36,006 bases of DNA from an uncultured Coriobacteriaceae bacterium (lineage in GTDB: Bacteria; Actinomycetota; Coriobacteriia; Coriobacteriales; Eggerthellaceae). Below are positions 1 through 36,006 of the stretch, piece by piece. Under the pieces are notes generated by a model, which was given only the letters and a program-made list of their open reading frames with translations, made no database searches and was not told the DNA's origin. The stretch covers positions 1-36,006 of the forward strand of contig CADAKR010000001.1 of assembly GCA_902788545.1 (NCBI GenBank). The letters are read 5' to 3'. The position numbers were made by a program, and so were the translations under genes. Every line of letters begins with the position of its first letter. Position 1 is the stretch's first letter.

Positions 1-351
1 TACATACTGCTCAACGGCCATCTCTCCCCGGGCGGCGGCTTCTCCGGCGGCACGGTGCTGGGCGCGGGGCTGATACTGTATCTGCTGGCCTTCGGCTTCA
101 AAAAGACCGAGCGCTTCTTCCATTACGGCACCTTCCGCCGGCTGACCACCGCGGCGCTGGTGTTCTATGCCCTCAGCAAGGGCTTCATATTCTTCACCGG
201 GGCCAACGGCATCGACAACGGCATCGGCACGGGCCGCTTCGGGGCGATATTCTCCGGCGGGCTGCTGATGCCGCTGAGCATCGCCGTGGGGCTTGTGGTG
301 GCCTGCACGATGTACGTGCTGTACACGCTGTTCAGGAAGGGGGACCTGTGA
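1..351 (+). CDS. mrpB: Mrp/Mnh-type cation/proton antiporter subunit B, 3' part
   Basis: The frame is open from base 1, so the 5' end lies outside the window; 116 codons are present. The first residues carry the NGHLSPGGGFSGGT stretch typical of MrpB/MnhB, followed by hydrophobic segments and the basic C-terminus TLFRKGDL. MrpB is an integral membrane subunit of the multi-subunit Mrp complex, which exchanges Na+ (or K+) for protons at the cytoplasmic membrane. The stop TGA overlaps the ATG of the next gene (TGATG at 349-353), the usual coupling in mrp operons. The family call is firm. Whether this gene belongs to the same chromosome as the rest of the window is less sure, because of the junction near 890. 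Confidence 0.85.
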   Translation, partial: YILLNGHLSPGGGFSGGTVLGAGLILYLLAFGFKKTERFFHYGTFRRLTTAALVFYALSKGFIFFTGANGIDNGIGTGRFGAIFSGGLLMPLSIAVGLVVACTMYVLYTLFRKGDL

Positions 352-734
352 TGCTGCACGCGCTGATGGATCACTTCGAGGAGATCGCCGCGCTGATACT
401 GTTCGGCATAGGCTTCTCCAACCTGCTGCTGAACCGGAACATGATCAAGAAGATCATCGGCTTTTCGATGATGGACAGCGCCATCTACCTGTTCCTGGCC
501 TCCTACGGCTACATCCGGGGCAGGGTTTCGCCCATCATGGCCGCCGAGACGCCCGCGCCCAGCGTCACCCAGTTCGTCAACCCGCTGCCGGCGGGGCTGG
601 TGCTGACGGGCATCGTGGTGTCGGTCAGCTCCACGGCCATCATGCTGGCGCTGACGGTGCGGCTGTACCGGCGCTATCACACCCTGAACATCGACGAAAT
701 CGCGATGCTGGCGAAGGAGGCGGACGAGGCTTGA
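351..734 (+). CDS. mrpC: Mrp/Mnh antiporter subunit C (NuoK-like)
   Basis: A 127-aa membrane protein starting at the ATG overlapping the mrpB stop; a GTG one codon earlier is also possible. It has the MrpC/NuoK layout of three membrane segments: residues near FEEIAALILFGIGFSNLL, then the conserved NLLLNRNMIKKIIGFSMMDS region, then a helix in LPAGLVLTGIVVSVSSTAIM and a C-terminal RLYRRYHTLNID tail. NuoK-like subunits help form the proton path of Mrp antiporters. The stop at 732-734 overlaps the TTG start of mrpD by three bases. The length is normal, so this gene is intact although both neighbours are incomplete. Confidence 0.87.
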   Translation: MLHALMDHFEEIAALILFGIGFSNLLLNRNMIKKIIGFSMMDSAIYLFLASYGYIRGRVSPIMAAETPAPSVTQFVNPLPAGLVLTGIVVSVSSTAIMLALTVRLYRRYHTLNIDEIAMLAKEADEA

Positions 735-1603
735 TCTGGTGGCGGAACATCCCCTTCTTTCTGGTGTGGACGCCCCTGCTGTTCGCGTCCATCACCGCGG
801 CGGTGAAGCCGAAGCTGGCCCGGTTTCTGATATTGCTGTTTCCGGCGCTGGGCGTGGTGCTGGCGGGCGTATTAACGGCGAAGCTGGTCGAAGCCGGTGT
901 CCGCGTGTTTCTGGCTTGGGCTGTTCGCGCGCGCAAGAGCATTGCGGTCGTCGGCGGAACAGGGTCGGGAAAAACCACGTTGCTGAATGCCTTGTCCTAC
1001 GAGATCCCCGTCGATGAACGCATCGTCACCATCGAGGACTCGGCCGAGCTCCGGTTCTTCAACCATCCCGATGTGGCCCGCCTGGAAGCCCGGCCGCAAA
1101 ACGCCGAGGGCACCGGCGAGGTCACGATACGCCAGCTCGTCATCAACGCGCTGCGCATGCGCCCCGACCGCATCGTGGTCGGCGAGTGCCGCGGCGAAGA
1201 GGCGCTCGATATGCTGACCGCCATGAACACCGGGCACGAAGGCTCGCTGACAACCTTGCATGCGAACTCGCCGACAGAGTCGATATCGCGCCTCACGACG
1301 ATGGTGCGTTACGTGGCCGAGCTTCCCGTCGATGTGATCGAGGCGAATATCGCGAGCGCAATCGAGCTGGTCGTTCAAACGCGAAGGTCGCTCGACGGAT
1401 CGCGCTTCGTCTCGGACGTCGTCTCGCTGGCGTTCGACCGCGACGACGGGCGCTGCCATGCGCTACCGCTGTACCAGCGCGGGCTGGGGCGAGAGTCGGG
1501 AGAGTGGGTGTCTGTTCCCGATTGGATTGAAGAGCTGCCCCTGATGGGGATTGCAGAGGCGGAGGAGGTGGCCTCGTGGAAGCACGCGTGTTCGTTGGAT
1601 TGA
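731..1603 (+). CDS. In-frame chimera: MrpD N-terminus joined to CpaF/TadA ATPase core
   Basis: The frame starts with TTG at 731, overlapping the mrpC stop. Its first ~50 residues look like the first two helices of an MrpD antiporter subunit (WRNIPFFLVWTPLLFASI). From about residue 55 on it is a CpaF/TadA secretion ATPase: Walker A GGTGSGKTTLLNAL, Asp-box region RIVTIEDSAEL, LEARPQN, Walker B-like IVVGECRGEEALD and His box GHEGSLTTLHANSP. CpaF is the hexameric ATPase that drives Tad pilus assembly. A normal CpaF has a further ~150-200 residues before the Walker A motif, and a normal MrpD is ~490 residues. Both are truncated here and joined in frame at about 860-910. The ATPase core is complete, but function of the joined protein is doubtful. 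tadB overlaps its end by 28 bp. A biological deletion and an assembly chimera cannot be told apart from this sequence. Confidence 0.8.
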   Translation: MIWWRNIPFFLVWTPLLFASITAAVKPKLARFLILLFPALGVVLAGVLTAKLVEAGVRVFLAWAVRARKSIAVVGGTGSGKTTLLNALSYEIPVDERIVTIEDSAELRFFNHPDVARLEARPQNAEGTGEVTIRQLVINALRMRPDRIVVGECRGEEALDMLTAMNTGHEGSLTTLHANSPTESISRLTTMVRYVAELPVDVIEANIASAIELVVQTRRSLDGSRFVSDVVSLAFDRDDGRCHALPLYQRGLGRESGEWVSVPDWIEELPLMGIAEAEEVASWKHACSLD

Positions 1604-2553
1604 TCGGCGTCGCTGCATCGTTCGCCTGCTTGTTCGCGGGCGTGCAAGCCGGCGCCATCACGTTGCGTCGCCGTCGTGGCGCCATGGCGGCCCAGGGTGA
1701 CGAGATGTCGCTTGCCGGGTTGGTTGCCTGGCGGGTGCGCAACGGATTCCCGTTTGTGTTTCCCCTTGTCAACGCCTTATCGCGTCATGCAGCCATCGCG
1801 CGCGTCCTCGACGAGGTAGTGGCATTCTTCGCAGCGCGCGGCTGGGCTTCTTCGCACACGTCCGCAGGGTCGGTCGTGCTCGTCGCCTTCACAGCGCTTT
1901 CGCTGGTAGTCGGCATCGTCACGGCTAGTCCCATTGCCGCTTTGGCGACCCTTGCGTGTCTGTGCGCAGTTGCGGCGGTGCTCGCCGGCAACGCGCGCGA
2001 CAAGCGCCAGGAAGCTGTGCGCGAGGCGGTACCGGAAGCGCTTGAGTCGATGGCAGCCTGCCTGAGCTCGGGGTTCACCTTGTTGCAGACATTCAATCAG
2101 GTTGCAGGCGAAACACCTGGCCCTTTGGGCGAGACGTTTGCGCGTAGCGCCCATGTGCTTGAAGTGGGCGGAAGTGCCGAGCGCGCCCTTTCCGAATTGC
2201 GCGATGGCGCCCATGCCTCGGAGCTGGCTTTCGTCGCCGTTGCGCTCGATGTGCAACATCAGTCGGGCGGCGCCATGAAGCAGGTACTCGACGCGGCGAC
2301 TGACACCGTGAAAGGAGAGCTTGCCTTGCGCCGCACGTTGCGGGTGCAGACCGCCCAGGCCAAGCTATCGGCGCGGGTCGTCGTCGTCATGCCGTTCGTG
2401 CTCGTGGCCGCCTTCTCGCTGGCGAGCCCCGATTTCCTCATGCCGTTCTTTTCTGGCCCGATCGGCTACGCGCTGTTGGCGGTCGCCATTGCCATGCAGG
2501 TCGTGGGCATCGTCCTCGTGCGCCGGGCACTTGCGGTGGAGGGGGTTTCATGA
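1576..2553 (+). CDS. tadB: Tad pilus platform protein TadB
   Basis: A 325-aa inner-membrane platform protein (T2SF/GspF-type domain) that with TadC anchors the CpaF ATPase and the growing Flp pilus. A GTG start is chosen because GGAGGAGG lies 8 nt upstream (1561-1568), and the frame overlaps cpaF by 28 bp. Visible features are an N-terminal helix (VGLIGVAASFACLFAGVQAG), a central helix pair (SVVLVAFTALSLVVGI, IAALATLACLCAVAAVL), the cytoplasmic GspF-like segment with EALESMAACLSSGFTLLQTF and GGSAERALSEL, and two C-terminal helices (VVVVMPFVLVAAFSL, ALLAVAIAMQVVGIVLV). The next gene starts at an ATGA overlap. Length and layout fit TadB. Confidence 0.88.
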   Translation: MEARVFVGLIGVAASFACLFAGVQAGAITLRRRRGAMAAQGDEMSLAGLVAWRVRNGFPFVFPLVNALSRHAAIARVLDEVVAFFAARGWASSHTSAGSVVLVAFTALSLVVGIVTASPIAALATLACLCAVAAVLAGNARDKRQEAVREAVPEALESMAACLSSGFTLLQTFNQVAGETPGPLGETFARSAHVLEVGGSAERALSELRDGAHASELAFVAVALDVQHQSGGAMKQVLDAATDTVKGELALRRTLRVQTAQAKLSARVVVVMPFVLVAAFSLASPDFLMPFFSGPIGYALLAVAIAMQVVGIVLVRRALAVEGVS

Positions 2554-3509
2554 GCCCCCTCCATCTTGCAATCGCCTTCGTTGCATGCGGCACCGCCGGC
2601 GCTGCCGTCACCTTTGCCGTGCGGTCTTGGCATGCGCGTCGCATGCGTCAGCAGAGGCGTCTGGCTGCGTTGGGCACGGTGCCGCGGGGCTCGAGGCTCA
2701 TCGCCGCACCCTCAGACATGCGCGGATTGGCGCTGCGATACGCAGAGGCGCTCAACCAGCGGCTGTTCACGGGCGCTACCGAGCCGATCACGCCCAGCGT
2801 GCGCAACAGACGTGCCGGTCAGACACGCGTTGGCGCCCGTTACAAAGAGCGAGCGCTGGCAGCGGGTTGCGCGAAGGACGTGACGGTGTCGGCCTACTGC
2901 GAGGCGTGCACGCGGCTGACCATAGTCGGCGGGATTGCCGGGCTGTTGATCGGCTTGCTGTTTTCTGCGGAACTCGCCGTGCTTCTGGCGGTTGCCGGCG
3001 CGCTCTACGGACGTTGCGCCCTCCCGCGCGATGTCGAAGCTGCGCGCCGCAATCGGGCAGTGGGTGCCGAACGGCACTTGTCGGAAATGCTCGAGGTTGT
3101 GGCTTTGGGGTTGCGCAGCGGCCTTACGTTCGATCGCAGCTTCGAGCTGTATGGCTCTCATTTTGCAAGCGAGTTCGCGCGATCGTGCGCGAAAACGCAT
3201 CGGCGCTGGTCGCTCGGGCTGACCACGCGCGAGGAAGCGCTGCGCGAGCTGGCTGCCTCATACGACTGCAACGAGCTTTCCCGCATCGTGGACAGCATCG
3301 TGCGCAGCCTGCGATTCGGTTCGGCCCTATCCGACTTGCTTGAAGAAGCTGCAGCTCAGTCGCGCGCCGCCTATCGAACCGCTTTGGGCGAGCGCGTCGC
3401 GAAGGCGCCCGTGAAGATGATGCTGCCGACCGGCACGCTCATCCTTCCAGCCATGCTCTTGCTGGTCATGGGGCCGGTATTTCTCGAGCTGGCAGGCGGT
3501 TTTAGATGA
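2550..3509 (+). CDS. tadC: Tad pilus platform protein TadC
   Basis: A 319-aa membrane protein, translationally coupled to tadB through ATGA at 2550. It carries an N-terminal helix (LHLAIAFVACGTAGAAVTFAV), a helix pair near LTIVGGIAGLLIGLLFSAELAVLLAVAGALYG, a cytoplasmic GspF-type domain with SEMLEVVALGLRSGLTFDRSFELYG, and a C-terminal helix (TLILPAMLLLVMGPVFLEL). TadC pairs with TadB as the inner-membrane base of the Tad/Flp pilus. Following the stop is GAAAGGAG (3508-3515), well placed for an ATG at 3522. That ATG opens a frame that overlaps flp out of register, so this ribosome-binding site is odd. TadC itself looks complete. Confidence 0.88.
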   Translation: MSPLHLAIAFVACGTAGAAVTFAVRSWHARRMRQQRRLAALGTVPRGSRLIAAPSDMRGLALRYAEALNQRLFTGATEPITPSVRNRRAGQTRVGARYKERALAAGCAKDVTVSAYCEACTRLTIVGGIAGLLIGLLFSAELAVLLAVAGALYGRCALPRDVEAARRNRAVGAERHLSEMLEVVALGLRSGLTFDRSFELYGSHFASEFARSCAKTHRRWSLGLTTREEALRELAASYDCNELSRIVDSIVRSLRFGSALSDLLEEAAAQSRAAYRTALGERVAKAPVKMMLPTGTLILPAMLLLVMGPVFLELAGGFR

Positions 3510-3552
3510 AAGGAGCGCAGGATGCGCTGGGCGAAGAGAAAGGTTGTAGAAC

Positions 3553-3786
3553 ATGGCTATCTGGTCGAAAACGTGGGAATCAGTCAATCGGGCATCGACA
3601 CGCGGTTGCGTGAAGGCGGCCTCGCGTGTTCGCGCGGTGTTGCGCTCAGAGGCCGGTCAGGGCACGACGGAGTACGCGATCCTCGTCGGAGTGCTCGTGG
3701 TCATCGCAATCCTGGCGATTATGGTCTTCCGCCCCAAGCTCGAGCAACTCTGGAACGCCATCGCGGATGGAATCAACGGGTTATAG
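3553..3786 (+). CDS. flp: Flp-type prepilin, main Tad pilus subunit
   Basis: A 77-aa Flp pilin. The N-terminal ~33 residues form an unusually long leader, followed by EAGQGTTEYAILVGVLVVIAILAIM, the Gly-X3-Glu-Tyr processing motif and hydrophobic polymerisation helix of Flp pilins; cleavage is expected after the Gly of GQGTTEY. The start ATG is the first after an in-frame TAG at 3547-3549, with AGAAAGG about 9 nt upstream. The prepilin peptidase (TadV/CpaA type) and the TadZ and CpaB genes usually found upstream are not in the window; they may have been lost with the 5' part of cpaF. The stop TAG overlaps the following TadE-like frame. Confidence 0.88.
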   Translation: MAIWSKTWESVNRASTRGCVKAASRVRAVLRSEAGQGTTEYAILVGVLVVIAILAIMVFRPKLEQLWNAIADGINGL

Positions 3787-3986
3787 GGCGTCTATTAAGC
3801 CGAAGCGGCCAGGCGACGGTGGAGTTCGCGGTCATTGCCGTGGGCTTTCTTGCTGTCACCGTCGCGCTCATGGCGCTTTGGAGGGTGCTCGGCGATGGGC
3901 TGCTGGTTCAGCATGCCCTCGCCGTCGCCTCCCATCACATCCAGGCTGTTGCGCCGGTGACCATCGTGGATGTGTTCCTTTACTGA
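3783..3986 (+). CDS. Small TadE-like pilus protein frame without a canonical start
   Basis: The frame directly after flp encodes about 67 residues with a clear TadE-type N-terminal segment (SRSGQATVEFAVIAVGFLAV and a continuing hydrophobic helix), then a short tail ending IVDVFLY. It has no ATG, GTG or TTG near its beginning. The nearest candidates are an ATA at 3783 overlapping the flp stop, a CTG at 3750, or an ATG at 3522 that opens the same frame but would read the whole flp region out of register. The start given is therefore arbitrary. It could be coupled to flp through a non-standard start, made by frameshifting, or be a decayed gene. The TadE-like family call is reasonable; the boundaries are not firm. 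Confidence 0.5.
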   Translation: MGRLLSRSGQATVEFAVIAVGFLAVTVALMALWRVLGDGLLVQHALAVASHHIQAVAPVTIVDVFLY

Positions 3987-3993
3987 TTTGTCC

Positions 3994-4028
3994 GCCCCTG
4001 CTGGGCGGGTGGCCCTCCCAGCAGGGGC
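3994..4028 (+). terminator. Strong GC hairpin after the flp / TadE-like frame
   Basis: A perfect 12-bp inverted repeat, GCCCCTGCTGGG (3994-4005) and CCCAGCAGGGGC (4017-4028), with an 11-nt loop, lies 8 nt after the TadE-like stop. No T-run follows, so it is not a textbook intrinsic terminator. It may attenuate read-through or protect the 3' end of the flp message so that the major pilin is made in excess over the downstream minor components. That role is inference. Confidence 0.5.
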
Positions 4029-4052
4029 TGCCGTGTGTGCATTGCCGTGATC

Positions 4053-4080
4053 GGAAGTTTTGCTTCGCGCCAAACGTCCA
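4053..4080. repeat. Half copy of the GACGTC-centred palindromic repeat
   Basis: GGAAGTTTTGCTTCGCGC followed by CAAACGTCCA matches the left arm and loop of the palindrome seen at 24521-24570 (GGACGTTTTGCTTCGAGC then TGGACGTCTG). The right arm is missing; instead the sequence runs straight into the ribosome-binding site GGGAGGGAGG of the next gene. This is a truncated or decayed member of the intergenic repeat family. Confidence 0.55.
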
Positions 4081-4098
4081 ACTTTGGGAGGGAGGCAT

Positions 4099-4599
4099 AT
4101 GAATCTGATTCGAGACGAGCGGGGGCAGGGCTCGGTGGAGGCAGCGGTGGTGCTGCCGGTGCTGTTCTTGGCCATGCTCATGCTGCTGCAGCCGGGGATC
4201 GTGCTGTACGACCGGCTTGTTATGGGCGGTGCGGCGGCGGAAGGGTGCCGTTTGCTGGCAACGGCGTCGGGCGATATGGGTGGAAGCTGCGAGGCGTTCA
4301 TCAGGCATCGGCTGGCGGCTGTCCCCCAGCATGATTGCTTTCACGTGCACGGCGGCGGATGCAGCTGGGAAATCGAGCTGTCCGGTGACGAGATGGTGCA
4401 AACGGTCACCGTGCGCATCGGCAACGAGCTGCGGCCGCTTCCCCTGCTCGACGCAGGCGCCAGACTGCTCGGGCTGACGAACGGGCGCGGGAATCTGGAA
4501 ATCGAGGAGAGCGTGACCATGCCGACGCAGCCGAGCTGGGTTGCGTCATCGGAACTCGGGTTGGCTCCTTCGTCGTGGATCGGGGCGTGGGCATCATGA
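4099..4599 (+). CDS. tadE: TadE-like minor pilus protein
   Basis: A 166-aa protein with a TadE-type start: a short basic N-terminus, the ERGQGSVEAAVVLPVLFLAM motif with Glu five residues after the Gly, and one hydrophobic helix. The rest is an extracytoplasmic domain with cysteines (MGGSCEAF, HDCFHVHGGGCSW). TadE proteins are pseudopilins processed by the same peptidase as Flp and are needed for pilus assembly. The start ATG has GGGAGGGAGG 5 nt upstream, directly after the half palindrome. The stop overlaps the start of the next gene (ATGA at 4596). Such proteins are variable outside the N-terminus, so function beyond the family is inference. Confidence 0.8.
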   Translation: MNLIRDERGQGSVEAAVVLPVLFLAMLMLLQPGIVLYDRLVMGGAAAEGCRLLATASGDMGGSCEAFIRHRLAAVPQHDCFHVHGGGCSWEIELSGDEMVQTVTVRIGNELRPLPLLDAGARLLGLTNGRGNLEIEESVTMPTQPSWVASSELGLAPSSWIGAWAS

Positions 4600-6734
4600 T
4601 GTGCCGCATTCGCAATGGTGATCTGTTTCGCGATGAGCAGGGGCTCACGACGACGGGCATGGTGCTCTCGCTGCTCATCACGCTTACGCTCGTGTTTACG
4701 GCGGCGCAGGTGTATCGGATCAATTCGGCATCGGCAGAAGTGCAGGATGTCGCCGATGCAGCTGCGCTCTCCGCCGAGAACCAGGTAGCCGAGTTCATGC
4801 TCGTCGTGCGCTTTTGCGATGCCGTCGTTTTGTCGCTTTCGCTTGCGGGTGCCACGGCATGCGGCCTTGGCATTGCGGCGCTTTGCACGCCTGTCACGGC
4901 CACGTTGTCCGAAGGGCTCATCAAGGCGGGCCGTCAGCTCATCGAGATGCGCAACAAGTTCGCCGACCGCGCTGCAGCCGCGTTGAACAAGCTGCAGGAA
5001 GCGCTCCCGTTCTTCGCTGCAGCATGCGCGGCGAGCGTGGCTGCGGCGAATAACGGCGATTCATCGGGGGCGCAGTATTTGGGCGTTGCCGTGCTCGTTC
5101 CCGCAAAGGGTGAAAGCATCGGGGTTTCAGCTGATGATGGGGCAGACCAGCTGCTCGACGACATCGACGATCAAGCCGAAGACATCCGCCAGAAGGCGAA
5201 GGAGGCCGAAGAGGCAGCTGAAGAGGCGAACCGGTCGAAGGAACGGGCGTTCAAACGCGATTGCGGCGATAACCCCGCTTACTGCATGTACGAGCGGGCG
5301 TTGAATCTGGCGGGCATGGAAGGCTCGAGCAACCCGTTGTACACCTCCATCGACGCCTGGACGTTCTCGGTGGCGCTCAACCGCGCGAAGGCGTACTACC
5401 ACACGCGCCTTGCCGGGGAGGCCCCTGCCGATTACTCCATCGAAGAGCAAGCGCGCTCGGCATTGAGAGCCCATTTCTACCAATACGTCACCGAAGAGCT
5501 GAAGGGCGCCTATGTCCATGAAACAGGCGATTCGTTCGAGGCGAACTTTCCTCACGTGCCCAGCAACACGGCCCAAATGCGCCTCACCACGCTCTACACC
5601 GATCCGATCTATCCAGTGACCACGGCGAAATCGGGCAAGTCCGTCATGCATGCGTGGCCGGGTTGCCCCGAGGCGTCGTCGCTTTCGCTCGGGTCGATCC
5701 AGGAGATGGAAGCCGGCGATTTCGAAACATGCCCGACCTGCGGGTTTACGGCTGCCAGCATGGGAAGGGTGGCTGCGGCATCATCGTCCATCGACAACGG
5801 TTTCGAGTACCACTACGAGGCGGTCGCGGACGAGGCGGATGTCTACGAGGATGCGCGCCGACGGGCCGACGGTCCCAAGGCCGAGGTGAAAGAAAGGGCG
5901 GGCGGCCTGTTCGGCAAATTGCGTGACGTGCTCAAGAAGACGGCGGGCAAGCGCATCGAGGCGAGTCCTCCCGGGCGTTTTGGAGCCATTGCCTTCGTTG
6001 TGAACGCGGGCTCTACCTCGACTGCCGGCGGATTTGCAAGCGGTTTCGTGACTTCGGGCACGCTCGGGCCCCGCGCCGCCGTGTCTGCCGCCACGCTCGT
6101 CGACGAGGGATCGGCCGAGGGGCGTACCGCCCTGAACTCGGCGCTCGATGGCCTTCGGGAAAACGGTGGCGTTGTTGTTGGAGCTGCGGGCATCGTGCTG
6201 GATGCATGGTCGTGGCTGCTCAAGGCCTACGCCGATGGCCAAGATGCCGTGACAGGAGCCATAGAGCACGGGCTGAACGGCCTGCCGCTTGTAGGCGCCA
6301 GCGGTCTGGGCACATGGGCGGCTGACAAGCTGAAAGGCACTATTAAAGACATGGGGTTGCAACCTGCCGAAGTCGGCGCCTTAAAGCCGGTGCTCGTGAA
6401 CTCGGCACATGTTGCCGCAAAGGGCGAGGGCTCGTTTGCATCGGGTTACCTGTCGGTGAAACAACGCATCGTCGCCCACCCGCTCATGTCGACAGATTTG
6501 TTCTCGTCGCTGCTCACCGAGGCGGAGCGGATGGCGGTGACCAGCATCGAGGGGCTGGGCGATTCGGTGCAAATCGCGTCTATCGAGCTGCTCGGCGATG
6601 GCGGGCCGTCCATTCCCATCACCATCCCTTTGCCCGATGCGGTCAAGAGCCAGGGGCTAGGCGTTGTTCAGAGCGTGTTCGATCAGCTGCGATCGTTCTA
6701 TGTCGAGACGACGGGGGTGCGCGTATGGGAATGA
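4596..6734 (+). CDS. Large TadG-like Tad pilus protein
   Basis: A 712-aa protein, coupled to the previous gene by ATGA. An upstream GTG at 4575 is in frame, but the ATG fits the overlap better. The N-terminus has a TadG-like layout: DEQGLTTTGMVLSLLITLTLVFTAAQVY as a membrane anchor, followed by AEVQDVADAAALSAENQVAEF, close to the Flp pilus-assembly TadG motif. Next are further hydrophobic Ala-rich stretches (about 70-170), an acidic coiled-coil segment (DDIDDQAEDIRQKAKEAEEAAEEANRS, near 195-220), an EAGDFETCPTCGF cysteine motif near 380, and a long Gly/Ala-rich C-terminal half. It probably sits on the outer face of the membrane as an accessory or anchoring component. Most of the protein outside the first 70 residues is unrecognised. 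Confidence 0.72.
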   Translation: MMCRIRNGDLFRDEQGLTTTGMVLSLLITLTLVFTAAQVYRINSASAEVQDVADAAALSAENQVAEFMLVVRFCDAVVLSLSLAGATACGLGIAALCTPVTATLSEGLIKAGRQLIEMRNKFADRAAAALNKLQEALPFFAAACAASVAAANNGDSSGAQYLGVAVLVPAKGESIGVSADDGADQLLDDIDDQAEDIRQKAKEAEEAAEEANRSKERAFKRDCGDNPAYCMYERALNLAGMEGSSNPLYTSIDAWTFSVALNRAKAYYHTRLAGEAPADYSIEEQARSALRAHFYQYVTEELKGAYVHETGDSFEANFPHVPSNTAQMRLTTLYTDPIYPVTTAKSGKSVMHAWPGCPEASSLSLGSIQEMEAGDFETCPTCGFTAASMGRVAAASSSIDNGFEYHYEAVADEADVYEDARRRADGPKAEVKERAGGLFGKLRDVLKKTAGKRIEASPPGRFGAIAFVVNAGSTSTAGGFASGFVTSGTLGPRAAVSAATLVDEGSAEGRTALNSALDGLRENGGVVVGAAGIVLDAWSWLLKAYADGQDAVTGAIEHGLNGLPLVGASGLGTWAADKLKGTIKDMGLQPAEVGALKPVLVNSAHVAAKGEGSFASGYLSVKQRIVAHPLMSTDLFSSLLTEAERMAVTSIEGLGDSVQIASIELLGDGGPSIPITIPLPDAVKSQGLGVVQSVFDQLRSFYVETTGVRVWE

Positions 6735-7162
6735 GGTGCAAACGCTTCGAAAAGGGGCAGATGACTGTCGAGCTGGCAGTGGCGATGCCCGTCCTGATAG
6801 TCGTCGCCGTCATTGCGGCGAACGCGCTCACGTTCTTCGCGGAATGCGCCGTGTTCGACCGCGTGGCCCATGAGGCTGTGCGCGTGCATGCGGCAGCGCC
6901 TGCCTACGGGCAAGGTCCGGGACAGAGCTGCGCTCTCGTCGAGCAGGACATCCGCTCGGCGCTCGATGCCGACAACCTCGATGTCAGCGTGTCGTGCGGG
7001 TCAGTCGGTTTCGATTGCGAGCAATTCAGCGCCACGCTTTCGTTTCACCCGACATTGTTCGGCATGGGCTTGCGCTCTGAGGTGTTCGGGGTGGCGTTGC
7101 CGATGTTATCGCACACGACGAGCTATGTGGTCGACGTGTACAAGCCAGGGGTGATCGTATGA
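6725..7162 (+). CDS. TadE-like minor pilus protein
   Basis: A 145-aa protein overlapping the previous gene by 10 bp. It shows the TadE N-terminal pattern: basic start MGMRCKRFEKGQMTVELAVA, with GQMTVE matching the processing motif, then the helix MPVLIVVAVIAANALTFF. The periplasm-facing remainder has paired cysteines (GQSCALVEQ, VSVSCGSVGFDCEQF) and ends near SYVVDVYKPGVIV. The start at ATG 6725 is followed two codons later by a second ATG, so either may be used. It is the third TadE-like frame in the cluster, which suggests several minor pilins or a pseudopilin complex. The next gene is coupled through ATGA. Confidence 0.78.
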   Translation: MGMRCKRFEKGQMTVELAVAMPVLIVVAVIAANALTFFAECAVFDRVAHEAVRVHAAAPAYGQGPGQSCALVEQDIRSALDADNLDVSVSCGSVGFDCEQFSATLSFHPTLFGMGLRSEVFGVALPMLSHTTSYVVDVYKPGVIV

Positions 7163-7686
7163 GCGAAAGAGCACGCGAAGCCATCATGCGCCGTCGTCTT
7201 GCCAGCGCGCTTCTGGTGGTTGCCGCGCTGATCGTTTCCGTTCCCGTGTCGGGCGCCTTCATCGGCAAGGCTCCCGCTGCCGAAACAACAGCCCCTCCTT
7301 TTGCAGGCGTCCACGCACAAGCGCTCTCGCATGCGGGCGACATCGACTCGATGGCGAGCTTGCTCGAGGACATGGCGCGGGCGAGCGGGGAGGCGGATGT
7401 GCCCGCATGGTTCCAGCGTGACATCGGCTTTCTACCCGATGCCCGCGACGTGCGAACCGACGGCATCTCGACCGTGGGATATCTCGTCGACGATGCAGGT
7501 GATGACGTGCTTGCTTCGCTAATCGCCCACATGGAAGCGCGCGGCTGGACCGCCGTCCCGCTTGGCGACGTCGAAGGCGCCACGTTCGTGCGGCAAGCGG
7601 GTGCTTGCACGTGGGCGCTTGCAACGTGCACACCCGTCGGCTCGCACACCAGCGTCGTTTTCAGATGCGCGCAAGCCGCTCAATGA
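7159..7686 (+). CDS. Hypothetical exported or membrane-anchored protein of the tad locus
   Basis: A 175-aa protein of unknown function, coupled to the previous gene (ATGA at 7159). Residues 11-34 (RRRLASALLVVAALIVSVPV) form a signal peptide or signal anchor after an Arg-rich start. The mature part is a single domain with WFQRDIGFLPDARDV and two Cys near the C-terminus (GACTWALATCTPVG). I do not recognise the family. Its position as the last gene before the palindromic repeat, and the unbroken overlaps back to tadE, suggest it is an accessory of the pilus. Confidence 0.65.
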   Translation: MSERAREAIMRRRLASALLVVAALIVSVPVSGAFIGKAPAAETTAPPFAGVHAQALSHAGDIDSMASLLEDMARASGEADVPAWFQRDIGFLPDARDVRTDGISTVGYLVDDAGDDVLASLIAHMEARGWTAVPLGDVEGATFVRQAGACTWALATCTPVGSHTSVVFRCAQAAQ

Positions 7687-7688
7687 AA

Positions 7689-7738
7689 TTGGACGCTTGC
7701 CTCAGAGGCAGACGTCCACCTCTGAGGCAAGCGTCCAA
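7689..7738. repeat. Intergenic palindrome, copy 1
   Basis: Left arm 7689-7708 (TTGGACGCTTGCCTCAGAGG) pairs perfectly over 20 bp with right arm 7719-7738. The 10-nt loop CAGACGTCCA contains GACGTC. It begins 2 nt after the stop of the preceding gene and ends 20 nt before the DUF192 start. It belongs to the same family as the elements at 16843, 24521 and 31550. The arm sequence differs from those but all changes are compensated. Confidence 0.88.
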
Positions 7739-7758
7739 GTTGAATGGAAGGGAAGGTC

Positions 7759-8064
7759 ATGGAATTGGAAATCGCCAGCACGATGCGATCGCGCTTGCTC
7801 GGGTTGTTCGGTCGGCCGGGGTTTGCAGGCGTGCTCATGCTCGTGCCATGCCACGACATCCACACGTTCGGAATGAAGGGGCCGATAGACGTGGCGTTCG
7901 TTGCCGCCGACGGCACGGTCATCGAGGCGCATCGCAACGTAGCCCCTTGCCATCGCCTGAAGAACCGTGAAGCCGTCGCCACCCTCGAGCGTTTCACCGC
8001 CGATTCTCGCTGGTTCGTCCCCGGCGACCGCATGCAAGACGAATTCAAGAGGAGCCCAGAATGA
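7759..8064 (+). CDS. DUF192 family protein
   Basis: A 101-aa protein of the DUF192 family, whose molecular role is not established. The family pattern is visible as RLLGLFGRPGFAGVLMLVPCHDIHTFGMKGPIDVAFVAADG, then EAHRNVAPCHR and a C-terminal WFVPGD. ATG 7759 is preferred over ATG 7744 because GGAAGG (7746-7751) is correctly spaced for it. No signal peptide is seen. The next gene overlaps through ATGA. The position between the pilus genes and a zinc-ribbon gene, separated from the former only by the palindrome, suggests a link with the tad locus, though this is inference from context. Confidence 0.78.
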   Translation: MELEIASTMRSRLLGLFGRPGFAGVLMLVPCHDIHTFGMKGPIDVAFVAADGTVIEAHRNVAPCHRLKNREAVATLERFTADSRWFVPGDRMQDEFKRSPE

Positions 8065-8345
8065 AGCAATGTCCCATCTGCCAGTCGCTCGCATTCGACG
8101 ATGCGCCAACCTGCTATGGTTGCCTCCATGATTTCACGGGTGATGAACTCGAAAGCCCATCCATTCCTGCGCAAACGACTGCTTTCGAAAGCGCGTCTGC
8201 TGCAGCCTCTGCCTCCGATCAGGCGGCTGTCGCCTCCGGCGGCGCCCCTCCCTCGTTCGTCATAAAGATAAAGCCGGAGCGCGAACGCTCCGGCCTCACA
8301 TCGTGGACTTGCACGGTCGACCTCGTGTCAGCGCAGGCTACTTGA
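8061..8345 (+). CDS. Small zinc-ribbon protein at the end of the tad locus
   Basis: A 94-aa protein coupled to the DUF192 gene (ATGA at 8061), with GAGGAG upstream. Residues 4-21 hold CPIC and CYGC pairs (Cys4, Cys7, Cys18, Cys21), a zinc-ribbon knuckle. A Ser/Ala-rich linker follows, then a short C-terminal segment (PPSFVIKIKPERERSGLTSW) that looks like the start of a beta-rich domain. The function is unknown. Codons 71-78 are also the stem of a hairpin that on the other strand looks like the terminator of the convergent modE-like gene, so the two genes share this sequence. Confidence 0.62.
   Translation: MKQCPICQSLAFDDAPTCYGCLHDFTGDELESPSIPAQTTAFESASAAASASDQAAVASGGAPPSFVIKIKPERERSGLTSWTCTVDLVSAQAT
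8262..8294 (-). terminator. Intrinsic terminator of the modE-like gene
   Basis: On the - strand the sequence reads GCCGGAGCG, loop TTCG, CGCTCCGGC, then the T-rich TTTATCTTTAT: a 9-bp GC stem with a stable tetraloop and U tract. It lies about 44 nt beyond the stop of the - strand modE-like gene. The same bases are coding sequence of the convergent zinc-ribbon gene on the + strand. Confidence 0.75.
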
Positions 8346-8688
8346 AGCGCTTGGCGAATTCCTGTTCGGCGACCTTCTGCAGCTTGGCGTCGATTTCCAG
8401 GTACGTGTCGAGCAGCTTGTTGCCCTCTTCGGTCAGCGTGGAGCCGTGGGCGCCGTCGCGGTCGAGCAGCTGCATGCCGAGCGCCGCCTCGGTTTCCTTG
8501 ATGATGCGCCACGCCTTGCTGTAGGCCATCTTCATGTCCTTGGCAGCCGCGTTCAGCGACCCCAGTTCGCGCACGCCCTGGCACAGATTCGCCACGCCAC
8601 GTCCGAATTGGGAATTGCTATCCGCCTCCTCGCATTTGATAGCCAAGCGGATGATCGGCGTCAGCTTGCGAGCCTTGCTCTTTGCCAT
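8338..8688 (-). CDS. ModE-like winged-helix DNA-binding protein
   Basis: A 116-aa protein matching only the N-terminal DNA-binding domain of ModE (LysR-type winged helix): FGRGVANLCQGVRELGSLNAAAKDMKMAYSKAWRIIKETEAALG, then the wing LLDRDGAHGSTLTEEGNKLL. The molybdate-binding TOBE domains of full ModE are absent, so the ligand is unknown. One-domain ModE-like proteins are common and often annotated as molybdenum transport regulators. The start MAKSKARK is chosen because GAGG lies just upstream; an in-frame start further upstream would extend into the promoter region. No molybdate genes are nearby. A -10 TATAAT with a plausible -35 lies upstream, so it probably has its own promoter. Confidence 0.78.
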   Translation of the reverse strand: MAKSKARKLTPIIRLAIKCEEADSNSQFGRGVANLCQGVRELGSLNAAAKDMKMAYSKAWRIIKETEAALGMQLLDRDGAHGSTLTEEGNKLLDTYLEIDAKLQKVAEQEFAKRFK

Positions 8689-8772
8689 GATGACCTCGTT
8701 TCCTCTGTCCATCGGCCTAATCAGGGCGATGGACATCTCGTTTTGCTGATGGGCGCGCCAAAAGGCAAGGTA

Positions 8773-8800
8773 ATTATAACAATTGGTAGATAATACTCAA
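8773..8800 (-). promoter_or_regulatory. Promoter of the modE-like gene
   Basis: On the - strand, TTGAGT (8800-8795) and TATAAT (8778-8773) are separated by 16 nt, a good housekeeping-sigma match in an AT-rich pocket of this GC-rich window. The -35 box overlaps an imperfect inverted repeat, GATAATACTC / GAGATTATC, around 8789-8811, which also includes the thrC stop. That repeat could be an operator, a short terminator for thrC, or both. Confidence 0.6.
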
Positions 8801-8806
8801 CTGAGA

Positions 8807-10363
8807 TTATCGTGCTTGTTCATCCAAAAAAACGCAAACAGCGCTGCGGATGGCATCGGCATTGCCGTCGATCACCTCGGTGAAGCGGATGGGCAGCTCG
8901 TCGAGTTCGGCCAGTCCAGCGGGAATGCCGGTAACGCCCGTCTCGTCGGCGATGAGCTTGTTCAGCTCGCAGCCGGTCAGCGCGGCCACATCGCCCGGAA
9001 GCCCGTCGGCTAGCGACAGCCCATGCAACGCGCGGTACACGTTGTTGCCGAACTTCGCCCAGTGCGCCGTCGAGGCCACTACCACTGGCACGCCGTCCTC
9101 GCGCAGGTTCTCGGCCACCTTGAACGCGACTGCCGTGTGCGGGTCCATCAGATAGCCTTGCGCATTGAACACCTCGCGGATCGTGCGCAGGCACTCCTCG
9201 TTGTCGACCGAATCGGCGGCGTACAGCTCGCGCATTTTGGCGAACGTGTCGTGGTCAACCCTGAAGCCGCGCTTGTCGCGCAAGTCGGCCATCCAGCCCT
9301 TGATGACGGAGGCATCACGCCCGGTTAACTCGAACAGCTGGCGTTCGAGGTTCGATGACACCAGGATGTCCATCGAAGGGGACGGCGTCTTCACGAACGG
9401 CCGCTCGGAGATATCGTAGGTGCCGGTGTTGATGAAGTCGGTCAGCACGCGGTTCTCGTTCGACGCGCACAACAGCCGGCGGATCGGCGTGCCCATGCGG
9501 CGTGCGTAGTAGGCGGCGAGTATGTTGCCGAAGTTTCCGGTCGGCACGCACACGTCGATTTCCGCGCCGCGTTCCACCTGCCCAGCTGCGACAAGCTGCG
9601 CATAGGCCGAAACATAGTACACGATCTGCGGCATCAGGCGTCCCCAGTTGATGGAGTTCGCACTCGAGAGTGCCACGTGGAAGCGCTCGTGCAGGTTAGC
9701 TGCGAACGCATCGTCGTTGAAAACGGTCTTCGCGCCGGTCTGGCAGTCGTCGAAGTTGCCGCGCACGCCCCACACGGTCACGTTGCCGCCGCGCTGGGTT
9801 GCCATCTGCTTGAATTGGATGTCGCTCACCCCGCCATCGGGGTACATCACGCCGATCGAGACGCCGTCGACATCGCGGAAGCCCTCGAGCGCCGCCTTTC
9901 CCGTGTCGCCTGACGTGGCAACTAAGATCATGTGCGTATCACCAAGCTGGCCGCGGTTGCGCAGCTCGGCGGCCGACACGCTGAAGAACCGCGGCAGGCA
10001 TTGCAGCGCCATGTCCTTGAAGGCGCTCGTGGGGCCGTGCCACAGCTCCAGCATGTGGATGCCGTCGGCAAGCGAGGTGATGGGGCAGACCTCGGACGTG
10101 TCGAAGTTGTCGCCGTATGCCTCGCCGGTGATGCGGGCAAGCTGCTCGTCGGTCAGGTCGACGTCGAATGCACGGTAGATGCGCGCTGCACGTTGGGCGT
10201 AGGGCAACGAGGCCAGGTCGCAGATCTCGTCGACCGTGAGCGAAGGAACCGTTTCGGGCACGAACAAGCCGCCGCCCGGCGCCAAACCGTCGACGACCGC
10301 CTTCGTGAAGGGAACTGCCTCGGCAACTGCGCCCCGCGTGTCCACATACCGATTCTCGCCCAT
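8807..10363 (-). CDS. thrC: Threonine synthase
   Basis: A 518-aa PLP enzyme that converts O-phosphohomoserine to threonine and phosphate, the last step of threonine synthesis. It has the longer type of threonine synthase N-terminus (YVDTRG, then DGLAPGGGLFVPE). The PLP lysine is in GPTSAFKDMAL (Lys116), and the phosphate-binding loop is ATSGDTGKAALEGF. Other conserved stretches are VPTGNFGNILAAYYA, SPSMDILVSSNLER and DPHTAVA. The start is the ATG of MGENRYVDTRG, with AAAGGGCGG just upstream. A TATACT -10-like box lies at 10400-10395 on this strand. The gene looks complete and ordinary. Confidence 0.95.
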   Translation of the reverse strand: MGENRYVDTRGAVAEAVPFTKAVVDGLAPGGGLFVPETVPSLTVDEICDLASLPYAQRAARIYRAFDVDLTDEQLARITGEAYGDNFDTSEVCPITSLADGIHMLELWHGPTSAFKDMALQCLPRFFSVSAAELRNRGQLGDTHMILVATSGDTGKAALEGFRDVDGVSIGVMYPDGGVSDIQFKQMATQRGGNVTVWGVRGNFDDCQTGAKTVFNDDAFAANLHERFHVALSSANSINWGRLMPQIVYYVSAYAQLVAAGQVERGAEIDVCVPTGNFGNILAAYYARRMGTPIRRLLCASNENRVLTDFINTGTYDISERPFVKTPSPSMDILVSSNLERQLFELTGRDASVIKGWMADLRDKRGFRVDHDTFAKMRELYAADSVDNEECLRTIREVFNAQGYLMDPHTAVAFKVAENLREDGVPVVVASTAHWAKFGNNVYRALHGLSLADGLPGDVAALTGCELNKLIADETGVTGIPAGLAELDELPIRFTEVIDGNADAIRSAVCVFLDEQAR

Positions 10364-10575
10364 AACCGCCCTTTCTCGTAAGAACAATGCTCCAAGTATA
10401 GGTGAATTCATCCGCTTTCGCACAGTCGTCTGCCGTTGGGGCGGTAGCGCAAGGTGAACAGCACGCAATCGGCGCGGGTGTCCGAAACCAAGCGTGTCTG
10501 ACGATGTGGCATCGCAAGGGGTGTTGGCCGTTTCGTCTTCGCCAGCGCCTTCGGCGCTTACGCCCGTTGCCGCGT

Positions 10576-11523
10576 TTAGCCAGCCTGCGCCATGCCCAAG
10601 ATAATGCCGTGAAGGATGTCGCGCTCGCTGGCTGTGAAGGAATCGAGGCCGGCGGTTTCCAAAAGCTGGCGCATGATCAGCAGGCCTGCCAGGATGACGG
10701 GTGCACGGCCGGGATCGAGGCCGACGATTTTCTGGCGTTCAGCGAGCGTCATCGGTGCAATGCGGTCGATAAGCGCGTCGACATCGGCGCGTGTGGCAAC
10801 GGAGCCGTGCACGCGGTTGCTGTCGTAGACCTCCATCTGCTCGCGCATCGAGATGACGCTCGTCGCCGTGCCCGCCACCGCGATCAGGCGGTTGGAAAGG
10901 AATCCGCCGTCTTGCAGTTTCGCGATGTAAGGCGCGAACTCCTCGGCAATCCAGGCGCAGGCGAGCGCGCAGTCGTCGGGCGTGGGCGGGTCCTGCGTGA
11001 AGAAGCGCTCGGTCACGCGACGGCAGCCGATGTCGAACGAGTGCGCGTGCGCCGGCGCGGCCCCCGCCAATCCGGCGATGACCTCGGTCGATCCGCCGCC
11101 GATGTCGGCCACGGCGACCGTCTCGCCGGGAAACGCCGACGTGGCTCCCGCGAACGACAACGTGGCTTCCTCTTCGCCGGGAATGACCTCGGGCACAATG
11201 CCGAAAGCGGCCATCTTCTCCTTGAAGACGAAGGCGTTGTCGGCATCGCGCGACGCCGACGTGGCGCATGTCCGCACGGAAATGGGTTTTGCGGACTGCA
11301 AGGATTTCAGCGCATCGGCGAAGCGCTCGACTGCGACGCAAACCCGCTCGATTGCCTCGGGCTCCAAATGTCCTGTCATGTCCACGCCCACGCCGAGGTT
11401 GCAAATGGCGTAATCGCGATGGAGTTCCTCGATGCCGCCTGTGCTATCGACGTCGGCGACAAGCAACCGGCACGTCACTGTGCCGATGTCGATGGCGGCA
11501 TAGCGCCCGGGACGCGTGTTCAT
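10576..11523 (-). CDS. ppx: Ppx/GppA family exopolyphosphatase / pppGpp phosphohydrolase
   Basis: A 315-aa member of the Ppx/GppA phosphatase family (actin-like ATPase fold). The first phosphate loop is AAIDIGTVTCRLLVADV, the second is VAVADIGGGSTEVIAGL, with VRTCATSASRDADNA and PGEEEATLSFAGA between them, and the C-terminal AVAGTATSV loop. The family hydrolyses inorganic polyphosphate and/or pppGpp. The short ~310-residue form lacks the C-terminal HD-like domain of E. coli Ppx. A bifunctional Rel enzyme is encoded elsewhere in the window, so a role in (p)ppGpp or polyP turnover is plausible. The start ATG has GAGGAG 6 nt upstream. It follows the DivIC-like gene with a 39-nt gap and is probably co-transcribed with it. 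Confidence 0.9.
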   Translation of the reverse strand: MNTRPGRYAAIDIGTVTCRLLVADVDSTGGIEELHRDYAICNLGVGVDMTGHLEPEAIERVCVAVERFADALKSLQSAKPISVRTCATSASRDADNAFVFKEKMAAFGIVPEVIPGEEEATLSFAGATSAFPGETVAVADIGGGSTEVIAGLAGAAPAHAHSFDIGCRRVTERFFTQDPPTPDDCALACAWIAEEFAPYIAKLQDGGFLSNRLIAVAGTATSVISMREQMEVYDSNRVHGSVATRADVDALIDRIAPMTLAERQKIVGLDPGRAPVILAGLLIMRQLLETAGLDSFTASERDILHGIILGMAQAG

Positions 11524-11562
11524 GATGGCTCCTCGTTGTAGGAATGGGGTTGCCTTCGGTGT

Positions 11563-12225
11563 CTACTGTACACCAAAGAGCGCGTCCAGGAAGGGCGTGT
11601 ACCATTCCTCGGGCGCCTTCACGGCGCTGGAAAGGACGTTCGCTTCGAGGAAGTCGTTGTCAGCGGCGCGTGCGGTGCCGACGACGTGGTCGGAAAGGCC
11701 GGACACGACGGCGACCTGTTCGCCTTGCACGATGTAGCCGTACTTCTGGCGCACGGCGTCTTCCATGCCGGCATCGCTGGCCAGCGTGTCGTTCACCGAG
11801 TTGAGCGCCTCGTTGCGCTGCTCGATGACGGCGTATTCCGCCGTCAGGCGGCTGTTTTCGCGCTGAGCCTGGTAGTACTGCTGCGCGGGCGTGTACAGGA
11901 ACACGAGCGCCAGGACGACGCACAGCACCGCCGTCCCCAGCTTCAGGGTGCGCGGCGTCAGGTTCAGGTTCGAAAACCATCCGGCGGGATTGATCTTCGC
12001 CGATACGGGCTCGGCGGCAGAAGATTGCTGCATGCGGACGCTGCGGCGCTGGCTCGATCCCATCTTGCCCTTGTACAGCGCGGGGCGGGGGGCGCCTTCG
12101 GCCGGAGCGTCGTTGCGCGAGGCTTCGCTGGCGAATTGGCGCGCGAACATCTTGTCAGCGCGCTCAGATGCGCGCTTACGCCGCCTGCGATCGCGAGCTG
12201 TCGTCGTTTGTTCTTTTCGCGTCAA
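11563..12225 (-). CDS. FtsB/DivIC-type septum formation initiator protein
   Basis: A 220-aa single-pass membrane protein. A long basic cytoplasmic tail (TARDRRRRKRASERADK, about residues 9-25) is followed by a low-complexity linker, one membrane helix at about 96-113 (LGTAVLCVVLALVFLYTP), then a coiled coil (YYQAQRENSRLTAEYAVIEQ) and the YGYIVQGEQV signature common in DivIC/FtsB proteins of Gram-positive bacteria. It probably acts in the divisome with FtsL/FtsQ-type partners. The start is TTG at 12225 with a GAGGGG site upstream; no ATG is available before residue 26. A start at a later Met would remove part of the basic tail. Confidence 0.82.
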   Translation of the reverse strand: MTRKEQTTTARDRRRRKRASERADKMFARQFASEASRNDAPAEGAPRPALYKGKMGSSQRRSVRMQQSSAAEPVSAKINPAGWFSNLNLTPRTLKLGTAVLCVVLALVFLYTPAQQYYQAQRENSRLTAEYAVIEQRNEALNSVNDTLASDAGMEDAVRQKYGYIVQGEQVAVVSGLSDHVVGTARAADNDFLEANVLSSAVKAPEEWYTPFLDALFGVQ

Positions 12226-12342
12226 GAGATTCGCCCCTCGAGCATCGTGGTGTGTTTAGCTAGTTCGTTTGATGCGCGGAACTAATGGCAGCATAACACG
12301 TATACGCTGTCCAGTGCGCGAAAATCGGCAAACAGGAGAGAA

Positions 12343-12735
12343 TTATTCAGTATCGACAATATCCAGCTTGTCGATGTAGGCAACCCACTTCTTGAAGGAG
12401 GCGTCGCTGATGGCGTGTTCCATGAGGCAGGCTTCCTTTTCGGCGGTGCGCTCGGGGATTCCGAGTTCCCTTGACAAAAACGCCGTCAGGTAGCGATGGC
12501 GCTTGTATACGGAGCGGCCGTAGTCATAGCCCTTTTTCGTGAGCGTGACGTCGCCGTAATAGGGCTGCTCTGCAAGCCCTTTTTCCTTCAGCAGGCCGAT
12601 GGCCTTGTTGACGGACGCTTTCGAGACGCCCATTTGGTTGGCTATGTCGACTGAGCGAATCGATTTCTTGGTCGTTCCGCCCAGCATGATTATGGCTTCG
12701 AGATAATCCTCGTGCGACATGGAAACTTTATCCAT
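12343..12735 (-). CDS. DtxR/MntR-type metal-dependent transcriptional regulator
   Basis: A 130-aa regulator with the DtxR/MntR layout. The N-terminal winged helix is SMSHEDYLEAIIMLGGTTKK then VDIANQMGVSKASVNKAIGLLKEKGL. The metal-binding and dimer region follows, with KRHRYLTAFLSRELGI and the EKEACLMEHAISD helix, where Glu, Cys and His sit at positions usual for metal ligands. It lacks an SH3-like third domain, as in MntR. Ligands could be Mn2+ or Fe2+; no transporter is adjacent. The start MDKVSM is fixed by AAGGAG 7 nt upstream. Sequence extending the frame further upstream contains the likely -10 TATCAT and is not coding. Confidence 0.88.
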   Translation of the reverse strand: MDKVSMSHEDYLEAIIMLGGTTKKSIRSVDIANQMGVSKASVNKAIGLLKEKGLAEQPYYGDVTLTKKGYDYGRSVYKRHRYLTAFLSRELGIPERTAEKEACLMEHAISDASFKKWVAYIDKLDIVDTE

Positions 12736-13058
12736 AAGGCGCTCCTTGGTTGGGTGAAAACGATGATAGCACACCTCATAGATTGCAGTGCTCTCGGTTG
12801 GATTTCGGAAAAAAAGAGCCGCTCGAAGGCGGCGATTGGTCAAATGTGCTGGCGAGGGGAGAGAGGGGGTGGGGCCCCTCGCCAGCCTTATGGGTGCGGT
12901 GAATGATCAGACGAGAGGGTCTTCACCGCCGGGTCAGCGTGTAAAAGTTATATTAGGGAAACATTTTGCATCAGTCAATAAGTAAACCGCAGATAACAAT
13001 TCCTCCACAAAAGGCACGAGGGCCGCGCAAGCTGCTGATGTGCTAAAGTACACGCCGT
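12736..13058. other. Intergenic region with a 12-bp hairpin, between dtxR-like gene and tRNA-Leu
   Basis: 323 nt without a supportable gene. The most obvious element is a perfect 12-bp inverted repeat, GCTGGCGAGGGG (12848-12859) and CCCCTCGCCAGC (12875-12886), with a purine-rich 15-nt loop, followed by CTTAT. It has no coding region upstream on either strand, so if it is a terminator it ends an unseen short transcript. On the - strand TATCAT (12768-12763) is a possible -10 for the regulator. The part from 12930 to 13020 is locally AT-rich and contains TATATT near 12949. A TAAAGT box near 13043 may be the -10 of the tRNA. A small RNA cannot be excluded. Confidence 0.5.
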
Positions 13059-13143
13059 GGGAGCGTGGCGGAATTGGCAGACGCAGCGGACTTAAAATCC
13101 GCCTCCTTCGGGAATGTGGGTTCGAGTCCCACCGCTCCTACCA
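13059..13143 (+). tRNA. tRNA-Leu (anticodon UAA)
   Basis: The acceptor arm GGGAGCG pairs with CGCTCCT (first pair G-U). The D arm is in GTGGCGGAATTGGCAGACGC. The anticodon stem GCGGA / TCCGC encloses the loop CTTAAAA, with anticodon TAA at 13093-13095. A long class II variable arm (CTCCTTCGGGAAT) and T arm GTGGGTTCGAGTCCCAC follow. CCA is encoded at 13141-13143. The 85-nt length and extra arm are as expected for leucine tRNA reading UUA/UUG. Confidence 0.96.
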
Positions 13144-13241
13144 GGAAGAAAAGCATTGCGGCAAGGTAGGCCCTTCGGGTTCGGGCATGCTGCGCGGACT
13201 CGAACCGATGAGGTGGAATGCTGCCAAGAAGCGGGCATCCG

Positions 13242-13910
13242 ATGGATATCAAGCTTCATTACACAGAGCACGGAAGCGGCGATCCGCTCATCTTGCTTCA
13301 CGGCAACGGCGAGGACGGCACGTACTTCGTCCGCCAAATCGACCATTTCAAAGACCGTTATCGCGTCATCGCCGTCGACTCGCGTGGGCATGGCGGCTCG
13401 CCTCGCGGCACGGCGCCCTTCACGCTCGACCAGTTCGCGCAAGACCTTGCCGACTTCATGGGCCAGCTCGGCATCGCTTCAGCCCACATCCTGGGTTTTT
13501 CCGATGGGGCAAACATCGCGCTGCTGTTTGCGCTGGCGCATCCGGAGCGCGCGAGAAGCCTCGTGCTCAACGGCGGCAACCTGTTCCCCGAAGGCCTGAC
13601 CGAGCAAACCCGCCGGGAGATCGACGAGGAATACGAGCAAGCAGTTGCGGCCAACGATGAAGGGCAAATCGAGCTGCTTCGATTGATGATCGACGAGCCG
13701 CATATCGATCCCGCCCAGCTCGCCGGCCTGAACATGCCGGTTCTCGTCGTGGCGGGGACCGTCGACATGATAGAGGAATCGCATACGCGCCTGATAGCCG
13801 AGAGCATCCCCGGCACGCAGCTCGAGTATGTCGAGGGTTCTCATTTCGTTGCCTCTGAAAACCCGGGCGCGTTCAATCGCGTGGTCGGCGCGTTCCTCGA
13901 TTGCTGTTAA
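13242..13910 (+). CDS. Alpha/beta-fold hydrolase
   Basis: A 222-aa cytoplasmic alpha/beta hydrolase of unknown substrate. The oxyanion-hole motif HGNGEDG is at 20-26, DSRGHGGS at 46-53, and the nucleophile elbow GFSDGAN gives Ser87. The acid is probably Asp175 (VAGTVDMI) and the base His201 (EGSHFV). The triad is complete and the length is near the family minimum, with a short cap. The start MDIKLHY is where family similarity begins; an ATG at 13218 with GAGG close by is in frame and would add eight residues. It begins about 98 nt after the tRNA and is followed at 46 nt by an MFS gene, so a two-gene unit is possible. Confidence 0.86.
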   Translation: MDIKLHYTEHGSGDPLILLHGNGEDGTYFVRQIDHFKDRYRVIAVDSRGHGGSPRGTAPFTLDQFAQDLADFMGQLGIASAHILGFSDGANIALLFALAHPERARSLVLNGGNLFPEGLTEQTRREIDEEYEQAVAANDEGQIELLRLMIDEPHIDPAQLAGLNMPVLVVAGTVDMIEESHTRLIAESIPGTQLEYVEGSHFVASENPGAFNRVVGAFLDCC

Positions 13911-13956
13911 GCGGGTGGGGCAATTGCAAAACGGGAACACAGACGACAAGGGCAAT

Positions 13957-15135
13957 ATGTCGGGCAAGCCGTTCAAGCCAAGCACGGGAACGCTCGTCAC
14001 GCTCGTCGTCGTTGCGATGTTCAACGTCATGGGCGGGGCTGCCGTGTCGCCAGCGTTGCCCGCCATGGGCGAAGCGTTCCCCCAAGCCTCCGAGACGGCG
14101 ATATCGCTCGTCATTACGCTGCCGCCGCTGGCGGTGGCCATATCGGGGCTGTTCATGGGCGCGCTCGCCGATCGAGTCGGGAAGGCGCGCACGCTCGTCC
14201 TCTCGCTGGCCGTGTTCACGGTATGCGGCCTTTCCGGATTGTTTTTGCCCACGCTCGAGTCCTTGCTCGTCGGGCGTTTCATCATGGGCGTCGCCATCGC
14301 GGGTATCGCCGCAGCTTCTGCCGCGCTTGCAGCGGAGTATTACGACGAGGAGAAGCGCGCGAAGGTGTACGGCTGGCAAAGCGCGGCATCGGGCGTGAGC
14401 GTGCTGGTGCTCGAGACGGGCGGCGGGTTCCTCGCGCTGATGGGATGGAGGGCGCCGTTCTGGGTGTACCTTGCGGGTCTTGCAGGACTCGTCTTGGCGT
14501 TGCTGTTCGTGCGCGAGCCCGATCGCTCGCTCGCGCGGCAGATGACCAGCACGGGCATGGGTCAAGTCGCCCGCGTGGCCGGCGTGGCCTTGGCGGTCTC
14601 GCTCGTCGTGGCGTTCGCTTCCCAGACGATCTCGTACCTGGTGCCTTCGAAAATGCCCTATCTCGTAACCGCCTTCGGCGAAAGCTCGGCAGTGACGGGC
14701 CTGTTCCTGGGCGGATTTGGTTTGGCCAACATCGCCGGCTCGCTCGCAAGTGCCCCGCTGCAGGCGCGCACCCCGCGATCGGTGCTCACGGCCGGGTGCT
14801 TCGTATCCTTGGCGCTGGGTTGCGTCTTCATGGCGGTGGCGCCTGGTTTGTGGGCTGTGCTCGTGGGGGCGGTGCTCATCGGAATCGGCGTGGGCTGCGT
14901 CACGCCCGTGCTCATGAACTGGGTTGCCTCCACCTCGACGCCCGAAAACTCGGGCAAGCGCATGGGGGCCCTTGCCACGGCATGCAACCTGGGACAGTTC
15001 TCTTGCACGTTGTTGTCCGGTTGCGTTCTTGCACTCGGCGGCGGCCATCCGACCGTGTTCGCCGTGGCGGCGGTCATCGCCCTTGCCGGCGCGGTGGCGG
15101 CAGCCCTCGCGCATCGGAAGATGGACGACGACTGA
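13957..15135 (+). CDS. MFS transporter
   Basis: A 392-aa major facilitator superfamily permease with about 12 membrane helices. The loop 2-3 signature is present as GALADRVGKARTLVLSL, and helix 4 carries GRFIMGVAIAGIAAAS. A central loop (FVREPDRSLARQMTSTGMG) separates the halves. The second half contains NIAGSLASAPLQARTPRSVL and NWVASTSTPENSGKRMG. The pattern is that of a drug:H+ antiporter-like exporter, but the substrate cannot be told. ATG 13957 is preferred (AAGGGC just upstream); a TTG at 13924 after GGGTGGGG is an alternative with an 11-residue extension. Confidence 0.87.
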   Translation: MSGKPFKPSTGTLVTLVVVAMFNVMGGAAVSPALPAMGEAFPQASETAISLVITLPPLAVAISGLFMGALADRVGKARTLVLSLAVFTVCGLSGLFLPTLESLLVGRFIMGVAIAGIAAASAALAAEYYDEEKRAKVYGWQSAASGVSVLVLETGGGFLALMGWRAPFWVYLAGLAGLVLALLFVREPDRSLARQMTSTGMGQVARVAGVALAVSLVVAFASQTISYLVPSKMPYLVTAFGESSAVTGLFLGGFGLANIAGSLASAPLQARTPRSVLTAGCFVSLALGCVFMAVAPGLWAVLVGAVLIGIGVGCVTPVLMNWVASTSTPENSGKRMGALATACNLGQFSCTLLSGCVLALGGGHPTVFAVAAVIALAGAVAAALAHRKMDDD

Positions 15136-15165
15136 GCACGCGGTCGCCAGGAAACGAGGTGCTGA

Positions 15166-15693
15166 ATGCGGTTGTTCGTTGCTGCGGAACTGCCAGACGA
15201 GATGTTCGATGCGCTTGCCGAGACATCGGCCCTGTTGCGCGGTTGCGTGCGCGGACGCTACGTGTCGCCCGATTCGCTCCATGTCACCTTGGCGTTTCTC
15301 GGCGAAGTCGAGGGGTTTCGGGTGGATGGCGCGTGCGGGGCGCTCGATCGGGCATGCGCTCCCTTCGCGCCGTTCACGGCGTCGCTGGGCGATCTCGGAT
15401 GTTTCGGGAAACGTGCGAAGGCGACATTGTGGCAGGGTTTTCGCAAGGCGGGCTCGTTGCCGGAGCTGGCGCAATCGGTGCGCGGCGAGCTGCGCGCCGA
15501 GGGCCTCTCGTTCGACGAGAAGAAGTTCTTGCCGCATATCACGCTCATGCGCGCCGCCGACCTGACCACAGGCGACCTTCCCATGCCGCAGCTGGCCGAA
15601 GGCACGGTCTCGTCGGTTGTGCTGTTCCGCTCCGATTTGTCGGGCGCACGCCCTGCATACGAGCCGATTCACGTGGTCTCGCTCGGGGCGTAA
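15166..15693 (+). CDS. thpR: RNA 2',3'-cyclic phosphodiesterase (2'-5' RNA ligase family)
   Basis: A 175-aa 2H phosphoesterase. The two catalytic H-x-T-x motifs are HVTL at residues 39-42 and HITL at 124-127, with the family start MRLFVAAELPDEM. Members hydrolyse RNA 2',3'-cyclic phosphate ends and were first described as 2'-5' RNA ligases of tRNA halves. The start ATG follows the MFS stop by 30 nt with AACGAGG upstream, suggesting one transcript. The gene is complete and both motifs are intact. Confidence 0.92.
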   Translation: MRLFVAAELPDEMFDALAETSALLRGCVRGRYVSPDSLHVTLAFLGEVEGFRVDGACGALDRACAPFAPFTASLGDLGCFGKRAKATLWQGFRKAGSLPELAQSVRGELRAEGLSFDEKKFLPHITLMRAADLTTGDLPMPQLAEGTVSSVVLFRSDLSGARPAYEPIHVVSLGA

Positions 15694-15739
15694 ATCGCCA
15701 CATCGCCGCTTACAGCTTTGCATCAGTTCGTCAACCTCT

Positions 15740-15768
15740 GGTTAAACAGTGCGAAGAGCAGTTATACT
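15740..15768 (+). promoter_or_regulatory. Possible promoter of the surface-protein gene
   Basis: TATACT at 15763-15768 is a good -10 match in a locally AT-rich stretch, about 30 nt before the GTG start. The -35 position holds only a weak match (GGTTAA, 15740-15745). The assignment rests mainly on the -10 and the position. Confidence 0.35.
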
Positions 15769-15798
15769 TTGACAAAATGAGTTGGAAAAAGGCGCGAG

Positions 15799-16827
15799 GT
15801 GACTAAGACGAGGGAATTGCCGATCACTCCACTGGCGCAACGGCGCGGATTGGCTGCGGCCGTTGTCGCCGCATGCGCGCTTGCCCTCGCGCTCGCCCTT
15901 TCGGCCGATCCAGCATATGCGCAAGAAAGCGACGCCGGAAACGTCGTCGAGTCCCCTTCGGCTCAGGAACCGCAAAACGCCGGGGCCGAAAACGCTGAGG
16001 AGAGCGCTTCTGCTACGCAGGTCGCCCTTACTGCGGCTGACGAATCCAATAACCCGAAGTCTTCGGAAGGCGATCCGTCGTCGACCGACCAGTACCAGGC
16101 AGACGTCGTCGTTGGCGACAAGCAGAAATGCGAATACGACGGCGAGGCGCTGGATGACGATGAGTACTACGTCGAGGTGACGTACGACGCCGATGGCAAG
16201 GTCGTTCGTTACCACGCTTCCGACAAGGACGACGTGGCCTTCTCCTTCTTCACGGAAGCAGGCGATTCTCTCAAGGGGCCGCCTGTGAACGCGGGCGTTT
16301 ACGGGATCCAGGCGCAGATTCTCGCCACGGAAAAGCATTCCGGGCGCTTGTTGGAAAAGGTCATGTTCGAAATCACCAAGAAGATCGTGCCCGCGCCCGT
16401 GCCTGCGAAGGGCCTGGCTTACAACGGGAAAGAGCAGACGGGTGTTGAGGGAACCGATCTGTTCACCGTTGAAGGCGGATCGGCAACCGAAGCGGGCCAC
16501 TATACGGCTCGGGCGACGTTGAAGGATCCGGACAATTACGTGTTTGAAGGCCAGGAGGGCCTGGGCGATCAAAACGGGGGCTTCATCGACATCGCCTGGG
16601 CGATTGCCGAAGCGAGCACCGAAAGCGCGCGGGACGAAGGCTACAGCTGGGAAGTCACGCCGGCCGATTCCGATTTGACGTTCGGCAGCGTGACCGCCCG
16701 CACGGCACCGTCGCACCTCATGGCCGACATCATGGCCTTCCGCGACCGCTGCATCGACCGTCTCAGCTCCATGCTCCTCCACTTCATCAAGTTCACGCGC
16801 CAGATATTCCCCGGCCTGGGCCTGTAA
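15799..16827 (+). CDS. Secreted protein with an Ig-like (MBG/YDG-type) domain
   Basis: A 342-aa exported protein starting at GTG, with AAAAAGG 6 nt upstream. Residues 17-41 are a signal peptide (RRGLAAAVVAACALALALAL, cleavage after AYA at 39-41). An acidic, Ser/Ala-rich low-complexity region follows to about 95. Two beta-rich stretches come next: one with VVVGDKQKCEYDGEALDDDE, and one with GLAYNGKEQTGVEGTDLFTV then GHYTARATLKDPDNYVFEG. The second is the pattern of bacterial MBG/YDG Ig-like repeats, with N-Y-x-F. There is no LPXTG, no C-terminal membrane anchor and no SLH domain. The C-terminus is an Arg/Phe-rich amphipathic helix ending TRQIFPGLGL. Surface or extracellular location is inferred. 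Confidence 0.75.
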   Translation: MTKTRELPITPLAQRRGLAAAVVAACALALALALSADPAYAQESDAGNVVESPSAQEPQNAGAENAEESASATQVALTAADESNNPKSSEGDPSSTDQYQADVVVGDKQKCEYDGEALDDDEYYVEVTYDADGKVVRYHASDKDDVAFSFFTEAGDSLKGPPVNAGVYGIQAQILATEKHSGRLLEKVMFEITKKIVPAPVPAKGLAYNGKEQTGVEGTDLFTVEGGSATEAGHYTARATLKDPDNYVFEGQEGLGDQNGGFIDIAWAIAEASTESARDEGYSWEVTPADSDLTFGSVTARTAPSHLMADIMAFRDRCIDRLSSMLLHFIKFTRQIFPGLGL

Positions 16828-16842
16828 AAGCCACCTCCAAAT

Positions 16843-16892
16843 TCGGACGCTCTGCTCTGAGCCGGACGTCCGGCTCAGAGCAGAGCGTCCGA
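16843..16892. repeat. Intergenic palindrome, copy 2: perfect 50-nt palindrome
   Basis: Arms 16843-16863 and 16872-16892 pair over 21 bp without a mismatch. The 8-nt centre GGACGTCC is itself palindromic, so all 50 nt form one perfect palindrome. It lies between the surface-protein stop (16827) and the ABC-F promoter (16948). The left arm contains GGACGCTCTGCTCTGAGCC. It is the most symmetrical member of the family. Confidence 0.9.
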
Positions 16893-16947
16893 TTCGGGAA
16901 CTCGATCCTCGCCGCCACATTCCCAGCTCTGCTGTCGGCATGTGCAA

Positions 16948-16959
16948 TACAATGGACGC
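16948..16959 (+). promoter_or_regulatory. -10 box of a probably leaderless ABC-F transcript
   Basis: TACAAT (16948-16953) ends exactly 6 nt before the A of ATG 16960, so transcription would start at or next to the start codon. No ribosome-binding site precedes the ATG. The same spacing is seen before dnaE (TATGAT, 31668). The -35 region is not conserved. Confidence 0.5.
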
Positions 16960-18750
16960 ATGGGTTTTCTTCTTGGATGTGAAAAAGCGGGAATCGACTT
17001 CCCCAGCAAGGCGGTCTTCGACGAGGTGTCGCTTGGCGTGGATGCGGGCGACCGCATCGGCATCGTCGGGCGCAACGGCGACGGGAAATCAACGCTGTTG
17101 TTGCTGCTAGCCGGCGAGCTTCAACCCGATCGCGGACGCGCCATTCGCACGAACGGCGTGACCGTGGGCGTGCTTGGGCAGGCTGACAAGCTGAACGACG
17201 CAGACACCGTGGGGCGCGCCATCGTCGGCGACGCGCCCGAATACGAATGGGCCGCCAACGCCCAGACGCGTGCCATCATCGCGGGCATCGTAGGCGACAT
17301 CCCCTGGGATGCCACCATAGGCACGCTTTCGGGCGGGCAGAGGAGACGCGTCGACTTGGCGCGGCTGCTCGTGGGCGACTGGGATGTGCTCATGCTCGAT
17401 GAGCCCACGAACCATCTCGACGTGCGCGCCATCAACTGGCTGGCCCAACACCTGAAGGGGCGTTGGCGCGACGGGCAGGGCGCGCTTCTCGTGGTGACGC
17501 ACGACCGCTGGTTCCTCGACGAGGTGTGCGCCACCATGTGGGAAGTGCACGACCGGCGCATCGAGCCGTTCGAAGGCGGCTTTTCCGCTTACATCATGCA
17601 GCGCGTCGAGCGTGACCGCGTGGCGCGCGTGACCGAGGAGCGCCGCCAAAACAAGCTGCGCCGCGAGTTGGCCTGGCTTTCGCGCGGGGCCCAGGCGCGT
17701 TCGACGAAGCAGAAGTTCCGCATCAAGGCCGCTCAGGAGCTCATCGCCGACGTGCCGCCGTTGCGCAACGAGCTGGAATTGAAGCGCATGGCCGTCACGC
17801 GGCTCGGCAAGCAGGTTGTCGACTTGAAGAACGTGTCGATGAGCTTCGGCGAAAACGACGTGTTGCGCGATGTGGAATGGCTCATCGGGCCAGGTGATCG
17901 CATCGGCATCGTCGGCGAGAACGGCGCCGGCAAAACGACGTTGCTGAACGTGGTGCAGGGCAAGCTGCGCCCGACGCGCGGTTACGTGAAAATCGGCAAG
18001 ACCGTCAAGTTCGCCGTGCTCTCGCAGCACCTCGACGAGCTGAACGCCATGGGGGATGACCGCATCCGCCAGGTGGTCGGCCGTTTTGGGCATGCCGTCA
18101 TGTTAGATGGCCGCGACCAGACGCCCAAGCAGCTGCTCGAGAGGCTCGGCTTCACCAGCGCTGACATGAACGAGCCCGTGAAGGACCTGTCGGGCGGGCA
18201 GAAGCGTCGTTTGGCCCTGATGCTCATCTTGCTGGAAGAGCCCAACGTGCTGATCTTGGACGAGCCGGGCAACGACCTGGATGTCGACATGCTGGCCGCT
18301 GTGGAGGACCTGCTCGACGGTTGGCCGGGCACGTTGCTGCTCGTCACGCACGACCGCTATCTGATGGAGCGCGTCACCGACAACCAGTACGCGCTGATCG
18401 GGGGCCATGTGCGGCATCTTCCCGGCGGCATCGACGAGTACCTGAAGCTGGTGGAAGAGTCAGCCGGCGAAAAGGCGCCCGCGCGAACGACGTCCGAAAA
18501 GGCAGCCGTTCCGGCTGCCGGTCTCAGCAACCAGGAACTGCGCGCGCTGAAGAAGACGCTGCAATCGACCGAACGCAAGATGTCCACGATGCAACAGCGC
18601 ATCGACGACGCCGAACAGCGGCTGCACGAGGCGGATCCCACCGATTTCGTGGCGCTCGGCGACATCCAGCATGAAATCGACGACTACAAGGCGCAGCTGG
18701 AAGAATTGGAGCTCACCTGGCTCGAGACCTCGGAGGCCCTCAGCGAGTAG
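16960..18750 (+). CDS. ABC-F family ATPase (Uup-like)
   Basis: A 596-aa soluble ABC-F protein with two ATPase domains and no membrane part. Domain 1 has Walker A GRNGDGKST (about 37-45), signature LSGGQRRRVDLARLL and Walker B VLMLDEPTNHLD. A linker with charged helices (VTEERRQNKLRRELAWLSRG) follows. Domain 2 has GENGAGKTT, LSGGQKRRLALMLILL and VLILDEPGNDLD; Gly replaces the usual Thr of the second DEPTN motif. The C-terminus (about 510-590) is a coiled coil as in Uup. ABC-F proteins act on ribosomes in translation or resistance, while Uup-type members also affect DNA transactions. ATG 16960 is preferred because TACAAT sits 6 nt upstream, implying a leaderless mRNA; the in-frame ATG at 16942 would precede that promoter. 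Confidence 0.9.
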   Translation: MGFLLGCEKAGIDFPSKAVFDEVSLGVDAGDRIGIVGRNGDGKSTLLLLLAGELQPDRGRAIRTNGVTVGVLGQADKLNDADTVGRAIVGDAPEYEWAANAQTRAIIAGIVGDIPWDATIGTLSGGQRRRVDLARLLVGDWDVLMLDEPTNHLDVRAINWLAQHLKGRWRDGQGALLVVTHDRWFLDEVCATMWEVHDRRIEPFEGGFSAYIMQRVERDRVARVTEERRQNKLRRELAWLSRGAQARSTKQKFRIKAAQELIADVPPLRNELELKRMAVTRLGKQVVDLKNVSMSFGENDVLRDVEWLIGPGDRIGIVGENGAGKTTLLNVVQGKLRPTRGYVKIGKTVKFAVLSQHLDELNAMGDDRIRQVVGRFGHAVMLDGRDQTPKQLLERLGFTSADMNEPVKDLSGGQKRRLALMLILLEEPNVLILDEPGNDLDVDMLAAVEDLLDGWPGTLLLVTHDRYLMERVTDNQYALIGGHVRHLPGGIDEYLKLVEESAGEKAPARTTSEKAAVPAAGLSNQELRALKKTLQSTERKMSTMQQRIDDAEQRLHEADPTDFVALGDIQHEIDDYKAQLEELELTWLETSEALSE

Positions 18751-18795
18751 TCGGGAATGTGGCGCCGGCGCCCGACCCCGCCTTTGCATCGTCGC

Positions 18796-19701
18796 TTACT
18801 CGTTGGCGAGGGCGGCGCACAATGCGTCGAGCAAGGTGATGGCGTAATGCTGCATCGAGCGCGCTTCACCGGCATCTTCCCACATGGTGCCCGGCAGCTC
18901 GATCGTCAGTCGCGGCGGCGTGCGGCCTTGGGCCACGGAAACGGCCGATTGCATGCGAAGGGACAGCGTGTCGTCTGGCTCGAAGCTGACGCGGGGGGCG
19001 TTGTCGTCGGCCGCGAAGTCGCCGGGTAGCGCGATGCGTACGAGCAGCATGGCGTCGTCGGGACGCACGAGCAGCGAGTCGGCGCTGACGATCTTCGATG
19101 CGGGGTTGGTGGCAAGCGACAGGTTCGACATGCGCGAAGCGACGCCGCGCGTGAACTCGTCGGTGCCGAACAGGCACAGCGCGTGCTGCTCGAGCACGTC
19201 GGCTGCGCGTGCGAAACCGATGCTGACCTGCAAGCTGCTGGGCTTCTTCCCCTCCCATGAATGATGGAGGTTGCGGATGGCTGCGAACGTGTACGCGCCG
19301 ACGATGCCGTCGGAAGGCAGGCCCATGTTGCGCTGGAACTTGCGGACACCCGACTCGGTCGAGGCTCCGAAGATGCCGTCGAGGTTGCCGCTGAGGAAGC
19401 CCAAGGCGCCAAGCGCCTGCTGAAGCTCCAGCACATCGTGCCCATGGAAGTAGGGCATGCGCAGGTACAGCGTCCGGTCGCCCAGGTTGTACGATGCGTC
19501 GACGAGCGCCTTCCAGGTGGGGTCGTCGACATCGTCGCCATCGGTCAAGTTTGCATTCTGGCGGAACGCGCGCACGGCCGCAGCGGTTTCTTCGCCGAAC
19601 ATGCCGTCGATGCGCGATTCCTCGAGCAGGTTGATGATTGAAAGACGCTGTTGGACGTCCTCGACCGCCGCACCGGTATCTCCGCGTTGAATCGTTTCCA
19701 T
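18796..19701 (-). CDS. Protein with two N-terminal peptidoglycan-binding domains
   Basis: A 301-aa protein with two PG_binding_1 repeats. Repeat 1 covers about 5-66 (IQRGDTGAAVEDVQQRL, DGMFGEETAAAVRAFRQNAN). Repeat 2 covers about 80-148 (GHDVLELQQALGALGFL, DGIFGASTESGVRKFQRNMG, then DGIVGAYTFAAI). The C-terminal ~150 residues are unrecognised. There is no signal peptide or membrane helix, so it looks cytoplasmic despite the wall-binding domains. This recalls mycobacterial CwlM, a cytoplasmic regulator of peptidoglycan synthesis, but no amidase motif is visible and the comparison is speculative. It starts 9 nt after the polyprenyl synthase stop with GCAGG upstream, so the two are co-transcribed. 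A GTG at 19707 is an alternative start. Confidence 0.78.
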   Translation of the reverse strand: METIQRGDTGAAVEDVQQRLSIINLLEESRIDGMFGEETAAAVRAFRQNANLTDGDDVDDPTWKALVDASYNLGDRTLYLRMPYFHGHDVLELQQALGALGFLSGNLDGIFGASTESGVRKFQRNMGLPSDGIVGAYTFAAIRNLHHSWEGKKPSSLQVSIGFARAADVLEQHALCLFGTDEFTRGVASRMSNLSLATNPASKIVSADSLLVRPDDAMLLVRIALPGDFAADDNAPRVSFEPDDTLSLRMQSAVSVAQGRTPPRLTIELPGTMWEDAGEARSMQHYAITLLDALCAALANE

Positions 19702-19710
19702 AGCCACCTG

Positions 19711-20766
19711 CTAGCTCAGCCTGTTCACGAACCAGTCAGCCATCGAGATGAGGATATCGCGGGAAGGCGACGGTTCGAGTATGCCGCACAAGCGATTCTT
19801 CGCGATGCTCGTCAGGTTTTCCGCATAGTTGCGCGCGTAGTCGATGCTGCCCGCCTTGTTCATGAGCGCGACGGCCTCGTCGAGGTCGGCCAGCTCCTTC
19901 GTGTGCGACGAAAGCAGCTCGACCAAGCGATCGCGGTCGGCGTTTTCGAGGTTTTGCAGCGCATGCACAACGACTAGCGTGCGCTTGCCCTCGGTGATGT
20001 CGTCGCGGAATCCCTTCTTGGTCGATTCGGTTTTACCGATGAGGTTCAGCAAGTCGTCTTGGATCTGGAATGCAAGGCCCGTGTCGAGGCCGTAATTACG
20101 CAAGCCCTCGATCTGCGCTTCGGTGCCGCCGCCGACGATGGCGCCAATGGCCAGCGGTACGGCGCCCGAGTAATGGGCAGTCTTGCATGTGGCCATGACC
20201 AGGTAGTCTTCGGGCGTGATGTCGTAGCGGTTATCGCGAGCCCAGCCGATGTCGAGCGCCTGGCCCTCGATGGTGCGGCGCGTCATGTCGATGAGCTCGT
20301 TGAGCACGCGAAGCTTCGTGGCGTCGTCGAGGTCGGGATCCTTGGCCACGGTGCCGTTGACCAGCTGCAAGCCAAGGTCGCCCATGATGATGGCCAGGCC
20401 CATGCCCTCACGCAGATGCAGGCAGGGCTCGCCGCGGCGCAGCTCGGCTTCGTCGGCGATGTCGTCGTGAATGAGCGCCGCCGTGTGGAAGTGCTCGATG
20501 GCCGCTGCCGAGCTGATGGCCTTCGAGGTGTCGCCGCCGACCGCCAGGCATGCCGCGAAGCAAATGAGGGGACGATGGCGCTTGCCCCCGTTGCGGCTGT
20601 AGTCGAGCATCGGCGTGTACAGGTACTTGTCCATGTCGGGATGCGTGCCGTGCGGGATAAAGGCGTTCACGACATCGCCGACATAGCCGGCGTATTGGTC
20701 GAGGTACTCCTCGAACGTCTTGGGCCGCTCGTCGGAGTTGATCAGTTCGTTGAAATCTATGTCCAT
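19711..20766 (-). CDS. Trans-polyprenyl diphosphate synthase
   Basis: A 351-aa isoprenyl diphosphate synthase that extends allylic diphosphates with IPP (farnesyl, geranylgeranyl or longer products). Motifs are GGKRHRP (60-66), the first Asp-rich motif HDDIADEAELRRGEP (DDxxD at 101-105), FQIQDDLLNLIG as second Asp-rich region (DDLLN, last Asp replaced by Asn), and FRDDITEGKRT. Chain length cannot be fixed by eye; His and Thr precede the first motif (EHFHTAALIHDD) without bulky aromatic residues right there, which would allow a long product such as a menaquinone side chain. ATG 20766 with AAGGACGG upstream is the start. A TAGAAT box lies at 20806-20801 on this strand. Confidence 0.9.
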   Translation of the reverse strand: MDIDFNELINSDERPKTFEEYLDQYAGYVGDVVNAFIPHGTHPDMDKYLYTPMLDYSRNGGKRHRPLICFAACLAVGGDTSKAISSAAAIEHFHTAALIHDDIADEAELRRGEPCLHLREGMGLAIIMGDLGLQLVNGTVAKDPDLDDATKLRVLNELIDMTRRTIEGQALDIGWARDNRYDITPEDYLVMATCKTAHYSGAVPLAIGAIVGGGTEAQIEGLRNYGLDTGLAFQIQDDLLNLIGKTESTKKGFRDDITEGKRTLVVVHALQNLENADRDRLVELLSSHTKELADLDEAVALMNKAGSIDYARNYAENLTSIAKNRLCGILEPSPSRDILISMADWFVNRLS

Positions 20767-20920
20767 GGCCGTCCTTGAAAGCAGTAAATGTCTTGCGACC
20801 ATTCTAGCAAACCCTGCTGAAAGCATTCTGCAATCTGCGGATTCGCGGAGCATGCGCACAACGTGCGTTCGCGTCTTCCGCGGGAAACTTGCGCGCAGCA
20901 GTGCTTTTGCCGATCGGCGC

Positions 20921-22471
20921 CTATGGCACGGTGACGCGCAGGGTGAAAGGCGCTTGGTCGCTTTCGATGTCGAGGGTGCCGCCGAGCGAGGTGACGACTT
21001 GGCGCATGTGGCGCAGGCCCGTTCCCTCGATCACCGGGCCGTCGGGGAGGGTCCCGTCGTTGCGGATTTCGAGCTGGTGCTCGCCGATCGTCACGTCGAC
21101 GCGCGCGGCGTGCGCGTGTTTCACGGCGTTGGTGGCGCCTTCGCGGATGCAATCGACGAACAGCTTGGCAATGGCCTGGTCGTCGGGCAACGAGCCTTCG
21201 ATCACCACGTTCACGCCGGTCAGCGAAAACGCGTTGACCGAAGCTTCCAGCTCGTCGGACGGATCGATTTCCGAGCTTGCGGCCAGATCGTCGAGGATGC
21301 CGTTCAGCAGCGGTTTCAGCTGGTCGAGCGTCTCGTCGGACACATCCTCGTCTTCCAGTGCGCGATGCAGCATCGAGAGGCGCTGGCCGATGACGTCGTG
21401 AACGCGGCCGCGCATGCGCAACATGGCTTCGTTTTCCGCTGCCTCCTGCACCGTGTCCATCGAGCTTTGCAGGCTGATCTGCGAGGCGACCAATTCGGCG
21501 TTCGTGCGGTCGATTTCACGCAGGATCTCGATTTGTCTCGTCACGTCATAGGCGATGACGCGTGCGCGCACCTCGCCACCGAGCAGGTACTTGCTTTCGT
21601 TGCGCGCAACCTTGCCCGTTTCGAGCGGGCGGGCGGAAGGATAGGCGCGGTCTTGGTCGAATCCCTCGCCCTCAAACGAGAAGAGGCGCACCTCGCCGGG
21701 GGCGATTTGCAAGATCACCCAGCTGCCGGGTTCAAGGTCGACAGGATCGGAGACGGGGGCGGCAAAAGCGCCTTGCGCAAGCTCGTTGAGCTTGGTCCAA
21801 AGGTCGTCGACGCGCCCGAAATCAGTTGAGAGCCCCACCGCCGACAGGCAGTGACGCATCGTGTCGTTCGCGATGATCGTACGGCCATGCTGATCGGCGT
21901 ACAGGATGCCTTCGGGCAACAGCTTCACGGCTTCGGCGATGGAAAGCGACGACACCATGCGACGGCGCACCCGCTTGTCGACTATGAGCACGTAAATCGT
22001 TCTGAACAGGAAATACGCTGCGTCCATGTACAGCACAAACGCCCACGCCTGACCGAGAAGCCACGTGGCGGGCGGCGTGCACAGCAGCACGAGCATCGCA
22101 TCGACTGCAGGCATCCAGCTGGGGTCGTCGACGCCTGCCGGCATCTCGTCTTCCTCGATGCCCGCCAGCGTTGCATACACGGCGACGATGGCAATGGCGA
22201 CGTTCACCCACAGCGCCGGCTGAAGCGGAATGCTTGCGTAAATGAAATGCAGCATCGGCTCGGTCAGGCAGTTGATGGAGCCGAGGGCGAATGCCCCCAT
22301 CAGCATCATGTGCACGAGCAGCGAGCTTTCGTAAATGGCCGCCAGCTTGCGCGTCCGCGGGTTTGCGTGCACGATGCGCAAGTAGCCGTGGATAGCCTGC
22401 CCTCCCGAGCAGAGCAGCAGGACGGCGAACACGAGGCACAGGGCGAGGCTGTTGGTTCCGGTAAGCAGCAT
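20921..22471 (-). CDS. Membrane sensor histidine kinase, HisKA_3 type
   Basis: A 516-aa kinase. Residues 1-165 hold about five to six membrane helices. A PAS-like region follows (LLPEGILYADQHGRTIIAND, near 185-205), then a coiled-coil segment at about 312-350. The phosphoacceptor helix is RGRVHDVIGQRLSMLHRAL with His358, a HisKA_3 (NarL/DesK-type) H box. The ATPase has the N box CIREGATNAVKHAHA (Glu444, Asn448), G1 RNDGTLPDGP and G2 GTGLRHM. The partner regulator should be of NarL/LuxR type, but none is in the window. It starts at ATG 22471, sharing one base with the stop of the upstream, equally long sensor-like gene, with GAGGTGAG before it. The two surely form one operon. Confidence 0.87.
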   Translation of the reverse strand: MLLTGTNSLALCLVFAVLLLCSGGQAIHGYLRIVHANPRTRKLAAIYESSLLVHMMLMGAFALGSINCLTEPMLHFIYASIPLQPALWVNVAIAIVAVYATLAGIEEDEMPAGVDDPSWMPAVDAMLVLLCTPPATWLLGQAWAFVLYMDAAYFLFRTIYVLIVDKRVRRRMVSSLSIAEAVKLLPEGILYADQHGRTIIANDTMRHCLSAVGLSTDFGRVDDLWTKLNELAQGAFAAPVSDPVDLEPGSWVILQIAPGEVRLFSFEGEGFDQDRAYPSARPLETGKVARNESKYLLGGEVRARVIAYDVTRQIEILREIDRTNAELVASQISLQSSMDTVQEAAENEAMLRMRGRVHDVIGQRLSMLHRALEDEDVSDETLDQLKPLLNGILDDLAASSEIDPSDELEASVNAFSLTGVNVVIEGSLPDDQAIAKLFVDCIREGATNAVKHAHAARVDVTIGEHQLEIRNDGTLPDGPVIEGTGLRHMRQVVTSLGGTLDIESDQAPFTLRVTVP

Positions 22472-24021
22472 CAGCCGCTCACCTCCTCGTCTGCGCCTTC
22501 GGGGCCATCTTCGGGCGTGCTCGCAGGTGCTTTCTCGGCTCCAGGCTTGGGCTTCCGGCTTGGCGTGGGGGCTGCAGCGCGCACCGTCACGTTCACGAGG
22601 CCCTCGTCGAGCAGCACACTGTAGTCGCCTCCGCGCGTGGCCAAACGGCCTTCCAGGTTGCGTGCGATTTCCAACTGAACGGCCGTCCACGGTTCGGTCG
22701 ATGTGGCGATCTGGGGAATCATCTCGACGTCGTTTCCGCCGGTAAGGCCTATGGCGCACTCGATGTTGGCGCGCATCTCGATCGTGTCGCCATGCGTGGT
22801 GATGTAAGTCATGATGACGGGGTCGGTGAAGGGAAGCACGCCGATGACGCAATCGTAGAAGCAATCGTAAATCGTGTTGAACGCCGCAATCGGTATGGTC
22901 GATCCCGACTCGACGAGGACGGCGCATTCGATGCCGATGGAATTCAGGTCGGCCATCGCCTCGCGCGCAACCAATTCAAGCTGCTCGCTCGTGAGCGCCT
23001 CGTATTCCGCGGCGGCCAGCGCCAGCATGCCCTTGCGCTTGCTGTACGCCACGAGCACCTTCACCAGGTTCAGCTGCTGGATGCGCTCGGCGCGGGCGTA
23101 GGGGCTATCGCCGACGATGCGGTTGTCCAGGATGCGGCTGATCTGGGCGGCCGTCGAAGCCAAGTCGCGCTCCACACGTTCGCCCAGCTCGCGCTCGCGG
23201 CGTTGCCGAAACAGCAGGCTTTGCATGGCGTGGTTGCGCCGTAATATGGCGTTTTGGCTGGTCAGCTGGGCGCGGCGATCCTCAAGACGCTGTTGCAGCT
23301 GGTTGATTTCGCTTGCATCCTCGGTGAGCAGCGCGACTCCCGCATCGAGGGCGTACAGCTTGAACACGGCATCGGGGATCGACTCGCTGTAATAGGAGGG
23401 CGCGATTGCGCCGTCGTCGGACGTGACGACATGTGCTCCGACGGTCTCCGATGTGCGTGTGGCCAGACGCCATAGCGTCGTGTTGTCCAGCGGGCGCGAG
23501 ATGTCGGTCTGGTAAATGACGAGCCCGCCATCGTTCATGATCTTCAGGTCGAACGGCAAGCGGCGGAACATCATGCGATACCGGTGCATCGAGGGGAGGA
23601 GGCGTGCGTCGATGTACGACTCGATGAACAGGGCAATCGCGAGGTCCGAAACGACGGCGATGGCCAAGAGCGGCGGGTCGTTCACGCCGAACACGATCGT
23701 CGCAGCGCTTGCGGCGCAAAGCCAGATCACCATGAGGCTGATGACTGTCAGCAGGATGCGCCTGACCGTGAGGTTGATGCAGCGATGGTTGACAGATACG
23801 CCCCATGCGGCCAGCGCGGGAACGCCGATGACGACGAATCCCGTCATGAGGTGGGAAAACGGCAGTTCGCTGACATCGGTCGCATCGATGGTTGCGACAT
23901 CGAAGCCGCTGGCGAACGTGAGAGCCAGGGATACGAGCCAAACGAATGCACACGTAACTAGCGCTGCCGCCGCGATGGGAGCGCCCGCTCGTCCTCGTCT
24001 GTCTGTCGGCCGAGGCGTCAT
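22471..24021 (-). CDS. Membrane sensor-like protein, apparent histidine pseudokinase
   Basis: A 516-aa protein directly upstream of the HisKA_3 kinase and of identical length. It has a similar plan: about four to five membrane helices (13-135), a sensor-like region with IMNDGGLVIYQTDISRPLDN (161-180) resembling the PAS-like strand of its neighbour, then a long coiled coil (about 236-300). Where an H box is expected the sequence is GERVERDLASTAAQISRIL, with Glu284 in the place of the phosphoacceptor His (neighbour: GRVHDVIGQ). The ATPase-like region (AAFNTIYDCFYDCVIG, then TYITTHGDTIEMRANIE) lacks clear N, G1 and G2 boxes. It ends in a Pro/Glu-rich tail. It may sense or scaffold in a hetero-complex with the active kinase; this is inference. 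Confidence 0.65.
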   Translation of the reverse strand: MTPRPTDRRGRAGAPIAAAALVTCAFVWLVSLALTFASGFDVATIDATDVSELPFSHLMTGFVVIGVPALAAWGVSVNHRCINLTVRRILLTVISLMVIWLCAASAATIVFGVNDPPLLAIAVVSDLAIALFIESYIDARLLPSMHRYRMMFRRLPFDLKIMNDGGLVIYQTDISRPLDNTTLWRLATRTSETVGAHVVTSDDGAIAPSYYSESIPDAVFKLYALDAGVALLTEDASEINQLQQRLEDRRAQLTSQNAILRRNHAMQSLLFRQRRERELGERVERDLASTAAQISRILDNRIVGDSPYARAERIQQLNLVKVLVAYSKRKGMLALAAAEYEALTSEQLELVAREAMADLNSIGIECAVLVESGSTIPIAAFNTIYDCFYDCVIGVLPFTDPVIMTYITTHGDTIEMRANIECAIGLTGGNDVEMIPQIATSTEPWTAVQLEIARNLEGRLATRGGDYSVLLDEGLVNVTVRAAAPTPSRKPKPGAEKAPASTPEDGPEGADEEVSG

Positions 24022-24069
24022 ACCGACATGATACTCCAGGTGGTGCTTGCTTTCTGATCCAAATACGCG

Positions 24070-24474
24070 CTAAACGGCAAGCTCGGCGAGCGAGACGTTG
24101 TCGACGTAGGACTCGATGGCCTCGTCGAGACCCGCCCAGAATGCAATGGTCGAGCATTCCTTTTCACGCGGGCAGCCGTCGCCGCCTTCCTCGAGCGCCG
24201 CGCAGGCAACTGGCGCTGTGGTGCCTTCTGCAGCGCGCAGGATGTCCCCGGCGCTGATGTCTTCGGCAGGCCGCGCAAGCAGGTAACCGCCGCCGTGCCC
24301 GCGAACGCTTTTCAGCAGGTTCGCCGCGACCAAGTCGTGCGCCAGCTGCTCGAGGTACTTCAGCGAGATGCTCTCGTTTTCCGCCACTTCGCGCAATGCC
24401 ACCTTGCGGTCGTGGAAGTTCGCGATGTATATCATCAGGCGCATCGCATAGCGCCCTTTTGTGGTGACCAGCAT
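24070..24474 (-). CDS. Rrf2 family transcriptional regulator with a cysteine cluster
   Basis: A 134-aa Rrf2-family winged-helix protein. The start MLVTTKGRYAMRLMIYIAN is typical. The recognition region is VALREVAENESISLKYLEQLAHDLVAANLL, and the wing is SVRGHGGGYLLARPAEDI. Three cysteines, Cys91, Cys101 and Cys107 (spacing x9, x5), lie where IscR-type members bind an Fe-S cluster, so redox or Fe-S sensing is plausible. The target genes are unknown; it is divergent from the RecJ-helicase gene, with a palindromic repeat between. ATG 24474 has GAAGGGCGG about 7 nt upstream. Confidence 0.88.
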   Translation of the reverse strand: MLVTTKGRYAMRLMIYIANFHDRKVALREVAENESISLKYLEQLAHDLVAANLLKSVRGHGGGYLLARPAEDISAGDILRAAEGTTAPVACAALEEGGDGCPREKECSTIAFWAGLDEAIESYVDNVSLAELAV

Positions 24475-24520
24475 GATGTCCGCCCTTCAAGTTCGCGTTT
24501 TCGGAAATGGTAACACGCTC

Positions 24521-24570
24521 CCGGACGTTTTGCTTCGAGCTGGACGTCTGGCTCGAAGCAAAACGTCCGG
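24521..24570. repeat. Intergenic palindrome, copy 3, in a divergent promoter region
   Basis: Arms 24521-24540 (CCGGACGTTTTGCTTCGAGC) and 24551-24570 pair over 20 bp without mismatch. The loop TGGACGTCTG contains the palindrome GACGTC. It lies between the start of the Rrf2 gene (-) and a TACAAT box (24581) before the RecJ fusion (+). It is therefore not downstream of either gene, and a terminator role for these genes is unlikely. Confidence 0.9.
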
Positions 24571-24580
24571 AGGGGCATGC

Positions 24581-24586
24581 TACAAT
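24581..24586 (+). promoter_or_regulatory. Likely -10 box of the recJ-helicase gene
   Basis: TACAAT lies 36 nt before ATG 24623, directly downstream of palindrome copy 3. The place of the -35 box would overlap the right arm of the palindrome and has no consensus. If used, the palindrome would cover the RNA polymerase binding region. Confidence 0.4.
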
Positions 24587-24622
24587 AAACGCGAACAAAA
24601 CGAGCGTATTAGAAGGTCTGGC

Positions 24623-27600
24623 ATGTCAGCGCAATTCAAGGTGAATGCGGCCGATCCGCATGTGGTCGCGCGTTTGCGCGAGCGGTTTGCGTTGCCCCAG
24701 TTCATCGCCACCGTCATGGCGGCGCGCGGCATTGCGACAGACGAGCAAGCCGATCGTTTCCTCAGCCCCAGCCTCGACCGCGATTGGCGCGATCCATACG
24801 AGATACCCGGCATCGGGCCGGTTGTCGACGCGTTGGAAGCGGCAATCCGCGACAGGCGCCACATCGTCGTGTTCGGCGATTTCGATGTCGACGGCGTGTC
24901 TGCCACCACGGTGCTCACGCGCGGCTTGCGGGCGCTCGGCGGATACGCGACGCCGTTCATCCCACGCCGCTTCGACGAGGGCTATGCGCTCACCGATGCC
25001 GCTTATCAACGTATCAAGCAACTGAATCCCGAGGTCATTGTTACAGTCGATTGCGGCATAGCCTGTCGCGACGAGGTGGCGGCCATTGTGGCCGATGGCG
25101 TGGACGTCGTCATCACCGACCATCACGAACCTTCCGAGCTGTGCCCGCAAGGCGTGCCGCTCGTCGATCCCAAGACCGATCCGAACTGCCCAAGCGCCAT
25201 TCTAGCCGGCGTTGGCGTGGCGTTGAAGGTGGTGCAGGCGCTTGGCGGTCGTTTCGGGTATCCCCACCTGTGGCGCAGCTACACCGACCTGGCCACGCTC
25301 GGCACCATCGCCGACCTCATGCCGATGCGCGATGAGAACCGCGCGCTCGTGGCTGACGGGCTTTCGCATATCAACGGTTCGCCGCGTCCATGCCTGGCGG
25401 CGTTGCTCGGGCAGGCGGGCGTGGCCGGCAAATCCGTTTCCGCCACAGATCTCAGTTTCTCGCTCATACCGCGTTTGAACGCGGCCGGCCGGTTGGGCGA
25501 TGCCCAAGTGGCGCTCGACCTGCTCATGACCGATGATTTCGACACGGCATGCAAACTTGCCGCCGATCTCGAGGCCACCAACGACAAGCGCCGCACCATC
25601 GAGGCCGAGCTGTCCGAGGTTGCCCGCGCGAAAGCCGTGGAGGTCTATCACGGGCAACGCGCGCTCGTCGTGGCCGGCGAAGGCTGGCACGAAGGCGTGA
25701 AGGGCATCGTGGCCAGCCGCCTCGTGCACACGTACGGCGTACCGTGTCTGCTGTTCACGATTTGCGGTGACGAAGCCCGCGGATCGGGCCGCACGGTTGG
25801 CCAGGTGAACCTGTTCAAGGCAGTCGAAAGCTGCGAGGATCTGCTCACGCGATTCGGCGGGCACGAGGCGGCTGTGGGCGTCACGTTGCCTGCGGATAAG
25901 CTCGACGCCTTCGCCGAGCGCCTGTGCGCCTACATGGACGCGCTTCCCGAAGATGCATTCCACCCCCTCGTCGAAATCGACGCCTGCGTGTCGCTCGAGG
26001 AATTGACGCTCGAAAACGTCGAGGCGCTGCAGCGGCTTGCGCCCTTCGGCCAGGAAAACCAGGTGCCGTGCTTGCTTGCCCGCGATGTGACGCTGGGCAA
26101 TGCGCGTGCGGTCGGAGCCGAGAAGAACCATTTCTCGTGCACGCTTTCGAATGGGCGCGCCAGCGTGGCCGGCATCATGTTCCATTGCACCGACATCGAG
26201 CAGCTCATGCGCACGAGCAGCTTGGTGAACGCCGCGTTCGAGGTTCAAATTGACGAATGGCGCGGCCGCCGTTCCGTGAAGGCCATGCTGAAATCGCTTT
26301 CGCCGGCGCACGTTTGCGCGGCATTGGAGGCGTGTTTCGACCCCCTGAACTGCCGGTTCGTTTCCGACTTGTATGCCACAAGCGATGAGGAGCTCGTCGA
26401 GAAGCAACCGGAAAGCCCCGAGGACGTCGAAGCATACGAGGCCGATTGCGCGCAGAACCGCGCCGCATGGGAGCGCCGCGCTCAGCTGCAACCGGAGCGA
26501 CTCGAGGCCGATGTCGTTCGCGCGCTGATCGGCGATGCGCCCTTGCATGACAAGCAGCGCGAGGTGCTCGACTGCCTCAACGCCGGCCAATCGACGCTTT
26601 GCATCATGGCCACCGGTCGCGGCAAGTCGCTAATCTTCCACGTGCACGCCGCTTGCCGTGCGCTGCGCGATCATACGGCTAGCCTTTTCGTGTACCCGCT
26701 GCGCGCGCTCATCGCCGACCAGGCATATCACCTGACCGAAGCACTTTCGCGGTTCGGCATCGCGGTAGCCGTGCTCACGGGCGAATCGTCGCCCGAGGAG
26801 CGCCGCGCCATATACGACGGGCTTTGCGCCGGCGAGGTGGACATCGTGCTGACCACGCCCGAGTTTCTGCATATTCACGCCGATGAGCTGGCGCAATCGG
26901 GCCGCATCGGGCTCGTCGTCATCGACGAGGCCCACCACATCGGCTTGGCAAAGGCGGGCAATCGTCCTGCGTACAATGCGCTGGGCGGCATCCTACACCG
27001 GTTGGGCGATCCCACCGTGCTGGCGCTGACGGCGACGGCCGACGGCGGGGTGGCGCGCGACATCGCCACCATCCTCCCCATCGAGACATGCGTGTTCGAC
27101 CAAGCCGAGCGCCCCAACTTGCGCATCGACGACCATCGCGGGTGCAAGGCGCGCGAGGACTACCTGGCGAACCTCGTCGCCAGCGGCGAGAAGACGGTCG
27201 TGTACGTGAACTCGCGCACGAGCTCGGTTCAGCTGGCCCGCGCGCTGCGGAGCAAAGCGCCCCATATCGCCCTCATGATCGGCTTTTACAATGCCGGCTT
27301 GTCGCGTGCCGAGCGTGCGCGCATCGAAGAGCTGTTCCGCACGGGCCACCTGACGGTGCTCATCGCCACGTCGGCGTTCGGCGAGGGAGTCAACATCCCC
27401 GACATCCGCCATGTGGTGCTCTACCACTTGCCGTACAACGAAATCGAGTTCAACCAGATGAGCGGCCGCGCCGGACGCGATGGCTCCCCGGCAGGCGTGC
27501 ATTTGCTGTACACGCGCAAAGACGCCGAGGTGAACGAGGGCATCCTCTCTGCGATGACGCCCGACCGCGATCGCATGGCGCAGGTGTACCGGGCGCTTCG

Positions 27601-27958
27601 CGATGCGCAGAAACACGCGGGCGCGGGCTTCTTCACGGCCAGCAACATCGATGTTGCCGAGCGCGCTTCGCAACATGGCGGCGCGGTGTCGCAGGAATCC
27701 GCCACGTGCGCCATCGCCGTGTTCCGCGAGCTTGGCCTGATCGAGACGCGCACCGCCTACACGTCGGGCGAGGTCACGCGCTCGGTGCGCGTGATTCCCG
27801 ACGCCGCCAAGGTGGAATTGGAAACCAGCGTGCGCTACCGCGAGGGCCTCGATGAGCAGGCCATTTTCCAAACCTTCAAGCAGTGGGCGCTTCACGAGCC
27901 CCTCAAAACATTGGAACAGCAAATCCAGCGTCCCATCCTGCCCGGCTGCGCAATGTAG
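24623..27958 (+). CDS. recJ: RecJ exonuclease fused to a RecQ-like DEAH helicase
   Basis: A 1111-aa protein that joins two DNA-repair activities. Residues 1-~560 are RecJ, the 5'-3' single-strand exonuclease: metal motif GDFDVDG (85-91), VTVDCG (140s), DHH at 166-168, NAAGRLGDA (287-294), DHHA1 region with GSGRT and RFGGHEAAVG (410-419), and an OB-like part. Residues ~640-1111 form an SF2 helicase: Q-type start LHDKQREVLDCLNAG, motif I ATGRGKS (663-669), DEAH (768-771), ALTATA (801-806), and motif VI QMSGRAGRDG (945-954) as in RecQ. A winged-helix-like tail follows. The fusion would couple unwinding and resection. There is no frameshift between the halves. ATG 24623 has GAAGG 7 nt upstream; an in-frame upstream extension would translate the palindrome and is rejected. 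Confidence 0.92.
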   Translation: MSAQFKVNAADPHVVARLRERFALPQFIATVMAARGIATDEQADRFLSPSLDRDWRDPYEIPGIGPVVDALEAAIRDRRHIVVFGDFDVDGVSATTVLTRGLRALGGYATPFIPRRFDEGYALTDAAYQRIKQLNPEVIVTVDCGIACRDEVAAIVADGVDVVITDHHEPSELCPQGVPLVDPKTDPNCPSAILAGVGVALKVVQALGGRFGYPHLWRSYTDLATLGTIADLMPMRDENRALVADGLSHINGSPRPCLAALLGQAGVAGKSVSATDLSFSLIPRLNAAGRLGDAQVALDLLMTDDFDTACKLAADLEATNDKRRTIEAELSEVARAKAVEVYHGQRALVVAGEGWHEGVKGIVASRLVHTYGVPCLLFTICGDEARGSGRTVGQVNLFKAVESCEDLLTRFGGHEAAVGVTLPADKLDAFAERLCAYMDALPEDAFHPLVEIDACVSLEELTLENVEALQRLAPFGQENQVPCLLARDVTLGNARAVGAEKNHFSCTLSNGRASVAGIMFHCTDIEQLMRTSSLVNAAFEVQIDEWRGRRSVKAMLKSLSPAHVCAALEACFDPLNCRFVSDLYATSDEELVEKQPESPEDVEAYEADCAQNRAAWERRAQLQPERLEADVVRALIGDAPLHDKQREVLDCLNAGQSTLCIMATGRGKSLIFHVHAACRALRDHTASLFVYPLRALIADQAYHLTEALSRFGIAVAVLTGESSPEERRAIYDGLCAGEVDIVLTTPEFLHIHADELAQSGRIGLVVIDEAHHIGLAKAGNRPAYNALGGILHRLGDPTVLALTATADGGVARDIATILPIETCVFDQAERPNLRIDDHRGCKAREDYLANLVASGEKTVVYVNSRTSSVQLARALRSKAPHIALMIGFYNAGLSRAERARIEELFRTGHLTVLIATSAFGEGVNIPDIRHVVLYHLPYNEIEFNQMSGRAGRDGSPAGVHLLYTRKDAEVNEGILSAMTPDRDRMAQVYRALRDAQKHAGAGFFTASNIDVAERASQHGGAVSQESATCAIAVFRELGLIETRTAYTSGEVTRSVRVIPDAAKVELETSVRYREGLDEQAIFQTFKQWALHEPLKTLEQQIQRPILPGCAM

Positions 27959-27962
27959 CCGT

Positions 27963-27989
27963 TGATCGTTAGTCCTGGGCAAACGATCA
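27963..27989 (+). terminator. Possible terminator of the recJ-helicase gene
   Basis: TGATCGTT (27963-27970) and AACGATCA (27982-27989) form an 8-bp hairpin with an 11-nt loop, beginning 4 nt after the stop. No U tract follows, so efficiency is uncertain. Confidence 0.4.
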
Positions 27990-28052
27990 GCCTAGGGCCA
28001 ACGTATCAGTGCAACATGGGCATTTGGCATCCAAGCTCCGAATGTGCGAGCT

Positions 28053-28400
28053 GTCGGGCACGCAAGTTCAGATTTGCGCCATCAGCCGTTAAAAACGGGG
28101 TGAAATGGCGCACATCGCGGGTTGTGTGGTCGTAATCATGGCGCCTTGAGGACGCGTGGTTCTAAAACCCCAGGTCGCAGGTTGCGCGTCCTGCGGCAGC
28201 AGGCACACAAGTTCGATTCTCTGCCATTGCGGGGGTGAAAATGGCGCACATCGCGGGTTGTGTGGTCGTAATCATGGCGCCTCGAGGACGCGTGGTTCTA
28301 AAACCCCAGGTCGCGAGTTGCGCACCTTGCGACGGCGACCACACAACCTCGATTCTTCGCCATAAACGGGGCACATAAGTGCCGATTTGTGCCGTTTCGA
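28053..28400. repeat. Non-coding block of degenerate tandem repeats, period ~135 nt
   Basis: The two best units are 28097-28186 and 28232-28322. Over ~90 nt they differ only by one extra A, one T/C change and a 2-nt change, and both contain GGTTGTGTGGTCGTAATCAT and GTGGTTCTAAAACCCCAGGT. The 44-nt spacer after each, and the sequence before the first (from 28053), share a looser motif like CACAAGTTCGATTCTCTGCC, and a further partial copy follows to about 28400. In unit 2 GGTTGTGTGGTCG (28256-28268) is the perfect inverse of CGACCACACAACC (28336-28348), enclosing a structured 67-nt loop. Open frames across it on both strands are products of the repeat. The 489-nt gap between recJ and the MBL gene holds nothing else I recognise. 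Confidence 0.75.
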
Positions 28401-28447
28401 TTCCGTGATTGGTTTGAAATTCGACTTGTGTGTCTCAAGGCGCCCGT

Positions 28448-29107
28448 TTAGCGAACAATCCCGCCTTGGACGAGCCAGCGCTTTTCGCGGCCGATGGTGG
28501 TGAAGTCGTTGTGGCCGGTTAGGACGATGGTCTCGTCCGGAAGCTCGGCCAAGCGCTTCAACGACGCAGACATGGCGGCGGGGTCGCTTTCGGGAAAGTC
28601 GGTGCGCCCGTGCGTGCCGGCGAACAGCGTATCGCCCGACAGCAAGACGGGCATGCCGACTTGGCCGTCAGAGGGCTGCAGGAAGAAGCACAAACCGCCG
28701 GGCGTATGGCCGGGTGTGGCGATGACCTGCCATTTCATGGTGCCGATTTCGAGGATGTCGCCATCGGCAACCGTGCGGTCGACCGTGCAGGGCACAACCA
28801 GGCGACGATGGCGCGCATCGCCGCCTTCGCCCGTGATGAGCGGGGTGTCTTCGGCGCTGGCAATCACCGGGGCGCCAGTTGCCTCGCGCAGCTCGGCAGC
28901 GGCGCCGATGTGGTCGAAGTGCCCATGCGTGATGACGATGGCGTCGACAGTGCGCCCGTCCAGCGCATCCAGTATGCGATTGGCGTGGCACGACGGGTCC
29001 ACGACGATGCGGCTGGCGCCGTCGTCGACGATGTAGACGTTGTTTTCGATTGGCCCCATGACCAGGTACTCGACAGGCACGCAGGTGCCATTCACGGAAT
29101 GCGTCAC
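28448..29107 (-). CDS. Metallo-beta-lactamase-fold hydrolase (glyoxalase II-like)
   Basis: A 219-aa MBL-fold enzyme with a full set of metal ligands: H61-G-H63-F-D65-H66 (HGHFDHIG), His134 in TPGHTPGG, Asp159 in LLSGDTLF and His199 in LTGHND. This pattern is that of glyoxalase II-like hydrolases acting on thioesters or similar; the substrate is unknown. The GTG start at 29107 overlaps the rel stop (GTGA), so it is translationally coupled to rel. In many Gram-positive bacteria a gene of this type follows rel, often with dtd between; no dtd is seen here. The gene is complete. Confidence 0.87.
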   Translation of the reverse strand: MTHSVNGTCVPVEYLVMGPIENNVYIVDDGASRIVVDPSCHANRILDALDGRTVDAIVITHGHFDHIGAAAELREATGAPVIASAEDTPLITGEGGDARHRRLVVPCTVDRTVADGDILEIGTMKWQVIATPGHTPGGLCFFLQPSDGQVGMPVLLSGDTLFAGTHGRTDFPESDPAAMSASLKRLAELPDETIVLTGHNDFTTIGREKRWLVQGGIVR

Positions 29108-31431
29108 TTTCGGCTCCCAACTGATTCGCCGGGGAACATGCGGCGCGCCTCGAACACGCCCTCGACATCGAGGATGCGCGCGAGGATCTCGTCGACATGG
29201 CCCACATCGGATACTTGGAACAGGTAGCGCATGCGCACGATGCCGTCACGGCCGGTGTTCGACGACGACGTGATGACGTTCACGCCTTCTTCGGAAAGGG
29301 CCACGATGATATCGCGCAACAGGTTCAGACGGTCCATCGCCTCGATATGCACCTCGATGCGGTAGGTCGTCACGGCGTTCGGCTCGCGCTCCCATTCCAC
29401 TTCGATGATGCGCTCGGGCTCTTTCATGAGGTCAGCCGCATTCGGGCAATCGCGACGATGCACCGACACGCCGCGTCCGCGCGTGACGAACCCGATGATG
29501 TCGTCGCCGAGCACCGGGTTGCAGCAGCGCGACAGGCGCACGAGCACGTCGTCGAGCCCCTTCACCACCACGCCGGACGAGCTGTGCGTTTCGTGGCGCT
29601 TCGGTCGGTTGACGCTGGTGAGCATGGGCGGCATCTTGCCGGTCGACATGACCGACTGGCCGATATCGGGCTTGTTGGCTTCTTCGGTGCCGCGATCGAC
29701 CAGCAGCTTCAGCAGGCGGTTCGCCACATGCTGGGCGCTTTCCTTGCCTGTGCCGATTGCAACGAGCATGTCGTCGTCGGCCTTGTAGCCAAGCGATTCG
29801 GCCACCGACTTGATGGCGCGCGTCGCCTGGGCGTTCGAAATGCCCATGCCGTGCTTGCGCATTTCGCGTTGCAACCGGTCGCGGCCCTCTTGCAGGTCGT
29901 CGCCACGTGTGACCTTCGAGAAATAGTTGCGGATCTTCGAGCGTGCCGACGGCGTCTTCACGATGCTCAGCCAGCCACGCGACGGGGTGGCGCTCTTTTG
30001 CGTCAGGATTTCCACGCGGTCGCCCATGCGCAACTCGTAGGTCAGCGGCACGATGCGGCCGTTCACCTTCGCGCCCACGCAATGGTTGCCCACCTCGGTG
30101 TGGATGGCGTACGCGAAATCAACCGGCGTCGATCCCGCGCGCAGGCTTTTCGCCTCGCCTTTCGGGGTGAAGACGTACACTTCCTGCTCGTCGAGGTCGA
30201 CCTTCAAATCCTTCAGGAACTCGCGCGAGTCCTGCGTCTCGTCGGACCAGTCGACCATCTGACGCAGCCATGCCAGCTGCTCCTCGAACGCGGCCGAGCC
30301 CTTGCCCTTGCGCGCGCCTTCCTTGTACAGCCAGTGCGCGGCCACGCCGAACTCGCTTTTCTGGTGCATCTCCTCGGTTCGGATCTGCACTTCGAGCGGC
30401 CGGCCGGCCGGGCCTATGACCGTCGTGTGAAGCGACTGGTACATGTTGTACTTGGGCATGGCGATGTAATCTTTGAAGCGCCCCGGCATGGGGTGCCAGA
30501 TCGTGTGCACCGCGCCAAGCGCCGAATAGCAATCCTTGACCGACGGCACGATCAGGCGCACGGCGATGAGGTCGTAAATTTCGGAGAAGTCCTTGTCCTT
30601 CTTCGTCATCTTCTGGTAGATGGAATACAGGTGCTTCGGACGTCCCATGACCTGCGCGTCGATGCCGACCTTTTCCATTTCGGCTTTCAGCACGTCGATG
30701 ACCTCGGCCAGATAAGCCTCGCGTTCGGAGCGGCTGCCGGTGATCATGTTGGCGACTTGCTTGTATTTCGCGGGCTCGAGGTAGAAGAACGATAAGTCTT
30801 CGAGCTCCCATTTCACGGAGTTGATGCCAAGGCGGTGCGCGATGGGCGCGTAGATTTCCAGCGTCTCGCGCGACTTGTAGATGCGGCGGTCCTCCTTCAG
30901 GCTGCCGAGCGTGCGCATGTTGTGTAGGCGGTCGGCCAGCTTGATGACGATGACGCGGATGTCCTTGTTCATGGCGACGAGCATCTTGCGGATGGTGGCC
31001 GCTTGCTCGTCGGTCAGCGTGCCGACTTCGATTTGGGTGATCTTCGTGACGCCCTCGACCAGCGTGGCGACGTCCTCGCCGAACAAGTCGACCACGTCTT
31101 CGCGCGTGACCTCGGTGTCTTCGATGGTGTCGTGCAGAAGCGCCGCGCAGATGGTCTCGACGTCCATGTGCAGGCCGCCCAGGATGATGGCGACCTCGAC
31201 GGGATGCGCGATGAACGGCTCGCCCGATTTGCGCTTCTGGCCCGCATGGGCCTTGTCGGCGAACGCGAAGGCGCGCGCCAGCATGTCCTCTTCCTCGTCG
31301 GTGAGGTAAGAGCGCGTGAGTTCCTGCAGGTCGGCGAAGCGCTCGGCCGGCGTTTTCACGCCGCTGTCGCCGAAACCGTGTTCGTGGGAGCCCGTCGCAA
31401 CGGCGGTCTCGATAACATCTTTGTATGCCAT
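29104..31431 (-). CDS. rel: Bifunctional (p)ppGpp synthetase/hydrolase Rel
   Basis: A 775-aa RelA/SpoT homologue controlling the stringent response. The hydrolase HD domain has IAHP (74-77) and HDTIEDTEV (HD at 100-101), both intact. The synthetase domain has GRPKHLYSIYQKM (263-275) and RFKD (318-321), the RXKD form found in bifunctional enzymes rather than EXDD of synthetase-only RelA. The TGS domain includes VYVFTPKGEAKSLRAGSTPVDFAY. The C-terminal region holds a Cys-containing RLSRCCNPVLGDDIIGF segment and an ACT domain near the end (IEVHIEAMDRLNLLRDIIVAL). ATG 31431 follows GGGAGGAAG; upstream in-frame sequence is the palindrome and not coding. A TACAAT box lies at 31487-31482. Confidence 0.95.
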   Translation of the reverse strand: MAYKDVIETAVATGSHEHGFGDSGVKTPAERFADLQELTRSYLTDEEEDMLARAFAFADKAHAGQKRKSGEPFIAHPVEVAIILGGLHMDVETICAALLHDTIEDTEVTREDVVDLFGEDVATLVEGVTKITQIEVGTLTDEQAATIRKMLVAMNKDIRVIVIKLADRLHNMRTLGSLKEDRRIYKSRETLEIYAPIAHRLGINSVKWELEDLSFFYLEPAKYKQVANMITGSRSEREAYLAEVIDVLKAEMEKVGIDAQVMGRPKHLYSIYQKMTKKDKDFSEIYDLIAVRLIVPSVKDCYSALGAVHTIWHPMPGRFKDYIAMPKYNMYQSLHTTVIGPAGRPLEVQIRTEEMHQKSEFGVAAHWLYKEGARKGKGSAAFEEQLAWLRQMVDWSDETQDSREFLKDLKVDLDEQEVYVFTPKGEAKSLRAGSTPVDFAYAIHTEVGNHCVGAKVNGRIVPLTYELRMGDRVEILTQKSATPSRGWLSIVKTPSARSKIRNYFSKVTRGDDLQEGRDRLQREMRKHGMGISNAQATRAIKSVAESLGYKADDDMLVAIGTGKESAQHVANRLLKLLVDRGTEEANKPDIGQSVMSTGKMPPMLTSVNRPKRHETHSSSGVVVKGLDDVLVRLSRCCNPVLGDDIIGFVTRGRGVSVHRRDCPNAADLMKEPERIIEVEWEREPNAVTTYRIEVHIEAMDRLNLLRDIIVALSEEGVNVITSSSNTGRDGIVRMRYLFQVSDVGHVDEILARILDVEGVFEARRMFPGESVGSRK

Positions 31432-31549
31432 GCGCTTCCTCCCTTCAGGTGCGCCCGTTCCGTGTTCTTCGCAACTGAATAATTGTATCATCAGCAGCTT
31501 TGGTCGCGAAATGCGGAGGCGAACCGTCACTTGGATATCCCGCCGCGGA

Positions 31550-31607
31550 CCGGACGCCTTGCTTCGAGCCCGGCGTCCGGCTCGAAGCAAGGCGTCCGGC
31601 TCGAAGC
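31550..31607. repeat. Intergenic palindrome, copy 4, with an extra duplicated half arm
   Basis: Arms 31550-31569 and 31580-31599 pair over 20 bp (left arm includes GGACGCCTTGCTTCGAGC). The loop CCGGCGTCCG carries GGCGTCC instead of GGACGTCC. Directly after the right arm, CGTCCGGCTCGAAGC is repeated (first at 31574-31588, again at 31593-31607), so half of the element is present twice. It lies in the divergent region between rel (-) and dnaE (+). Confidence 0.87.
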
Positions 31608-31667
31608 GGGTGGTCGGATCCGACAAATTCCACGGTTTGTTCGATAGCGGCGCGCGGGGGGCGCTGC

Positions 31668-31679
31668 TATGATGGGTGC
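31668..31679 (+). promoter_or_regulatory. -10 box of a probably leaderless dnaE transcript
   Basis: TATGAT (31668-31673) is followed by exactly 6 nt and then ATG 31680. No ribosome-binding site is present. The arrangement matches that before the ABC-F gene at 16948. No clear -35 box is seen. Confidence 0.5.
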
Positions 31680-34600
31680 ATGGCTTTCGTTCATCTTCAC
31701 AACCATACGGAATACTCGATTCTCGACGGCATGACGCACGTCAAGGACATGGTGCGCCGTGCCGCCGAGCTGGACATGCCGGCTGTCGCCATCACCGACC
31801 ACGGCGTCATGAGCGGCGTGCCGGAGCTGTGTGATGCATGCACTGCCGTCGAAAAGGAAACCGGCAAGAAGGTGAAGCCCATCTACGGCTGCGAGGTGTA
31901 CTTCACCACCGACGACACCTTGGCGCGCGACGGCAAGCCGCGTCTGTACCACATGATCTTGCTGGCGAAGACGAACGAGGGGTATCACAACCTGCTGAAG
32001 CTCGTCAGCGAATCGCATGTCGACAACTACTACTACAAGCCGCGCACGACGTTCGCCCAGCTGCAGAAATACGGCGCGGGCGTCATCGGCACGACGGCTT
32101 GTATCGCCGGCATCGTGCCGCGCCTGCTGGACAACCGCCAGTTCGAAGACGCGTGCGATTGGGCGCGCAAGCTGGCCAGCTGCTTTGCGCCCGGCGACTT
32201 CTACATCGAGCTGCAAAACCAAGGCCCCGAGGTCGTCACCGATGGGGGCATGAACCAGACAGAGCTGAACCGCCTGCTCGTGAAGGTGGCGCAAGAATGC
32301 GGCTTCAAGACCATCGCCACCAACGACTTCCATTACCTGCTGCAAGAAGACGCCCGTGCGCACGACATCATGCTGTGCATCGGCACAGGCTCCAAGATCA
32401 ACGACGCCAAGCGCATGCGTTTCCCCAACGACCAGTTCTACATGAAGACCGAAGAGGAAATGCGCGAGGCGCTGGCGGAATTCCCCGAGTCGTGCGACAA
32501 CACAGTCGAGATCGCCGAGAAGTGCAACGTCGAGCTGGAACGCGACATGATCCTGCCGACCTTCCCGCTGCCAGATGGCGAAACGAACGAATCGTGGTTT
32601 CGCCACCAGTGCGAGGTCGGCCTCATCCGCCGTTACGGCGAGGGCAAGGCCACCACGATGGAGGAGCTGCGCGCGATGCGCCCCGACGTGTGCGAGCGCT
32701 ACGACGTCGAAGCCGAGGTCATCCTGAACGCCGGCTTCCCCGCGTACTTCCTCATCGTGCAGGAGTACATCGAATGGGCGCGCAGCCAGGGCATCGGCGT
32801 GGGGCCGGGCCGTGGCTCGGCGGCAGGCGCCATCGTGGCATACGCCATGGGCATCACCGACCTCGACCCGTTGGAAAACGGCCTGCTGTTCGAGAGGTTC
32901 TTGAATCCCGAGCGCGTTGAGATGCCCGATATCGACGTCGACTTCGAGCAGGGCCGACGCGAAGAGGTCATCAACCACATCAAGGACGTGTACGGCGAAG
33001 ATCACGTCAGCCAAGTCATCACGTTCGGCACGCTGCAGGCCAAAAACGCCGTGCGCGACGCCGCCCGCGTGCTGGACTACCCGTACGGCGTGGGCGACCG
33101 CATCTGCAAGCTCATCGGCGACGAGCTGGGCATCACCATCACCGACGCGCTGGAAAAGAACCCTGACCTGAAGACGGCTTACGACAACGAAGACGACGTG
33201 CACCAGGTCATCGACGCAGCGCTCGGCATCGAGGGCCATCTGCGCGGCGAGGGCGTGCATGCGTGCGCCACCATCATCTGCCGCGACCCGATGAGCGACC
33301 ACGTGCCCATGAAGCGCGACACCAAGGGAGGCGGCATCATCACGCAGTACGACGGCCACTACACGCCCGACCTGGGCTTGCTGAAGATGGACTTCTTGGG
33401 CCTGCGCACGCTCGACGTGCTTTCCATGGCTTGCCGCAACGTGAAGGAGACGCGCGGCATCGACCTCAGACCCGAAGACATCCCCATCGACGACCCGCTG
33501 GCGTTCAAGCTGATGCAGGGCAACCTGCGCCTGAAGGACGTCGTGCCCTCCGCCGACAGCAATGCCACGATGAACATGGACGGCCTGTTCCAGGTGGAAG
33601 GCGCGCTGTACATCTCGCTGTTCGGCCGCATGCAGCCCACCAGCTTCGCGCACATCGTGGCTTCCATCGCCCTGAACCGCCCCGGCCCGCTGGAGTCGGG
33701 CATGGTCGACGACTACGTCAATGTGGCGTCGGGCAAGAAAACCGTCCATTACTACGACGACCGCCTGCGCCCCATCCTCGAGGAAACGTACGGCACCATG
33801 GTCTACCAAGAGCAGATCATGCAGGTCTCCATGCGCATGAGCGGTTTTTCCGCCGGTAAGGCCGACAAGCTGCGCAAGGCCATGGGCAAGAAGAAGATCG
33901 ACGTCATGCGCCAGCTACAGGAAGACTGGAACCAGGGCGCGGTCGACAACGGCTTCGCGCTGGAGATCGCCAAGAAGATCTGGGATGACGCCGAGAAGTT
34001 CGCGAAGTACGCGTTCAACAAGTCGCACTCGGCGGCCTATGCCATCCTGGTCATGCGCACCGCGTACCTGAAGGCGCATTACCCTTACGAGTTCATGGCG
34101 GCGGTGCTGACCAGCTACATGGGAAACACCGACCGCCTCATCCGCTACATTGCCGGCTGCAAGCGCTCGGGCATTCCCGTGCTGCCGCCTGATATCAACT
34201 CGTCGAACGCCGAGTTCACACCCGTCGCCGAGGGCGTGCGTTTCGGCTTGGTCGGCGTGCGCGGCGTGGGCAAGGGCGTGGCTGACGAGATCATCGCCGA
34301 ACGCGAGCGCGCCGGCGCGTTCACGTCGCTGCACGATTTCGTGAACCGCGTCGACGCCAAGTGCTACAACCGCAAGGTGCTCGAGGCGCTCATCAAGGGC
34401 GGCGCGTTCGATTCCACCGGCTACACGCGCCGGCAGATGATGCACTTCGTCGACGACACGCCGCTGCTCGACAGCGCGTCGAAACGCCAGCGCGACCGCG
34501 ATGCCGGCCAAGTCAGCATGTTCGACATGTTCGGCGACGACGAGGGGTCGGGCTTCGAGGATGAGGTTCCCGCACCCGACGGCGTCGAGTGGCCCAAGCG

Positions 34601-35216
34601 CGAAAAGCTGGCGTTCGAGAAGGCCATCATGGGCATTTACGTTTCCGAGCATCCGCTGGCGCCTTACGAGGCCATGATCTCGAAGATGACCAAGTTCCAG
34701 TTCGGCGAGTTGATGGACCGCACGTCAGAAATCAAGTCTGCGGCGTTCGTCGGCATGGTTTCCAACGTGGTCACGAAGCTGACGAAGCGCGGCACCCGCA
34801 TGGCCACGTTCACGTTGGAAGACACCACCGGCTCAATCGAGTGCATCACGTTCAAATACGACGAATGCGGCGAGGCCATCGTGGAAGACGCCATCGTGAA
34901 GGTGAAGGGCAAGTTCGAGCACAGCGACCGCGGCAACCAGATCATCGTGTACGAGGTTGAGGCTATCGAGCTTTCGGAAGACGCAGCCCGGCCCGTGCAG
35001 TTCGAGATGCGCGTTCCGTCGGCTGACTTCACGCAAGAGCGCGTGCAGCGCCTGAACCGCATTCTAGAATCGTATCCCGGCCGCGATTACGTGGTGTTGT
35101 TCGTGCTGCAGGCCGACGGCCGCAAGTTCCGCGCCGAGCTGCCGGTCACGGTGGATTCCCACAACCCCATCATGCGTTCCGAAATCCAAGACCTCTTCGG
35201 TGCGCCTGTATGGTGA
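31680..35216 (+). CDS. dnaE: DNA polymerase III alpha subunit
   Basis: A 1178-aa replicative polymerase. The N-terminal PHP domain starts FVHLHNHTEYSILDG and has ITDHGVMSG. The polymerase core has GPGRGSAAGAIVAYAMGITDLDP (about 378-400) and the catalytic PDIDVDF (about 415-421) with the third Asp in the later palm. HhH-like motifs follow near GLVGVRGVGKGVADEI, and a C-terminal OB fold is at AAFVGMVSNVVTKLTKRGTR. Length and order fit DnaE1-type enzymes. The start is ATG 31680 because it begins the PHP motif and sits 6 nt after TATGAT; a longer in-frame reading would translate palindrome copy 4. truA overlaps its end by 7 bp. Confidence 0.96.
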   Translation: MAFVHLHNHTEYSILDGMTHVKDMVRRAAELDMPAVAITDHGVMSGVPELCDACTAVEKETGKKVKPIYGCEVYFTTDDTLARDGKPRLYHMILLAKTNEGYHNLLKLVSESHVDNYYYKPRTTFAQLQKYGAGVIGTTACIAGIVPRLLDNRQFEDACDWARKLASCFAPGDFYIELQNQGPEVVTDGGMNQTELNRLLVKVAQECGFKTIATNDFHYLLQEDARAHDIMLCIGTGSKINDAKRMRFPNDQFYMKTEEEMREALAEFPESCDNTVEIAEKCNVELERDMILPTFPLPDGETNESWFRHQCEVGLIRRYGEGKATTMEELRAMRPDVCERYDVEAEVILNAGFPAYFLIVQEYIEWARSQGIGVGPGRGSAAGAIVAYAMGITDLDPLENGLLFERFLNPERVEMPDIDVDFEQGRREEVINHIKDVYGEDHVSQVITFGTLQAKNAVRDAARVLDYPYGVGDRICKLIGDELGITITDALEKNPDLKTAYDNEDDVHQVIDAALGIEGHLRGEGVHACATIICRDPMSDHVPMKRDTKGGGIITQYDGHYTPDLGLLKMDFLGLRTLDVLSMACRNVKETRGIDLRPEDIPIDDPLAFKLMQGNLRLKDVVPSADSNATMNMDGLFQVEGALYISLFGRMQPTSFAHIVASIALNRPGPLESGMVDDYVNVASGKKTVHYYDDRLRPILEETYGTMVYQEQIMQVSMRMSGFSAGKADKLRKAMGKKKIDVMRQLQEDWNQGAVDNGFALEIAKKIWDDAEKFAKYAFNKSHSAAYAILVMRTAYLKAHYPYEFMAAVLTSYMGNTDRLIRYIAGCKRSGIPVLPPDINSSNAEFTPVAEGVRFGLVGVRGVGKGVADEIIAERERAGAFTSLHDFVNRVDAKCYNRKVLEALIKGGAFDSTGYTRRQMMHFVDDTPLLDSASKRQRDRDAGQVSMFDMFGDDEGSGFEDEVPAPDGVEWPKREKLAFEKAIMGIYVSEHPLAPYEAMISKMTKFQFGELMDRTSEIKSAAFVGMVSNVVTKLTKRGTRMATFTLEDTTGSIECITFKYDECGEAIVEDAIVKVKGKFEHSDRGNQIIVYEVEAIELSEDAARPVQFEMRVPSADFTQERVQRLNRILESYPGRDYVVLFVLQADGRKFRAELPVTVDSHNPIMRSEIQDLFGAPVW

Positions 35217-36001
35217 CGCTCGCATTAAAGGTCGCCTATCGGGGCGAGGCGTTTTCGGGGTTCGCGAGGCAGCCCGACCAGCTGACGGTGCAGGGCGAAT
35301 TGGAGCGCGCGCTGGAGATGCTGTTTCGCCGCGAAGTGGAAACGACGTGCGCGGGCCGCACCGATGCGGGCGTGCATGCGCGTGGGCAGGTCGTCAGCTT
35401 CGACGTTACAGAAGACGAGCTGCGCGAACTGGACGAGCGCGATGCGAGAAGCGGGCGGCCGCGATTCGCCAGTTTCCGCCGATCGCTGAACGCGATCACG
35501 CACGAGGACATCATGGTGCGCGAGGCGTGGCAGGCGGCTGACGGTTTTTCGGCGCGCTTCGACGCGACGGCGCGCGAGTACCGTTACTTCCTGGCGGTCG
35601 ACGAAGTGCCGCCTGTGTTCATGCGCGATTTCTGCTGGTATGTGGGCCCACTGGATGTCGAGGCGATGGATCGTGCGTCGCGCTGCCTCATCGGCGAGCA
35701 GGATTTCAAGAGCTTCTGCCGCGCGGCATCGGCGGTCGACAAGCCGACGTGCCGCAACCTGATGGAAGTGTCGTTCGCGCACGAAGATGTGGCCGGCGAG
35801 AACATGCTGGTCGTGCGAGTGATAGGCAGCTCGTTTCTGCATTCCATGGTGCGCACGATCGTAGGCACGCTCGTGGATGTGGGGCGCGGCAGGCGTCCCG
35901 AGTCGTGGGTGGAAGAGGCGCTCGCTGCATGCGATCGCACGGCGGCGGGGGAGTGCGCTCCTGCGTCGGGCCTCGTGTTTTGGGAGGTGCTCTATGAGTG
36001 A
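35210..36001 (+). CDS. truA: tRNA pseudouridine(38-40) synthase
   Basis: A 263-aa TruA enzyme that makes pseudouridine at positions 38-40 of tRNA anticodon stems. It starts LALKVAYRGEAFSGFARQ, has the catalytic motif AGRTDAGVHARGQVVSF with Asp52, ATAREYRYFL, DFKSFCRA and the C-terminal GSSFLHSMVRTIVGTLVDVG. The ATG at 35210 overlaps the dnaE stop, so it is translationally coupled. The gene is complete, ending just before the window edge. Confidence 0.95.
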   Translation: MVTLALKVAYRGEAFSGFARQPDQLTVQGELERALEMLFRREVETTCAGRTDAGVHARGQVVSFDVTEDELRELDERDARSGRPRFASFRRSLNAITHEDIMVREAWQAADGFSARFDATAREYRYFLAVDEVPPVFMRDFCWYVGPLDVEAMDRASRCLIGEQDFKSFCRAASAVDKPTCRNLMEVSFAHEDVAGENMLVVRVIGSSFLHSMVRTIVGTLVDVGRGRRPESWVEEALAACDRTAAGECAPASGLVFWEVLYE

Positions 36002-36006
36002 TGCCG
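35994..36006 (+). CDS. Start of a following gene, cut by the window end
   Basis: ATG at 35994 overlaps the end of truA and opens a frame beginning MSDA. GGGAGG (35981-35986) lies 7 nt upstream, a well-placed ribosome-binding site. Only four codons are visible, so the product cannot be named. Confidence 0.4.

Follow-up and report, generated by a model that had tools for sequence, protein, structure and literature searches.

An intergenic arm-core-arm DNA repeat with a near-invariant core, found as a tandem array in an Eggerthellaceae genome and recurring across the family

Bacterial genomes contain short palindromic repeats of the REP and BIME kind that are usually tied to one transposase through the sequence of their arms. 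The BIME-2 repeats of E. coli bind gyrase, and in MITEs the terminal repeats are the constant part. BIME-1 has linkers to which IHF binds, and BIME-2 repeats BIME-1-like units in tandem (PMC2817692). In REPINs the REPs are constant and the spacer is less conserved, and compensatory changes are common (PMC3116915). The CGTC-tagged REPs are dispersed palindromes of 20-40 bp to which their authors could assign no dedicated transposase, and there is no mention of Eggerthella, Slackia or Coriobacteria in that paper (PMC3733652).

Here we describe a repeat within a stretch of 36,006 nucleotides (the window) from a ruminant-gut Eggerthellaceae MAG (G000; 2.0 Mb, 74% complete). Its RecJ protein places it among the ruminant-gut MAGs of the family, the closest at 89% identity. 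The repeat lies in a gap of 489 nt between convergent genes. To the left a plus-strand gene, a fusion of DHH/RecJ-OB with a DEAD helicase, ends at 27958, and to the right a gene for a metallo-beta-lactamase fold occupies 28448-29107 on the minus strand. TRF finds a tandem array at 28097-28363 with a period of 136, 2.0 copies and 87% matches, in agreement with the first-pass annotation of this DNA, which had reported a tandem repeat of period 135-136 nt in a convergent gap. The 90-nt stretches that it called cores are near-identical (84/90, or 93%, for 28103-28192 against 28239-28328), slightly below the 96% that it gave, and the spacers that follow have diverged as it described, with only 30/46 identical in the next 46 nt. 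The 13-bp perfect inverted repeat reported for unit 2 closes a loop of exactly 67 nt, the matching arm of unit 1 is degenerate, and the partial units seen before and after the array are a degenerate outer arm and an additional arm pair (Table 1).

Written as modules, the array is r S R L r S R L r followed by a last degenerate r/R pair, where R is the arm on the plus strand and r the arm on the minus strand (each ~22-25 nt), and S and L are a short and a long linker. Neighboring arms pair as local hairpins across S. Each L carries the core CCCAGGTCG, and the 119 nt from R to r together with S make up the period of 136 nt. The wider core has the consensus GTTTNCCCAGGTCGCG, of which the window version is AAAACCCCAGGTCGC. 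The last pair, r4/R4, forms a further hairpin without a core, and the element model R1 matches 28369-28453.

Table 1. Features of the tandem array and its flanks, in window coordinates
Feature	Position	Strand	Remarks
Outer arm r1, degenerate	28059..28080	-	2 mismatches to arm pattern; pattern scans
Arm R1, left arm of unit 1	28107..28128	+	GGCGCACATCGCGGGTTGTGTG; pattern scan
Unit 1 (R1 - linker with core - r2)	28107..28225	+	119 nt
Core 1	28169..28177	+	CCCAGGTCG within TCTAAAACCCCAGGTCGC; conserved between loci and between species
Arm r2, right arm of unit 1	28204..28225	-	degenerate
Arm R2, left arm of unit 2	28243..28264	+	identical to R1; pattern scan
Unit 2 (R2 - linker with core - r3)	28243..28361	+	119 nt
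Left half of 13-bp perfect inverted repeat	28256..28268	+
Core 2	28305..28313	+	CCCAGGTCG
Right half of 13-bp perfect inverted repeat	28336..28348	-	67 nt between halves
Arm r3, right arm of unit 2	28340..28361	-	pattern scan
Extra degenerate arm r4	28372..28393	-	pattern scans
Extra degenerate arm R4	28411..28432	+	5 mismatches; 39 nt after r4

The window contains other palindromes. A second dispersed family, CCGGACG..TTGCTTCGAGC...GCTCGAAGCAA..CGTCCGG, is found near gene starts at 24521-24570 and 31550-31599, with a partial copy at 4052-4083; when it is read through, predicted N-termini lengthen. A perfect palindrome of 50 bp lies at 16843-16892 and an imperfect one of 56 nt at 7686-7741. 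We also considered by eye whether the arms of the array carry tRNA-like 3' ends, and dropped the idea; ARAGORN finds only a tRNA-Leu, at 13059.

The first-pass annotation had left the existence of other copies to a genome-wide search, and such copies are present. Within G000 blastn gives 12 matches, which come from five array loci and some isolated positions, the best non-self match having an E value of 7e-47. A relaxed arm pattern gives 37 matches in about 11 clusters, compared with 0 for the reversed control pattern. Thus the repeat is not a product of chance. Arm spacing alternates between 38-39 and 95-97 nt. The distance from R to r is 119 nt in 12 of 14 units, 118 nt in one and 108 nt in another (C39), and the linkers differ. 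When six diverged linkers are compared, CCCAGGTCG is where conservation is concentrated.

Plain blastn over 40 relatives revealed no copy of the repeat. A sequence-only profile built from 12 elements has matches in 8 of the 15 genus genomes, G000 included. The core is present in nearly all of the congener elements inspected, but that profile contains the core itself, so its conservation is best judged from G000, where the arms were found without using the core, together with the inverted repeats of other genera. The arms of the congener elements differ in sequence, as in GTATACAACCGCAAATTTGCTGCA of G014, and the two hairpins with the core between them are kept. G014 has 66 arm copies at about 20 loci with a 44/92 alternation, and despite its different arms it keeps the period of 136 in 26 of 30 same-strand distances. 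None of these 66 copies encloses a gene-sized segment, and there is no cargo-carrying copy among them. In the gap between a dGTPase-like and a PPase-like gene, names that were assigned by reading and not by domain scan, the element is present in G000 and absent from the same gene pair in G012 and G006. These empty gaps are between species, and could therefore also have arisen by loss.

Some variation among relatives was noted by eye. In one with the same recJ neighbor (L096) there are about 72 nt in the recJ gap, and downstream of recJ in the closest named relative (RGIG4359, L086) there is a different version, an inverted repeat of ~49 bp around GCGTTTTCCCAGGTCAG. At two loci of G007 (L058, L067) single arms repeat directly at about 31 nt after the second hairpin, so that the arm can act alone as a repeating module.

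Genomic context was analyzed in the complete genome G017 (3.38 Mb), of which 1.6 Mb were sampled, partly around known cores. All 23 exact cores in the sampled DNA lie in an inverted repeat scoring at least 13, where random positions of this genome have a median of 8 and a 99th percentile of 15. The arms belong to at least seven families (A to G), and over the 1.6 Mb they are almost always found in inverted pairs that flank a core. A hand count of 37 elements in a contiguously sampled 1.2 Mb extrapolates to ~100 for the genome. With genes called by our own codon-usage script, which makes the context counts approximate, 54 of 56 elements are intergenic, lying in codirectional (27), divergent (16) and convergent (11) gaps, near the share of intergenic bases in each (130:84:60 kb). 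The elements show no significant replication-strand preference (33/56, hand tally) and no significant proximity to parS-like sites (7 lie within 250 nt of one, where 3.9 would be expected; p 0.10). The parS-like 16-mer TGTTTCACGTGAAACA itself has 76 exact copies in the 1.6 Mb (L208-L287), most of them at 2.0-2.4 Mb and 63 of them outside predicted genes, a count far above expectation for parS. By eye, family A consists of three nested repeats, and an alignment of 21 of its copies reveals outer repeats that are nested, without an evident target-site duplication and with unclear element boundaries. A junction-spanning search for empty sites within G017 was confounded by another dispersed repeat.

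The core extends well beyond the genus. Exact matches to GTTTNCCCAGGTCGCG number 128, from 34 of the 138 family genomes, compared with 1 control match. The genomes surveyed are largely MAGs. Of 398 sampled genomes of the class 30 have it, 27 of them Eggerthellaceae and 3 from a single genus of a different family in the order, where the cores likewise sit within inverted repeats. Outside the genus of the window the core usually lies inside a single inverted repeat and not between twin hairpins. At 3 of 30 single loci from other genomes (L153, L170 and L173) the exact core has no arms, so not every exact core is an element. The number of cores is very uneven. Many complete relatives have none, there is one exact core in a genome that we take to be Eggerthella lenta DSM 2243 and there are four in what is presumably Slackia heliotrinireducens, the names given to these two (G088 and G132) being provisional. 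At L170, L171 and L172, from three other genera, the core is mirrored as ACCTGGG...CCCAGGT, resembling a dimer operator. A phage origin was considered and rejected; viral contigs contain 76 core matches, and those few whose inverted-repeat score is high look, by eye, internally repetitive.

In build the element is like REPs, BIMEs and REPINs, yet it is not a REPIN as defined. It shares with REPINs (PMC3116915) the two inverted repeats around a spacer, the extragenic and context-neutral placement (54/56 intergenic in G017), the species-specific subfamilies and a presumed non-autonomous nature. However, no specific RAYT is found nearby or co-occurring in the genomes searched, and here it is the core that is constant and the arms that vary, with a covariation term of +0.27 where REPINs have compensatory changes. 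BIMEs (PMC2817692) are the closest functional analogy. They too are extragenic and multi-copy with inverted REP-like arms and a linker, the regular spacing of arms in alternating orientation is found both in G000 and in G014, and the tandem in the window is like BIME-2. In contrast to BIMEs, the arm and core sequences are different, one core is common to many arm families and genera, and the arms are not found beside RAYT genes. The core also differs from the E. coli IHF consensus. The element resembles the CGTC-tagged REPs in being a dispersed palindrome for which no dedicated transposase has been found; we know of no core shared among those. Like MITEs it is about 120-270 bp long, intergenic and multi-copy with inverted repeats, but we recognize no constant terminal repeat, parent transposon or target duplication; neither the 66 arm copies of G014, none of them around a gene-sized segment, nor the arms in the sampled part of G017, almost all of which lie beside a core, give any sign of an autonomous transposon that shares them. 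Nor do the arms match the GTTRRRY and RYYYAAC sites of integron attC, since by eye they carry GTTGTGT or ACTTGTG and the units have no cassette gene. We found no paper describing the element in the literature searched, and among the papers that match the core string those listed look unrelated by title.

On balance we favor the interpretation of a short array in which a dispersed, non-coding, non-autonomous DNA element is repeated in tandem; the element would act as DNA and be read by a trans-acting protein. The elements are dispersed, intergenic and rigidly spaced, with a constant core between variable arms, and they are absent from one orthologous gap in two congeners. The unit consists of two inverted arms of ~22-25 nt, spanning 119 nt here, with the near-invariant core at a fixed place in the linker; its iteration every ~136 nt in the genus of the window lets neighboring arms form the local hairpins as well. 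It may multiply non-autonomously in the manner of REPINs and BIMEs, with arm families turning over as they amplify within a species. The putative protein would recognize the core together with the palindromic arms, and such recognition is probable because the arms differ from copy to copy while the core stays almost unchanged. An arrayed protein-binding site or remnants of a small mobile element had been among the suggestions of the first-pass annotation, and both draw support from the dispersed, intergenic, multi-locus family with its inverted arms and near-invariant core. The modular arms, the place of CCCAGGTCG as the conserved part of the linker and the recurrence across the bacterial family had escaped it. 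Counted against our interpretation are that no target-site duplication was recognized and no excision or insertion event observed, and that the pattern of conservation is the reverse of that in MITEs and REPINs. No transposase or integrase was found linked to the elements.

A duplicated structured RNA had also been proposed, and a structured non-coding RNA or a transcript-level element, such as a 3'-end or terminator hairpin, would be in keeping with the stable predicted hairpins (z -5.8 for a genus arm pair folded as DNA) and the convergent gap of the window copy. We nevertheless consider it unlikely. Arm mismatches on the core strand are as often G-T as A-C (45:51 and 15:14) and so show no excess of G-U, the RNAalifold covariation term for the consensus fold of the G000 set (+0.27) is about zero, and arms from the same locus in G000 are not more complementary than arms from different loci (p 0.15 and 0.09); we therefore read the element as DNA and not RNA. 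Against Rfam the region has only chance-level matches, all below the gathering score, and the three kinds of gap are used in background proportion. A promoter or terminator role does not fit, because the elements avoid genes and are indifferent to gene orientation, and a terminator was rejected on the finding that convergent gaps are not enriched in G017. A simple local tandem duplication of no wider meaning would account for a pair of copies 136 nt apart and 93% identical over 90 nt, but we give it almost no credence; it is refuted by the recurrence of the unit and its period elsewhere in G000 and in congeners. It is also quite improbable that these are ordinary REPINs whose RAYT gene lies in the quarter of the genome that the MAG lacks. 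The arm-core-arm unit does resemble a REP doublet, and a Y1_Tnp search of 15 genus genomes and nine genomes (one common to both sets) finds RAYT-sized Y1 proteins in 12 of the 15. However, cores without any Y1 match occur in G007 (96% complete), G088 and G019, RAYT genes adjoin different short palindromes where they are present, and the linker core is more conserved than the arms. The retrieved flanks of 20 Y1/RAYT-like loci contain no convincing core, and in the eight congeneric loci the arms that were tried are missing too.

The main rival to a dispersed non-autonomous element is a chromosome-wide protein-binding site, serving the nucleoid, looping or topology in the way of BIME-1 with IHF or BIME-2 with gyrase in E. 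coli, that is retained for its use to the host. On this view some conserved protein of the host would bind the core, phased inverted arms would join two or four sites, and copies would spread as useful and not selfish. It shares almost all its predictions with our interpretation, and we find it somewhat doubtful. In its favor, the core is conserved over the whole family and in one genus of another family of the order, and intergenic placement is neutral to context. Hairpin centers are separated by 125-126, about 133-136 and 167 nt, depending on species and arm family, and these distances bunch at whole numbers of helical turns (Rayleigh R 0.89 for a 10.5-bp turn, n=9, the values being partly related by descent and not independent; R 0.54 for the inner loops of the G017 types). 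The spacings of ~12, 13 and 16 turns are no more than suggestive of helical phasing. Against a host-maintained site, copies are uneven, with ~100 extrapolated in G017 and none in many complete relatives, they are absent at orthologous sites, and the strand bias with respect to replication is not significant.

Many arm families in many genera share only the core, and the logic of recognition must therefore differ from that of REPs and BIMEs. It is possible, and we put it forward tentatively, that these are chromosomal sites specific to the Coriobacteriales, in which one conserved protein would read a fixed 16-bp core and helically phased, drifting palindromic arms would give the DNA a defined fold, as a new nucleoid-organizing or mobilized system. 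A search for proteins that bind GTTTNCCCAGGTCGCG would be a direct test of recognition. The family that bears the element includes bacteria of the human gut, so this may be tested in cultured strains.
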